64,000 bases of DNA from Coemansia sp. RSA 487 (taxonomy: Eukaryota > Kickxellomycota > Kickxellomycetes > Kickxellales > Kickxellaceae): assembly GCA_027577595.1 (NCBI GenBank), contig JANBRJ010000014.1, positions 62,001-126,000 of the forward strand, in the 5' to 3' direction. The notes under the pieces are model-generated. The model was not told the DNA's origin. It saw only the letters and a list, made by a program, of their open reading frames with translations, and did not search any database. Positions within the stretch are counted from its first letter, which is position 1. Each line of letters starts with the position of its first letter. Made by a program: the position numbers and the translations under genes. This document shows, piece by piece, positions 1 through 64,000 of the stretch.

Positions 1-170
1 AGAATCGAAATCTGGTTTCGCGTATCTTCAAAGTTAACCTGTGGATCAAACCACTGTAAAAAATATCCACCAATCAAGCTTTTTCCATCTGTATTTTTTG
101 TTTTCAATGTTCAATTTAATTTATTGTTTGTTTACTGTATTTCCTCAATTCAATTAATGCATTTTGAAAA

Positions 171-2321
171 ATGTCCGCGCTACCACGACCTTTAAACGGC
201 AATGAAAGAGCCACCCGTGGCATTTATCATACTGGAATTCAGCAGCTCCTAGCCCCGTCGTTTGGAACAGCCATTAATTTAGGCACATGCGCCAACGTAC
301 CATATGACACTACCGACGACCCGAGCCAAGTGAAACGGCATATTGAAAACGGCCTTCTGCTCATTAATCATGTCAAATATGTTACTCCACTTCATCTTAT
401 TGAGCAGCTGGGAGTACTCGATCTTTATATAAAGTTCGACGACGCAGCCAAGGGAAGTGGTTCCTTAGCTGACAACTCTGACGATACAGGCATTTTTGCT
501 GAGCTTGCTTCAGCAGCACCTAGACGCTCAGGAGAACATCTTATATATCCGGCCAAAACGGCTAACCGAATGGTAGAGGCTTGCATTTCAGACTCCTCCG
601 GCAAAAGTATCTGCTCTTCCAAAACAGCACTAGCTGCTCATTTCAAGTGGCTTTTCGAAAGAATGCGGAATGCAGACAAATCCAAGTGGCCAGGTATCCA
701 GCAGCAATCATCACTTGTGTATGACGATCTACAGTGCAAGCCGATCCCGGGGTCAAATACTAAGCCCGATGGGCTCTTCTTCCTTAGACACTGTGGGTCC
801 ACAGCTCTACAGGCAGCACAAATGGTTTTGGTAGCTAAACCTGTTTCTTTAGACGACGGACTACTTCCTGCGAATATAGTTGGAGAGCTCGGAGATTATG
901 TGCTCCACATGTGGACAGAGCAGTTTACACGAATATACGTTCCAATATTACTGCTGCATGGAGAAAAACTATCATTGGTCGTATTCATGAGGAGTGGGGT
1001 GGTGCTGGTTGCTTGTCTCGGGCCTGTAATATCCTCCAATTCAAGGACCGAACTTGTCATTATCAAACGAACGCTCAGGTGCTTGTGGTTCTTTGCAACG
1101 TTAGGATCTTCTAAATTTGGACATGTCTGTGACATTCCAAGCGAATATCTTGGGATTAGATTTGCCACGCCCAATAATGACGGCTTCACCAACATCAGCC
1201 TTGCGCTTAGCACAACTGGAAAGAGAATAGCAGGCATGCGCGAGTGGATTCAGGGCCCTGTTCGGCTTTTTGGCCGCGTTTCGTATTTGTATCGAGTGAC
1301 ATTTGAGAGCAAGGATGCTGTGCTAAAGTTCACTTGGATGTCTGTCCATCAGCTTCCCGAAGGCGCTGTATATCAATTACTAAACGAACGCTGCAAAGCC
1401 TTTATACCAGAGGTCTATGCGAGCGGCATTGTCGAGAAAGACTGGCTTGGCTACCAACTTGTGTTTCAGATTACCGAATATTCAGGTATCCCAATAGACC
1501 TGTGTATTCGAGAATACAAGCACGGCGGCCGAACCCAGAGCTACATGGAAGAAACCATTTGCAACACACTCAAGGAATCGTCAAACTGCGTTGCAAAGGC
1601 ATATCTGGCTGGTATACTGCATCGTGACATTTCTTACAGGAACATTTTGATCAAGGATGGCAAGACCAAAATCGTAAGCTGGGGACTTTCCAGGCTGCAC
1701 AGAGATATCGGAATAAAACATATAAAGAGTGCTGAGCGTACATGGCGCTTTGACTTGGAAACCGTACTCAGGGAGGAGCCGAAATATGACGCGCTTGCTG
1801 ATATGAATTTTTCGATGAGTATCCAGGTACTTCTTGGAACACTATCGCGCAATCTGACGCATGACCTGGAGTCCATATTTTATATTGCACTTTATGCGCT
1901 GACATTAGTCGAAGCGACTGTCGATTCCTACAAATACACGCCTATTGGATTCCACTTTGTCGGAAACCACCCGACTGCTGCCGCAAGAGTCGGCTGCTTA
2001 TCTAGCGCCAATTCATATCGCCAATGCTTTGGAGTATCAAAGTGCCTTCCAGCCACAGCCATGGTTTTAAACTCGATGCATAGGTTTTTGTTTTTCAAAA
2101 ATGGGGTCTTTATTGCTGGGGCCTTTTTGACTGACCCCAATAAATGGCATCTTCCCGATATTGATGAGGCTAGCGGCTTTATGAATGCAAAGCTGCTACA
2201 GCCAGAAAGAATCGGCGATTTCCAAGCACCACTTGGTCGGGAGATTGCTGAAATGAGAATAACATCAGTAAATGTTGATAACAGTACCAACAACGGTATT
2301 AAAAAAGTAGGAATAGTTTGA
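171..2321 (+). CDS. FunK1-type protein kinase-like protein with altered DFG
   Basis: A 716-residue protein of the fungus-specific FunK1 kinase-like family. The C-terminal half carries the recognisable part: a catalytic-loop motif HRDISYRNILI (H484, D486, N491) and later THDLESIFYIALYAL, the conserved HDLES segment of FunK1 proteins. At the usual metal-binding DFG/DFD position the sequence reads SWG (residues 503-505), so the key Asp is replaced by Ser. That argues for weak or no phosphotransfer, or an unusual metal mode. The N-terminal half is long and typical of the family in having no named domain. The start is the first ATG after an AT-rich leader. FunK1 proteins are often in expanded, fast-evolving sets in fungi; cellular role unknown. 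Family assignment is good, activity uncertain. Confidence 0.8.
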   Translation: MSALPRPLNGNERATRGIYHTGIQQLLAPSFGTAINLGTCANVPYDTTDDPSQVKRHIENGLLLINHVKYVTPLHLIEQLGVLDLYIKFDDAAKGSGSLADNSDDTGIFAELASAAPRRSGEHLIYPAKTANRMVEACISDSSGKSICSSKTALAAHFKWLFERMRNADKSKWPGIQQQSSLVYDDLQCKPIPGSNTKPDGLFFLRHCGSTALQAAQMVLVAKPVSLDDGLLPANIVGELGDYVLHMWTEQFTRIYVPILLLHGEKLSLVVFMRSGVVLVACLGPVISSNSRTELVIIKRTLRCLWFFATLGSSKFGHVCDIPSEYLGIRFATPNNDGFTNISLALSTTGKRIAGMREWIQGPVRLFGRVSYLYRVTFESKDAVLKFTWMSVHQLPEGAVYQLLNERCKAFIPEVYASGIVEKDWLGYQLVFQITEYSGIPIDLCIREYKHGGRTQSYMEETICNTLKESSNCVAKAYLAGILHRDISYRNILIKDGKTKIVSWGLSRLHRDIGIKHIKSAERTWRFDLETVLREEPKYDALADMNFSMSIQVLLGTLSRNLTHDLESIFYIALYALTLVEATVDSYKYTPIGFHFVGNHPTAAARVGCLSSANSYRQCFGVSKCLPATAMVLNSMHRFLFFKNGVFIAGAFLTDPNKWHLPDIDEASGFMNAKLLQPERIGDFQAPLGREIAEMRITSVNVDNSTNNGIKKVGIV

Positions 2322-2469
2322 CAGCAAATCGAAATCAAAGCGAAGAATAGACATGCTTTCATATGTTTTGCCTTTTCTTTGGCCTTGGTAAATTTATATA
2401 GCTTCCATTTACCAAAGAACTGAAATGATATTATGTTGTAACGTTTATAAAAAATATCTATAAAAAATA

Positions 2470-3525
2470 TTAGACAGAAGACAAACTACGCGCCGACTGG
2501 AGAATAGAATCAATACAGTCGTCGGTTATCTGGTGATGAACAACGATACGTACCGATCCTTCGTATGGTAGTCCCAGCACAATACCCTTTGGTTTGAGCT
2601 CACCTGCCAACTTTGTGAAATCCTGGTCGCTAAACTGTTTTCCCTTTGACAAAATAACCATGTTGGTATCCACAGGCAGCGCCAATATGAAACCCATTTC
2701 CACGAAACCGTCAGCTAGCTTGCGCGCAAGTCTATGTGACTCCTCCATCGTTGGCCAGATCTTTTCGATTGAATAAAGACCGGCTGCGGCTAACACGCCA
2801 GCCTGTCTCCACCCGCCACCAAAGACCTTGCGGAAATGTCTTGCGCGGTCGATGAATTCGCTGCTTCCAACAAGCATGGCACCCACGGGGCAACCCATAC
2901 CTTTGGAAAGACATAGATTAAGCGAGTTCACATGGTTGGCATATGTAGCCAGCGAAATTCCTGTAGCAACTGAAGCGTTCCACAGCCTTGAGCCGTCCAT
3001 ATGGACTGGAATCTCCCGACCATGCGACATCTCTGCGATCTGCTCAATGTCCTCAAGAGGCATCACCACGCCAGAGAATGTGTTCTCCAGACACACAAGC
3101 TTGGTGGGCGCCTTGTGGTACAGAAAGTTGTCTGGAATTACGCTTTTCTCCACATCGGCTTTGGTCAGATTGATTGTTGAGCCTGGCAACACCGGGACCA
3201 TCATTGCTTGTGTGAGAAGAGAGGCGCCTCCCGACTCGTACTGGAATATGTGCGAATTCCGGTGGACTATCAGAGAAGCAGGAGCTGTGGTGATATGCGT
3301 GCGGATAGCTAGTTGGTTACTCATGGTTGAGGACACGCAAAACAGTGCTGCCTGCTTGTTGCATAGTTTGGCAACCGTTTGTTCGAGCCCTTTAACGGTG
3401 ATATCCTCGCCAAATACGTCATCGCCAACCTGTGCTTCCATCATCCGTGAAAGCATCTCAGCTGTTGGCTTTGTCACAGTGTCGCTACGCAAGTCCCAGT
3501 TTCTCGATTCTTTAATGAGCTCCAT
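2470..3525 (-). CDS. GLY1: Low-specificity L-threonine aldolase
   Basis: A 351-residue PLP-dependent fold-type I enzyme that cleaves L-threonine or allo-threonine to glycine and acetaldehyde, the GLY1-type glycine source in fungi. The N-terminus DLRSDTVTKPTAEM and VGDDVFGEDITV are family signatures. HMDGSRLWNA holds the Asp that pairs with the pyridine nitrogen, and LCLSKGMGCPVG holds the Schiff-base Lys. Length matches bacterial and fungal members, and no targeting peptide is evident, so it is probably cytosolic. It is convergent with the kinase-like gene on its left (about 150 bases between stops) and on the same strand as the two dehydrogenases to the right. Confidence 0.95.
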   Translation of the reverse strand: MELIKESRNWDLRSDTVTKPTAEMLSRMMEAQVGDDVFGEDITVKGLEQTVAKLCNKQAALFCVSSTMSNQLAIRTHITTAPASLIVHRNSHIFQYESGGASLLTQAMMVPVLPGSTINLTKADVEKSVIPDNFLYHKAPTKLVCLENTFSGVVMPLEDIEQIAEMSHGREIPVHMDGSRLWNASVATGISLATYANHVNSLNLCLSKGMGCPVGAMLVGSSEFIDRARHFRKVFGGGWRQAGVLAAAGLYSIEKIWPTMEESHRLARKLADGFVEMGFILALPVDTNMVILSKGKQFSDQDFTKLAGELKPKGIVLGLPYEGSVRIVVHHQITDDCIDSILQSARSLSSV

Positions 3526-3709
3526 TATCCGGGTTTGTTTAGCTGACTAGCAATAATGTGGAGAGGGGAAGGATGGCAGATGAGTGCGTTTATTGAAAGG
3601 CAAAATGGAAAGTATAGACAAAGAGTAAAATTGATGTTTCTGCGGTCAGATAAGCTTTTTCCGCATATATTTCGATTGCACTAATCGCTGGTGTCGCTCT
3701 GATAGAGTT

Positions 3710-4477
3710 CTACTCGACATATTTGGCAATTTCTGGCGAATCCCACGAGTAAAACATGCCCGATATTTCAATTGGTGCTCTCAATGCCAGCTTGACAATA
3801 GCATGCGCGGGTTTTTCAGGAGGCAATAATCCACCAGTAGCATGAAGTTCTTTGAGCTTTGCATGCTCTGCTGGATGCATTGCTTCCTCGCCAGCGTCTC
3901 TGATAACAGTTTGTATATCAGTATCCACAGTGCCCGGCCCAATAGCTAGAGTGACAATGTTAGGCTCCTCAACAGCAATACACGCAGTGATCATATTAAG
4001 AGCTGCCTTACTAGCACAGTATGCAGACCAGCCTTGCATTGCAATGGTTGCAGCACCTGAACTGACATTAATTACACAGCCTTTGTTTTTCTGGAGCACA
4101 GGAACCAGCTTCTGAGTCAATGCAACAATCGCTGTTGTATTGACTTCAAGGCAATACCTCCATTGCTCCATGTCCATATTGGCAATCTTGGCAAGTGGCT
4201 CTATTATACCACTATTGTTGATCAGTGCACAAAGCTCCATTCGACTTTGTTCCAAGCACTGGACAATGCTATCAATGTCTTCAGGCTTTGTTATGTCAGC
4301 TGTGCACGGAATAAAAGCTGACTGTTCATATTCTGCTGCAAACATATCTTGCAGCTTATTCAGAGTCTCGTGTGATCGTGCTACAGCAATAACAGAGACA
4401 CCATGCTTCAAGAACTCTTTGCAGATTGCAAGCCCAATACCCCGTGATGCTCCAGTGACAATAGCTAGATGCCTCAT
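3710..4477 (-). CDS. Short-chain dehydrogenase/reductase, tandem copy A
   Basis: A 255-residue classical SDR, close in layout to fungal sepiapterin reductase-like/benzil reductase-like proteins (the yeast IRC24 group). The NAD(P) motif TGASRGIGLAI is at the N-terminus and the catalytic pair is in SAYCASKAALN (Tyr-x3-Lys) with the Ser in NVSSGAA. The usual NNAG is NNSG here. It is a tandem duplicate of the gene at 4998-5765 with the same length and near-identical C-terminal third. Its codons are more AT-rich than those of copy B, which suggests relaxed selection or drift after duplication. Substrate cannot be read from sequence; NADPH preference is likely from the Arg in the first loop. Confidence 0.88.
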   Translation of the reverse strand: MRHLAIVTGASRGIGLAICKEFLKHGVSVIAVARSHETLNKLQDMFAAEYEQSAFIPCTADITKPEDIDSIVQCLEQSRMELCALINNSGIIEPLAKIANMDMEQWRYCLEVNTTAIVALTQKLVPVLQKNKGCVINVSSGAATIAMQGWSAYCASKAALNMITACIAVEEPNIVTLAIGPGTVDTDIQTVIRDAGEEAMHPAEHAKLKELHATGGLLPPEKPAHAIVKLALRAPIEISGMFYSWDSPEIAKYVE

Positions 4478-4997
4478 ATCTTTGATTTCTTATGAGATTG
4501 TTTAATAGATAATGTGAAAATACAATGCACAAGAAGAGCGGGTGATGGAGACATGGGAAAAGGTGGAAAGTCTAGGCTAATTTATAGGCAAGATGGCTTT
4601 TATCTTAACTTGCTGGATATGCTACATTAGCTATCACAGCTGTGCTATTAGTGTGTTGGATAATAATAAATTGGAAGATATAAAGAAACATGATCTAAAT
4701 AAAACATTGTCACAATGTCTCTAATCTTTTTCAATACAACCACCAACATAATATTTATAGATTGGCCACATTGTGTTTGCTTTCTGCAGTTGTTCCATTA
4801 ATTTTTTGGTAGAATGAAGTAAACCACCTGGACAAGAAAAAGCTTCTTGTTTCCTAATTATTGTCCAAACTAGAATTGTGCACAATAAGCTATACCTTTT
4901 TCCATGCCGATATGAAATCAAATAATAGTGAACTTTATTGAAACGCAGATTGTGGTCAAAACGTGGAGAGAAAAAGAAATACCACTGAGACCAAATT
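4478..4997. other. Spacer between tandem SDR genes
   Basis: About 520 AT-rich bases. It should hold the promoter of copy A's left-running transcript near 4478-4700 and the 3' end of copy B near 4998. A 98-codon open frame on the minus strand runs into copy B but has no family resemblance. No repeat or element was recognised. Confidence 0.5.
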
Positions 4998-5765
4998 CTA
5001 TTTGACATATTTGGCAATCTCTGGCGAATCCCACGAGTAAAACTTGCCCGATATTTCCTTTGGTGCTCTCAATGCCAGCTTGACAATGGTATGCGCGGGT
5101 TTTTCAGGAGGCAATAGTCCACCAGTAGTATGAAGTTCTTTGAACTTTGTATGCTCTGCTGGATGCATTGCTTCCTCGCCAGAGTCTCTGATAATAGTTT
5201 GCATGCCAGTATCAACAACACCGGGTCTGATAGCCAGGGCCACTACATCCGGCTCTTCAGTGGCAAGCGACTCGGTAACCATGTTAAGCGCTGCCTTGCT
5301 AGCACAGTACGCGGACCAGCCATGGTACGCATGAGACGCAGCACCCGAACTGATATTGACCACGCACCCCTTGTTTTTCCGGAGCGCAGGCATCAGTTTC
5401 TGAGTCAGCGCAACAACCGACGTCACATTGACTTCAAAGTGCTGCCTCCACTGATCAATGTTCAGATCGGCGATCTTAGCAAGCGGTTTAAGGACACCAG
5501 CGTTGTTGACAAGGGCACAAAGCTCTAGTCCGTTTTGTTCCAAGCACTGGTTGATACTATCAATGTCCTCGGGTTTTGTGACGTCGGCGGTGCATGGTAT
5601 AAACGCTGACTGACCGTACTTTGCCACAAGTGTCTCTTGCAGTTTGGTCAGGGTTTCGTGCGATCGCGCTACAGCGATAACAGAAACACCGTGTTCCAGG
5701 AACCTTTTGCTAATGGCAAGCCCAATACCTTGCGATGCTCCAGTGACAATAGCTACACGCGTCAT
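4998..5765 (-). CDS. Short-chain dehydrogenase/reductase, tandem copy B
   Basis: A 255-residue classical SDR, paralogue of the gene at 3710-4477. Cofactor motif TGASQGIGLAIS, intact NNAG, catalytic Ser in NISSGAAS and SAYCASKAALN with Tyr and Lys. It ends DSPEIAKYVK, as copy A ends DSPEIAKYVE. It keeps the standard family residues and a GC-richer codon pattern, so it is the better candidate for the ancestral, functionally constrained copy. Likely a cytosolic NADPH-dependent carbonyl reductase for small ketones or diketones, by analogy with the yeast IRC24 group; the substrate is a guess. Confidence 0.9.
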   Translation of the reverse strand: MTRVAIVTGASQGIGLAISKRFLEHGVSVIAVARSHETLTKLQETLVAKYGQSAFIPCTADVTKPEDIDSINQCLEQNGLELCALVNNAGVLKPLAKIADLNIDQWRQHFEVNVTSVVALTQKLMPALRKNKGCVVNISSGAASHAYHGWSAYCASKAALNMVTESLATEEPDVVALAIRPGVVDTGMQTIIRDSGEEAMHPAEHTKFKELHTTGGLLPPEKPAHTIVKLALRAPKEISGKFYSWDSPEIAKYVK

Positions 5766-6038
5766 ATCCGCTAGTTTAAAGAAAAAGAAAATATATCCAC
5801 TGTAGAAATAAAGTGTGCGTTAAAGAATAAAAAGGTAAAAGCAAAGGAGATAATCGTCTTTAGCTGTTCGTTTTTCTTCTGGTCTTTTTTTACCACCAAA
5901 GCCTTATCCGAAAAAAATGACCAATCAAAACCTAAAAGTCGGTCTGTCGATTAAAGATCAAGGGAGCAGTAATATTACCACTGCATGTAAAATACAATGA
6001 TGTCATGTATGAGTTGTGTGATGTCATGTAAAAAGTAA

Positions 6039-6236
6039 CTACACCTCTGCCTTTGGATTCCTGTCAATGTTGTCTTTGCTAGAGCGAACATGGCTTAGTT
6101 TGCTTTTGGTTTGGGCTTTCTTGTTAAACTGTTCGACGTTAATTACAATATCTGGTTTAATTCTGCTATCACCTGAAACTAAAGCAGCCCTTTCCTTACC
6201 CGACATGTCTTTAACCGACTTTTCAAAGCTAGACAT
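6039..6236 (-). CDS. Small basic hypothetical protein (65 aa)
   Basis: A short frame rich in Lys, Ser and Asp/Glu, beginning MSSFEKSVKDMSGKERAAL and ending DNIDRNPKAEV. It has no signal peptide, membrane segment or cysteine, and is probably disordered. I recognise no family. It is listed because the composition is protein-like and it starts cleanly with ATG in an otherwise empty region; transcription is unproved. Confidence 0.4.
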   Translation of the reverse strand: MSSFEKSVKDMSGKERAALVSGDSRIKPDIVINVEQFNKKAQTKSKLSHVRSSKDNIDRNPKAEV

Positions 6237-7076
6237 TTTAGAATAGTAAGAGGTCGATGGGCGGTTGTATACAAATGCTTAATAGCAGTGGAATAATATA
6301 GAAAGGCGATAAATTGAAAATGCAGGGAGATGAAAGAAAAGAAGAGGTGAACGTTTCCCAACATCTTGATTTTCAAGCCTTTATTAGCCACCTGTTGCCC
6401 AAGTCGAATAAAGAGCAAATACTCGCTTTGCTGTCACCAAACGTCATTTGGGCAAAGGCTCCAGCCCAAAGTCATGCGCTTTGTGGCAATTCAAAGTCCG
6501 TAGTAATCAGATTGATCAAATGCCACAAGATCTGCACTTTCCATGTTTACAGAAGTGGCGAAAAGGAAAACGATTTGCATGTTCCTGTTCTAGTGTTCTG
6601 TTTACAGTGAAAAACGAAACAAAAAGCAAGTCTTGCTTTTAGTTGTTGTTTACAGAAGGAGCAAAGATGCAAAAGCCACTTGCGCCTTTCTGTAAGTGGC
6701 AGTTTTGTTCCGGCCGACATACAAAGCCACTTTGGTTATGTTAAATTTCCATTCACCATTGTTTTTTCTTCATCTAAACAAACAATAACAAAATATAACA
6801 TTTTATTGTGATTGATCCGCCGTTAGAAGAGAGAAAGATGCAGGTCATTTTCTACCCCCTACTTATTTTTGTTAATGCTGACAAGGGATGCAACAGCTCA
6901 CAGGGTATACTATCCAAAGGGGGGGGCAGAAAGGTAAACCCTTCCTTTTTTTCCCCTTCTTTCTTTCTTGCCTACTTTGACATCCGTATTCTTGCCATTT
7001 TCCCTTCAAGACGAGTGTTCTCTTTTTTTTTTTATCTTGCCTCAAATACATATACTGTAGAACCCGATAAGCAAGT
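6237..7076. other. Intergenic region, likely divergent promoters
   Basis: About 840 bases with long T runs near 7020-7035 and a G run near 6920. Only short chance frames occur. No upstream exon encoding membrane helices was found, which matters because the next gene resembles only the nucleotide-binding half of an ABC transporter. Confidence 0.5.
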
Positions 7077-9341
7077 ATGGCGGACGAAAGCAGTACAGCA
7101 GAAACAAAAGATGGGTTCCTTGGCATCCGTGTCATTACCTCAGGCAGCCTACCACCATCAAAGCAGGCAGCGGGGGAATCAGACTCGACGATGGAAGACA
7201 GCAGCAGCAGCGACGACCAGGGACAGTGCATAGAGAGCTCAGAAGCGATTACATTTGACAACGTCACCATCGAGTATGGCCCGACGTTCCAGACGCCAGG
7301 CAGCCGGCGAACAAAGTACTTTACGTCGCTAACAATGCAAATCGACCGCGGGCACCATTGCTTGGTGGTTGGCGCCAGCGCCGAGCGGCGACGCTCATTC
7401 AAGGCGGTACTTCTTGGATCCTCAGGCTCACAAGTAACCAAGGGCACGCTACGCAGCCCTAAACCACACGTAGGGATCCTATACATCGACAGCAGGCCAT
7501 ACGTCAAATCAGGCAGCTCGCTGTGGGAGCTGCTTATATTTCCGCACGCCAAAATGCAATCTGTGCGGCGCGGGATCAGCGAGCGCCACTTGCTAGCGAT
7601 CCTGCGGTTCATGGACTTTGAGTACCTTTTGGAGCACGTCGGCGACGACTGGGGCAAGGTAGTTGACTGGGCCAAGGTGCTGAAGAAGCACGAGCTGCTG
7701 GCAGTTTCTGTGTGTCGAATGATATACCATGCACCGGCGTTTGCGCTGGTGGACGATGCTCTGGCGCTGCTTGGATCAACGCAGGTGCGCCAGCTGTTTG
7801 CGGCCGCCAAGTACCACCACGTGACGCTGCTAGTGATGGCCGAGTACGATCCGTTCGACGCCGCCGCTGCGCGTGTCTCGCGACGCTGGTCGTCTGTCGA
7901 TTCACTCGACAGTAACGAGGACAGCAGTGCATTTATGACGTGTATCGGGGAATTTGCGCGTGCGCTGCGGCTAAACAAAGACGGCGCAAAGCAAAGCGAG
8001 ATGCCATGGTCATACTGTTTGTTCGGATACGGATCAGCGGAGCGGCCTGCATTCGATGTGACTGAGGAGCGTGCGTGGCTGTGGAACTCTCTTTACGCAT
8101 CGCTTGCGTCGGAGGAAAGCTACGTGTCGGGGTTACAGCGCAGAACGTCGACGCTTAGCCAATGCTCCACTACAGAGCGTCACTGGCTGATGACGCCCGA
8201 TACGCCCACTGCATCCACCATATTCAGCAGCGAATCAACCGTTTCCCGCAGACAGTCGCGCGTCGTGTCGCCAGCCCTGACCGCTCGCTCAAGTGTCTCG
8301 GATTTCTCTACGGGTGCTGCTTCTTCTTCGCTAAGGCGGAAATTATCATCCGACTTGGCGCCGTCCAGATCTCGCATAACCATCGATGGCGCATTATCTG
8401 GATTCGTCTCCCCGCCGTTGCTTTCTGCAAACACTGCCAATAACAGGCCAATGTCTGCCTTGGGTGCATTGGAGAAGAAACAGCCACTGGTGTCGGTCAC
8501 CCCCACGCTGTCATCGACACTGTCGACCAGCGTTGCTGGATCCGCCATCTCCGAACTCTCTGCTGACGAACCTATTGTCGAAGAAGCAAACGGTGTTCAG
8601 CCTGAAGAAGCAAAGGAGGAAGCCCAAGAGTCTGCAGTTGATAACGATCCGACCAGCAATGACGACGACGAACCCCAAGTAGAAGCGACATTAGAAGCTC
8701 CGCTGCCTGAAACCAAAAAAGCTGACCCTGAAACGGAATTCAGCCAACCAGAGAAGAGCGACACGAACAAGCCCAAGCCTCTAGTCGAAAAGGCAAATGA
8801 AAACGCAAATTGCTTGGTATCAGAACCTGTGGCAACGCAAGCACCTGTGCGCAACCCGTATGGACGGCCAAAGAGGAGTTACGCGCGGCCACCACGCTCA
8901 CACTTTGGGAAAACAGCAGCAGAAATAGGGCAGCACTCGACCTCTTCTGGGCCCTCATTTATCCCCCCGGCTTCTTCAAGCAGCACCGACCAGCCCAATG
9001 ACACCACCGCCAGTCGGCCCTTTAGTCGGAACGACAAGGGCTCTCCAAGCCTGCGTACTGCTGCCGTCCAACAGCAACATTCATCTTCGCGGGCGTATGC
9101 ACGTGCATCGCCCAAAAAGAATGCATCTAGCGTTGGCTCATCGCGCATTCCAAGGCCCCCGGTTTCCGGATCCGGATCCAGCAGCAAAAGCAGCAAGAGT
9201 GATAACAGCGAAGGCATCGTGTCCACCCCTATGTCCAATAGCATCCAGCAGCAAGGTGCCGAGACTTTGCCATCCATTTCCTTGCTATCCATGTCCCCAT
9301 CTTCTATTGATGAACTAGCCGACTCTCTAGGCAATCTTTGA
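7077..9341 (+). CDS. Degenerate ABCD-type ATPase domain fused to a disordered Ser-rich tail
   Basis: A 754-residue protein. Residues about 57-260 align by eye along their length with the nucleotide-binding domain of peroxisomal ABCD transporters: ITFDNVTIEYG, GILYIDSRPYV (usual YIPQRPY), SLWELLIFP, ISERHLLAIL, VVDWAKVL, MIYHAPAFALVDDALAL (usual YHRPKYALLDECTSA). Every catalytic motif is changed. Walker A GPNGCGKSS reads GASAERRRS (99-107), the Q-loop Gln is lost, the LSGGEKQR signature reads LKKHELLA (202-209), Walker B Glu is Asp227, and the H-loop His is Glu256. ATP hydrolysis is not expected. No transmembrane domain is present. Residues about 270-754 are Ser/Pro/Glu-rich and disordered, with RRxS-type basophilic kinase sites and an SxIP-like SRIPRPP (689-695). 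Probably a pseudo-ATPase scaffold. Function unknown. Confidence 0.85.
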   Translation: MADESSTAETKDGFLGIRVITSGSLPPSKQAAGESDSTMEDSSSSDDQGQCIESSEAITFDNVTIEYGPTFQTPGSRRTKYFTSLTMQIDRGHHCLVVGASAERRRSFKAVLLGSSGSQVTKGTLRSPKPHVGILYIDSRPYVKSGSSLWELLIFPHAKMQSVRRGISERHLLAILRFMDFEYLLEHVGDDWGKVVDWAKVLKKHELLAVSVCRMIYHAPAFALVDDALALLGSTQVRQLFAAAKYHHVTLLVMAEYDPFDAAAARVSRRWSSVDSLDSNEDSSAFMTCIGEFARALRLNKDGAKQSEMPWSYCLFGYGSAERPAFDVTEERAWLWNSLYASLASEESYVSGLQRRTSTLSQCSTTERHWLMTPDTPTASTIFSSESTVSRRQSRVVSPALTARSSVSDFSTGAASSSLRRKLSSDLAPSRSRITIDGALSGFVSPPLLSANTANNRPMSALGALEKKQPLVSVTPTLSSTLSTSVAGSAISELSADEPIVEEANGVQPEEAKEEAQESAVDNDPTSNDDDEPQVEATLEAPLPETKKADPETEFSQPEKSDTNKPKPLVEKANENANCLVSEPVATQAPVRNPYGRPKRSYARPPRSHFGKTAAEIGQHSTSSGPSFIPPASSSSTDQPNDTTASRPFSRNDKGSPSLRTAAVQQQHSSSRAYARASPKKNASSVGSSRIPRPPVSGSGSSSKSSKSDNSEGIVSTPMSNSIQQQGAETLPSISLLSMSPSSIDELADSLGNL

Positions 9342-9767
9342 ACAAAAGGCTACTTGTTGTACTTTTTCTCCCTTTCCTTTTTTCTTCCATATATCATAAT
9401 TTCTGTTGAATATATAATTTGCAAATATTATTTTTTGTGTGTGGAAACTCCCTCCTCAATGAACTCCGCAAATAAGAACCGTGCCTTCCTCTTCCACTCG
9501 TGCTTCCTGTAAATGTAAAGCCGTATTATTTTTGTTTTTCCACTACAAACATTTTAAATTTACTCTATGAATTTCCTTTTTCTAAAAACAAAATTACTAT
9601 TAAAAAAGAGCGGAATAGAAATGGCATGTTCGGAGCTTAAAAAGGCAAGCAAGCTTTTTTTTTCTTTTTCGACTGTTTTCTTTTCTATACTACTTTTGGT
9701 ATATCACAATAAGCTACATTTGCATAACTGGCTCTTTTATACAGATTCAAGTAAGGGAGAAAAGAAA
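9342..9767. other. AT-rich spacer
   Basis: About 430 T-rich bases covering the 3' end of the pseudo-ABC gene and the leader of the next small gene. A longer frame is open back to 9567, but the upstream part translates as low-complexity Leu/Phe/Lys and was not taken as coding. Confidence 0.45.
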
Positions 9768-9965
9768 ATGAATGCAGACAGCTCCAGATTTACTAAGCAA
9801 CAACTATATAGTCTGTCCAAGGCGCTACCGAAGAAGATTCAAAGGGAAGAAAATATTGACCCAAATACGGTACATCCAAAACAGCTAGCGAAACAGGGAC
9901 GACTACTGGTAAAGAGGAAGAGCATCGCTACTAAATCCAAAAGATCTTCTGCTATTACATCCTAG
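9768..9965 (+). CDS. Small basic hypothetical protein (65 aa)
   Basis: A frame of 65 residues starting MNADSSRFTKQQLYSLSKAL, with a basic C-terminal half rich in Lys, Arg and Ser (KRKS, KSKRSS). It has no signal peptide or membrane segment. The ATG at 9768 is preferred to 9567 because the upstream extension is low-complexity and AT-driven. No family recognised. It has the same length as the small protein at 6039-6236, but the two do not clearly align. Confidence 0.45.
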   Translation: MNADSSRFTKQQLYSLSKALPKKIQREENIDPNTVHPKQLAKQGRLLVKRKSIATKSKRSSAITS

Positions 9966-10875
9966 CAATTTCCCATTGTCCTTTTGTTTCAAAACTCTTA
10001 GTAAATAAATACCAACATTTGACAAAGTATTTGATATATGTTCTGTTACGGGTGTTTATTCGGGTAATTTACTGGACCGAGTTATGCATATCGGTTTTTC
10101 CCTCCTCTTCCATTGCAGTAGCGCAAGAACAGTCTAGAGCAAAGCGTTGGAAGCGAAAGAGGGAGAGGGGTGGTTATTCTGGACAAGGACAAGCAGTAGC
10201 AACATTGTGACACTTCTTTTTCAATTTTGCAAGTAGGTGGTAATTGTTTATTGTTCGTTTTCTTGTCTACAGGCAAACAAACACAAGGAATTAGTGTGAA
10301 CCGTGGCTGGATTTCCTTTTTTTCTTTTTGATATCTTTGGTCTTTGGCATTTCTTTTCTATAAGCTTTTATTTTATTTACATATACGAAACTAGCGCACA
10401 GACACAAAAAAGAATGCGAAAATTTGACGAGATCAAAAGCATAGATCGATCCAAACAAACACAGGAGGCCTTTGAAGGACCCACGCAGACAGGTGCGGCG
10501 TGTGTGTTGGCGGAAAGTCCAAAAGCGCCTTCTGACGCATGGCCCAGCCAAGCACAGGATGGTGCTGATGACAGCGCATGTGGGCACCATCAATGCGCAC
10601 AGCCAGAAAAGGAGCATTTACCCATAACACTGCATACAGCAAGCTTGCCCGATTCGCTCAGTGCTTTGGTGGCCTCGCTTCCCGCGCCTCCATCAACTTG
10701 CCCTGCCTCGCTTCGCGTGCAGCGTTCCTCTCTTCCACCGCTTCCTGCTCATTTGTCGTACGTGTCTTGCCAAAAAGACCAAATTCCAACTTTGTCTCAT
10801 TTGTTTACCACCTCCTCTAGCAGTAGAAGACCCAGCAAGGCGCGTCGGTTACATTACACACAGGAACAGAAAACG
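9966..10875. other. Leader/promoter region of the 931-aa protein
   Basis: About 900 bases. The frame of the next gene stays open upstream to an ATG at 10303, so a longer N-terminus cannot be excluded. The upstream translation lacks the motifs shared with the paralogue at 19077-23027 and opens with a Phe-rich stretch, so it is treated as leader. Confidence 0.4.
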
Positions 10876-13834
10876 ATGCTTTCGGCAAATGCATTTGGCA
10901 ACAGGTTCAACACATACCACCATGGACCCGGTGGTTTGGAACGCAGTAACGGCGCAGAGGACGAAGAGGATGAAGAGCTACTGGCGTCTATTCGGCCACC
11001 GTCCGTGCTCTTTGGAGCAGAAATAATGCCCTTGCGACCCTACGTGCCATGGAAAAGAAGCACAACTCCGCGGAGAGCACCAACGCCTATTAGCAGTGCT
11101 ACACAGTCGATGAAACGCGATAACCGGCCGCCGTCGATGGATCTCTTTGTAGCTACACCTACCCCGATGCCAGCAATGGCAACAGCACCACCAGTCGCTG
11201 GAGAAACCACGCCTACTGGGTTCCTGGACTCGGAGATGCCGCCGGTGTCGCCGTTCTTTGCACGCATCACGCCAGGCGATATCGAGGAGGCGCGTGAGAC
11301 CGTCCGCAGAGCCAGCGTGTCGCGGAGAAATACGATTGGCACCAGCCCAAATGGGCGTGGTGTCTCGTGGTGCTCGCCAACAACAGCGGACTCTGGTAAG
11401 TGTGCCCTTTTCAAAAAAAAAACAGCACATGCACTGACCAAGTATAGTGCTCAAAAAAAGGATAAACTTTTGTTTACATATGCCCAATTCTGTCACATGC
11501 GTTCATTTGTCAGCTAATGCTTCCATTATTTATTTTTTTTGTTATTTCCAATGCTTAGGTTCAGCGAAGCTCCAAGCCATCGCTACACCGGCACGTACGT
11601 CGATCGCAGGCACGTTAGCTGGGTGGGTGCCGCTGGAACAGCAGCGCTGGGACCCGCAGACGCTCGAAACACCCAGCAGCCGCAGCCGCATCCAACGCCA
11701 GTCATTTGGCCGCCGCCACAGTACTTGGCATTTGCTGGAAGACGATGCACGCAGCAACGGGTCCACTGAAAGTGCCTGCGAATGGCTGAAGGACCAAGAG
11801 CCACCACTCTCTCCGCTATTTACATCATACAACACAGCCAGACTCAAGGCAACCAAAGACCAGCCATCGATACGGCGTCCGCAACCGCCTTCCCTTCCTC
11901 TGGCTCGGCAGTTCCAAGTAGACGTTTATGCGTTGTTCACATCTCCACTATACACAAGGCAGCAGAGGAAACCCAGGGTTGTGGTTCGTGAGATCGTAGG
12001 CGGTGAAACCGGGAACGTGCACCTTGTGCCTGTCGATGCGTCGGATCCCGATGTCCTGGCTGCCGTCAAACGGTACCTGACCACTCTCCCGCCTTTCGAC
12101 CGGAGACTTGCAAATGACCCCCCGCACCAGCATCGGAGGGACCCTACCAAGATGACTGTCCCAAGCAAACGAAATTCCGAAACCATCACTGATGGCCATT
12201 TCTCCGAACCCACCATATCTTTTATCGTCAGCAGCAGCAATACAGCTGGTGTCCGTGACAAACCTGTGCGCTCTGTTGATGTCGAGGCGATGGTTGAAGC
12301 GTATTTGCCCAACGTCTATGCGCTTCTCGACGCCGACCGCTCTGCCACACCAGCTAACAATGTGGTTGAACAGAAACCCGCTATGTATCACCAGCAGCAG
12401 CAGCATCAGCGGCCGCTATCTCTGGGCGAAGAGACCCTGCACAAGGTATCCAGGCTGCCTATCGCACAGGAGCTGAGAAACCCACGCGATGACCCTGTGC
12501 TTTCGGCTGCAAACAACGCGACGCTGGCTACACCGTCACGGCCGCCTCGGCTGAAGCAGCCTATTAGATCCATCGATCAGCTGCGCGAAGCAATGTCCTC
12601 GCTCAATTTGCGTCGTGGCTTGTCTAGCAAAGAAATTGGTAGAAAAACAACAACAACAACAACAACAACAACACAGGGCGTTGGTATGCCGACAGTCCTG
12701 ACTCGCAGACCATCAGAACCCCCAAGAATCTATCAACAACGGAACACCTCCTCCCATCAGCAGCAACAGCAGCAGCAGCAGCAACAGCCAGAAACACAAC
12801 GTCCGATGGTGCTTCGCAGACGCAGTGAAGTTCTTCCACAAGCATCCATGCGGAACCAAACGATGATGGCTCTAGGATGCACAGCACCGCCAGTATCTGC
12901 ATCAAAGACCCTTCCTACGTTAACACGACGCACGGTACGGCCACAGGCCTCATTTCCAGCAAACAGGAGGTCGTCTGAGGAAGTACAGTTATTGCGCAAC
13001 TCGTCTGGGTCGCTCTCGTCAATGATTCTGAGCTCACCAAGTTCACGTGCCTCGCTCTCATCCGACCATAGCTACACTACGCCTACTGCTAGTGGAACCC
13101 GACCACCAGCACCATCTTATTCAAGTACTTCGCCACTTATTGGACGCCAACAACAGCGGCCACGCGCAAAATCCAGCAGACTTGACTTGCGCAGCAGAAG
13201 AGATATGACTCCCCTGGCGCCGATACATGGTGGAGATACGAACGACAGTATATCGAATGCCAGGGCACGCAACACCGGTACAAATATGACAAAAGCGATG
13301 AATGCAACTGCCAGACCACTGCTCACCCCGGCCTCTTCATCATCTTCCTCGTTGACAGTACCCAGCAGTCTGACTGCGCGACGCTCAATGATCAACATGA
13401 ACACAAGCAACAGACTCTCCTTGGGTACCGATAATGGCAGTGGAGGAAGAATCCCGTATAATATCCAGCACCGCGCAAGTTACACACTTGGCTCCACAGA
13501 TAGGCTGATTCCCCCAAATAGTGCCATCGGAACACCTACCCGACTTCCGCCTACTGCCAGACGCGCATTATCTGGCGACTCGCAGTACTCTAGCGGCGCT
13601 GGAATTCCGAATGGATCAACACCACGTAGTAGTGTCAGCAGTGGCTATTACCCAATGTCAGCTCCTCCTGTACGTAGGTCAATAGATGAGCCACCACCAC
13701 TTGTCAATGGTGGAATGATGCACCAAATACCAAGGAAACCTAGTAGAAGGTATCGCTTGGATATACGTGGCGTGTTTGGTGGCGATACCAAAGATTCGCC
13801 TCACAATTCTCTTGGTGTATATCCATTCTGTTGA
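10876..13834 (+). CDS. Ser/Pro-rich disordered protein A (931 aa, spliced)
   Basis: Two exons, 10876-11395 and 11559-13834; a 163-base GTAAG...TTAG intron restores the frame through a split Gly codon. The protein is low-complexity with poly-Thr and poly-Gln tracts and many RRxS-type sites. It is a paralogue of the gene at 19077-23027. Four short blocks are conserved in the same order: LDSEMPPVSPFF...DIEEA (about 117-137), WLKDQEPPLSPLF (249-261), QFQVDVYALFTSPL (291-304) and VRSVDVEAMVEAYLPNVY (410-427). A late copy of block 3, YRLDIRGVFGG, lies near the C-terminus. Such islands in disordered sequence look like docking motifs. No catalytic domain or membrane segment. Function unknown; no named family recognised. 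The start could be further upstream. Confidence 0.75.
12645..12673 (+). repeat. (AAC)n microsatellite encoding poly-Thr
   Basis: An in-frame trinucleotide run inside the 931-aa protein that translates to about nine threonines. Likely length-variable between strains. Confidence 0.85.
12757..12788 (+). repeat. CAG/CAA microsatellite encoding poly-Gln
   Basis: An in-frame mixed CAG/CAA run giving about ten glutamines in the 931-aa protein. The interruptions by CAA are typical of selected polyQ rather than a fresh slippage tract. Confidence 0.85.
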
Positions 13835-14163
13835 AGTAAAAAAAATAATACACTACTTTTCCACTTTTCCAGTATCATTTTCGTTAATTTATTTAATCCT
13901 TTCTGGCGTTCTATTGCCTTTTCTTGTGTCTTGTTCATAAAGAATGAGATAGAGCTAAAATGGCAATGTGTGTTTAAACATATTTCTTTGCGTTGTAGGT
14001 TTTTTTTTGCATTTTTCAAAGACATGCATAGGAAAACGTACGAGCATTGCTTGCTTTCTATGCAAACGTGTAAAAGTCTCTTTTTTGCATTCCAGCTATT
14101 CTATAAATTATTTTATACACACTAGTATCCTATTATTTTGACGCTAGAAAGCTGCACGAGCAA
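13835..14163. other. AT-rich spacer
   Basis: About 330 bases between the 931-aa protein and the F-box gene. It contains poly-T runs and no recognisable gene or repeat; it presumably holds the F-box gene promoter. Confidence 0.4.
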
Positions 14164-16023
14164 ATGGAAAGTATGAATTGTAAACCATCGCCGACCTGTA
14201 CTTTCCAAGATCTTCCATGGAATATAGCAGCTGCCATCATCAAGCATCTTGCTGATGGCCAGAATGCCCCATTGAGTCTAAAGAAGTTACTGATGCAACA
14301 TGAATACAATAGCGACGATGAAGAATGGTACCTTGATAATAACAGCAATAGCGATAGTCAAGCTTTAGAAACAGGAAATGATGTGCTAGTGCCATTGCTA
14401 CAATCATGCAAAAGATGGCAGCTTTTGGTTTATAAACATCTGTGCGCTACTTGCAGCCTGACAATTAGTTATAATCCGGAACATGTTGTTGTGGATTACT
14501 GTCCACCATTGCCTAAGGGTGCACGTTGTCACAATACATCCATTACAACTGGGCTTTCTAATAAACTCTTAATTAATGTTGATTATTCAAGCATTCTCAA
14601 TGGTCGTGCGCTTGGTATGCTCATGAAAGATGCAGAGCAATTCAACACACAGGTCTTCAATTCTGTGACACACGTTTCAATAATTTTTAAGTATCGCAAG
14701 TTAAACAGATTGAAGCGTCTTATTGACCCAGAACAGCACATACAAGCATTTGTGGATTATCTAAAGTTAAACACCCCTAGGCTTAGAATTGTCAATGTAT
14801 GCATTAATGACCAAAGCCTTAACACCACAACACATAACAGCTTAAGTTTTGCAGATTTATTTATTAGTCTACTGAATCTATGTCCAACTGCATGCCTATC
14901 AATGAATGGTCATATTCATCCTAATACCCTTGGCTTGATATGTCTAGAAACCTTGGCATCTTTGGATGTATCATGGAATGCATCTTTTATTTTTGTAAGC
15001 CAGATAATCCATAACAATGCCAATTGTCTCCAGTCACTTAATATTGGATTTGAACACACTGGTGGTATTAGGAATCTAATATTCTCATCTATTGAAAGCA
15101 AGCCAACCATTTTCCCAAGACTCCGTACATTAAATCTTACCTATTGTGGCAGTTTCATTGATGATACTGATTACATATTCAGAATTCCAAAGCAGTACCA
15201 GCTGTTTCCAGCTTTGGCTCATCTTAGGTTGGATATAGGATGTTTATTTGATGACATATTTTTACGAGGCAATCAGGACACTTTGGAAACACTTGTTATG
15301 ATGAGCAACAAGACATGTGTAAATATGTTGATTTCATGTGGTTTGAACTCCGGACAATTCAAAAAACTACATAGCCTAAAGATCTTTAGGAGCAACAAGA
15401 ATACATTTGATGAACACGCTGTGCTAACTTTGAGAAAAAGTGCAGGTTTTGCATTTGGCATTGCACCAAACCTATCTACTCTGGAATTGGATGGTTTTAA
15501 ATCTGGAAAATATTTTGTCCCAAAGCTACGCCGCTATACAAATCACTTGAGCTTGAGAATTGTCAAACTCTCAAAAACAATATTGCCCTTGGATAGTATG
15601 TTGGAGATATTAAGGCTCCTTCCATCACTTACTGATCTACATTGCTCATTTCCTGCTATTATTGATACCAACAGTTTATCAATGGATGACTATCTGAAAC
15701 AGTTAGACTCTATACATACACCTTTGAGCACTGCCTTCAAGTGTCTAAACCTTACAGCTAATCATATGGTCAAGGTCAATGCAGCATCTCAAATCGGATT
15801 GATACTTGCCATATTATGTCCATGTCTCTCTTATGTTATGGTGTCAGAGGATTTGAAAGAGGAATTCGGCCTGGCTTTATGTAAGAACATTGCGTCTAGT
15901 CCATTTTCGCCATATAGAGCTCGTGTTAGTGCATTGATTAATTGGAGAGTTCGCAATGGGTGCTTTTTAGCTTGTCTCGACAAAAGCTCTGGGTTGAAGA
16001 AAGTATGCGGAAGTTCTTTATAG
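14164..16023 (+). CDS. F-box/leucine-rich-repeat protein
   Basis: A 619-residue protein with an N-terminal F-box-like segment (FQDLPWNIAAAIIKHL, then after an acidic insert LLQSCKRWQLLVYKHL), followed by irregular leucine-rich repeats (LETLASLDVSWN, PRLRTLNLTYCG, PALAHLRLDIG, PNLSTLELDGF, LTDLHCSF). F-box proteins recruit targets to SCF ubiquitin ligases through Skp1; the LRR part would be the substrate side. The gene is AT-rich at third positions compared with its neighbours, fitting a fast-evolving lineage-expanded family. A short acidic insert (NSDDEEWYLDNN) splits the F-box, so Skp1 binding is not certain. Confidence 0.75.
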   Translation: MESMNCKPSPTCTFQDLPWNIAAAIIKHLADGQNAPLSLKKLLMQHEYNSDDEEWYLDNNSNSDSQALETGNDVLVPLLQSCKRWQLLVYKHLCATCSLTISYNPEHVVVDYCPPLPKGARCHNTSITTGLSNKLLINVDYSSILNGRALGMLMKDAEQFNTQVFNSVTHVSIIFKYRKLNRLKRLIDPEQHIQAFVDYLKLNTPRLRIVNVCINDQSLNTTTHNSLSFADLFISLLNLCPTACLSMNGHIHPNTLGLICLETLASLDVSWNASFIFVSQIIHNNANCLQSLNIGFEHTGGIRNLIFSSIESKPTIFPRLRTLNLTYCGSFIDDTDYIFRIPKQYQLFPALAHLRLDIGCLFDDIFLRGNQDTLETLVMMSNKTCVNMLISCGLNSGQFKKLHSLKIFRSNKNTFDEHAVLTLRKSAGFAFGIAPNLSTLELDGFKSGKYFVPKLRRYTNHLSLRIVKLSKTILPLDSMLEILRLLPSLTDLHCSFPAIIDTNSLSMDDYLKQLDSIHTPLSTAFKCLNLTANHMVKVNAASQIGLILAILCPCLSYVMVSEDLKEEFGLALCKNIASSPFSPYRARVSALINWRVRNGCFLACLDKSSGLKKVCGSSL

Positions 16024-16345
16024 GAAATGCTTTCTTTACATCTTTTGTCAACTACGGAAATTTTGCTTAATAAATCTCGCTTTACACAAAAAGAAAATAA
16101 AAATACTTGCTTGTAATTTTTCTTTAAGGATAGAACAAATGGATACAAAGATACTGGCTATCTACTTTGTTCTATTTTAGCACTAATGGAAATAGGAATT
16201 GGAAGAGGCAATGTTTCCTTGTTCTTTATAAAATATTTTTATTATTACTTTCTACCCGCTGCCTTTTGTTTTTGTCATTTCTTGTCTCCACTTCACAACG
16301 TTTCTTCATGTATTTTTGCACTCTTTCAAGTTAATTCCTGTAAAT
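16024..16345. other. AT-rich spacer between F-box genes
   Basis: About 320 bases with T-rich stretches. No gene or element recognised. Confidence 0.4.
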
Positions 16346-16687
16346 ATGGCAGACAAACTTTCTTCATTTCAAACGCTTCCTTGGAAGATTATAGACATTA
16401 TCGCTGGGTACATAGTCGCACCGGAAAATCAATCAGGTTGCTTGCTATCCAACATGTCATCCAAAACACAAGTTAATCCCTACAAGACACTGATGCAAGT
16501 TTGCCACGAATGGCGGATGGCGCTGATGCCATATGCACTAAAGCTTTCCGACAGAAACAACTTTCAAGATAGCATCCCGTTTGAAGACACATGTACAGTT
16601 AGTAACGTTCCGCCAATGGCTAAAAGGAAGCCTCCAACGATGCGTAGAATGGGCGCACTAGAATCGAACGGCTTGTTTAGGCACTAA
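16346..16687 (+). CDS. F-box-only short protein, paralogue of the upstream gene
   Basis: A 113-residue frame beginning MADKLSSFQTLPWKIIDIIAG, then PYKTLMQVCHEWRMALMPYAL, an F-box core close to that of the 619-aa gene (FQDLPWNIAAAII, LLQSCKRWQLLVYKHL). It then ends after a basic tail without any LRR. Either a truncated duplicate that no longer binds substrate or a small functional F-box protein. Intact start and stop make a pseudogene call unsafe. Its position just downstream on the same strand supports tandem duplication. Confidence 0.6.
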   Translation: MADKLSSFQTLPWKIIDIIAGYIVAPENQSGCLLSNMSSKTQVNPYKTLMQVCHEWRMALMPYALKLSDRNNFQDSIPFEDTCTVSNVPPMAKRKPPTMRRMGALESNGLFRH

Positions 16688-16755
16688 CTCTATAACATTC
16701 TCCTTATAGTCTATTGCTATATTAGAAAAAAAAACAAGTTAATAAAAGACGCATA

Positions 16756-17409
16756 CTAGATTTTAGAGTTTGCAAAAAGCTGCTTCATTGGCAAAAACTG
16801 TTCGCCCAGGTGGATAGCAATATGCTCGAATCTGTCTGACCCAAAAAACATCTGAGGCTTTGTGCTGCCTTTCTTATAGACCAAAATGGTTGGAGCACCA
16901 AAGGCGCGCATTTTCTGGAGAACGCTGGTGTTTTGGACAACAGGCTCAAGCGTATCTGCCACTGTTTGGGCCTTATCAATGGTTTCAGGGGCGATGAGCC
17001 CTTCAAGAGCTTTCTTTACGTCGTCCACGGACTCGGGGGCTGTGCACTCAACATACTCCATTCTCCAGAGCAGCCGCATGGCCTGGCGCATCAGTAGATT
17101 GTCATTCTCTGGATGCCTTGTCTTTAGATACTGCAAGGTGCGCAGAGCAGCAGTCGGATCATACGGATACTTTAGTGGTGTGCCCTTGAACGGGATCTTT
17201 GTGATGTCAGAGGTTCGGCGAAGATCAGTGAACAGATAGGGAAGCTTGTTGGGACTGAAAGAATTTTTGGCTTGAGCCATCACTTTATCCAAGTAGAATG
17301 GCCGGTAGTCTACTTTAACGTTCCAGATTTCTCTGTACCTTTCCATAAACTCAAACCCGATGTAGCTGAACGCCGAGGCGCAATCAAAGTAGAAGACGAT
17401 CTCTGCCAT
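16756..17409 (-). CDS. Kappa-class glutathione S-transferase / DsbA-like isomerase
   Basis: A 217-residue DsbA-like thioredoxin-fold protein related to kappa GSTs and 2-hydroxychromene-2-carboxylate isomerases. The N-terminal FYFDCASAFSYIGFE corresponds to the family FY(D)xxSPYS(W)xGFE segment, with the catalytic Ser in the SAFS region, and FGAPTILVYKK is the cis-Pro loop. The frame is open far upstream, but the start at 17409 gives the family length and a beta strand immediately after Met; the upstream extension is Phe-rich non-coding-like. It would conjugate glutathione to or isomerise small electrophiles, probably in mitochondria or peroxisomes by analogy. It ends with NSKI, not a canonical peroxisomal signal. 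Confidence 0.88.
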   Translation of the reverse strand: MAEIVFYFDCASAFSYIGFEFMERYREIWNVKVDYRPFYLDKVMAQAKNSFSPNKLPYLFTDLRRTSDITKIPFKGTPLKYPYDPTAALRTLQYLKTRHPENDNLLMRQAMRLLWRMEYVECTAPESVDDVKKALEGLIAPETIDKAQTVADTLEPVVQNTSVLQKMRAFGAPTILVYKKGSTKPQMFFGSDRFEHIAIHLGEQFLPMKQLFANSKI

Positions 17410-18118
17410 TATATAGTAGTGAAAAAGAATATTTAAAGTGTTTGAAGGAAAGGAGCTGTTGGAGGATAATGGAGAAAAGAAAAAGGTCTGTTTATCCTTG
17501 AACTGCAGACTTGTTTTTAACACTACTGTCGCGTGATGCAATCGGGTTTCGTTGGCATATGAAAAAAGAAAAAAACTGCCAAAATCTCCGATAATTGATA
17601 ATTGTGTATCAAAGCATGGAAGCACGGGCCAATAGTCGGCTCCACCAGAGATCCGGTGGTGTATTTCCACATGTAATTTAATTTCCCGTTGATCCGCAAA
17701 TATTCCTTTACCACCGTAAATGTAACTTGAGGAAATAAAGGCATGACAGTAAACCAGTTAAAGAATGCAAATGGCTACATCTTTTTATATTGCTTTTTAC
17801 TTTATTGTATGTCAGTGAAGTGAGAATGTATAAATTTTTTTGGGGGGGAGTAGGAAAATGGCGGTGGTGGTTTCCTTTCTTAGTCAAGGAACATTACGTT
17901 GGTGGCAAAATATCAGTATAAAATGTCATCGGATCTTGTTTGCAATATGTGTATACTTTGAAGGAATTGGTTTAAAAATAATCATTGCTGAGCGGAAAAC
18001 ATTCTACTGAATACACATTCCAAGCATCTTTTTCTTTTTCAATTTTCGTCCACTAGTGTATTATTTCCAAAAGCAGCTCTCTCGCACCAGGAAAACTTTT
18101 TGAATATAAATACGAAAA
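17410..18118. other. Divergent promoter region
   Basis: About 700 AT-rich bases between the left-running GST gene and the right-running pacifastin-like gene. A run of G near 17842-17848 and poly-T tracts are visible. Nothing coding recognised. Confidence 0.45.
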
Positions 18119-18919
18119 ATGCATTTCACATTACCATCGCTTATGCTCTTTGTTTTGCTTACCTTGACCACCATAGCTAACGGTGTGCCGTTGCAAAGCA
18201 ACAAAACGGCAACATTGCCAATAAATGGCATGCATAGTGGGCATAGTGGCGATGGGCCCATATGGTTTACACGTATGCCAAACGAGGACGACGAGGACAT
18301 GCACAGCACCAACTATCTGTACTGTCGGATGGCGCACAATGGTCGCAGTCGATGGACAGAGGTAACCAACACAGAGTCCAAGGGCGGGGAGGAGCCCAAA
18401 TGCAGCAGCTGCTTCTGTTTGCCCGACACCCAGCGCATCGGATGTGTTCGCACGACATGCCCAGCAGATCAAGGAACCACAAGCAGTCCACCACCAAGCG
18501 TCAAAAAGCTTCACAGGCGGATCCCAAGCCAGCCCCAAGATCAATCACACGAAGTCAGGCGGTTCGGATCATTTGACGAGTGTGTGAAAGCGCATGGTGG
18601 CAAAGCATCGTTCAAGGACGATTGCAACTCGTGTGTGTGTTCAAGTGAAGGCTCGGTCATTTGCACGCTAATGCTGTGTCCGCCAAAGCCATCGGCCACC
18701 AGGACAGAGCCAGTTGGGCCAACAAAATCCATAACCAACGTCGCTGCCATACCAACAACATCGCATTCCAATGAGTACAACAGCTACGAGCAGTGCGTCC
18801 ATGCAAATGGCGGGAGTGCTACTTTCAAACGCATATGCAACGACTGTTGGTGCCTGAAAGGAGGTGCGGTCGGATGCACAAGGAAATTCTGTCCATATCA
18901 CACTCCCGCACTGGCTTGA
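18119..18919 (+). CDS. Secreted protein with three pacifastin-like inhibitor domains
   Basis: A 266-residue secreted protein: signal peptide of about 22 residues (MHFTLPSLMLFVLLTLTTIANG), then three six-cysteine modules. Modules 2 and 3 fit the pacifastin pattern C-x(n)-CNxCxC-x3-G-x3-CT-x3-C, with n 13 rather than 9-12. Module 2: C155, C169, C172, C174, C182, C187. Module 3: C226, C240, C243, C245, C253, C258. Module 1 (C69 to C114) is more divergent. By analogy with insect inhibitors the reactive site follows the fifth Cys: CTRKFC in module 3 (Arg255, trypsin-type), CTLMLC in module 2 (Leu184, chymotrypsin-type), CVRTTC in module 1 (Arg111). Dibasic sites (LHRR, EVRR) precede module 2 and could be Kex2 sites. 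Likely an extracellular serine-protease inhibitor. Confidence 0.82.
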   Translation: MHFTLPSLMLFVLLTLTTIANGVPLQSNKTATLPINGMHSGHSGDGPIWFTRMPNEDDEDMHSTNYLYCRMAHNGRSRWTEVTNTESKGGEEPKCSSCFCLPDTQRIGCVRTTCPADQGTTSSPPPSVKKLHRRIPSQPQDQSHEVRRFGSFDECVKAHGGKASFKDDCNSCVCSSEGSVICTLMLCPPKPSATRTEPVGPTKSITNVAAIPTTSHSNEYNSYEQCVHANGGSATFKRICNDCWCLKGGAVGCTRKFCPYHTPALA

Positions 18920-19076
18920 CAAAACTATTTTTCACTTGTGTTGTTTGCAGATAGTTAAAAAGCAGACAAATGTATTGCTTTTAGCGCGTGTATTCAAGTA
19001 CAGAAAAGTCGAAAAGAATAATAAAAAAGACGAGGTGGGGGACGGGACATGTTGATTTCAGAAAATATGAGGCTAT

Positions 19077-22000
19077 TCACTTTTTGCTAAAATACAGGCT
19101 GCTAGCTATAGCGTTGCCTGCCCTGAGAGACCACAGGGATTTGGCCTTGCTCAACGACGGGATATTGGAGAGCCCTGGAGAACCCCCCGATGACCGTTTC
19201 TTGGCCGACGGCTTGGCGGCCGGGGGCATCGGGATAGCAGAGACTGCCGAGACAGGCTTCGGCGAGTTCTTCTTGCTCCTGGAGAAAAGGCCACCAGGCA
19301 TCGTGAACCGCCCGGTGCCAAAGCTGCGGCGCCTGAGAGGCTGCTCCACATTGAGCTCGGGACTGTTGAGCGGCGAAATGCGCGACTTGCCTTCCAGCGT
19401 CGCAGTTGAGTCCCGCGCCAGCAATGAAGGCGAAGTGCCAGCAGAGAACCCTGACACGCGTGGCTCAGCTTCAGTGGATGGACCACGAGTAGACGCCGCA
19501 CGGTCGTCTGATTGTGGCGACAATGGCTCCATGCCGGCAGGATCCAGAACCGTTTGGCTGACCGCTTCCATGGACCCGACAAGCGAGCCTACAAGCGCAT
19601 GTGCCAGCGAACGCGGCTGTTGCTTGGCGCCGCCGGCGTTGGTCTTGAGCATCGGCGTCATTGCGCGCTCAATGAGGCGTGGATCTATGGTGCATGGCAC
19701 AAGGTCGGGGGTGTGCACGGGACGCAGCGTTAGAAACTCATAGTCCTGCTCCATATCGCTGCTCCCGTTGCTGACGACCGCGGCGGCGGCAGCGGCGGCG
19801 GCGGCAACACGACGGCCCTGGTTCACTGTCACTCTCCGTGCCAGCGAAGATATGCTGCCATTGCTGCTGTTGCAGTCGTCGCTGGTTGCTCTGCCCGAGG
19901 CACCGACTGGGCGGAGCCGACCAGACGACGGCAAGCGGCGGAGCCCTGATCCGCCATTGCTGTTGTTGCGGATGATCGGAATGCGCGTGCTGCTGGACGA
20001 CCCAACGGAACCCGACGAGAAGCTAACGGATGCGCGCATGCCACGCGCAGTCCTGCAAGACGCAAACACGTCCGAATTCAGGCTGCGTACGGGAGTCAGC
20101 GACAGGGGCGACACGTCTCCCGAAGACGGAGAAGGCAAATCCCCGCGTGCCGATTCCAGACGGTGCTGCTGGCGGCTCAGAGCAGCTGACAGCGATGCTG
20201 GAGGAGAGCTGCGACGGACCGCCAAGTTCAGCGCCGGCTCGCTTTCGGACAGGCACGAGAGATGGCGCGATTCGCGCAACGAAGAGGACGGGCTGAGCAG
20301 CGATGTGCGCGGCGAAACCATACTGTATCTAAGCGACTGCGTGGGACGTGCTGCACTCGGGGGCTCAGTGAACGACAGCGGGAGGGATGCACGAGGCGGA
20401 CGCAGCCGCGAGATCGGCGTAAAGCTGTTTCCAAGCACAGCGTTTGCTTGCGAGATCAGCGCCTGGACCTCGCTGCGCCGCCTGCTGACGGATGGCCGCG
20501 GAACCAGCGTACGCCCTGCTGTAAGTGGCTGCACCGAGCGTCGCAGAATCGGTGCTGTGTGGTAGCTGGCGTTCTCCTCGCTGCGCTGCGACCGCTGCAG
20601 GTCGAGCGACGGCGGCGTCGACAGTCGCTGGCGCGCTCCCCCGTTCCATGGCCGCCGGAGCCCGCTGCTGCCTTCAGTAGCGCTCAGTGGGATGCGTGTT
20701 GCTGTGGTGACAATGCCAGCGTCGCTGCGGCGGCCTGGCAGACGTAGCCCCGGAGGGGGCATTGGCAGCTGGCTGCTGCTGCCACCAGCCGCCTTCGGCT
20801 GCTGGTTGCCACCAAGCGACAGAAGCGGTGCTGAAATACGCGTGGCGCTGGTTCTGGCGCTGCACAGCGGCGGACGCCGCACAGCAGAAGCTCCCTTTCC
20901 ATCGTTTGGATTGTTGCTTCTGCTTTCCATGTCATCACTAGAAAGAGGTCTAGTTGGTGGCTCAGCAGCAATAGCAGCATCAGAAGCAGCCTCATCCTCC
21001 TCGCTGTCGCCCAGAAACTTGCGGAACTTCGAATACACGTGCGGCAAATGCGCCGCAACCATGGCTTCGATGTCCAGGGCACGCACGCGCTTGTCAGCAG
21101 GGAGCGGTGGAGCTGGTGGAGCCGTGCTGGCCACAACCGATACGCCAAGCAGATCCTTCAGGCAGCTGCCCTTTGTTTGCGCTCCACAATGGCACGATGG
21201 CTGCCGCATCCCCGTAGATACTTTGCATCGCTCTGTTGTTCTGGAGCCTGCAAGGAGCGCCCTACGCATGGTGCGGCTCACCTGCAAGCCCTTGAGCACG
21301 TCAAAGTCACTTGCGATGCGGCATGGCGGGTCGCTGCTGACTTCGCTAAGCACGACCCGTTGCTGCCGGCATCTGTTGCACTTTCTGGAAAGCGGCGACG
21401 CAAACAGACCGTGTACATCGACCTGGAGCAGACGTGCCGGATGCCTCTGCTCATCGCCGCCGTCTTGCCGACTGGCAGAAGGTGAGCTGGGCCGGGTGCT
21501 TTGGGCAAAGTGCGGCGATACTGGTGGGGTCTGGTTGGCCAGCTGCTCCTCTTCAAGCGTCTCACAGCCAACCGGCCCTTCTTCGGTCCACGCGTGCGGC
21601 AACCCCACAGCCATTGACGCACGCGCCCTACGTGCCTTGGGATACGTAGAAGCGGATGCACAGCACCACGTGGCTCTCTGGCGAACCGACAACGAGGCGG
21701 TCTCGATGTCCGCACGACTAATGTTCTCGAAGAACGGAGACTCCGACGGTGGCATCTCCGCATCGAGCAGCGTGGCCATGATGGGAGTGCTGTCTGCTGC
21801 CTTTGCGCTCCCTGCAGCGGACTCGATGATTTGCAGTTGGTCGCGGTGCTGTTTGCTAAGGGATACCTCGTCGGTGTTTCGGCGCGACGATGCTGGTGTC
21901 TCAGGCGCCACTATGATCCCAGTGACGTCGATTACGGGTACGTCCTTGGCCAGTAATCCGGTCAGTCCAGTGCCAGTGGCTCTGGCTGTGTGCATCCGCC

Positions 22001-22456
22001 GTTCCGTGTCTACTGCTCTGGCTTCTTGGTTGGCGTCTACTGCTGCTGCTGCGCTGGAGCGCTGTTTCTGACCAACAGTAGCAGAACGAATCCCCTCCTC
22101 GCTGGCTCCGCTGGACAAGTGCGGTGGCTCGCTGGCGTGTGTGCAGGTATCTAAAGACAGCAGGGGGATTATTTGTGGGGGAAGGGTCTCGATGGTCGAT
22201 GTAGCGGAGTCGGTTGAGTCTACCGAAGACGAGAGAGAAAGGCTGGGCGAGCTGGGCGGAGGCGAAAACAGCAGCCCATTCAATTCGTCCTCTTGCCGGG
22301 GTGGGATGGGTAGCGAGTCGGCTAGAGCCGTAAGCGACGCAACGCTCGAGTTGTTGGGGCACGACACTGGTGGCTCCGGCAGTCTGCTAAGCAGCGCATG
22401 CAGCATGTTTCCTTCGGCCAAAGACCCAAAAATACCGCTCCCACTTTCTCCCATCT

Positions 22457-22500
<44 letters not shown>

Positions 22501-23027
22501 CTGGCGTGCAAAAGAGGCAAACCAGCGGCCGTGCTTGCATGAGCTGAAGCAGCCACCGTTCCATTGTTGCGTGGAAACTGTCCCTCTTCGTGTGTGTCGC
22601 TTGATGCAGATGTGGAGAACGGGAGGAGGAAATCAGACAGCCTGTCGCCCATGTCGGCCGGCATCGACATGCGGATGCTTTGCGACGCCAGGAATGCCGG
22701 CATTGCGCTGCCATGTTTGGCCAAAACCTTTGTTAAAGGAGGAGGAGCCGGCAGCAAGCCCGACGCACTATACGAGTACCCTTGTTCCTGATAAATCGAC
22801 GATGGCGGGCTGTATGGAAATTCATCGCTTCCGATCAACGCAAGCCCCGCTCCGTCAACAACCGAATGCGTGTCAGGCCCTCCCATGTATCGTCGCCGGA
22901 GAATCGTCGATGAATGGAACGTCCGTGGCAGTGTGGCCGATTGGGTGGTGCATATCCGCCATAAATCGTCGCTGTTTGTTGTGCTCCAGCCTTCGATGTC
23001 TGTGCTTGCGCTGCTGTTTGATAGCAT
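19077..23027 (-). CDS. Ser/Pro-rich disordered protein B (1316 aa), paralogue of protein A
   Basis: A single uninterrupted 1316-residue frame, low in complexity, with a poly-Gln tract (about 177-190), poly-Ala near 1075 and many RRxS-type sites. It shares ordered short blocks with the 931-aa protein: LLDAEMPPSESPFF...DIETA (about 421-442), QTPPVSPHF, LLQVDVHGLFASPL (533-546) and VRALDIEAMVAAHLPHVY (648-665). Four SxIP-like motifs lie in basic Ser/Pro context: TRIP at 777-780, TRIP at 1014-1017, SAIPMPPAAKPSAKKR from 1263 and SNIP at 1287-1290. Each TRIP is followed within about ten residues by SGLRR. This suggests binding to an EB1/Mal3-type microtubule plus-end protein, an inference only. 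The gene lacks the intron found between blocks 1 and 2 of the paralogue. No catalytic domain. Confidence 0.75.
22459..22499 (-). repeat. (CTG)n microsatellite encoding poly-Gln on the minus strand
   Basis: About 13 pure CTG units on the plus strand, read as CAG on the coding strand of the 1316-aa protein. Its purity suggests recent slippage and strain-level length variation. Confidence 0.9.
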
Positions 23028-24785
23028 TGCTTCATATGAACCCTATATCTCTCTTCCGATGACGCTATGGCTCTGGCAGCAATAAAATGCGAATCTGCAA
23101 AAATAGAAACAAAGGCTTTCCACGTGTATCTTCTAAGACAGATTGATATGGCAGATGTCGGCTAAATAAACTCGTGCGCAAAATGTAAACAAGCAAAATG
23201 GTATTGTTATCAAGAGAGTTGGTAATATGTACATATAAAAGGATAAGGAATAGGTCGAAAAGTAGGAAATAAGACGACAGGATGGAAATACAAATGAAAA
23301 AAAGCCTGATAGACAGTAAAGAAGAAGACCAACGCAATAGTAACAAGTAAAGAAATATTCGACGAGAAAAAAAAAAAGAAGGGAGAAAAGTTTGGAAAGT
23401 ACAATAGATGAGGCAGAATAAAAAAAGCCATTGACTTGAAATACAAGCCCTCCGCCAAAACAGTTTCATTTATTCTGAGTGGGAAGATCCCTCTTCCCGC
23501 TCAGCCCTAAATAAAAAGCGTCTCTCCCCAATTCACTCTCTCCGTGTTAAACGTTGGAGATAAAAAACGGTGGATCTTGTTCACAATTGTCAAAGTACTC
23601 TGTTGCCGCTTGTGGAATATTAAAGCTTTTTGGAAGACATCTGGTCTCTGTGAAGCGTGGAATCTAGCGGTGTTTGGATTTTCATTGCAGTGCGGGAGAC
23701 AAAATGACGGATTCGGGACCCTTATTTTTCTTCTCTTCTGCAAGCACTTTTGGTGAATCTGTCGGTATATTAGTGCATAATTCGAACCATTACGTTTGAT
23801 GTTTTGCTTTTTTCGTTGTTTACATTGTTCCACTGCTGCCGATTGGCTGGAATGGCGGTTCTATGCGGGCTGGCCATGGATGCCTCCCTCTTTCTCCTTT
23901 GGCTAAATTATGTGTCTGCACAAATCCTTCTTCCGACTCGCAGCAAAAATATTGGCGCACATGTGAATTGACCTGGCTTCACGATTGTGCCCATATCCGT
24001 TTTCCCGCCTTTTCCATTTTGTTTTTAGCTGCAATTCCAACGCCGAAAATTTTCAACGAAAAAATAATGGTTTAGACAGAGGTCGGCTTCTAAGCCACGA
24101 GCACCACCAATTCTTTATTGGGAATTTCTGTTTCTTTCTTGCATGTGATGGGGGAGGGGGAATGGTGAGATGAATGGAGAAAAAGAGCTCTGGAGGGATT
24201 CATACTCGTTCATCTATCGATACCTCCTCTCCTTCTCACAACATCAATGCCATTGCCAAACAAGGGAAAATACAATATGCGGGATGTGAAAATCTCGGCC
24301 ACTCCTTCTCTTCCGATGTGTTCAAAAGCTATTTTCACCTCTTCTCATTTCCGTCGATCTGGTACTCTTTATTCACTGTGTAAACTTTCTTTTTTTTACA
24401 TCTTCTTTGCACGCTTGTCAGGATAAATCACCTGTTGCTTTTGGGCAACGAAACGCCGAGAATGAAGTGTGAAACAGTAATATGGTCAATCCATCTATTT
24501 TAGATGCAATGTTTGCATCCTTGCCGATTGCGAACAGACAAATAGCATTTGTTCCTGATTGGCTGGAGTTTTTCTTCGTCTCTATCGAATGTTCCAACAA
24601 GCACCAAACAATAACAATTGTATGCTACACTGCAAAAAGTATTTTATGTGGTAATATAATTATGCTGCTCCTATGATTTCTTAACATGCTACATAATTAT
24701 TTATGTGGTCTTAATCACGTGCAACCACTTTACCTCATTCACAGCGCAATCTGTTTCGTAAGCCGATGATGCTTCCTTGATGGTT

Positions 24786-26261
24786 TTAGGTTTTATTTTT
24801 ATTTTTGGTTTTTTGATCTATTAGGAAATACTGAAATAGAAATCCATATAAAATATTATTGCTCGCGTTGCACTGAGACAGCACCGGTTTTCTAGCCAGC
24901 AAAAATGAAAAAGAGATACCGCTCGAGTGTAGGCTCTTTACCTTTATCGTCATGTTTGATAGTTTGCTAATCAGCATTTGCCGCAGTCGGCTGGGCATCG
25001 GTAGTAGCGGTCTGGTTCCAGCCGCTGCGTCGGAAACGTTCAGTCCTTTCGTTACCATCACAACGCCCTCTGAGGATGTGGTTGAAGTTCAGAGTTGCGA
25101 CAATGCCTCGATTTAAAAAGCAGCCCTTTTGAACAGCTGGCAGCTTGTTGGCAATGAAACATTGTTTTACATATTCGACACACTGTTCACCATCGCATAG
25201 CCGCAGACCATGACAGTTAACTTATTTTTCTTTTGAACGCTGTAGGGTCACAGGTTAATGGCATCGTAGGCATTCTTCAGGATACTGTGGAAAAGCGGAC
25301 ACAATTTTAAAGTTCTAAACGCATCGATGAGCATAGCTTTATAATTACAATGCTAGCACACTTGCCGGAAGCCTTTAATGCAAGCTGGTGGTTGATACTT
25401 GCAATTTGATGCCAACCAATTGTCAATTATAGCCAGTGGTTTTTCGCCATCCAGTGCGTTGTAATATGTCCACAATTCGCAAGTGAGCCATACATCAGCC
25501 CTTTGTTTGTTAAAGTAGGACGATAGACAAAGCCTCCGGTGTGTTGTGTCAAATAAGCAGGAAAAGTCGTCGGCTATGGAATCCCTTGTGCGCTGAGGCT
25601 TGTGTTCTTTAAGAATGACATCGCTGGGCTGTTGTTTAACCCAAGTGTTTTGCCAGAATGCCCTCTGTATCCTGAGCAATGTCATCTCCACTATTAGCCT
25701 GCCGAACCTCCATTTTCATCGTTTTAAGAGTTTTGCATTTCATCTTGAATGTGCTTCCTTTGCCCTTTCACTACTTGTGTAGTGCCATCCCAAAGGGTGG
25801 CCTTGAGCATCCACCAGCCAATTATACGTTGAATGCCCAAGATCGCGTACACTAGGATCAATAAGAACAGCAATTCTGACTTCTTGGGTTGGGTCAGAAA
25901 TCTGCAACTTATATTCCCTGATGTAATTGCTGTTACTTGGATATTTTTCACAACTCCTTCTCCATGCTTTTGAATTAATCAATAAATTCACTGCATTTGC
26001 AAGCTTGCATTTAAAATTTTCTGATGTTTGCTTTGTTGGACTGGAGCATCTTTGTTGCTTCATACGAGACGAACTGTTCTGGGGTGGGCAAACAAATGAG
26101 ATGATAACCTGCAAGGTTGTGGTACTCCTTGAGGTATCCGTCTTCATTGCAATTAAGAAGCTGACCGATGCCTTTATTCTGGTTGTTATAGCTTTTTCAG
26201 ATATATTATAAAATATAAATTTAATAATAAAGCAAATAGCTATCATAAATAACAGCAACAT
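24786..26261 (-). pseudogene. Decayed coding-like stretch, family unknown
   Basis: Several neighbouring minus-strand frames have protein-like composition although the surrounding DNA is AT-rich noise: 25740-26261 (contains IAVLIDPSVRDLGHSTYNW), 25353-25691 (contains CLFDTTHRRLCLSSYF and WLTCELWTYYNALDGE) and 24786-25061. They lie in order on one strand but in different frames. This may be a broken old gene or element, or a multi-exon gene whose splicing I cannot resolve. I recognise no domain. Confidence 0.3.
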
Positions 26262-27014
26262 CGTTAAGAACTAGAGAAAAGGGGGGACTGCTTGTCTTGT
26301 TGACATGTGTAAATATTTGTTTGCAAGTAGTCGGATCTCTCTTCTGCACTTTTATAGAAAGAAAAATAGATGTCAATCACTGAAAAGCTTCATAAAACAT
26401 GCAAACATTTTCTTTGTGATGTTGACTCGGGTCAACAGCTATTTGAATCGTTTTTCTATTATTTTATATACATGAGAAACATAGAATACATATAATACCT
26501 GCTGTATACTTCCATTGGCTTTTTGTTCATAGCCGTAATGATTTTATTTATGAAAATAAAGCGTTTGTTGGTATTTGATCCTAAAAGCTATACTTGTTTT
26601 AATCCTTTCTAATCATTTTAAAAAAAAAGCCATTGCCAATCTGACAAGAAACAATATATTTTATTACTTCTGTCTTTTTGTATTATAAACATTATTTTTC
26701 GTATTTAAAAGCATTACCTAGAGATGGATAGCTATTTTTGTAAACATGAAAACATTCGTATTATGCTGTTTCTCTGTATATTTTGCTTGCACTATGGGCG
26801 ACTTTTATTTTACTTTGTATTGTTTGCCGAAACAATACAAACTATTTAAACAAGCCGGTGTTGTCGAATTCATGCCTGTACCTTTTCTTTTCCCAGCCGG
26901 TGCTTGATTGCTAGTGCATATTCATCGTTCCCTCATTCTAAAAAACCCCCACTGAAAACATAAATCGCTAGGCGCAGACATGAAAAGTATAGTTGGTGAG
27001 AAATGAGTACACAT

Positions 27015-27041
27015 TGAAAAAAAGAAAAAAAGAAAAAAAGA
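27015..27041. repeat. Short tandem repeat, unit AAAAAAAG
   Basis: Three near-perfect copies of an 8-base A-rich unit. Probably simple slippage. Confidence 0.7.
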
Positions 27042-27533
27042 ATACATGTTCTAGATGACAATGGCAGTTGATGAAGTATCCAAACATTCGTGTTATAGCT
27101 TTAAGCTGCTCTTTATTTTGGAGGTGCTATAATGTCTGATGAGTATATGCATTGATAAATTGATGCATGTTCTTTCAGCAGCTCAGCCAACAACGTGTTT
27201 ACTAAAAATATGACTTTCCAAAATAATGGCATTATTTTCAAATGCTGTTTATTCGGTTCTGTTTTTATTTATTTTCGTGCACAAAATCGCCGCTTCTTCC
27301 CGCTTGACTCAAACTATGCACGTTTCTTTTACCAATGTACACTCACAATGGCTTTCCTTTTCTGCTTAAACTTTTTGTAGTGTATTTCTACTCGTTTACT
27401 CGGTGATATTGACTCGGTCTTTTAGCAAGTTTCTTTACAAACACATGCAACTTGGTGCTTTATTTATCAGCAATACGAGCGTGTAACTCACATCTTTTTG
27501 CATTGAAATAAAAAAACGTTGCTGTTGTTTCTG

Positions 27534-27566
27534 CATCGATTGTTCGATTGCTCGATTGTTCAATTG
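27534..27566. repeat. Short tandem repeat, unit CGATTGTT/CGATTGCT
   Basis: Four imperfect copies of an 8-base unit in the gene-poor island. No function suggested by the sequence. Confidence 0.6.
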
Positions 27567-28122
27567 TATAGATTGGGAATTTATTATTGCCACTTTTCAT
27601 TGTGTGATATTCCAATCGTTACTTGTGCTGCTTTTTGGTTGCCTTGCTAGATTGTAGTTTTTTTTTCGGTTGGAGTATATCTGGATTAAAGGTACATATA
27701 CTCATGCTCAGCGCATTTGCAGGGAACAGACTAAATGCGGATATGACTGTACCAATTTGGGTCATCGAATATCCAACAATTAGATGCCTCAAAACAATTG
27801 GATGCGGCTTTTTACTAGCTCCACAAGTGTTTTTGCCAACAGATTTTGAAACCAGACTCCAAATGTATCGTATCACGTGAGACGTAATTTGATTACTGCG
27901 ATCGTGATCGGTTTTTCTAATCTCCATCTCGATCTTTTTCATCTTCAGCATTCGATACTATCAAAACGTCAATTTTAAACGCATTTCTTCTTTTTCATAC
28001 CTCTAAATGACGTGCAATTAGAACACTTGGCAGCACTTTTTTTTATTTCGTCTACCTAATTTCTTAACTAGTCGAACGCAACGCGTCAATTCACGAAATA
28101 GATTGAATTTCAGCACAACAGA

Positions 28123-28542
28123 ATGAGCAACACAGGGGCATCAGCAACACCAAGCCAAGATCTGCCACCCAAGGGTGGATTCAAGACGATTAACTACGAA
28201 CGTCGGCTTCCTAAGAAGGGTCCGACGGGCGTAGTAATGCTAGGAACATGCGCGGGAATTATGGCGTACGGGTGGTACAAATTGTACTTGGGATTAGATG
28301 AGCGTCGTGAATTGGAGAGGGAGAAGATATGGTCACGGATCCATCTGACACCCATGCTGATAGCAGAGGCTGATCGGGACGAGTACCGCCGCAAATGCGC
28401 AGCGCTTGAGAGGGAAAAGCAGATCATGAAGGACGTACCGGGATGGGAGGTCGGGAAAAGCGTGTACCATGGCAATAGGTATGCGCCTGATACCATCGCC
28501 AATGTTCCTATTCATCAGCAGCCGGGTTTCAAGGGCAACTAG
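28123..28542 (+). CDS. NDUFA13: Mitochondrial complex I subunit GRIM-19/NDUFA13
   Basis: A 139-residue accessory subunit of NADH:ubiquinone oxidoreductase, in the inner mitochondrial membrane. Family landmarks in order: QDLPPKGGFKTINYERRLPKKGP, a single membrane helix (GVVMLGTCAGIMAYGWYKLYLG), the charged DERRELEREKIWSRI, LTPMLIAEADRDEYRR and the signature IMKDVPGWEVGKSVYH. Length agrees with animal and fungal homologues. It confirms that the organism has respiratory complex I, unlike budding yeast. Single exon; the start is the only ATG before the conserved N-terminus. Confidence 0.95.
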   Translation: MSNTGASATPSQDLPPKGGFKTINYERRLPKKGPTGVVMLGTCAGIMAYGWYKLYLGLDERRELEREKIWSRIHLTPMLIAEADRDEYRRKCAALEREKQIMKDVPGWEVGKSVYHGNRYAPDTIANVPIHQQPGFKGN

Positions 28543-29960
28543 ATCTTTCATACTTACATCAGCTACCTTTTCTTTGTCACTCTCTTTTGGTATATTATAT
28601 AGTTGCAGCAAATTTAGAGAGCGTTTAGAGAGATGTTGTGCTATACGTAATTATCTACCAAGCAATTTCAACCTGTATTCACCCATCCAAAAAATAGTAG
28701 CAGTAGCTAGATCTTTAACATTCCGGCTCCCTCTGTTAATATTAGTTGTTGCGTCAATAGGCAATGCTTTCTTCCAGCATTTTTTGATTTCTCACATGCT
28801 TGTCACAAGAATTAAGAAAGTAGGAAACTCAGATTTCCCATTTATGATCAAATTTATTCAAAACTATGAAAATCAATATCTCTGCCTACACACGAGCTAT
28901 TCAAACAGAGCTAGATGTGTGGAAAAGTCAGAGACGAGCACTGCATGAATACAGGGTTATTTAAATCTGGCAAAGGCGAGAGAGGAATTGGGAATGCTTT
29001 CACAAAAGCCCACCCAAAGGGACGATATGTCCAATACACAACTATTGGAGAAATGATGTGATTGACAAAATAGAGTAGGTTTTGTGTGTTTGTTGCTGCT
29101 TGCCAGTCTTGATTTTTGGCAAAATAACACACGACAGCTATCATGAAAGCCAAACGAATATGCATATACTCCAAAGAAGCAAACAATATGCATATGCAAG
29201 CAGGTTGTGCAGATATAAGCATCCATGTGATAGAGATTTTCTAGGTAATAAAGCTTGCTTTCTAACATCTCTAGGGAGATGTATATTTTCTTTACAGCAC
29301 ATATCAACTTGTTTGGTTAGCATAAGCTGTAAGGCGTGCATCAGCACATGGAAACTGCTCAGACAGTTTATGTTGAGAGATGCTGTATGGGCGGAAATTC
29401 ACAACAAAGCACAACAATTGTTCTTTTGTGCGCTATTTTGTATTTGCCAAACCAGGATCCAATCTTATGCGGTCTAGCCCAAATGGTTTGCTCAGCACAA
29501 GCTGCAAGGAACCTGTTTTCCCACTCCCCATCAAAAAAAGAAAGGCACCATCTACTAACATACTTACAAATCGGCGGAACTTTGGAATGTGGAATGGGAG
29601 ATCTTTCCATTTATTTGTAATGCGGGATTTGCAGAAATCAGGCTGCATGGGCTGCAACATTTCAAGATGGAATTTTCTTCACTACACAAATGTATGTACA
29701 TCAGAGGGGTATACCATCTACTTTACGCTTGCTGTCAGTTTGACTATAGCGCTTCCATTCACATATATACCTTGAAGCCTGGCTGTGAAACATCAAAATT
29801 CTTCCTTTTCGTCTATTTTTTTCCACAGCTCCATCGTGTTTTCTTGCGCCGCGACTCCTTTCCCAAATTACTCACTAGCATTTACCTTTTTTTCCAGCAT
29901 TGCCGCTTTTCTCTTGTACACCCTATCAATATCTTCTTAACTTGGCATCATCAAAGCAAT
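28543..29960. other. Intergenic region upstream of the GDSL esterase
   Basis: About 1.4 kb without a supported gene. Many short overlapping frames on both strands have no family resemblance. The last 120 bases, with pyrimidine-rich stretches, look like the leader of the next gene. Confidence 0.45.
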
Positions 29961-31157
29961 ATGCAGCTAAAATTTAGTGCTCTTCTCGTTTGCACGAGTG
30001 CGTTCTTTCTTGCCTCGGCGACAGAGCCCACCTCGGCGACAGAGTCCACCTCTGAACTGACCACTAGCAACCTTATCGTTTTCGGTGACTCGCTTGCTGA
30101 CAATGGCAATACGGGCAAGCTTATCAACAGCACTGTATACTGGGATGGCCGCTTCTCGAACAGCTATGTCTGGAACGAGTATACGGCCAAGCTCCTCGGC
30201 ATGACTCTGGCTAATAACGCTTATGGCGATGCAACCTCCAACAACGACGTCACTCCAGCAGTGCTGGGAGGCGTTACCATTCCCAGCTTCCATGACCAGG
30301 TTAAAAACTGGCTTTCCGCAAACCCAGCTCCCAGCCCGTTCAATCTCGACAACGATATCATCCAGATTGAGATTGGCAGCAACGACCTTCTGAACAATGC
30401 GGAAGGGCTCATGAACGGAACAGTGGATATCACAACCCTGGCCTCTAGGGTCGCAAAGTCGATTTCAGCCGACATCCAGTCCCTCATTGATGCCGGATAC
30501 AAGAACGTCAACCTGTGGAACATCCCTGCTATTGAAAACACCCCGTTGGCTGCTTCAATGAACGCCTCTGCTCTTATAGCGCCAGCCATTGAAGCCATGA
30601 ACAGCGCAATCGCAAAGCTTGTCCAGTCTGTTTTCGATGGCAGCAAAGAAAAAGTCCAGAGTGCCAACATTTTCGACATTCACTCGCTAATGACCACTTG
30701 CATGCAGTCCCAAGTTCTCACTGCTTTCGGTATTACCGATAGCAAGGATGCCTGCTACACCACCAGCTCTAGCGGTAAGCCTAACATTTGCTCCGACCCC
30801 GACGAGCACTACTTCTACGACGACGTCCACCCTGCTAGCCGCATGCACTACATCTGGGGTGTTTCAGCCGCCATTCTTGCGCGCAATCCGTCGACAAAGA
30901 TGGATACTAACGAGGTTCTCAGCATTATCAAATCTTTCGATATCGGCTCCAGCAACAATAAAGATAATATCATTGCTAATGGTATATCTTCTTCTGAATC
31001 CGAGGCCATTCCTTCTGCTTCTTCTGGCACCGGAGCAGCTTCTGGCGATGACACCAAATCGTCCGAGTCTGACCACACTTCCAGCACATCAAGCGCCACT
31101 GGTCTTAGCTGCAGCATTTTGATGTCGCTGGCACTGACAGTTTTATATTTTATTTGA
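29961..31157 (+). CDS. Secreted, probably GPI-anchored GDSL/SGNH esterase
   Basis: A 398-residue protein with a signal peptide of about 20 residues (MQLKFSALLVCTSAFFLASA), then an SGNH hydrolase. Block I is VFGDSLADNG with nucleophile Ser44, the oxyanion Gly lies in NNAYGDAT, block III is IGSNDLL, and the catalytic Asp/His are in DDVHPASRMHY (Asp287, His290). A Ser/Thr-rich stalk follows and the C-terminus is hydrophobic (SILMSLALTVLYFI), typical of a GPI signal. Likely a cell-surface carbohydrate or lipid esterase; the substrate is not readable. The frame is open upstream to 29589, but the ATG at 29961 is the one directly before the signal peptide. Confidence 0.93.
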   Translation: MQLKFSALLVCTSAFFLASATEPTSATESTSELTTSNLIVFGDSLADNGNTGKLINSTVYWDGRFSNSYVWNEYTAKLLGMTLANNAYGDATSNNDVTPAVLGGVTIPSFHDQVKNWLSANPAPSPFNLDNDIIQIEIGSNDLLNNAEGLMNGTVDITTLASRVAKSISADIQSLIDAGYKNVNLWNIPAIENTPLAASMNASALIAPAIEAMNSAIAKLVQSVFDGSKEKVQSANIFDIHSLMTTCMQSQVLTAFGITDSKDACYTTSSSGKPNICSDPDEHYFYDDVHPASRMHYIWGVSAAILARNPSTKMDTNEVLSIIKSFDIGSSNNKDNIIANGISSSESEAIPSASSGTGAASGDDTKSSESDHTSSTSSATGLSCSILMSLALTVLYFI

Positions 31158-31480
31158 TGCATGTTAGTTAAGAATAATACTGTGCTCCGATGGCGAAGCA
31201 AGGAGAAACGAAAATAAATATTTTATAATAAAATGTTTGTTTTTACATGAACGCATTAGAGCAATTAGTTATATATGTCACATAAGCGGCTTTTGATATA
31301 CAACTTATCAAGATCTCCCCACCCGCGCCTTGACACGACCATGTATTTTCATGTCGATAGGACAGATAGACTAGATGATTTTCATTAAAACGTGCGTTTG
31401 CCTAAAGAAAGGGTCGTTAAATGTACTGCTGCTCTATGATATCAAATGGATAAAGCTCCAGTTTTTACATTATTTTCAAC
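31158..31480. other. Convergent 3' spacer
   Basis: About 320 bases between the stops of two convergent genes. AT-rich; it should hold both poly(A) sites. Nothing else seen. Confidence 0.5.
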
Positions 31481-32461
31481 TCATCGGATATTGTTGGCAC
31501 GGTTACTGCCATCGCTATCATCACTTGGTGTGGAATCAGCAGCAGTTTCAAACATCATCGCCTCGGTTTCCGACGAGGCTAAGGACAGGCGGATAGCAGC
31601 CGCCGCATTACCAAGGGCGTGCTTCAGATCAACGTTCTCCAACCTCAGACGCTCATTAAGTGACTTTTCAGACTCGAGCAGTTCGCGGTACCGACCCTGG
31701 ACATCAGAAATCTCCAGGTGCCGCTCAAATGCAGCGGACCTCAGCGCACTCAGCGTCTTTGCAAGCGTCGACTCATACTCCTTTGCCATCATCTGCTGCT
31801 CCTTGAGCGAGTTGATAAGCATATGCACGTTGTTTCTGAGCATCACATTCTCCTCGTCCAGTTTCCGCTCTCTTTCGGCTGCGGCGTCAAGCTCAGCTGC
31901 ACCTTGCGTGGTCTGTGTTTCGGCATCCTCTTTCGTTGGTATATCCTCCGGAGGCAGTGCCAGCGATTGTCCGGTATCGTTGGTCGGCGTATGGAAGGCA
32001 CTGTCCGAGTGTAGCGACGTCGATGCCACAACAGCAGACGCATCGTCACCTTGTTCCTTTAGTCTGTCAATTGTTCCATTGACTGGCACTGGTGACTTGC
32101 ATGTATGTTCTTCAGCACCCCGTGCAGCTTCATCTTCAGCCTTGCTAACCCGTGTCTGCAGCGTACTGAACTTTTCCGCCAGCACCTCGGCCGTGCGCCT
32201 ATTGCTTCTGTTAAGGTCGCCAAGCTCGTTCAGCAGATTATATATTGTGTTTGTTGCGGTTTCACTATCGATATCATCAACGTCCGATGACGAACCAGTC
32301 GACACTGCTTCGTCTGCGTTTTCCACTCGTTTGGCTTTCGTTTCTGGTTGCTGCGTAGTGGTATCATCGCTGTTGCTCTGTGCAAGCATTGCTTGTAGGT
32401 CGCGCATCGTGTCTAGCCCTCGCTGTGACCGTCCGATGGTTGCAGTATGCGATATATCCAT
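31481..32461 (-). CDS. Coiled-coil protein, unknown family
   Basis: A 326-residue acidic protein. A first helical stretch (about 70-110, ATNTIYNLLNELGDLNRSNR) and a longer C-terminal coiled coil (about 195-295, with heptad-like RERKLDEENVMLRNNVHML and RYRELLESEKSLNERLRLEN) are separated by a disordered Ser/Thr-rich linker. No enzyme motif, signal peptide or membrane segment. A structural or adaptor role is likely but the family is not recognised. A plus-strand frame of 348 codons overlaps it (31446-32492), but its Ser/Cys-rich product looks like the antisense shadow. Confidence 0.7.
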   Translation of the reverse strand: MDISHTATIGRSQRGLDTMRDLQAMLAQSNSDDTTTQQPETKAKRVENADEAVSTGSSSDVDDIDSETATNTIYNLLNELGDLNRSNRRTAEVLAEKFSTLQTRVSKAEDEAARGAEEHTCKSPVPVNGTIDRLKEQGDDASAVVASTSLHSDSAFHTPTNDTGQSLALPPEDIPTKEDAETQTTQGAAELDAAAERERKLDEENVMLRNNVHMLINSLKEQQMMAKEYESTLAKTLSALRSAAFERHLEISDVQGRYRELLESEKSLNERLRLENVDLKHALGNAAAAIRLSLASSETEAMMFETAADSTPSDDSDGSNRANNIR

Positions 32462-32999
32462 GCCCTTTTTTTATCTTTTGGAATTTAGTTGAACGTTTAC
32501 GAAAGCAGCGCGGTAAAAAGAAGAATGCACAAGATAAAGTAAAAAAAAGTACAAAAGTAGTATGATGGTTATCACTTCTTTTTGTTTATATTTGTACAAG
32601 CGCTAATTGGGATTTTATAGAGTTTAATGGAAAGTGAAAGTAAAGAAAAAACTATTGCTTCACACAAAACAAAGTTGCCTTGTTTTCGATAGTTTTTGGA
32701 CGGGGTTTCTTCTGCATGCATGGTTTAATTCTGTACATAAAGGAAAACAGTTGGCTGGACAAGCTAAATCAAATCGTCTGATCTCTGTGTCACATGATGC
32801 TGAAGAAATCAAGTTCATCCTTTTGCTACCCTGAACATTTGGGTACAAACATAACGTGTCTGTCCCTATCGTCTCTCTCTTCCCCCCTCTCTCCCTCTCG
32901 CTTTTGTGATTTTCGAAATATCGAAATGCCCAGTTGCTCTGTGGCTACGTAACGTATGCATTTGAAATACGTTTAAAATGCGTACTGGCAATACTGCTG
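32462..32999. other. Spacer
   Basis: About 540 bases with pyrimidine-rich TCTCTC stretches near 32870-32900. Promoter region for the coiled-coil gene on the left and the 3' flank of the two-TM gene on the right. No gene recognised. Confidence 0.4.
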
Positions 33000-33437
33000 T
33001 TATCTTGTAAGAGGAGCTTGCGGCAGTTGTTGCAAAGCTGGGGCATTTTCTTCTCCGCTGACGTTAAACTTGAGCACGATTTGCGCGTCAGTAGTGAGTG
33101 GGCTCTTGAGGAAGTTGAGTGCTTGCTTGAACTGAAAAATAGCACCCACCAAGAAAAGTGAGCCCAAAACGATCATGGCAGAAAATACAGTAGTGTTTAG
33201 TTTGAACTCAAACTCGTCCTTCAGGCGCGTGTCGGACTTGTAATTCTGTATATAGCTCCAAAGAAGCCACACAAAATAGGCAATAAAGAGAATGTTCATG
33301 ACTATGGTGATAATTGCGGCGTATCGAACGAACGATAGGCGCTGTTTGCGGATCCGCTCCACAATCCTTGGCGGGTACTCTGGAGTCGTTGGACGTGGAG
33401 GATACGTGACGGGCATAGCTTGCTCTGGCATACCCAT
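33000..33437 (-). CDS. Small membrane protein with two transmembrane helices
   Basis: A 145-residue protein: Pro-rich N-terminus (YPPRPTTPEYPPR), a basic patch (RIVERIRKQR), TM1 (YAAIITIVMNILFIAYFVWL), a polar loop, TM2 (VFSAMIVLGSLFLVGAIFQF), and a polar C-terminus. By the positive-inside rule the N-terminus with its basic patch probably faces the cytosol, and so does the C-terminus. I recognise no family. The start is the first of two close Met codons (MGMPEQAM). Confidence 0.65.
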   Translation of the reverse strand: MGMPEQAMPVTYPPRPTTPEYPPRIVERIRKQRLSFVRYAAIITIVMNILFIAYFVWLLWSYIQNYKSDTRLKDEFEFKLNTTVFSAMIVLGSLFLVGAIFQFKQALNFLKSPLTTDAQIVLKFNVSGEENAPALQQLPQAPLTR

Positions 33438-33876
33438 TTACGCTAGTTCTGTAAACCAGTCGTAAAAAAAAGAAACAAGGATGTTTGTAGCCGATACCGA
33501 TAAATCATCCAGAATAAAAGAGTACCAACTAATAAGCGATTGATATTGTTTTGAAGGTAAAAAGAGACAACCTGATGCGTTGTTTTATATCGTCATCAGT
33601 GTCAACATCTGCCAACTGGATGACCACCACCCACATCTCCGCATTGATTGCACGATTTGATCAATATCAACCAATTCAACAGTTTGATGTGGATTGGAGA
33701 GGGGAAATCAAGTGGGAAAAATTCTCCGCACTATGATGACCAAACCCTGCCCGCCACTGATCATCGTTTAGATGGTATCTGTTTTATCTCCTTTTTAATA
33801 TCCATGTTTTTCTGTACTCTTTTATTTCAGCGCACTTTCAAAACGTATCAATACCCAAGAAAGAATTGAAAAAAGG
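33438..33876. other. Divergent promoter region
   Basis: About 440 bases between the left-running membrane protein gene and right-running HEM3. No coding sequence recognised. Confidence 0.5.
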
Positions 33877-34893
33877 ATGCCTGTAATCAACAAGACCACG
33901 CCAGCCAGCACCCAGCAGCAGCTACGCGTTGGGACGCGGGGGTCCCAGCTAGCGCTGATACAGACAGAGTACGTGGTTGGTCAGCTCAAGAAGCAAAACC
34001 CCGCACTCACAGTGCACGTAGAGACGATCAAGACGATTGGCGACAAGATCCAAGACGTGGCGATGAGCAAAATAGGCGACAAAGGGCTGTTCACCAAGGA
34101 GCTGGAAGCAGCGCTGGAAAGCAAGGCAATCGACCTTGTAGTCCATTCGCTCAAAGACATGCCCACCCTTCTTCCTGAAGACATGGAGCTGGCTGCGATC
34201 ACCGAGCGCGAAGATCCACGCGATGCAGTGATAATGAGCGTGAAGAACAGGGAGGTGAAGCAGCTGGGCGAGCTGCCCGAGGGAAGCGTGGTGGGAACAG
34301 GGAGCGTGCGACGTGTTGCGCAGCTGCGCCGCCTGTATCCGCATCTGCAGTTCATGGACATTAGAGGCAACCTGGATACGCGGATGGCAAAGCTGGATGC
34401 CGAGGGCTCTCCGTATGCGGCGCTGGTGCTGGCGGCCGCCGGAATGCAACGCGTGGGTGCGCAGGGCAGGATCACGCACAAGCTGGACAATGTTCTGTAT
34501 GCAGTCGGCCAGGGCGCACTGGGCATTGAGGCCCGCGCAGCCGATGCCGGCACCAAGCAGTTTGTAGCGCAGTGCCTCAGCCATAGGCGCACAAGACTGG
34601 CGTGCCTGGCGGAGCGCCAGCTGATGCGCGACCTCGAGGGCGGGTGCTCGGTGCCTATTGGCGTCCGCACGCAATGGGACAGCGACTACCGCCGTCTTGT
34701 TCTGCAGGCGATCGTAGTGTCACCCGATGGCGCGGAAGCGGTTGAGGCTGAAGCCGATGCGAGCTTTGCACCTGGTAGCAGCAGCTCCGAGGATGCGTGC
34801 GCCCAGGACCTTGGCGCCAGAGTCGCTGCAACGATGCGCGAACGCGGCGCCTCAAAGATCCTTGATGCCATCCACACGCCACCACAGAACTGA
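33877..34893 (+). CDS. HEM3: Hydroxymethylbilane synthase (porphobilinogen deaminase)
   Basis: A 338-residue enzyme of haem synthesis that polymerises four porphobilinogens into hydroxymethylbilane in the cytosol. Signatures in order: RVGTRGSQLALIQTEYV, KIGDKGLFTKELE, DLVVHSLKDMPT (with the catalytic Asp region), VGTGSVRRVAQLRRLYP, DIRGNLDTRMAKL, QGALGIEAR, and ERQLMRDLEGGCSVPIG, where Cys257 carries the dipyrromethane cofactor. Length and order match the family. The C-terminal domain has a low-complexity acidic insert (ADASFAPGSSSSED), unusual but in a variable loop. Single exon, convergent with NAA35. Confidence 0.97.
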   Translation: MPVINKTTPASTQQQLRVGTRGSQLALIQTEYVVGQLKKQNPALTVHVETIKTIGDKIQDVAMSKIGDKGLFTKELEAALESKAIDLVVHSLKDMPTLLPEDMELAAITEREDPRDAVIMSVKNREVKQLGELPEGSVVGTGSVRRVAQLRRLYPHLQFMDIRGNLDTRMAKLDAEGSPYAALVLAAAGMQRVGAQGRITHKLDNVLYAVGQGALGIEARAADAGTKQFVAQCLSHRRTRLACLAERQLMRDLEGGCSVPIGVRTQWDSDYRRLVLQAIVVSPDGAEAVEAEADASFAPGSSSSEDACAQDLGARVAATMRERGASKILDAIHTPPQN

Positions 34894-34973
34894 AAGCAAT
34901 ACCTTTTTTCTCTCCCTCACATTTATACATTGAATCGAAATGCTATCTAGTGCGGAAACAAAGTGGGCTGTAT

Positions 34974-37496
34974 TTACTGAAACGAGAATATCGGCCAGTC
35001 TGGGTTCTTGTCTGGTGCGCAGCTCCACGCGATCTTGACGTCGGACTGTGCCATGCGCGTCACCCCGTCCAGCCATCGCTGCGCCGCCGCCATGTGCGCC
35101 TGGTCCTGGCGTGCTGCCTTGCGCCGCTTCTTGTCTGACTTTGCTCGCGGCTGCTGCTGCTGCTGCTGGCCATTGCCGACACCGTTGCCATTGGACTGCT
35201 GCTGCCGCGCCAGCGCAGCATCAACCGCGTGTTTCTGGTACGCCATTGCCTGGTCGCCAGTGACGCGCAGCGGCTGTGGCATCTGTGCCAGCGCCGGCGA
35301 CCGCTTGCGCAGCTTTGCCAGGGCAACCGAGTTGGCTAGAACAACAAAGTACAGCGGTCGGAAGCACGCATCCCAGCCAGCCAGTGCCTGCGACGACGAC
35401 ACACCGTCGCCTGTCGAAGAGGCAGCACGTCTGCTGCGCTCAAGAGCCGACTTTGCATCGCCTACAACATTCCCCGCATGCAGAAACAGCTCGCCCAGCG
35501 CATGCGTGTCCAGCTGCGCGCTGGTCGCCAGCCACCCGGCGAATGTTGGCGGAGCTGGCGACCCGAGCTGCACAAAAGCACGGAACCGTAGCGCGAACCG
35601 CGCACGCTGTGCATCGTGTGTCTCCTGCTGCTGCTGCTGGCTACTGATCTCCAGCGCCAGCCGCGTTGTGCGCCGCGCCCACGGCGCCCGGAAGACGCCT
35701 AGCCGCTCGCACGCGTGCGACACCAGCCATTGCGACGTAGCCAGGTCTTTTTGAGCCCCCGCAAGCACGTGCCACCGCTCAATCTGCGCCATGCACTCGT
35801 CATCGTCAACCGCACGCATCGTCCACGGCACCGCCTGTGTTCGCGGCTGCTGTTGCTTCACGCGCCGTGCTGCAGCAACCATCCGTGCCACGCGCTCCAT
35901 GTGTGCCTGGTGCGCTTCGAAGATCTGTGCCGCGTAGCAGAAGACCTGCGCAAACTCGTAGTCCAAGTACACCTCCAGCCGCACACCTGCCAGCAGCCCT
36001 GCCTCCATAATAAGGAGCTTCATGTGGTATGCCCACGAGCTGAGCGCAAACGCATTGGTTTCAGGGTCCCCGGCAGCCTCCGCTGGCATTTTCGGGTTGG
36101 CTAGCGCAAAAGCCGTTATGTCCAGCTGCTCGCCATCAGCCTGTAGCGCGTCCCAGCTTCCCAAGCTCTTCAGAGCGATCCGGCGCTGGCGAGGCGGGTT
36201 CTGGCACAGACTCTTGAGCCAGCACACCAGCAGCCCCCCGGCATCGTTGCAAAATGCACTGGCGCGCTGTCTGGACTCCACGCTACCTTCAAGCGTGTCC
36301 CATACGTACGACCCGCCGCCGCCAAGCTCGTTGATCGCTCTGCGCGCAAACGCCGCCACCGACTGTTGCGCCAGCTGCACGCGCCCATTCGTCACAAACA
36401 CAGACATCACAAGCGACCGCACAAATGGCACCGGCGTCGGTGTTCTGCGCGAGAACCGCAGGAAGAAGTGCACCAGATGCTCGACGCTCTCTATCGATAG
36501 CAGCTCCTCCACCAGCGCAATGTCCGCGAGGATGTGGCCAAACGCGTCGTGCGCTTCGCCATGCGTCATCAATTCGCGTGGCCGCACTGGAGTCAGCGTC
36601 GGATACTTGCGCATGCACTTGCGGTCAAACACGCCACCCACCGGTGTTCCGAGCGACGCCGTTGCGTTGTTGCTGTTGTTTTTGCGGTTGAGCTCCTGCT
36701 GCTGCTGGTGGTGCAGCTCCGTCAGTCTGCGCAGTTGATCGACGCCTCGCCGCAGCGCACCCGGGTCGTCGCTTATTGTCTCGGCTGACAGATCCACCAG
36801 CACTAGTAGCCAGCAGCGGCGCATCTCGAGCTGCTCGATAAGCACTTTAGCTGCACGTATCTGCACATCGTCGACCCATTTTGTCTTATATTCTGCTATG
36901 TCCTGCAAATACGCATGTGCGCAGTCAAGCAGCACATATACCTCGTTCAGCGCGTACTCGTCGAAGAACCGCTGGGCCAGGACGCCCGAATGCACGTCCT
37001 CATCGGGATACAGATTGTCGTTCTGGTACTCTCTCCACACTCTAGCACAACATGCGCCCACAGCGATCAGCATCGGATACAACACCAGATCCCTGGCAGG
37101 ATTTCCACCATCCAGATCCCTCCTGCCTATTGTTTCTCTCGGCATCTGATCGTCTGCAGTAAAGTAGTTGCACGTGTATATCGTTTGTAGCAGAGATGCA
37201 GAGTGGTGGAGTGTCATTTCGCAGCAGAACATCTGGTCCATGATCCATAGGACGTCGGTAAGCGTGAGTTTCCGGTTCATGTCCCAGAGCGCGATCTCTG
37301 CTTGGGCCTCTGCAGTCAGCATCCCCATGTCCAGTCGTGGATCCATTACCTGTACTGCAACCATTGCTTCAAAAAGCGTAAAGCTATCGGGTTTAAGCAA
37401 TTCGCCGACTTTGAGCTGTTTGGCTCCTAATTCCAATTCCTTGGTTATGTCGAGCCACTCGGTCCCGTCTTTATCAACTATTACTTTATCAGCCAT
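34974..37496 (-). CDS. NAA35: NatC N-terminal acetyltransferase auxiliary subunit
   Basis: An 840-residue homologue of NAA35/Mak10, the large scaffold subunit of the NatC complex (with Naa30 and Naa38) that acetylates nascent Met-hydrophobic N-termini at the ribosome. The conserved N-terminus is clear: EWLDITKELELGAKQLKVGE, LLKPDSFTLFEAMVAVQVMD, DPRLDMGM, and MFCCEMTLHHSASLLQTIYT. The rest is helical, with a Gln-rich insert (QQQQQELNRKNN) near residue 275 and another near 795 that are lineage-specific. Codon use is very GC-rich here. Only 80 bases separate its stop from that of HEM3. Confidence 0.93.
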   Translation of the reverse strand: MADKVIVDKDGTEWLDITKELELGAKQLKVGELLKPDSFTLFEAMVAVQVMDPRLDMGMLTAEAQAEIALWDMNRKLTLTDVLWIMDQMFCCEMTLHHSASLLQTIYTCNYFTADDQMPRETIGRRDLDGGNPARDLVLYPMLIAVGACCARVWREYQNDNLYPDEDVHSGVLAQRFFDEYALNEVYVLLDCAHAYLQDIAEYKTKWVDDVQIRAAKVLIEQLEMRRCWLLVLVDLSAETISDDPGALRRGVDQLRRLTELHHQQQQELNRKNNSNNATASLGTPVGGVFDRKCMRKYPTLTPVRPRELMTHGEAHDAFGHILADIALVEELLSIESVEHLVHFFLRFSRRTPTPVPFVRSLVMSVFVTNGRVQLAQQSVAAFARRAINELGGGGSYVWDTLEGSVESRQRASAFCNDAGGLLVCWLKSLCQNPPRQRRIALKSLGSWDALQADGEQLDITAFALANPKMPAEAAGDPETNAFALSSWAYHMKLLIMEAGLLAGVRLEVYLDYEFAQVFCYAAQIFEAHQAHMERVARMVAAARRVKQQQPRTQAVPWTMRAVDDDECMAQIERWHVLAGAQKDLATSQWLVSHACERLGVFRAPWARRTTRLALEISSQQQQQETHDAQRARFALRFRAFVQLGSPAPPTFAGWLATSAQLDTHALGELFLHAGNVVGDAKSALERSRRAASSTGDGVSSSQALAGWDACFRPLYFVVLANSVALAKLRKRSPALAQMPQPLRVTGDQAMAYQKHAVDAALARQQQSNGNGVGNGQQQQQQPRAKSDKKRRKAARQDQAHMAAAQRWLDGVTRMAQSDVKIAWSCAPDKNPDWPIFSFQ

Positions 37497-38526
37497 TCTA
37501 ATGAATTATGCGTGTTTTGTGGAAAGGGAAGCCGTTTTCGAGAGTGTGCTGTAATTTACAAATCCAAAATAAAGATAATAAGAAAAGTAAAGGTTTCTTT
37601 GCTGTACAAAAAAATGGATGTGTTGTGGATTTTGAATTCCAAAAAGCAACAAATCCCCTCTCCCTCTAAAGAACAAAAAAAACAGATAACTTCAAGGGTG
37701 TTGAGCTTAGAAAGATGAAAGGCTCACTCACACAAGCACCTGCATTAAATGACGTTTTTCATTTACTTGTCCCATTTGGCTCAATCGCTACTTGTTAATT
37801 AGTGAGCCGCTTGGACGCAGCTTGCAGCTCAGCTCATCCTAAAAAACAAAAAGTCGGTTCTTGAAAAAGAAAATTTTTTATTGGACTCAAAGCCAAAATC
37901 CAAACAGCATAAAACACTCGAGTTTGAACAAAATGATCTTTTCTCTTTTCTCTTTTCTCCATTATTGCATGTGCCTTAGATCGATTGACATTGTTATTAT
38001 TTCGTCGTTCCCGCTTTCTTTTTCTTCCTTGTCTTTTATTGTTTCTCTTCCGGAACTCTGGATTATTTATTCAGCGCCCGGAGCATAAAGGAGGGATGGT
38101 TTGAGCAAGAGGAAAGTTTTGGAAAAACGGAGCTTGTCGTAGGTAGCAAAGCAGCTTCTATATGAGCTGTTCTCATTGTCATGACTTGAGTCATTCACGT
38201 GCTAGATCAAAAATGCCTCTTTCTCCCTTTTCTTTTTTACCAAGTTATTTGGCAAGAGGTTTATAAAGGAGAAAGTTTGGTGGGCCTCTAGTTCTTCGTA
38301 AGCATTAGAAAGCGTAGTTGTTTTCTAACTTGAGCGTAATGATCTCCCTTTTGGAAGGGAATGACCATGGTATTCTTCTTCTCTTCGTCGCAAGTGTATG
38401 CGTTCTGTATGTATTTGCACATTTACGAGTCATGAGAAATGCATGGTTCCGACTATCACTAGATAGAGCTTTGGTACAAGGCTTGTTTATTTTAGATCAT
38501 TGGATAGTTGGTGCGCCGGAGACAGG
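37497..38526. other. Intergenic region
   Basis: About 1 kb. The right-hand part is the 3' flank of the methyltransferase gene and the left part the NAA35 promoter. It contains one CACGTG near 38197. No gene recognised. Confidence 0.45.
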
Positions 38527-39346
38527 CTACATTCCTTGTTTTATTTTGCTGATGCGGAGTAGGTGGTAGCGCTCATCCTTGTTGTCGCGAAACTCCTCGT
38601 CGATGAAGGCTCTGCTTAGCTCCTTGACTGCAAATCCGCGCTGGGTGGCCTTTGCAGCAAATGTATGCTCGCCGAGGTTGCGCTCCTTGTAGACAAAGTA
38701 TGCGGTGGACTGGGCGTGCATTACCTCTGCAAGCGTGGCAAGCAGTGCGTCGTGCTGGTCGGCAAGGTACAGGATCTCCGATCCAAGCACCACATCCGCT
38801 GGCTCGATATCGTCCGTCTTGCTGCCCCTACGTGTTAGTTTACAAACAGCAATATTTAGTCTCCACGCCACAGCAAACAAACCCCTTTACACAAATATAT
38901 GTATTAAACAGTTTTTGTATTTTTACAAATAAACATTTGCTTGCTTACCAGAAAAGTTCACAAACGCGCACCGGCTTCTGTTGCGTGGCTGCATACATGG
39001 AGCCAAGGTTTCTTTCGATGTTTGTGCGAATGAATGGCAAGTACTCGGACATATCAGTAGCCACGACCCGGGCGGCACTGCACAGATACGCGACCACCGA
39101 GACCAGCGCACTGCCTGCGCCAAGCTCCAAACACGATTTCCCTACCAGGTCAAGCCGCTCGTGTACGAATTTTGCCAGAATGTACGCGCCGTCCCAGACA
39201 ATGAAACCAGTGTTTTGGTGGATGTCGATGTGAACCGTTGGGTGCTGCGCAATAGTGACTGTGTGCGGTCCGAAAATAAACAGCCGCTCGCGCTCGGTCC
39301 TCTTGTCGTGGTACGGGTTTTTGTACTGCCACTTGACGACCTCCAT
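38527..39346 (-). CDS. METTL21/EFM6-type lysine methyltransferase (spliced)
   Basis: Two exons on the minus strand, 39346-38949 and 38827-38527, with a 121-base intron (GTAAGC...CGTAG) that splits a Trp codon and leaves a 232-residue protein. It is a seven-beta-strand SAM methyltransferase of family 16. Landmarks: NTGFIVWDGAYILAKFV, motif I CLELGAGSALVSVVAY, acidic VVATDMSEYL, the post-II element CELFWGS (usual LxWG), and DVVLGSEILYLADQHDALL. Fungal EFM6 and animal METTL21 proteins methylate lysines of elongation factors and chaperones; which target applies here is not readable. The frame without splicing stops too early for the family. Confidence 0.87.
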
Positions 39347-39360
39347 TGCTTTTCTTTTAA

Positions 39361-39386
39361 GATATATGTATATATATATATATATG
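39361..39386. repeat. (TA)n microsatellite
   Basis: An imperfect TA run just upstream of the methyltransferase start. Possibly part of its promoter; no more can be said. Confidence 0.75.
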
Positions 39387-39527
39387 AAATGTAAAGATTG
39401 ATCCAGTTTTTTTATAAATATGCATCTCTTCAGATCCCATCCCCTAGATGTACTATCGATGAAGACCAGCAGTGCTTACTACTAAAAGCATTTATGGGGG
39501 AGGGGCAGAAAGAGAAATACCAAGATA

Positions 39528-40604
39528 TTAGTCCCTGATGCGAATAACGATCTTTCCCGTCGTATGGAGACCCAAGCACTTGTCGTAAGCGGCTTTGACA
39601 CCTTCTTCAGTAAACGGGAAGATGTCCTGGATATACGGTTTCAGTAGCCCGTTTGCCAAGAACGGGTTAAATGTCTCCTCGATTTCCTTTCCGTTAGGCA
39701 CACCAAACACATGCACATAGCTGACGTTCTTTGCCCTAAACGCGGCGGTGGCTCGCCACTTGGCCACGTTCATACTTTGCTTGGCCACAGCAAGCTTGAG
39801 CCAGCCGAGCCACGACAGGGGCATCGACTCGACCAGCATCTTGTCCATGTTGTTGCCGTCAGGAATCAATGCCACCGACGAAACGGTGGACCCGGGTTTC
39901 GCCACCATGTAGCACGACTTGTCGCCTATTGAATCAAACACCAAATCGGCCGTGTTCTCCAGCGTCTTTGCATACTCCTTATCCTTGGTGTAATCGACGA
40001 TCCGTGTGGCCGCACCCATTTTTTCCGCATGCTCGACCTTGGCCGTCGATACCGTAGTAATGACATCCTTGGCCTTGTAGTAGTGCCGTGCCAGGAAGGT
40101 ACCAAACATACCAACCCCACCCATCCCACCAGTCACATAAACTGTCTGGCCTTCGTGCGCTCCACCCGCATCCAAAGCCTGCTTGGCAGTCAGACCAGCC
40201 AACGGGACGCTTGCAGCCACCGTATAATCAACCGAGTCAGCAGGAATCGGGGCCATGTATTTCTCATCAGTTACCACGTATTCACCGACGGACCCTATCT
40301 CGTCACTGTTGAGGCACCCGTATACACGGTCACCCACTGCGAATCGCTTGACTTTGCTGCCAACCTGCGTGACGATGCCTGCCACGTCGTATCCGAATTT
40401 GACTGGTGGCGCTTCAGGAAGAACCACAGTGAGCATCCCCATTGCTCGGTACGGGTCGATGATGTTGACGGCTGCTGCGTGCACAGTCACTTCTATCTGT
40501 GTCTCCTTGGTGATCTTGGGGCGTGGCATGTCGATGATGCGGTAGTCCGCGGTGTTACCCGTGAACTTTGTTGCTACCAGCGCCTTGTATGTGGCTGTGG
40601 ACAT
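39528..40604 (-). CDS. MDR-family quinone oxidoreductase/enoyl reductase-like
   Basis: A 358-residue medium-chain dehydrogenase/reductase without the zinc-binding cysteines, so in the quinone oxidoreductase-like branch. It has the N-terminal catalytic fold (VHAAAVNIIDPYRAMG, FGYDVAGIVTQVGSKV, FAVGDRVYG) and the cofactor fold with YVTGGMGGVGMFGTFLA, a nucleotide loop of AxGGxG type. It probably uses NADPH to reduce electrophilic carbonyls or quinones. The C-terminus is the usual KIVIRIRD. Single exon, no targeting signal. Substrate not readable. Confidence 0.88.
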   Translation of the reverse strand: MSTATYKALVATKFTGNTADYRIIDMPRPKITKETQIEVTVHAAAVNIIDPYRAMGMLTVVLPEAPPVKFGYDVAGIVTQVGSKVKRFAVGDRVYGCLNSDEIGSVGEYVVTDEKYMAPIPADSVDYTVAASVPLAGLTAKQALDAGGAHEGQTVYVTGGMGGVGMFGTFLARHYYKAKDVITTVSTAKVEHAEKMGAATRIVDYTKDKEYAKTLENTADLVFDSIGDKSCYMVAKPGSTVSSVALIPDGNNMDKMLVESMPLSWLGWLKLAVAKQSMNVAKWRATAAFRAKNVSYVHVFGVPNGKEIEETFNPFLANGLLKPYIQDIFPFTEEGVKAAYDKCLGLHTTGKIVIRIRD

Positions 40605-40919
40605 TTTGTAATCGAGGATTTTTATAAATTAAATAAAGCAGCTTTGTTAGAACGTAGAAGAAAAGATAAGATGCAGCACGGTGATAAAAGTGAACTGGGA
40701 TGGGAGGTGAAGTTTATATATACATCAACATCTCATGGTATGTGGGGATGGATTAGTAATCACTTTGCAATCGAGATATGCACAGCAGACCATGGTAGAC
40801 GAATATCGATGTAAAGTAGTTTATTTACAAACGCTGCAAAGTAAATCAGCGCTTTTGCTTTTGGATAAAAAGCGAAAAGAGATAGGGGATATCTCCATTT
40901 TTAGTGACTAATGTATATG
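40605..40919. other. Spacer between same-strand genes
   Basis: About 315 bases: MDR gene promoter on the left, kinase 3' flank on the right. Nothing coding recognised. Confidence 0.5.
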
Positions 40920-42728
40920 CTACATGCCTTGAAAGTTGGTGTTATAGTGCGGCGGACTTGTCTCGGACCCGAATGACGGCGGGCATGTAGTGATGCTAGC
41001 CACAGGCGTCAGCAAACACGTGGGCGGCACATTGCCTGGAGGAGGAGCACCAGTATTCACCGCCACAAGCGGGTGGTACATAGCCTGCATAGGCAGCACC
41101 GCATTCTTGATAGGAATTGCTTGCGCAGAAGTATACTCAGTGGCTCCGGCGCTAAAGCCGCCAATGCCCTGCAACAGCGGATAGACCGCTGGCGACGTCA
41201 GCGTTGTGTTGCCGGTTGTGGATGTATAGGCTTCAGAGTTCGCGTCGCTTGTTCTTTTGGTGTCCACGCACAGCGCCTCCTGTTGGTTGGCGGGCTGTGG
41301 AATGCGTAACCGCAACACCAGTCCCGACGAACTAGTGTTAGCACTACCAGGAGCTTGCTTCTGCGTCTGCTGCTGGCCAGCAAGCTTGAACTTGGCAAGC
41401 TCGCTTTCAATAGATAGCTCACTTGCGTTCTTTGGCTGTACGTCTGTCATTTCCTGGTCCCCATCCGCCTGGCTGCCTGCAGTAGCAGCAACAACTTCAG
41501 CAGCAGCAGCTGCTGCTGCAGCGGTATAGGCATTTTGTGCGCATGAGATGTCGCTGTCGCTAACGCCGCTATTTGTCGAGAACACATTGGCATGAGTATC
41601 GATTTTCCCCGAAATAGTTCCCGACGATGCAGGATTCTTTTTAGCCGAGGTGCGGCGGATGGCTTGGGGCGTCGTATCCTGCGCGGCGGGGCATTGGGCG
41701 ATGCCAGGTGATGGCATTGGCGTAGTATGCGTGCGCAGCCAAGGGTGTGCAAGCGCCTGACGCGCAGTCATCCGGCGCTCCGGTGCATAGACAAGAAGTG
41801 ACGAGATAAAGTGCTTGGCAAGGGGGCTGATGCGGTCCCAATGGTCGGCCGGAGCAAACGAGTATTCGCAGTGGACGACGGCTTTATTTTCGGCGCGCGG
41901 CGTCTCCCGTGTGAATGGATTACTACCAGAAAGAACAAAGTACGTGATGACGCCGACGGCCCACATATCGACGGGCTTTCCGTGCCCTAGGCGCAGCAGC
42001 ATTTCGGGAGCCATGTATCCGGGAGTACCGCATAGGGACGTCAATGGCCGTGTGCTGTTCTTGGAGTCGGGCGCAAGCACCCGTGCCATCCCAAAGTCAG
42101 CTATAGCTACGGTGGGCTCCCCAGTAGCCGCTGAATTGCGAACCAAACAGTTCTCTGTCTTCAGATCACGGTGTACAATACCATGTGCATGCAAGAACCC
42201 CACACCTTCGATGATCTGGCGCACAATAGCTGCTGCATCACTTTCGGTGAAAACTTGCTTACACCGAATATGGTCAAACAGCTCACCACCCGTACACAGC
42301 TCCATCACTAAGTACACATTGTGCGGTGTCTCAAAGTAGTCTATAAGACTGATGATGTTTGGGTGCTTCCGTGCAAGGTTTTTGAGAATGTTGATTTCGT
42401 TGCGTATCACTTGCTGGTGACCACGCATATGCTCTTTGCTAATGATTTTGCCCGCATACCGCTTTTCCGTCTGAATATGCACCAGCTCTTTGACTACTGC
42501 GTATGTGCCGCGACCAAGCACACGCCCGGTCCGGTACTTGCATGGTACTGTGGGCATCTGCTGAGATGTTTCCTTGCTATGTGTCTCTCGTTTGCTTACT
42601 GTCTCGTGTGCGCCCATTGGGGTTGCGTTTTGAAGTTGTGTTGCTGTAGCACAAAAATATCCTGTCATATTTTTAATTTTGAGAAGGGGAGGGAAATCCT
42701 TGCTCTTTTTGAAACGCCTGTTATGCAA
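40920..42728 (-). CDS. CaMK-like serine/threonine protein kinase
   Basis: A 602-residue protein with an intact kinase domain at about 65-326: glycine loop GRVLGRGTYAVV, Lys94 in YAGKII, Glu111, catalytic HRDLKTEN (Asp188), DFG at 211-213, and CGTPGYMAPE. The domain ends at the CaMK-type ARQALAHPWLRTH. Fungal Cmk/Rck-type calcium or stress kinases are the closest relatives by motif. The C-terminal 270 residues are low-complexity (poly-Ala, Gln, Pro, Ser). No convincing calmodulin-binding helix was seen after the domain, so calcium control is uncertain. Start could also be Met21 or Met38. The 5' flank is pyrimidine-rich on the coding strand. Confidence 0.88.
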   Translation of the reverse strand: MHNRRFKKSKDFPPLLKIKNMTGYFCATATQLQNATPMGAHETVSKRETHSKETSQQMPTVPCKYRTGRVLGRGTYAVVKELVHIQTEKRYAGKIISKEHMRGHQQVIRNEINILKNLARKHPNIISLIDYFETPHNVYLVMELCTGGELFDHIRCKQVFTESDAAAIVRQIIEGVGFLHAHGIVHRDLKTENCLVRNSAATGEPTVAIADFGMARVLAPDSKNSTRPLTSLCGTPGYMAPEMLLRLGHGKPVDMWAVGVITYFVLSGSNPFTRETPRAENKAVVHCEYSFAPADHWDRISPLAKHFISSLLVYAPERRMTARQALAHPWLRTHTTPMPSPGIAQCPAAQDTTPQAIRRTSAKKNPASSGTISGKIDTHANVFSTNSGVSDSDISCAQNAYTAAAAAAAAEVVAATAGSQADGDQEMTDVQPKNASELSIESELAKFKLAGQQQTQKQAPGSANTSSSGLVLRLRIPQPANQQEALCVDTKRTSDANSEAYTSTTGNTTLTSPAVYPLLQGIGGFSAGATEYTSAQAIPIKNAVLPMQAMYHPLVAVNTGAPPPGNVPPTCLLTPVASITTCPPSFGSETSPPHYNTNFQGM

Positions 42729-45269
42729 AGGGGGCGCAGGCGTTTTGGTGGTTATTTTTATTTTTTGGTTGTAATAGAGGACTACAATTTTTGTTTGCTC
42801 TCTTCTCTCAGGTAATTTTTGGAATCGTGGGTTTTTTGAAGCGAAGCGCTAGAGGTGAAAAGGAGAGGTGTTGTTGCCTAAAATCTTACGAAAGTGGCTT
42901 TTATTTTGGTTAGGAATCCAATGGATATCCTTTAATTTTGGTGGATACTAGTATGTGGTATCCGGCACGTATTTTTGAACACAAGGTTGACAGCTTGTGT
43001 GAGTAAAGGGTGTAGTTGCTCTTTTTTTGGGAGGAGGATGGTAGATTTTCAAATTGAACAAACAGAAAGTAGCTGTCAATAACTATTAAATTTTGGAAGA
43101 GTTATGCCACTATTTTAGTTCAAAGAGGAGTTGAGAGAGAGGCAAGTATGTGTAGAACACTATCGTAGGTATTTTTGAATATAAACAACCAAGAAGAAAT
43201 AAAAGGAAGGCGAACCGATAAGAAAAACGCCAAACGATTAAGAATAAAAAAAACCAAATATGAAAAATATAGATGACAGGAGAGTGAATGAACTGAACAA
43301 GGAATGTGAAGGATTATAAATGATATCGCCATAAGCGGGGAGAGAAAGGGAAAAGTGCAAGAAACAAGTTGAACGGCAAAACGAACAAAGTCTCCATCCC
43401 TTACATCTTTGCACTTTTTATTGTATTTCGCTACCAGAACATATTTTTTCCACTCCCCAAACTTTTTTGTGAACGTGCCCGATTCCGGCCCTTGTACAAA
43501 ACCTGGATTGTAGAACAAAAGGAAAAAATAGATATTTAAGCCGTGTGCATGTCGGAAATAAATCGAGACTTTAGTTTTTTCCACAATGAAACGAAAAAAA
43601 CACACGACAGAGGATAATGAAGAAAGACCCAACCCAACAATTGAATCTCCTCTCCCCCTGCCTTTTTTTTTACAGTTTATTCAATAAAAGGCGGAGGTTG
43701 AATGGAAAATACTCCCAATGATTGAGCTTGGGGCAAGAGTTTTGGATGGGCTTACCCGTGTACAACTGCCCGACTTATCATGCTACGCTGCTTATCTCTG
43801 CCTCCCATTTGTTCGTTTATCTAACCTGCCTTGAGTGATGGTGAACTCCGTGTATATTATTTTTTGGTAGCGGCTGCGTACTGGCACTGCTTTTTTTTAT
43901 TGCAAGCAACCATTGCACGTAATGGTCGCTCTATTATTGCTATATTTCGCCGTGCACATGCCTGTTTCCTCTTTCTTTGCACTAGAATGATACACACTAC
44001 GAGTTTCCTCTCGCAAACCAAGGAAGGGGTGACATGTGTCTATACAGATACTTTGTATATTCCATTCTACATAGACACCACATCTTTTATTTGTGACCTG
44101 CATTTCTTGTGCAAAACGAAACTAGCTAGCACATTGCATCTAATTATAAAAGCAACTCCCGCTTTTGTCACCTTTTACACCTTACTAGAAAGGTTTGGAT
44201 CCGTATCCCTTCCCCCCAATTCTAATTCAATATCGGCAAGCTTACTACAATCTTTCTAGGATGTGTCGAAACTGCTAATCATTTTCCTATGATAAGCAGA
44301 TGCTTCACGCTACAAAGGGTGGGTTAATTCAGATGCCCGAATTCCTTATTTGGATGAATGGGGGAAGGGTCATTTGTCCGATACTGCGCATGGGTCCCTC
44401 AGGTGAGCTTTGCTGCCATGATCATTTCCTCAGCTGTTTCCTCAGTCTTACGATGGTCTTATGATAATACACCAAACTGGATACGTTTTCTCGATGCATT
44501 CTCGATCGCATGCATACGCACGTGCAGTCAATTCCGAGCCCTCGATTCCAATCCTTGCTCTGATCCGTATCTATTGGAGAAAATCATCCCCACACATACA
44601 TCCGTTATCGGTTTTTTTTGATCCCAACAGAAATTCTGGACCCTTCTTATTTATATTCCAAATTACTGTTCATGATAAGGCTTGTTGATAAGCTATTGAT
44701 AGGAGCAGCCAGCGATAAGAAGTTGGTTTTTGATAGCCCCTGAAAATGGGTTTGGTGTTCTTATCAATACAGCAGCAATTCGTGTTGTGGAAAGAGGAGT
44801 GTGCACTGAGAGTTTTGTGCACAAGCAGTGATGCTAGTGTAATAAACAGTGGTCGTTTGAAACAAGTGTTGCGTACAGAGATAAAAGATGCAGATATTAC
44901 ACCAAAAAAGAGCTTGCCTCTCTCCGAAATAAATCGATATTGTTTGAAAGGGATGGATGGGGCGGGTACCTGCTATTGTCGTGTATGGCAAGGCTGGAGT
45001 AAGAGGATACAATTGCCCAGGCTTAATCTGGACCGCCGCCTAATCATGCTGATCACACCAAAAAAAAGTCAATGTGTAAAGCGATGACGCATGCAGCCAG
45101 AGAAAGCAAAGTGAAGAAAGACAGCACTCGCAACATTACTTTGCTTTTTTTTTCGTTACTCCTTTGTATTCATTTCTTTCAATTTCAGACTCCCTTTTCT
45201 TCATTTAAACCACTTCTCTTGTTGCTTCTATAACTGTACAGTTTATTTCTATTCCAAAAGACGACAAAG
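42729..45269. other. Gene-poor intergenic region
   Basis: About 2.5 kb. The part at 43120-43690 is strongly purine-rich on the plus strand; the matching minus-strand frame is hydrophobic and low-complexity and was not taken as a gene. The rest carries short frames without resemblance to known families. The right end is the UFD1 promoter. Confidence 0.5.
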
Positions 45270-46482
45270 ATGGTAAAGTATTCAATTACGCGCCCAACAA
45301 AAGGAAGAATCAGAGGACACGACCAATGCATTTATTTATTTATTTATTTATTTTTCTAATCACAAAAATTCATAATTATCTCTCTAGTACGAGGACAGTG
45401 ACGAGAGCGAAGACTTTGGGTACGGTAGACTAGGCGGAGTATTCGGACCGCCTCGCGGGTTCAACATACGACACGCAGGGCGGCAGCGGCAGTTCCGGCG
45501 GTTCTACAGCGCATATCCGATAGCTGCACACCCCGAGGGCAACAAGCAGAACCTTAACTATGGAGGCAAGATATTCATGCCAGCATCGGCGCTTGAAGAA
45601 ATCAGCCACCTTGAAGTAGTGTATCCCTTGCTATTCAAGCTGCAAAACGACGAAAGTGGGGATATCAAGCGCACACATTGCGGTGTGCTCGAGTTCACAG
45701 CTGAGGAAGGACGTGTCTACTTGCCGCAATGGATGATGGAGGTACTGGATTTGGAGCCCGGAAACACGGTCGAGGCTATCAATGTGGCCCTGTTGCACGG
45801 ATCTATGGTTAAACTACAGCCTCAGTCCACTGATTTCCTCGATATCACCGATCCCAAGGCAGTGCTTGAAAACGCGCTGCGCTTGTTCTCTGCTCTAACT
45901 GTCGGGGATATCATTTCTTTCGAGTATAACGACAAAATTTACAGAATCGCTGTGCTGGAGACACAACCGTCGCCGTCGGCTATCAATGTGGTCGAGACCG
46001 ATCTGAGCGTTGATTTTGCTCCTCCGATAGGGTATGTCGAGCCAACTGCACCATCCTCGGGAGCTGCGTCGAGCCAGAATAGTCGGCCGGCAAGCAGCAT
46101 CGCAAGGGCCATCCAGAGCGAGGAGGACCGTGCCAAAGAAAAGCATGGTGCTGCCAAGATCCAGGCATTCAGCGGTAGCGGACGTGTTCTTGGCAGGAAA
46201 AAGGCCAAAGCATCATCTTTGCAACAACAACAGTCGATTAACAATGAGGATTTGGCACAACAGCAAGATAGCAGTAGTGCAAGCGCCAAGAGCAATCAAG
46301 TAGCTGACGTAAATGACCCTGTGCCACTGGACATTCCTTTAGGCACCTTGTTCTTTGGCTACCCAGTTGTTCCACCTCCTGGTTCAGAGAAGGATCCGGA
46401 TGGCGAGGCGGGGGGTGGGTCGAATAGCAAACAGAGCTTTCTTGGCGAGGGCCGTGTATTGAGTCAGCGGCGCAAACGTTGA
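45270..46482 (+). CDS. UFD1: UFD1, ubiquitin-recognition cofactor of Cdc48/p97
   Basis: Two coding exons: 45270-45272 (ATG only) and 45388-46482, giving 365 residues. UFD1 with Npl4 delivers ubiquitinated substrates to Cdc48 in ER-associated and related degradation. Visible in order: RRFYSAYPIAAHPEGNKQNL, NYGGKIFMPASALEE, GVLEFTAEEGRVYLPQWMM, STDFLDITDPKAVLENALR, and DFAPPIGYVEP at the end of the double-psi fold. The C-terminus has both Cdc48-binding SHP motifs: FSGSGRVLG from residue 262 and FLGEGRVLS from 352. Reading from the first in-exon ATG at 45577 would delete the conserved N-terminal strand, so the upstream ATG with the intron is strongly preferred. Confidence 0.93.
45273..45387 (+). 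other. UFD1 intron directly after the start codon
   Basis: A 115-base intron, GTAAAG...CTCTAG, starting immediately after ATG. It contains an (ATTT)n tract at about 45330-45353 and a TTCTAATC branch-like site about 30 bases before the acceptor. Confidence 0.8.
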
Positions 46483-47435
46483 TTCGCTTCATAACTTTTT
46501 TTTTCGAGTATTGCCGTCGATTTTCCGAATTATGCTAAAAATAAAACAGGTACCAAATGTTTAATACAGTTATATCATTCAATGGAAACAAAGCGCAATT
46601 ATGATAGCCAAAGAACAATGGACAGGAGGAAAAGATAATAACTGGGATATACTAGGAGAAATCCGCAAGCCCTTTCGAAGAAGATAATGACTATAGCGTT
46701 TTGGTAGCTCAATCAGTTAGTGATAATATCCTCCTGTTTGCCACATTTTCCCAATGCCCTGCCAAATAAAGCAATAGCTAAATTTGTTTACTCTAGCTAA
46801 TATCTGTAGGCTGGCAGCAAATTGAACAAACATGTGGGCTAGATCCGAGCACCCTATTCGCTAATAGCGATGTGCATAAAATAAGATTGTCGCAATGCAC
46901 ATTTCAGCTTTTTCGTTGACTTTCAATGTGTAAACTGTAAATTGCAGCGCACTGAAAGCATTCAACAACAGCAAAAAAAGCTTGACAATGCTCACATGCG
47001 GGAATTTACTAACTCTTTCCTTTTCTTGGCGTTTTAGTTGTGCGTTTTTTAGCAGCAACTGTTTTCTACATGTTCCCAAAGCAGGACGTCTCGCATATAT
47101 ATGGCCATGACCCCTCCATACAGGGCGCGTGAGGCAATACAGGATGGAAGCAATATTTTTCGAGTACCATTCTTTTGCAATTGATAGAAGAAACAAGGCA
47201 ATATAAAATACATCCTGTTGATAAAGCGGAATGTTCCTTTTTCAGCTGCAAGCAGTTGACAATACCCATGTAGTATTAAAAAGAGAATGTTCTGGTGAAT
47301 ACTCTTGAGTTTTCCAATCATAAATGCCAAAGTATTTTCCAGCGAATAAGAAACCGATATTATGATCATTGGAAAAAGAGTGTGCATTTGGGGGAGACGA
47401 ATTCAAACAGCCATCCAGATGTTAGAACCAACCCC

Positions 47436-47441
47436 ACGTGT
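47436..47441. promoter_or_regulatory. CACGTG (candidate PHO box)
   Basis: The core bound by Pho4/NUC-1-type bHLH activators of fungal phosphate genes, about 680 bases before the PHO84-type gene. The hexamer also occurs elsewhere in this window, so the call rests on the context. Confidence 0.35.
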
Positions 47442-47995
47442 GCCTGCTACAGGCTCCCAACCAGCGTATTAGTGGTATGTTTTGTTTGGTCGAAACCCGA
47501 AAAAGGATGTCAGGCACAAGCTTTCTCTCATCGAAGGTGGAGAAAAACAAAAAAAGCCTTACATCGGAACCTGCGTTTTTTCACAATCAGGCTGCTCAAA
47601 AACGAAAATGGCCACACATTTACTGTGCTTGAAGTGCTTTGTTGGACAACCCGCTCTTTGAGAATGCGATTACGAAGGAACAATATTGTGCAACCCGGGC
47701 GTGTGTTTCCTGCTCCCCATTCTTCTCCCCTATCACCATTGCTGCGTCCGTTCTCAATCGAAAGATATAAAATTGAGTTACACTTCCTTCTTGTTGCCGA
47801 TGCAAGAGACTTTTCTTATTCCTCAACATCCTGTCCTCCATCCGTCTGTACCTCGTGGGGCTCTCTTCCTTTCTTATTGCTTCTTTATATAAGTGCAGTG
47901 TGTATCGTGTGCACTCTATTTTTTATTTTTGTTTTTGCAGAGCTGCCATTCCGATCGCTCGCAGTAACAAGGAAGAAATTATTTTTTGGACTGCA

Positions 47996-48003
47996 TATAA
48001 AAA
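47996..48003 (+). promoter_or_regulatory. TATA element of the phosphate transporter
   Basis: TATAAAAA about 112 bases before the ATG at 48116, a suitable distance for a strongly regulated TATA promoter. Confidence 0.5.
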
Positions 48004-48060
48004 GCGCCTTTGTTCAGAGGAAGGATTCTTTTTTATACACTCCATTCCACACATTCTCTC

Positions 48061-48066
48061 CACGTG
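48061..48066. promoter_or_regulatory. CACGTG near the transporter start
   Basis: A second candidate PHO box, 50 bases before the ATG, so probably within the leader rather than upstream of the TATA element. It may be chance. Confidence 0.25.
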
Positions 48067-48115
48067 TACATTTTGTTTGCTCCGAAGCAGTGCTCTTTCG
48101 ATTAGTTTCTTCAAA

Positions 48116-49906
48116 ATGAGCAACCACCAGTTCAACAGCAACAACAACGGGATTGCCGATATATCCGAGGCTGAGAAGCCGCGATATGCCGACGATGCAG
48201 CAGCAAGGCACTATGCAGCCACGACGTCTGCTGGCGGAGTCGAGATGGACGAGCGCGACCGCGACTTGCTTCGGCGTCAGCAGGAGCTCGAGGAGCTTGA
48301 CAGCACCAGCAAGCCCAACTGGGAGATGATCAAGAAGCTGACGGTGTGCGGCGTGGCATTCTTCAACGATGCGTACGATATGTTTGCGATAAACATCGTT
48401 GCGATGATGCTGGGCTTTGTCTACTACAACGACGCTGAGGGCAGCGCAAAGAACACGGTGCCCAAGAAGTGGGACACATTAATTAAGATCGCAGTCCAAG
48501 TTGGGTGCCTGCTGGGCCAGCTGGTAATGGGTCGCCTGGGTGACAAGATAGGCCGCACCACCGTTTATGCCGCCAGCCTGATGATTGCAATCTTCACAAC
48601 CATTGCTTCGGCATTCTCGAACAGCATGGTGATGGGCATCAACGTCTTCGTGGTTCTGTTTATCTGGCGTGTGCTGCTGGGCTTTGGTATCGGCGGCGAC
48701 TACCCTCTGACCGCCACAATTGTGTCTGAATATGCCAGCGTCCACAACCGCGGCAAGATGATATCCGCCGTCTTCTCGTGCCAGGGCTTTGGCAACGTCG
48801 CTGCTCCGATTGTTGGCATCATTGTCACCGCATGCTTCAAGAACAGCATTGACAGAAACGTCCTGTACCTGGACTACGTGTGGCGCATCATCATTGGCAT
48901 CGGATGCATCCCTGGGCTATGCACGCTCTACTGGCGTCTGACCATGGAGGACTCGAAGCGCTTCCAGCTGGAAACAGCCAAGGCTGCGGCTGCCAATGCG
49001 GACGAGGAGATGCTCAGGGAGAAGCTGCTTGCCAAGCAGCAGTTTGACGTTGGCTCCAACATCGAGGCCAAAGGCACCAGCCTCAGCGGAAACAGCGACT
49101 TGGATGCCGAGAAGTCGCCATTCACCGCCACGCAGTCAATGGTGGCGATGGGCGACAAAAGCAACGGCATCCCTGTCGAGGAGTCCAACGGCGAGATCAA
49201 GATTCGCCGCGCAAAGACCTTCGCACAGTACTTTAGCGAGTGGAAGCATCTCAAGGTGCTTCTGGGAACATCGATTGCGTGGTTTGCGCTGGACGTTGCG
49301 TTCTACGGAATCAACCTCAACAGCTCCATCGTCATCGAGGCAATCGGGTTTGCCGGAAACATGGACACGGACAAGCCGTCAAAGTACATTATCCGCAACT
49401 GCCTCGGCAACATCATCATCAATTTGCTGGGCTCTGTGCCTGGCTACTGGATCTCTGTGTTTACCATCGAGAAGCTGGGCCGCAAGAAAATCCAGCTGAT
49501 GGGCTTTGCCGCCCTCACGGTTCTATACATTGTCTTGGGCTTTGCGTACAACCAGATCCTGGACAAGTCGGTTGCTGGCTTCATTGTGCTGTTTACTCTT
49601 GCCCAGCTGTTCCAGAACTTTGGCCCTAACGTTACCACGTTTGTCATCCCTGGTGAGGTCTTCCCCACTAGGTTCAGGGCCACCGCGCATGGTATCTCCG
49701 CTGCTGCTGGAAAGTTGGGTGCTATCGTCGCGCAAGGCGGGTTCATGCAGCTCAAGGACCGTGGTGGCAAGAATGCTTTCATCGATCATCTGCTCGAGAT
49801 CTTTGCGCTGTTCATGCTGATTGGCTTCTTTGTCACTTTCTGGATCCCTGAATCAAAGGGCAAAACTTTGGAGGAAATTTGCGATGAACGCGAAGAGTAC
49901 TACTAA
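48116..49906 (+). CDS. PHO84: PHO84-type high-affinity phosphate:H+ symporter
   Basis: A 596-residue major-facilitator protein of the phosphate:H+ symporter family in the plasma membrane. Visible: a cytosolic acidic N-terminus, TM1 with the VCGVAFFNDAYDMFAINIV signature, GRLGDKIGR (the MFS loop 2-3 motif), LLGFGIGGDYPLTATIVSEY (the family hallmark), a large central loop rich in Glu/Ala/Lys, and a second half with GINLNSSIVI, PGYWISVFTIEKLGRKKIQ and VIPGEVFPTRFRATAHGIS. The acidic tail EEICDEREEYY follows IPESKGKTLEEI. The start at 48116 gives a normal N-terminus. Its tandem paralogue follows after 384 bases. Confidence 0.96.
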   Translation: MSNHQFNSNNNGIADISEAEKPRYADDAAARHYAATTSAGGVEMDERDRDLLRRQQELEELDSTSKPNWEMIKKLTVCGVAFFNDAYDMFAINIVAMMLGFVYYNDAEGSAKNTVPKKWDTLIKIAVQVGCLLGQLVMGRLGDKIGRTTVYAASLMIAIFTTIASAFSNSMVMGINVFVVLFIWRVLLGFGIGGDYPLTATIVSEYASVHNRGKMISAVFSCQGFGNVAAPIVGIIVTACFKNSIDRNVLYLDYVWRIIIGIGCIPGLCTLYWRLTMEDSKRFQLETAKAAAANADEEMLREKLLAKQQFDVGSNIEAKGTSLSGNSDLDAEKSPFTATQSMVAMGDKSNGIPVEESNGEIKIRRAKTFAQYFSEWKHLKVLLGTSIAWFALDVAFYGINLNSSIVIEAIGFAGNMDTDKPSKYIIRNCLGNIIINLLGSVPGYWISVFTIEKLGRKKIQLMGFAALTVLYIVLGFAYNQILDKSVAGFIVLFTLAQLFQNFGPNVTTFVIPGEVFPTRFRATAHGISAAAGKLGAIVAQGGFMQLKDRGGKNAFIDHLLEIFALFMLIGFFVTFWIPESKGKTLEEICDEREEYY

Positions 49907-50290
49907 ATTATTGTTGATTTTTTCTCTTTATAAATTGTAATTATTTATTCCAGCCTGACCCCAATCTCCAATGTTCTTGCAGTTAATTTAACAGATAAAT
50001 GGTGGTTGACTGGTCTAGATTCCAGTGTATTAAAACTTATTAGACTGTAAACTCTCGTCGTTCCTTTTCTATTATTCCATTTGAGGGGCTGAAAAGGAGG
50101 CGCTTCTAGACCGCCAAATGTTCCCTTTTTTTTTACAACTAGTGCGGCATTTTGGTAAGCCTTTTTCTTCATTGAAGAGTCTATTTCCCAACAGTTCCCC
50201 CCTTTTTACGTTTATTAATTATTCTGTATTATACTTTTTTTTTTGCTAACGAATTAATTACCAACTGTAAAATATTCGCCTAAAGGAGTA
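49907..50290. other. Spacer between tandem phosphate transporters
   Basis: About 384 bases, T-rich, with no CACGTG, unlike the region before the first copy. Promoter of the second copy presumably lies here. Confidence 0.5.
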
Positions 50291-51973
50291 ATGTCACTGG
50301 TTCCAGAGATTGTAGAGAGACATTGGATGCCAGATGGCCAAGATGACTCTATGTCTCCAGAGGTTCTTCAGGGTGACGCAAAAACAGAAGAAGCTGTTGA
50401 AACACGACCAGACGACGATGTTGCCGAAGCCGACCAGGATTTTCTCCAACGGCAGTACGAGCTTGCCCAGCTGGACCGCTCATCCAGACTGCGCTGGGAG
50501 ATGATCAAAAGACTGACTGTTTGTGGCGTGGCTTTTCTTAACGACGCATACGATATGTTTGCTATCAACATTGTTGCGATGATCCTGGGGTTTGTTTATT
50601 TTAACGACGCCACAGGGAGCGAAAGAAACATTGTGCCTAGAAAATGGGACACATTAATTAAGATCGCAGTCCAGATTGGTTGTCTCTTGGGCCAGCTTGT
50701 GATGGGTCGGCTTGGCGACAAGATCGGACGTACAGCGGTCTATTCCGCCAGTCTGATGATTGCAATCTTTACTACGATTGCCTCGGCCTTTTCGAACAGC
50801 ATGGTCAAGGGGATCAATGTATTTGTCGTGCTGTTTATCTGGCGGACTCTCCTGGGCTTTGGCATCGGCGGCGACTACCCGCTGACTGCGGCTATTGTCT
50901 CCGAATACGCAAGCGTTCATAACCGCGGCAAGCTCATGGCTGCAGTATTCGCATTCCAGGGCTTCGGTAACGTGCTGGCCCCAATAGTATCGCTTATTGT
51001 GATTGCCTGCTTCAAGAGCAGTATCGACAGCAATGTTCTTTACTTGGACTACGTTTGGCGGATAATCATCGGCGTTGGATGCATTCCAGGCGTGTGCACG
51101 ATCTACTGGCGTCTTTGCATGACCGATTCCGACCGGTTCAGACGTCTTGAACAAAATAATGGCGATGGAACCAGTGTACATTCGACTGGGTCGGAAGGTG
51201 AAAAGCTTCTGACCTCAGACCGAGATAACAGCATTAGTAGCACAGGCTTCATCTCCAGACAAACACACGTACGGCAGCAAAAATCGTTTTCGCAGTACTT
51301 TCGAGAGTGGAGACATCTCAAGGTACTTTTAGGGACGTCGCTTGCATGGTTTTCTTTGGATATCGCCTTCTATGGAATCAATCTCAACAGCTCCATCGTC
51401 ATCAGCGCAATCGGGTTCTCCGGCGACATCGCCACAGACAACCCATCCAGCTTCATTATCCGCAACTGTCTAGGAAACATCATTATCAACCTCCTTGGAT
51501 CCGTCCCTGGATACTGGATCGCAGTGTTTACCATTGAGAAACTGGGTCGCAAGAAGATCCAGATTGCAGGTTTCGCCGTCCTAACCGTCCTGTACTTGGT
51601 GTTGGGATTTGCGTACCACCAGATATTGAACAAATCCACGGGCGCCTTTATATTTCTGTTCTCTGTTGCTCAGCTGTTCCAGAATTTTGGTCCCAACGTC
51701 ACTACGTTTGTCATCCCAGGTGAAGTGTTTCCCACGCGCTTCAGGGCCACTGCTCATGGGATATCGGCTGCTTCAGGGAAACTCGGTGCGATTGTCGCTC
51801 AGGGCGGGTTTCTGCAACTTTCGGACATTGGCGGCAAGTCGGCTTTCATCGATCATTTGCTTCAGATATTCGCGCTGTTCATGTTTATTGGGTTTGCTGT
51901 TACCTTTTGGATTCCCGAATCAAAGGGAAAATCCTTGGAGGAAATATGCAATCCAGACGAGGAGTATATCTAG
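50291..51973 (+). CDS. PHO84-type phosphate transporter, tandem paralogue
   Basis: A 560-residue phosphate:H+ symporter-family protein, highly similar to the gene at 48116 through both six-helix halves (VCGVAFLNDAYDMFAINIV, GRLGDKIGRTAVY, GFGIGGDYPLTAAIVSEY, VIPGEVFPTRFRATAHGIS). The differences are concentrated in the N-terminus and the shorter central cytosolic loop (about 300-350, NGDGTSVHSTGSEGEKLL), where regulation and turnover of Pho84 usually map. It is shorter by 36 residues. A duplicate that has probably diverged in regulation rather than transport. Confidence 0.95.
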   Translation: MSLVPEIVERHWMPDGQDDSMSPEVLQGDAKTEEAVETRPDDDVAEADQDFLQRQYELAQLDRSSRLRWEMIKRLTVCGVAFLNDAYDMFAINIVAMILGFVYFNDATGSERNIVPRKWDTLIKIAVQIGCLLGQLVMGRLGDKIGRTAVYSASLMIAIFTTIASAFSNSMVKGINVFVVLFIWRTLLGFGIGGDYPLTAAIVSEYASVHNRGKLMAAVFAFQGFGNVLAPIVSLIVIACFKSSIDSNVLYLDYVWRIIIGVGCIPGVCTIYWRLCMTDSDRFRRLEQNNGDGTSVHSTGSEGEKLLTSDRDNSISSTGFISRQTHVRQQKSFSQYFREWRHLKVLLGTSLAWFSLDIAFYGINLNSSIVISAIGFSGDIATDNPSSFIIRNCLGNIIINLLGSVPGYWIAVFTIEKLGRKKIQIAGFAVLTVLYLVLGFAYHQILNKSTGAFIFLFSVAQLFQNFGPNVTTFVIPGEVFPTRFRATAHGISAASGKLGAIVAQGGFLQLSDIGGKSAFIDHLLQIFALFMFIGFAVTFWIPESKGKSLEEICNPDEEYI

Positions 51974-52384
51974 CTTTGTTTCTCAGTTTTACTATATATA
52001 TATATAATGCGTGTGGGATACAAAACTCTTCTCGCATATGACCATTCCTGCGTCTCCGATGCCACCATATCTCATTCACCGTTTTCTGCAACCAGACAAT
52101 AGTTGGTAGTCGTCACAATCGGAGGCTTGTGAAATGTCAACTAAATACAGTTGACAGCTAATAAAGCGTTCAAATGTGGCGTTATCCCCCATGGTTTTAA
52201 GATTGCTCAAGATACATTCTATCTATATAGTATGCTGAGGATTATATAAAGCACAGCTCTTGGAATTCAGTGCATGTCCGATGACAAGCGCCTAGCTCTC
52301 TTTCTCTCTCTCTTGGGTTTTTCCTTCATATCCAACAACGACATACCACTATAGCCAATAAATCGCCTTAAATTTTCATATAAA
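51974..52384. other. Spacer with TATA promoter
   Basis: About 410 bases with a TA run at 51993-52006 and a TATATAAA at 52243-52250 that probably serves the next gene. Confidence 0.5.
52243..52250 (+). promoter_or_regulatory. TATA element of the acyltransferase gene
   Basis: TATATAAA 135 bases before the ATG at 52385. Confidence 0.45.
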
Positions 52385-53788
52385 ATGACCGTCGCTAAGA
52401 GTACTGTCAAGCCAGGCACCACCTTTGAGCTCAGCGAAATGGAAAATAGCATGGTGCCATATCCAGTTCTTCAGTACACTCTTATCTACAAGGACACGGA
52501 GCAAGATAACAGCAGCGGTGTAAACAAGGTGGAGATCCTGAAAGATTCATTTGAAAGGCTCACGCAGCTCTATCCAATAGTTCTGGGGCATAAAGAGCGC
52601 GTGGACAACAGAAACATTATCGTTGTAAGCGAAGACGATCTCCTGAAGCAGCGTATTTTCATCCACCAGGAGCTCAGTATCGCTGCCGATGAATTTGCAA
52701 AGATAAAATGCCGCCGTGACCTGTGGCCAGCCAATGTGGATACTCTGCTAAAGCAGCGCACGGCAGACACTGAATGTCTTATTGCAGCCGATGTGGTTTG
52801 CTTCAAGGATGGGTATCTGCTGACGCTATCTACATCACATATAGTAGCAGATGTTTCGGGGTTGCTAATTCTTTTGGAGCAATGGGCGTCGATTGCCAGA
52901 AAAATGGCAAATGCCATGGATGCACCGCCAGCCAGCCTGGAGATCATGCCGGACCGCGAAATCGACTTTGACCATGCAGGGTTCTGGCAAAAACTTATTT
53001 CATACCCCAAGGACGACCATCCGCACATATCGTATGTCAAAGAACAAGACTGTGGCGAAACCAGCCAGATTACAAAATTTGTTAAGGACTATTACGGCTC
53101 TGGTGCGCGCAACGGAGATAGGGACACGCTGGATATGCGCGTGTTGCACGTATCTGGAAAAAACATTGAAAGGCTAGGTGCTAGCTTCAATACAGGCGAT
53201 AGACGTCGGCTACATGGGGTTCAGATATTATATGCACTCTTTTGGCAGCGGTACGTGGCCAACAATCTGCTGCTCAGAGGCGCTGAGGCAGACCACTCGC
53301 AGACCGTGTTTCTAAACATCATCCACAACGTGCGCAACATTACCTCGGCGCCAGACTACGTTGGCAATGCGGTGGCCCCAGTGTACGTGCACGCAACGGT
53401 TGGGGATATCCTCACAAGGCCGATAATCGAAACCGCTCATCTGATCAAATCGCACATTAATTCGATTACTCCAGGTGCTACTGCGCAGTGTGCCAAAGTG
53501 ATCAACAACCCAAATGACCTGTTCTTACCAAAATTGATGTATCTGCAAAGACACCCGGAGTCAGGACTTGTTTTGTCAAACGCCTCGCGCTTCCCGTTCT
53601 TTGCGTTGGACTTTGGGATCGGCAAGGCTATTGGTGTCCATTTTGGCAAGGTTGCTGTGGAAAGCTCAGCATCCTGGGTGCCACACATTGACGGCGGCGT
53701 CGAGCTTTACTTTGGGGCAAAGGACGACATTTACAACATGCTGAAGAATGACGCAGCGTTTACAGAGTATCTTGATTTTGAAAACTAA
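52385..53788 (+). CDS. HxxxD-type (BAHD-like) acyltransferase
   Basis: A 467-residue CoA-dependent acyltransferase-fold protein. The catalytic HxxxD is STSHIVADVSG (His152, Asp156). The structural DFGWG equivalent appears as ALDFGIGKAIGVHFGK near residue 410. The N-terminus (LSEMENSMVPYPVLQYTLIY) fits the fungal transferase family of this type. It would transfer an acyl group to an alcohol or amine of a small molecule. No biosynthetic cluster surrounds it, so the substrate is open. Single exon, cytosolic. Confidence 0.85.
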   Translation: MTVAKSTVKPGTTFELSEMENSMVPYPVLQYTLIYKDTEQDNSSGVNKVEILKDSFERLTQLYPIVLGHKERVDNRNIIVVSEDDLLKQRIFIHQELSIAADEFAKIKCRRDLWPANVDTLLKQRTADTECLIAADVVCFKDGYLLTLSTSHIVADVSGLLILLEQWASIARKMANAMDAPPASLEIMPDREIDFDHAGFWQKLISYPKDDHPHISYVKEQDCGETSQITKFVKDYYGSGARNGDRDTLDMRVLHVSGKNIERLGASFNTGDRRRLHGVQILYALFWQRYVANNLLLRGAEADHSQTVFLNIIHNVRNITSAPDYVGNAVAPVYVHATVGDILTRPIIETAHLIKSHINSITPGATAQCAKVINNPNDLFLPKLMYLQRHPESGLVLSNASRFPFFALDFGIGKAIGVHFGKVAVESSASWVPHIDGGVELYFGAKDDIYNMLKNDAAFTEYLDFEN

Positions 53789-54734
53789 GATAACTATTGG
53801 CTATATTCTAATTCATTAGCTGATGATGTATCAAACATTTATTCACATTAGTAAGTTTATTGTCATCAAATTAGAAAGAATGAGTTACGTGCGATAGAAA
53901 AGAAGATGGTGGGAATAAGTGATGTGAGATTTCAAAGTAAAAGGCTACGGAGTTGAAGCATAGACGTATTTCAAGGCGAGTAGAGCTTCGTTAGACGTAA
54001 ATGGATGGTGAAGAAGAGGGTAAGTGTGGGCGGAAAAGCGCAATATCGTGGTTTCTTGGATCAAGGAAGCTTGGTATCGTTTAGAATAGAAGAGCGTTAA
54101 AGAAATACACGTGTGGGAATCGAGTAACGGGACGAGAAAAAAAAGCGAGTAAGCAGGTTCTGTTCCGAATGTTGGTAAAAAATGAAGGTTGAAAGGGAGA
54201 GGTGAAAGAAGTGGATTAGGATAAAGAAGCAAAAAAAAAAGCCGAATGTCCATGGAGGAGGAAAAAGAATGTGCCCTTTTTATACCATTTCGCCATGCTA
54301 TGCTTTTCCAGTTGCTAGCAAAAATACTTTGATGTACAGATGAGAGAAAGACTCATTATTCGTCGGCGTTGAATGCATTTCTTCGGCATTTGTTCACAAA
54401 CAGTGATTCTTCAAATTGGCCACATGTACCAACGTCATATGACAATGCAGGCACCTAGATTCGTGTCTTTCCGAATATCTTTCCTTCAGGTTTACGTCAC
54501 TTGCCAACGTTATGTTAAGCTTGCTGAAGACGAGCATTTCATGTTTTCTGAACAATATGGTCGTTGTTCTTGAAAGATGAGCTAATTGTAAGTGTATAGC
54601 ATATAACAATATGGGCAACTCTATTGGACATGGAACAAGCTAATGACAGCTGTTCAAAATGTGACATCAAGAAAAATCAGTTAGGCACAATCATCTGTTC
54701 TAAATTTACGTTGTTCAGTGCAGAGTTGTCAAAA
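53789..54734. other. Intergenic region
   Basis: About 950 bases. The stretch 53880-54250 is purine-rich on the plus strand. Its complementary frame (53945-54253) is low-complexity and not accepted as a gene. Nothing else recognised. Confidence 0.5.
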
Positions 54735-55475
54735 ATGACATTGTTGCGCACAAGAAGAGACAAATACTCGCTCAGTGGGCGTTTGCCTTTCCTCGTCTGT
54801 GCTCAGCTTTCCTCCCACACGTACTTTTTGATAATTGTCTTGTTTTTGCTTCTCATATCTAGACATCCGAATACAACTTTCCCTCGCTCCCAAGCAAAGC
54901 AAATAGACACGATGGAGCTGCATGTGCGTGCCAACTACGACCAGACAGGCCAGTACCTGTACTCGGAGGATCTATGCGTTGGAGTGTTTGACGGCACCGA
55001 TTTCAACAGCGGCACGTGCGAACGCTCAAACCTAACGTCCTCGGACACCAAATATCCCACCAGCAGCATGATTATCCGTTACAACATGGTTGAGCCCAAC
55101 ATCGGATACATTGCTGGCGTGATGGGCAACCTCACCAGCGAAACCAGCGCTCAGTGCGTGATGACCAACACCACATCAACGGCTTGCTGGATCTGGGACA
55201 ACGGGTTTAACGAGTGCTTTGAGCGATACTACTATGACAACGCCGAGTTTGTAGGCGCTGACAATTGTCATAGAACACGGGTCGTGGAAGGCTCGTATGC
55301 GATGTATGTGAGTCGCTCGGACGGTGCTGTTAGCAGCACCGATGCAGATGCATCGCAGTCATCATCAGCAGCTGTAAGCGCGCTGATCCATCCAAGAGGC
55401 AAAACCATGTCGGAGCTAGTGACGTTAAAGGCAGTTGCAATGGCTGGCATGATATTGGTACCAATGTTGCTGTGA
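54735..55475 (+). CDS. Putative GPI-anchored, cysteine-containing surface protein
   Basis: About 246 residues if translation starts at 54735. The N-terminal part has a strongly hydrophobic run (FLIIVLFLLLI) that can act as a signal, then an extracellular domain with eight or so cysteines (EDLCVGVFDG, SGTCERSN, AQCVMTN, TACWIWDN, NECFERYY, ADNCHRT) and several Asn-x-Ser/Thr sites. A Ser-rich stalk and a C-terminal hydrophobic segment (VAMAGMILVPMLL) suggest a GPI signal. I recognise no family. The start is uncertain: the frame is open to 54624, the next Met is at 54912 and would lose the signal, and a spliced signal exon is possible. Confidence 0.6.
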   Translation: MTLLRTRRDKYSLSGRLPFLVCAQLSSHTYFLIIVLFLLLISRHPNTTFPRSQAKQIDTMELHVRANYDQTGQYLYSEDLCVGVFDGTDFNSGTCERSNLTSSDTKYPTSSMIIRYNMVEPNIGYIAGVMGNLTSETSAQCVMTNTTSTACWIWDNGFNECFERYYYDNAEFVGADNCHRTRVVEGSYAMYVSRSDGAVSSTDADASQSSSAAVSALIHPRGKTMSELVTLKAVAMAGMILVPMLL

Positions 55476-55578
55476 CATTGATAAAATTTAATCCAACAGA
55501 AACAAACAGAATTAAAAAAATACAAAATTCAATAAACTAAGACAGAACGAAACGAATAAAGCTAGGAAGGTGGTAGGT

Positions 55579-55851
55579 TCAGCTGGTGTCTGCCCACCTG
55601 ATGGTGGTAGGCGACAGTTCCGACGACATGTCAGACTCGGCACTGGCATCTGTTTTGCGGCGTGATATGCGGAATCTCTTTGGAATCCAAATATCGGCCT
55701 CGATTATCTTTTTAAACTTGTACTCGCGCACCTTTTCACGGTGCTTCTTGTCGGCCTCTGCAGCGTCCCATTCGGCTTGCTGTTGGGCATCGCTTTTTCT
55801 TCTAGGTGTTGCCGCTGTCTGGTACATTGGAACCAGCGCTGAAAAGTCCAT
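55579..55851 (-). CDS. Small charged hypothetical protein (90 aa)
   Basis: A short frame with a central helix rich in Lys, Glu and Arg (AEADKKHREKVREYKFKKII) followed by IPKRFRISRRKTD and an acidic Ser-rich tail. Probably nuclear or cytosolic. No family recognised. Protein-like composition and a clean start support it. Confidence 0.5.
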   Translation of the reverse strand: MDFSALVPMYQTAATPRRKSDAQQQAEWDAAEADKKHREKVREYKFKKIIEADIWIPKRFRISRRKTDASAESDMSSELSPTTIRWADTS

Positions 55852-56915
55852 TTTTTTTACAGATGCGTTATTAGTATAATTTAAATAGAATTAACAAATA
55901 TTTTGGCCAAAAGGATAAAAAAATAGGTATCATGTACTTGTCAAGCAGTTGGAAAAGGAGGGGAAAGTGGATTGCAACTTTGCTCCCTTCAACCAGCAGC
56001 CACGCTCTTATTTATTCGGCCGATACATGGTGCACCAACCGCTCGTTATTGATAGAAAAGAGGTACTATCCACATGCATTTGAAAGGGAATCACGAGACC
56101 CGTGACAGAAATGTGCATGTGGCAGTGGTTTTTTTTGTGTATTATGCTTGCATGATGCCAATCGCATGTCTTTTCCCACCTAAACCGGAAAAAGCCCCAT
56201 GGCTTTTGACTTTGGTGTCAGCATAGTCCAAACCAGCTCCACAGATACGAGCTGGATACAAACATAATCCGTACGACCATTGCCAAGCGACTTGGGTGAA
56301 ACGCCATATATCTGAACGACTTGAACAGTATTCCATTGTCATCGCTCTTTCTTTTTTTTTTCTTTCTTTTCCTCTTTCGCAGTTTAGACATATCAATAGC
56401 AGAAAAGGGATTGATTCCTTTTACCCAGTGTAAATTGCGATTAAAGTTTGCATTTCAATAGTCAAAGGGACAGTCAGGATCCACCAGAGAAAAACGGGAA
56501 GGGAAATTTTGAAATGCTACATTTTCTGCTTTAGAAGCCATAAAGACCTCAATGCGTAAAAAGCCAAAGGCTGCCATTGAAATTATTTTTACGACATCTT
56601 TTTTTAAAAGCAAAGACAGCACAAGGAGGGGTCTCAATATCCTGTTTCCCTTCTTTTAATTGCACAAACATGGATGTTGATTGCAGACTAAAAATTTTAG
56701 TTCAAGAAAGAAAAACACACGTCGCTGCCAGCCTTTAATCGCGCTGTTTCTACCTGGTTTCTTAAAAAAAATCAGTTGCACGGGCTAAGCAAGCCTATGG
56801 AAATGGAAATGGATGTAAAAGGTTTAGTCTTTCTCCCTTTCCTATCCATTTGAACGAACGCTATATTCCTTAAGCTACATTTTTATTATATTAAAAATTT
56901 TCATCATCAAAAAAA
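55852..56915. other. Intergenic region
   Basis: About 1.06 kb, divergent promoters for the small charged protein and the M3 peptidase. AT-rich; no gene or repeat recognised. Confidence 0.5.
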
Positions 56916-59050
56916 ATGGTTGCAGTAGATTCGTTTCCCACCATCTCGGCCTACATGGGCAACAGTGAAGGCGTGCCTAATTTCAGGCTGACTCCAGAGC
57001 AGATTCAGACAATAACCAGCGAGTATGTTGATGGAAGCACAAAGATTTACAATATGGTGGCAGCTCAGCCAGAACCTACGTTTGACAACAGCATTGCACC
57101 TATTGCCATCTATGACAACAACACCAGGGAAGCAGTGGGAGTCATCGGATTTCTCAAGTATGTCAGCACTGACAAGGCGGTCCGGGAAGCAAGTGCCATT
57201 GCCACCAATGCATTGAATGTAAGTACATCCGCATCTATCAATTATTTTATTATCATTATTCGCAATATTAAAGCAAAGGAGGACATCTAAACTTGCGCTA
57301 CTAATATTTTCCAAAAAAATGGTTGTAGAAACATGGCGCCCACATATACACACGCAAGGATGTTTACAAGTCAATCTGTGCGGTATACCAGAACAAAGAG
57401 GAAATGTCGCTGTTACACGCGGAGGACAGGAGGCTGGTGGAAAAGATGGTGCAAGAATTTCGTAGCTGCGGGCACGGGCTGGCGGAAGACCAGGCCGAAA
57501 GGTTCAGCGAAATAACCAATCAACTAGACGAACTGGAGTTGCAGCACAGTAGGAATGCACTCGAGCTAGCCAGTATGGTGTATTTCACACGTGAGGAGCT
57601 GGACGGTGTGCCATCGGGCTACTTTGAGGGCCGCCACACACACATAGTCGATGGCGTTACCAAATTCGTGGTGGCCGCCAAGCACCCAGACTATGAGCCT
57701 GTGATGCGGTTTGCCAGGAATGCTGAGACCAGGAAGCAGATGCTCGTGGCATTTAACTCGCGGTGCCGCGAGAACATCGGGCTCATGCAAAGCGCCGTGG
57801 ATCTGCGGCGCGAGCGGGCACAGCTTCTCGGGTACAGATCGCACGCAGAGTTCATACTCAGGAGCCAGATGGCTGAGACGCCGGACGCCGTGCTTGCTAT
57901 GCTCGGCGATGTGCGGGGCGCCGTCGCTGATCTCCACAAAGCAAAGATTGCCGAGCTGGCAAAGCTGAAGCAGAAAGACACGGGCATGCCGTCTGCCGAG
58001 CTGCTCGACTGGGACCTGGGCTACTACGGCCGCATCTATGCCGAAACCGCATACTCATACGACACCGCGGAAATAAAACAGTACTTCCCGACGCAGCACG
58101 TGGTCGGCGCAATCCTAAACATCTACCAAAAGATGCTTGGCTTGCACATCTATAGAACAGACCACGCAGCACGGGTGTGGCATCCCGACGTCGAGGCGTT
58201 CGAGGTCCGCGATGCCCGCAGCGCAGCGCCGCTGGGCTACTTTTACATCGACCTGTACTCGCGTGCGGGCAAGCACAACAGCGCCATGCAGTTCCCCGTC
58301 TGCGATGGCTTCGAAAGACCCGACGGCACCAGACAGCTGCCGGTATCCGCACTAACGGCAGGCTTCTCGCCGCACCCAAGAGACGGCCATACTTCCTTGC
58401 TGGAGCACACCCACGTCAAGACGCTGATGCACGAAGTTGGGCATGTGTTTCACCACTTGTGCGCCCGGACCAAATGGAGCGCGCTCCACTACGGCCAGCT
58501 GGAGCGCGACTTTGTCGAAGTGCCGTCCAAGATGCTTGAGAACTGGTGCTGGCAGCCGGGGGTTTTGCAGAAAATATCGGCGCACCATGTCACGGGGCGT
58601 CCAATGCCGCTGGACAAGGTGCAGCAGATCGTGGGTATGGGCCGCATAGCTGCGCAGCTCGGACACATCGGCGCTGTTTTTATCGCGCTCTACGACATGG
58701 CCATCCACCACTCGGCTGCGCCTGTCGATGTTCTGGAGACGTTTGTGGCAATGAGCAAGGAGATCATGCTCTCCAACCAGGGCTCTCTGGAGACGGCTCC
58801 TAGGCTCGGCAGCATCACCCATCTGATGCGCGGCTATGACGCGCGGTACTACAGCTACTTGTGGTCCGACGTATGCAGCGCTGACATGTTTGCCTCAAGA
58901 TTTGCCAGAGAGGGGCTGGATAATCCGCAGACAGGCATGGATTACAGGACAGAAGTATTGGAGCCAGGCGCAAGCCGCCAAGCCCAGATCAGCATTGCGC
59001 GGTTCCTGGGTCGCAAGCCCAACAGCGCTGCGTTTGCCAACAAAACTTAA
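56916..59050 (+). CDS. M3 metallopeptidase (thimet oligopeptidase/saccharolysin-like, spliced)
   Basis: Exons 56916-57218 and 57329-59050, joined in phase 0 across a 110-base GTAAGT...TGTAG intron, give 674 residues. Family M3 zinc oligopeptidases cut short peptides in cytosol or mitochondria. HEVGH at 469-473 holds two zinc His and the catalytic Glu. The third ligand is Glu498 in FVEVPSKMLENW, spaced 29 residues from the first His as in thimet oligopeptidase. RKDVYKSI and EDRRLVEKMVQEF, and the C-terminal RYYSYLWSDVCSADMFASRF, are further family segments. Exon 2 supplies the segment between the two helices that the unspliced reading would lose. No targeting peptide evident. Confidence 0.94.
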
Positions 59051-59161
59051 CAGAGAATTTATTCGACTTTTTCTTTCCTCGGCATTGTAGCTAAACAGAG
59101 CAAAGCTCTTGTCTTTCCCTGGACGAAAAAAAAAACCATATGCTGTGAAGATCCCCCGTCT

Positions 59162-59734
59162 CTAAAAGTCCATGTCGCCTCCATCATCCTGGGCCTGGTC
59201 GTATCCATCTTCACGCCCTTCCTCGTAGGCTTCTTGTCTTTCGTTTTCCTCGTGGTCCATAAACTCGCTGATGCCCCACATTGCCAGACCACCACCGGCC
59301 GCTCCCATCAGCACCTTGCCCATCCCCGAGCCGCTCTTCTTCTGCTGTGCCTGCTCCATCACAACCACCGGCTGCTGCTGAGCGGGAGGAGCCCCGTACT
59401 GGTATTGCGGCGGCGGCTGCGCATACGCTTGTGGTGGCGGCTGCGCGTATCCGTAGCCCTGTGGAGGAGGGCCCTGCTGGTATCCGTAGCCCTGGGGAGG
59501 CCCTTGCTGGTAGCCGCCTTGGTACGGGGGTTGCTGGCCGTAGCCGCCTTGCATGCCTCGTGGATCTCCGTACCCTCCTCCTTGCTGAGGAGGAGGCGGC
59601 CCACCGTAGGGCGGCGGCCCCCAGTGCGTCACGCCAGTGGCCCTGTCTACGTAGTACGGTTTGCCTGTGTTTTGATCAACAAACGTAGCGTACCTGTCTT
59701 GAGGTGGTGGTCCGCCTTGGTTATAGCCTTGCAT
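59162..59734 (-). CDS. WW-like, Pro/Gln/Gly-rich glycine-zipper protein
   Basis: A 190-residue protein with an N-terminal WW-like module (RYATFVDQNTGKPYYVD, then RATGVTHWGPPP). The second Trp is present but the first signature Trp position is not Trp, so ligand binding may be altered. A Gln/Pro/Gly/Tyr-rich repeat tract follows, then a glycine zipper (GMGKVLMGAAGGGLAMWG) and an acidic tail. The layout resembles fungal Wwm1-like proteins that interact with metacaspase, but this is only a similarity of plan. The ATG at 59734 is preferred over the open upstream frame; a TTTAATAG acceptor-like sequence just before it suggests a 5' leader intron. Confidence 0.7.
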   Translation of the reverse strand: MQGYNQGGPPPQDRYATFVDQNTGKPYYVDRATGVTHWGPPPYGGPPPPQQGGGYGDPRGMQGGYGQQPPYQGGYQQGPPQGYGYQQGPPPQGYGYAQPPPQAYAQPPPQYQYGAPPAQQQPVVVMEQAQQKKSGSGMGKVLMGAAGGGLAMWGISEFMDHEENERQEAYEEGREDGYDQAQDDGGDMDF

Positions 59735-60432
59735 GTCTTCTCTATTAAAAAAAAGGTTTAGATGAACTAGATAGAAATAGCAAAAGAAAAATGGAAGAAA
59801 GAGAAAAAGAAAATGTATCAACGGAATAGAGAGGAAAGGAGAGCTTGGAAAGATGCAGAAACTGACATATACCCCTTAATTTTTGTTTCGGAGTTTCGGG
59901 CGTGGAAGCCGTAAATCGTAAATCCGCCTTTTTAAGCCTGCCCTTGTCTGTTGAGAAGAAGCACGCAGCTTGTATTGGCTTTGACAGCTTCCCCCCAACT
60001 CACAAGTCATGGGCTTTTCTTTTTGGGATGCGGACAATAGTGCTGCGGAGGGGGCTGCTCTCTTTGCTGCGGTGGCAGTTGAGCGTTGGCTGTGCACAAT
60101 CAGTTACAGAAGGACAACCTCCAAAACTGAAACTTTAAGAAAGCATTGCCATCATCTTTGTTTTGCGCACTTGCTTCCAAGCGACAAAAGAAACCAACCC
60201 CATCTGATTGTTTTCCTTTGGGCTCGACAGACCCTCGTGGCCAATCCCATTACTCCAATCCACGGCCATTTCCAGCGCAAAACGTTTAAATGAAAGATAT
60301 GCCGTGACCGTCTTTTCTTTCGCCAGATAATAAAAAGCCCGCATTTTGTTTACAATTCTAAGCTGCTTATTTCATATCTGCCCCACTCTTCATTTAGCCT
60401 TTTTCCGTTACGTGTGTTTCAGCTATTAGCAA
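59735..60432. other. Divergent promoter region
   Basis: About 700 bases between the left-running WW-like gene and the right-running SR gene. No gene recognised. Poly-A/purine stretches near 59760-59880 probably belong to the leader of the WW-like gene. Confidence 0.5.
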
Positions 60433-61863
60433 ATGGGTAAGAGAATCCTCTATGTGACTGGCTTTGGCCGCGATACTCGCGCACGCGATCTTGCACACGC
60501 CTTCGAGCGCTACGGAAGACTCGTTCGCTGTGACATTCCTGGAGCGCGCAGAGACTCCAAACCGTAAGTAAACCACTGCATATCCTCCTTTTCATGACGT
60601 TGTTTGTTTAAACATGTTTATATGATAGCTGGCGATAATCCACTTTGCAATCCCCGCGCGCGACAAACGCCTTTCTTACCATCGAAGATGTCCGTACGCG
60701 TCAAACCACGTCCCATTACGCTTTGAAATACGAAAGCGGATAGTTCCTTGCCCGCCAAACACCTGTCCTATGTGTCGCCACAAAAATCTGATCATTCTTG
60801 TCTCTTCTTCGAGGACGATATTACGAACGCAAATCTCCCTCCCCCGGTCGTCGGTTGATGGTCGGACTTTCATTCTTGCGCAAGCGTGCTTTTGCTTCCA
60901 TCGTCCTTCTCCCGTTCCATTCAGCATTTGTTTGTTTTTTACTTCCTCCCCACGTATCCAAACCTGCCATCGCAGTGCTATTCGCCCCTTCTCTCTCCCC
61001 CTCTCTCTCGCCTTCCAGCTCTACCGTGCTCTGAGCTTTATAATGGTTTCCTATCTTTCTTGGTTTTATCTTTATTCAGGTGTTTCAATAACAACCAAAG
61101 CAGATACCAACCAACATACATATCAACCAGCTATCTTCCGATGATTCGTTCGAGTTTTCGACGATGGAAATCCACTCCCGTATACCCCCTTATCGTGGTC
61201 AAGCTTTCTAATGGCCTTTGCAAGTAACTCGGAATTTTGAAACAAGAGCACTATAATAGGTTTGCGTTTGTCGAGTACGAGGACTCGAGGGATGCCGATG
61301 ACGCATACGACCGCATGCACGACGAGTACATCGACGACCACCGTGTCTCGGTGCAATGGGCCAAGCGCCCGCCCGCCCGCTCCTGGAGGTTCGAGGATGG
61401 CGACTCGTCGAGGCGCAGCGGCAGCAGACACAAGTCGCGGTCGCGCAGCCCCCAGGGCAGGAGACCCCGCAGCAGCAGAGCCCCGCGTAGCACTAGCAGG
61501 GATCGCCACAGCAATGGGCGTCGCGGTGGCAGCCGTGACGATTATCGTCGCGACAGCGACCGCAATGGAGGGCGCAGGTACAGGGATGAGTCGTCGAGGT
61601 CCAGGTCGCGCGACCGCCGCTCGGACTCGTTGGAGCGGGGCAGCCACAGGCAAAGGTCCTTGTCGCCCCGCGATGTGTCCCCGGCAAAGTACCATGACCG
61701 CCGCAACTCGCGCGATGGTAGCGATGACGACCGTCCGATCAATGCTGAGCACGATGTCGATAGCAACAACGGCATGAACGTCGATTTGGATCCGCAGTCT
61801 CCGGAGCTGGCTCCAGCGTCGCCCCGCGACGACGATGCTCCTGTCGATGATCGCGATGAGTAA
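60433..61863 (+). CDS. SR-type RNA-binding splicing factor (spliced)
   Basis: Exons 60433-60563 and 61260-61863, joined by splitting a Pro codon across a 696-base intron, give 244 residues. One RRM: RNP2 RILYVTGFG, then [20 protein letters not shown], and RNP1 [20 protein letters not shown], followed by [13 protein letters not shown]. An RS-rich tail follows ([23 protein letters not shown]). This is the layout of fission yeast Srp2/animal SRSF proteins that guide splice-site choice. The tail ends with an acidic Asp-rich segment. Without splicing neither half is a complete RRM. The first exon is 43 codons plus two bases. Confidence 0.92.
60564..61259 (+). other. Long intron in the SR gene
   Basis: GTAAGT donor and AATAG acceptor, 696 bases, four to six times longer than the other four introns here. 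Pyrimidine-rich in the second half. Possible site of autoregulatory alternative splicing, as seen in other SR genes, though no cassette exon in the correct phase could be demonstrated. Confidence 0.6.
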
Positions 61864-63730
61864 ACGGTCTTTGGAATGTCGCATTTTTCCTTTCTTTTAT
61901 CTCATGGCATCACCTTTATCTTTTTCGTTAATTTGGTTCAGATTATCATTCTGTTTGTGTTTTGAGCTAAATTATTGCAACACAAGAGGAGATCATGACC
62001 TTGTTGTGCAGTTGCAGCATAGTTGATTCCATCAACTCGTTTGGTTCCGAGTGCATCCGAGATTCACCTAGATAAGAATTTTATCATAAAATCTGGTTCA
62101 GCTGAACAGCATATAACCATGTTTTTTTTTCGTCACCATGTGACAGATAGCATTGAGTGCCATTAGTTTGTCAAGAGAGGCGCTAGCATTGCAGCAAGCC
62201 TTTCTACTTGCTTTTTTTTGTCTATTCGACTCTTACAAAAGCCTCCACGTGGTTTCTTTTGCCCATGTATCGATCCTCCCTCCCCTTAGTACAAGGAAAG
62301 ATGTTTGTTCTGCTTGGAAACGTCTGTCCATGTTGATGGCTGTGTATAATATTTGGGTGTTTGTGGCTATGTATAGTTGCTGGGCGTTGGTAGGGTTCGG
62401 CAATGACCATTTAGTTACAGATGACAAGTGGCTGCATAATTAAAGAACATTGGCATTCCAAAAAAATTTTCAGCTATTATGAGATATGGAATTTTAAATG
62501 AATAAGGCGCTTTTTGTTGACACTGCTCTGGCCAGCCAACCTTTTTGAACATTGTGCATTTCGCCGTTTTGGAATAAAAAAAATGAGGGATGATGGATTT
62601 CGGCGCCTTTCATCAAGAAAAGCAATTGTACAAGAGCAACCAATATTTCGAATGTGTTCCTTTTTTTTGCATGCTTTGTGGTTTCTATTTTTTTAAATGA
62701 ACGCCTCTATCCCCTTCCTAGTCTTTATGTTCTTTTTTTGCCGAAAAGATAAAGCAACCTTATCTTCATGTACAGCAGCGAGAAGAGAAAAAGACGGAAC
62801 AATAGATAGATTGCAATTTCCAAACTCATTTAGGAAGTACCAAACATTCCAGCGCTATTGCATTATCATCTCCACATGTCATTTGAATCAAGCACATGGA
62901 TGAAAAACAAACAAACAAAATAAGAATAACTTCAGTGCATTCTTGACGCAATACGGGGAAGTTGTACCGGTACATTTTGAAGATAAAATATACCTATCTT
63001 TCCTATTACCCCGGCCAATTCCATCCGCTTCTCCACAAGCAATCCCCCCATCCCCCGTTTACCCAATTCTGGTCGTATATATAGCCACCTTCTCTTCTCC
63101 ACGCAAATGCTGCTTTATATTTTTTTTGCGTGTAGTCCTCATGCCAACTGTTCCTAGTTTTAAAACAAGGGCATATTCTCTCACACATGTAAACAAGCGC
63201 CACTGGAACAATCCACAGTAGACATAAAGGCGCTTCTTCCTTTTTTTCCCCTTTGGCTTTCCTCTACTATTCACTTTGTGGCAAATATTTCCCAAGACTC
63301 TGCGCTTGTTTCTCTTATCCCAAGCTTATTTATTATCGGCTGTTTGTACTGTTCCTATATGTACTCTACTTTGTGCTGAGGTGGTTGCATTTTGCCTTTT
63401 CATACTTCAATATTGATATTTCGGAAGAATAACCACGGTTGAGATTTATCTGACTCCGATTGACGTCAAAGGCTTTTTTATATATTTTTTTAGACCTTGC
63501 ATTACGGCAAAGTAACATCATATTAACCTAGCGTTTAAACAGTCCTTTACCGCTCCCTCTTTTCTAAAAAAAAGCTTTGTGGTTGTTATTTGCTCTTCTT
63601 GTTCGCTCTGGTTATATAAAACATATATTGATGTACTTTTATAGCTTGTGCGCTTAGCCCGTATCCAATTCCCGCTTCCTTTATTTCATCTTGTGTGGCA
63701 TTTTACTGTATTATTTAGTGCGTCAAATTA
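61864..63730. other. Intergenic region
   Basis: About 1.87 kb. Only short, low-complexity frames; T-rich near 63240-63260. Promoter of the last gene at the right end. Confidence 0.5.
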
Positions 63731-64000
63731 ATGACATTATCGGATAGAAAGGACGATGGGGAGCCACCGCTGTCGCCCACTCCGGCAGTGGCATCCTCGC
63801 AGACGCCGGAATTCGCCGATCAGCTTGGAGGAACCCCAGACAATGCTGGGATGCTGGAAAGCAACCAGATATTCAGCTTCCCCGAGGACGAAAAAACCCC
63901 TATTGCAGACCCTCCTGGCCCGGAGCCCATCACAAAGCCTAGCAACAGCAATGAGCCAGAACACGTGAAGAACAGCATTAAAAAGACAGAGGAGGGCGAC
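63731..64000 (+). CDS. Start of an unknown protein, cut by the window end
   Basis: The first 90 codons, MTLSDRKDDGEPPLSPTPAV onward, acidic and rich in Pro, Ser and Glu. The N-terminus is disordered. A PPLSPTP motif resembles proline-directed phosphorylation sites. The frame runs off the window, so the domain content is unknown. Confidence 0.6.
   Translation, partial: MTLSDRKDDGEPPLSPTPAVASSQTPEFADQLGGTPDNAGMLESNQIFSFPEDEKTPIADPPGPEPITKPSNSNEPEHVKNSIKKTEEGD

Follow-up and report, generated by a model that had tools for sequence, protein, structure and literature searches.

What might a fungal protein do with an ABC domain that has lost both its ATP site and its membrane-spanning half? The question is raised by a gene of Coemansia sp. 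RSA 487 at 7077-9341 (+) of the window, the stretch of 64,000 nucleotides that was analysed (C14:62001-126000; the genome comprises 17.8 Mb in 184 contigs). The gene encodes a pseudo-ABC-D protein with an SxIP tail in a single open frame of 754 codons plus stop. A sequence-only reading had described this frame as intact, and the ORF indeed begins with ATG and contains zero internal stops. The protein is identical to record P0002 (Coemansia sp. RSA 986) at 753 of 754 positions. No second copy of the gene was found in a search of its own genome, where the other matches at E<=0.001 were two ABC-D transporters only.

A nucleotide-binding domain of the ABC-D type

Sequence matches, the NCBIfam model TIGR00954, HMM-HMM comparison and the predicted fold place a pseudo nucleotide-binding domain (NBD) of the ABC-D type at residues 47-322 (7215-8042, +). 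In the PDB, the protein matched plant ABCD1 (E 2e-17) and human ABCD1 (E 4e-17), with residues 81-254 as the best stretch, and ABCD3 with E 5e-11. TIGR00954 matched with E 1.4e-23; the score of 83.3 bits lies below the curated cut-off of 918.9, as does that of the genome's intact Pxa1-like protein (781). The intact ABC-D proteins matched in the own genome were PX2 (C15, Pxa2-like, E 4.3e-18) and PX1 (C4, Pxa1-like, E 7.2e-15), both intact transporters with full motifs, and PX2 scored slightly above PX1 (56.6 vs 49.7 bits with the window NBD). No Pfam family was detected in the window protein at E<=1.

The HMM-HMM comparison that had been proposed as a check came out for an ABC-D NBD, and fold comparison of the structure model recovered an ABC fold; the two comparisons together rule out that the domain has no ABC fold. 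The likeness to ABC-D NBDs noticed earlier at residues 57-260 was confirmed, but its extent had been drawn too narrowly, as the fold comparison runs to about residue 322 (model 6-281, equal to residues 47-322). The best-conserved stretch of the domain in the family alignment is the helical subdomain at residues 146-202, GSSLWELLIFPH...DDWGKVVDWAKVL (7512-7682, +). In ABC transporters, the face of the helical subdomain meets the membrane domain. The window protein contains a single NBD and its remainder is predicted to be disordered.

The ABC_membrane_2 domain is absent from the chain (Pfam, E<=1), and the gene lies outside the genomic places with PF06472. When the genome was searched for the ABC-D membrane domain, four places were found, PX1, PX2, a protein on C38 and C14:186915-187553(-), none of them near the window gene. 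As the sequence-only reading had stated, no transmembrane half precedes the NBD: the four upstream ORFs examined encode a kinase, a lyase and two short-chain dehydrogenases (SDRs), and PF06472 was found in none of the tested upstream ORFs. The N-termini of the orthologues are alike in the alignment, with M1 in 30/30 and G13 in 26/26 letters. The conserved N-terminal stretch GFLGIRVITS, residues 13-22 (7113-7142, +), further keeps L15 and G16 in 24/26 letters each, and a strand is predicted at residues 18-22 in the structure model. A missed upstream membrane exon is ruled out by the like N-termini, the content of the upstream ORFs and the location of the PF06472 places.

Among the neighbouring genes, the one at 168-2315 (+) encodes a fungal-type protein kinase (PF17667), and two adjacent SDR genes lie at 3716-4489 and 5004-5819 (-). 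One family record, P0011 (Coemansia biformis), is deposited as a pseudo-NBD fused to an SDR that is 51% identical to the second SDR of the window; this fusion is perhaps a gene-model chimera. Farther downstream, the gene at 18110-18913 (+) encodes pacifastin-type protease inhibitor repeats (PF05375) in two stretches, a family known mainly from arthropods.

Loss of the ATP site across the family

Protein searches retrieved at least 39 family records (P0002-P0034 and P0035-P0040) from Coemansia, Kickxella and Martensiomyces, all Kickxellales by record names; some are partial or come from close strains. P0041, found in the same search as P0035-P0040, is a true ABC-D protein. No pseudo-NBD was among the matches listed for Linderina, Dipsacomyces, Mycoemilia, Spiromyces, Ramicandelaber and Furculomyces in a shared-word search over a capped set of candidates, which does not prove absence, and intact ABC-D proteins were seen in all six. 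Most family records (P0002-P0040) bear the transporter names pxa1, pxa2 or ABC sub-family D member 1-3, and no membrane domain was detected in those scanned. In viral contigs, seven stretches fitted the search pattern and none was a real relative.

The ATP-site motifs were counted in an alignment of 30 of the 39 family records with 30 intact ABC-D rows. P0001 was used in place of P0002, and P0021, P0024 (odd N-terminus), P0031-P0034 and P0038-P0040 were left out. The intact rows comprised 27 of 28 sampled among 120 listed ABC-D proteins plus PX1, PX2 and P0041; P0088 was dropped because its Walker A lay outside the search pattern. Since the intact rows were picked by Walker A, the Walker A columns are biased on the intact side.

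At the Walker A place, residues 99-107 (GASAERRRS; 7371-7397, +), the Lys is replaced by Arg, the first Gly is kept and the second and third are gone. Across the family, 27 of 30 members have R in the Lys column and the other 3 have A; of the P-loop glycines, the first is present in 27/30 and the second and third in 0/30, and the Ser that follows the Lys is gone in 30/30. The Q-loop place, residues 138-142 (DSRPY; 7488-7502, +), carries Ser instead of Gln, and no member has Gln here (S 11, A 7, G 7, R 2, F 1, C 1, T 1). The place of the LSGGEKQ signature is at residues 202-208 (LKKHELL; 7680-7700, +), and of its LSGG neither the Ser nor the first Gly occurs in any of the 30 members, while the second Gly occurs in 12. 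The Walker B strand FALVDD, residues 222-227 (7740-7757, +), keeps its Asp (D226, 30/30), and Asp replaces the Glu next to it; this catalytic column reads D 13, gap 8, E 6 and A 3. The H-loop His is replaced at residues 255-258 (AEYD; 7839-7850, +), the column being D 15, E 7, A 4, H 3 and S 1. None of the members that keep E (6/30) or H (3/30) has the Walker A Lys.

The earlier statement that all catalytic motifs are lost therefore holds for the Walker A Lys, the Q-loop Gln, the signature, the catalytic Glu (now Asp) and the H-loop His of the window protein, but not for D226 and the first P-loop Gly. The expectation that the losses would be conserved across species was borne out by the 30-member alignment. 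Patterns for Walker A, Q-loop, signature and Walker B-Glu, applied to whole sequences, matched 0/39 family records vs 118, 119, 81 and 118 of the 120 listed intact ABC-D proteins, and the three-letter SHR pattern occurred anywhere in 4/39 vs 117/120. An orthologue with intact Walker A, which would have spoken against the sequence-only reading, was not found among the 39 records, of which six stop short of that place (P0031, P0032, P0034, P0038-P0040) and two lack a recognisable one (P0024, P0033).

Among the positions that are well conserved in intact ABC-D proteins, 29 are identical and conserved in the family and 102 are not; 27 more positions are conserved in the family alone. The 27 family-only and 29 shared positions indicate a domain that has been reshaped and constrained rather than randomly wrecked. 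In a maximum-likelihood tree, 26 family rows grouped together on a long stem, separated from all intact rows by a branch with 100/100 support; this tree was further computed without P0030 and P0035-P0037, contained only one Pxa2-type row from the own genome, and drew a program warning about long branches.

Mean identity over 28 pairs of 8 species was 57.1% for the domain (helical and Walker B part), 57.0% for the adjoining linker (about residues 344-424) and 31.4% for the outer tail, vs 85.4% for the same domain part of the intact Pxa1-type transporter (28 pairs, 8 species). With two doubtful records added (10 hand-picked species, 45 pairs), the values were 56.5, 56.3 and 28.7%, and 85.4% for the Pxa1-type NBD. 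The 8-species rerun omits P0011 (SDR fusion) and P0027 (probably cut), and the outer tail figure rose from 28.7% to 31.4% because these two had pulled it down. By these identities, the window gene evolves faster than its intact Pxa1 cousin, with domain and linker well held.

Taken together, a fold that is kept by prediction and catalytic residues that are lost across orthologues characterize a pseudoenzyme. The domain is very probably a conserved non-catalytic ABC-D NBD, and we infer that the window protein has no ATPase activity. The sequence-only reading thereby holds in its observations and for the most part in how it interpreted them.

The disordered tail and EB1

Residues 359-742 have pLDDT values mostly of 30-45 in the full-length model and are thus predicted to be disordered. 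Within this divergent tail, four conserved islands were found in 33 records: LQRRTSTLSQCSTTERHWL, RRQSRVVSPALTARSSVSD, SRIPRPP and a C-terminal DELxxxLxNL helix. The first, at residues 353-371 (8133-8189, +), is near-invariant and contains RRxS; eleven of its columns (L353, R355, S358, S361, Q362, C363, T365, T366, E367, R368, W370) are invariant in 33/33 records. The RRxS presumably resembles basophilic kinase sites. The second near-invariant motif, residues 391-409 (8247-8303, +), has eight columns invariant in 33/33 (R391, S398, P399, L401, S405, S406, S408, D409). At the very end, the helix IDELADSLGNL, residues 744-754 (9306-9338, +), is predicted for residues 744-753 with pLDDT 73-76; D745 is kept in 24/26, E746 in 24/27 and L751 in 24/25 letters, and P0003, P0004 and P0022 lack the helix.

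The SxIP-type motif SRIPRPP reported earlier for the tail is present in the low-pLDDT region at residues 689-695 (9141-9161, +), and it is conserved. By letters, S689 is kept in 27/29, R690 in 29/29, I691 in 27/29 and P692 in 28/30, followed by R693 in 27/30, P694 in 26/28 and P695 in 25/28. Strict SRIP occurred in 31/34 tails of >=150 residues vs 0.46 expected from shuffled tails. The loose pattern [ST]x[IL]P occurred in 32/34 tails vs 17.8 expected from shuffling; for that reason, only strict SRIP counts as strong evidence. This count covers 34 of the 39 records, after dropping four tails of <150 aa and P0037, which has no anchor motif, and the 34 are not independent because close strains are among them. 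SRIP is missing in P0011, whose end is fused to the SDR, and in two Kickxella records, P0027 and P0032; all three look like cut or fused gene models.

An EB1 gene is present in the own genome on C77 (PF03271, E 1.3e-14). Its ORF of 313 aa aligns with human EB3 across the CH and EBH parts with E 4e-44, and the stretch EKERDFYFSKLR is identical in the two proteins. In PMC8441410, SxIP motifs in disordered tails are described as binding the EBH domain and recruiting the fungal EB1, Bim1, and Duo1 of the Dam1 complex is given as an example with an alignment-conserved SxIP. The window protein likewise has a conserved SxIP in a region predicted to be disordered, in an organism whose EB1 has an EBH domain. 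On this sequence evidence, the tail probably binds EB1.

The explanation that we favour, with moderate confidence, is a lineage-specific pseudo-ATPase scaffold that has kept the ABC fold, lost the membrane half and the ATP site, and docks EB1 by its SxIP tail. An extra peroxisomal ABC-D copy would have lost its membrane half and ATP site in the ancestor of Coemansia, Kickxella and Martensiomyces; the ABC fold would have been retained as a binding module, as the predicted fold and the conserved loss suggest, and the long disordered tail gained. Docking of SRIPRPP on the EBH domain of EB1 would bring the protein to growing microtubule ends, a step suggested by the motif, its conservation and the presence of EB1, and the Ser/Thr-rich motifs beside the domain may act as a phosphorylation switch. 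The scaffold could also be real and SRIPRPP serve another partner, for instance an SH3 or WW protein, instead of EB1. Conservation does reach into RPP, but S-R-I-P, the SxIP core, is kept about as strictly or more, and an EB1 carrying the EBH motif is encoded in the genome; we regard such a partner as rather unlikely.

Candidate membrane partners and known systems

If the window protein is a microtubule-tip scaffold, its pseudo-NBD may grip a partner by the helical subdomain (residues 146-202), in the way NBDs grip ABC-D membrane domains. It could then link microtubule tips to a membrane that bears ABC-D proteins, most likely the peroxisomal one, and Pxa1/Pxa2 or the membrane-only protein of C14 would be the obvious candidates. 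A peroxisomal ABC-D membrane domain as this partner is a tentative suggestion, to which we attach a low probability.

The membrane-only gene, C14:186231-188675 (-) (L009:5232-7676), has an intact 815-codon frame that encodes a long Ser/Gln-rich N-terminus and an ABC-D membrane domain (PF06472, E 8e-34) and then stops. About 160 bases past this stop lies the end of a convergent SET/MYND gene; thus, the membrane-only gene has no attached NBD and no room for an NBD exon. The window protein could be the detached NBD of this protein, the two meeting in trans as a split, non-transporting ABC-D unit. The two genes share a 251-kb contig, with 115 kb between them. The membrane-only protein matches TIGR00954 at positions 11-285 and in a second stretch, and the window protein at 430-636, so that by sequence the two complement each other along a single ABC-D model. 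Within their own genome, PX2 is the best-scoring match of both (82.8 vs 73.9 bits with PX1 for the membrane-only protein). Extra ABC-D genes of unknown function outside the Pxa1/Pxa2 groups are mentioned for early-diverging fungi in PMC2848647 and PMC4692070, and they are a plausible source. Against a split unit, the nearest PDB relative of the membrane part is ABCD3 (E 5.2e-22; ABCD1 about 1e-8), whereas that of the NBD is ABCD1; the membrane-only protein keeps only 48/123 near-invariant membrane-domain positions; and the common contig, about 1.4% of the assembly, may be chance. The 48/123 is by itself no mark of a dead membrane domain, since the C38 protein keeps 42. That protein, at L007:583-2655 (-), is a third ABC-D-like transporter of 690 aa with intact motifs. 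Overall, we consider a split unit improbable. Still less credence is given to its fullest form, an ABC-D half transporter cut in two whose structural halves would rejoin in trans without transport or ATP, while EB1 at growing microtubule ends would hold the membrane (peroxisome) by the SxIP tail.

Similarly improbable is a regulator that would bind nucleotide without hydrolysing it and, resembling the degenerate site of asymmetric ABC exporters, pair with the Pxa1 or Pxa2 NBD. The invariant Walker B Asp (30/30), the first P-loop Gly (27/30) and the Arg that replaces the Walker A Lys (27/30) are consistent with such a role, but all 30 members lack two of the three P-loop Gly, the Ser that follows the Lys, the signature's Ser and first Gly and the Q-loop Gln, and degenerate sites usually retain most such residues. 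PMC7756269 describes, for degenerate sites, changes of Lys to Arg and ATP that stays tightly bound without being hydrolysed. A decaying pseudogene, for which the lost catalytic residues and the divergence faster than that of intact Pxa1 might be cited, is ruled out for the family, as the sequence-only reading had argued from the frame, by 754 open codons, 39 related records and the conservation of domain and linear motifs, leaving it a negligible probability.

ABC domains are textbook ATP engines. If the scaffold reading is true, a fungal clade keeps an ABC domain purely as a scaffold with a microtubule-tip tag, and a stand-alone ABC domain joins the pseudoenzymes; this would connect an ABC-D relative with the cytoskeleton in a testable way. 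Annotation is also corrected, as the records named pxa1, pxa2 or ABC sub-family D cannot be transporters on their own. In the literature, as far as titles and abstracts with partial coverage reach, we found neither an NBD-only ABC-D protein in Kickxellales nor an SxIP motif in an ABC protein.

With peroxisomal ABC-D half transporters (Pxa1/Pxa2, ABCD1-3; TIGR00954), the window protein shares NBD sequence and predicted fold; unlike them, it lacks the membrane half, the Walker A Lys, Q-loop Gln, signature Ser-Gly, catalytic Glu and H-loop His, and it adds the long tail predicted to be disordered. SxIP plus-end trackers such as Duo1 of the Dam1 complex (PMC8441410) have a conserved SxIP in a disordered C-terminal region like the window protein, whose folded part, in contrast, is an ABC pseudo-NBD and whose binding to EB1 is predicted. 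Soluble fungal ABC proteins (ABC-E, ABC-F, Caf16, YDR061W; PMC2848647) also have an NBD without a membrane domain, but ABC-E and ABC-F carry two NBDs per chain and Caf16 and YDR061W fall outside subfamilies A-G, whereas the window protein has a single ABC-D-derived NBD without ATP site. Degenerate ABC exporter sites share with it the lost catalytic residues and the Arg for the Walker A Lys, yet they belong to transporters that have another, working site (PMC7756269), and the window domain stands alone. A pseudoenzyme combined with a linear motif is of a known kind; the pairing of an ABC-D pseudo-NBD and a conserved SxIP tail appears to be new.
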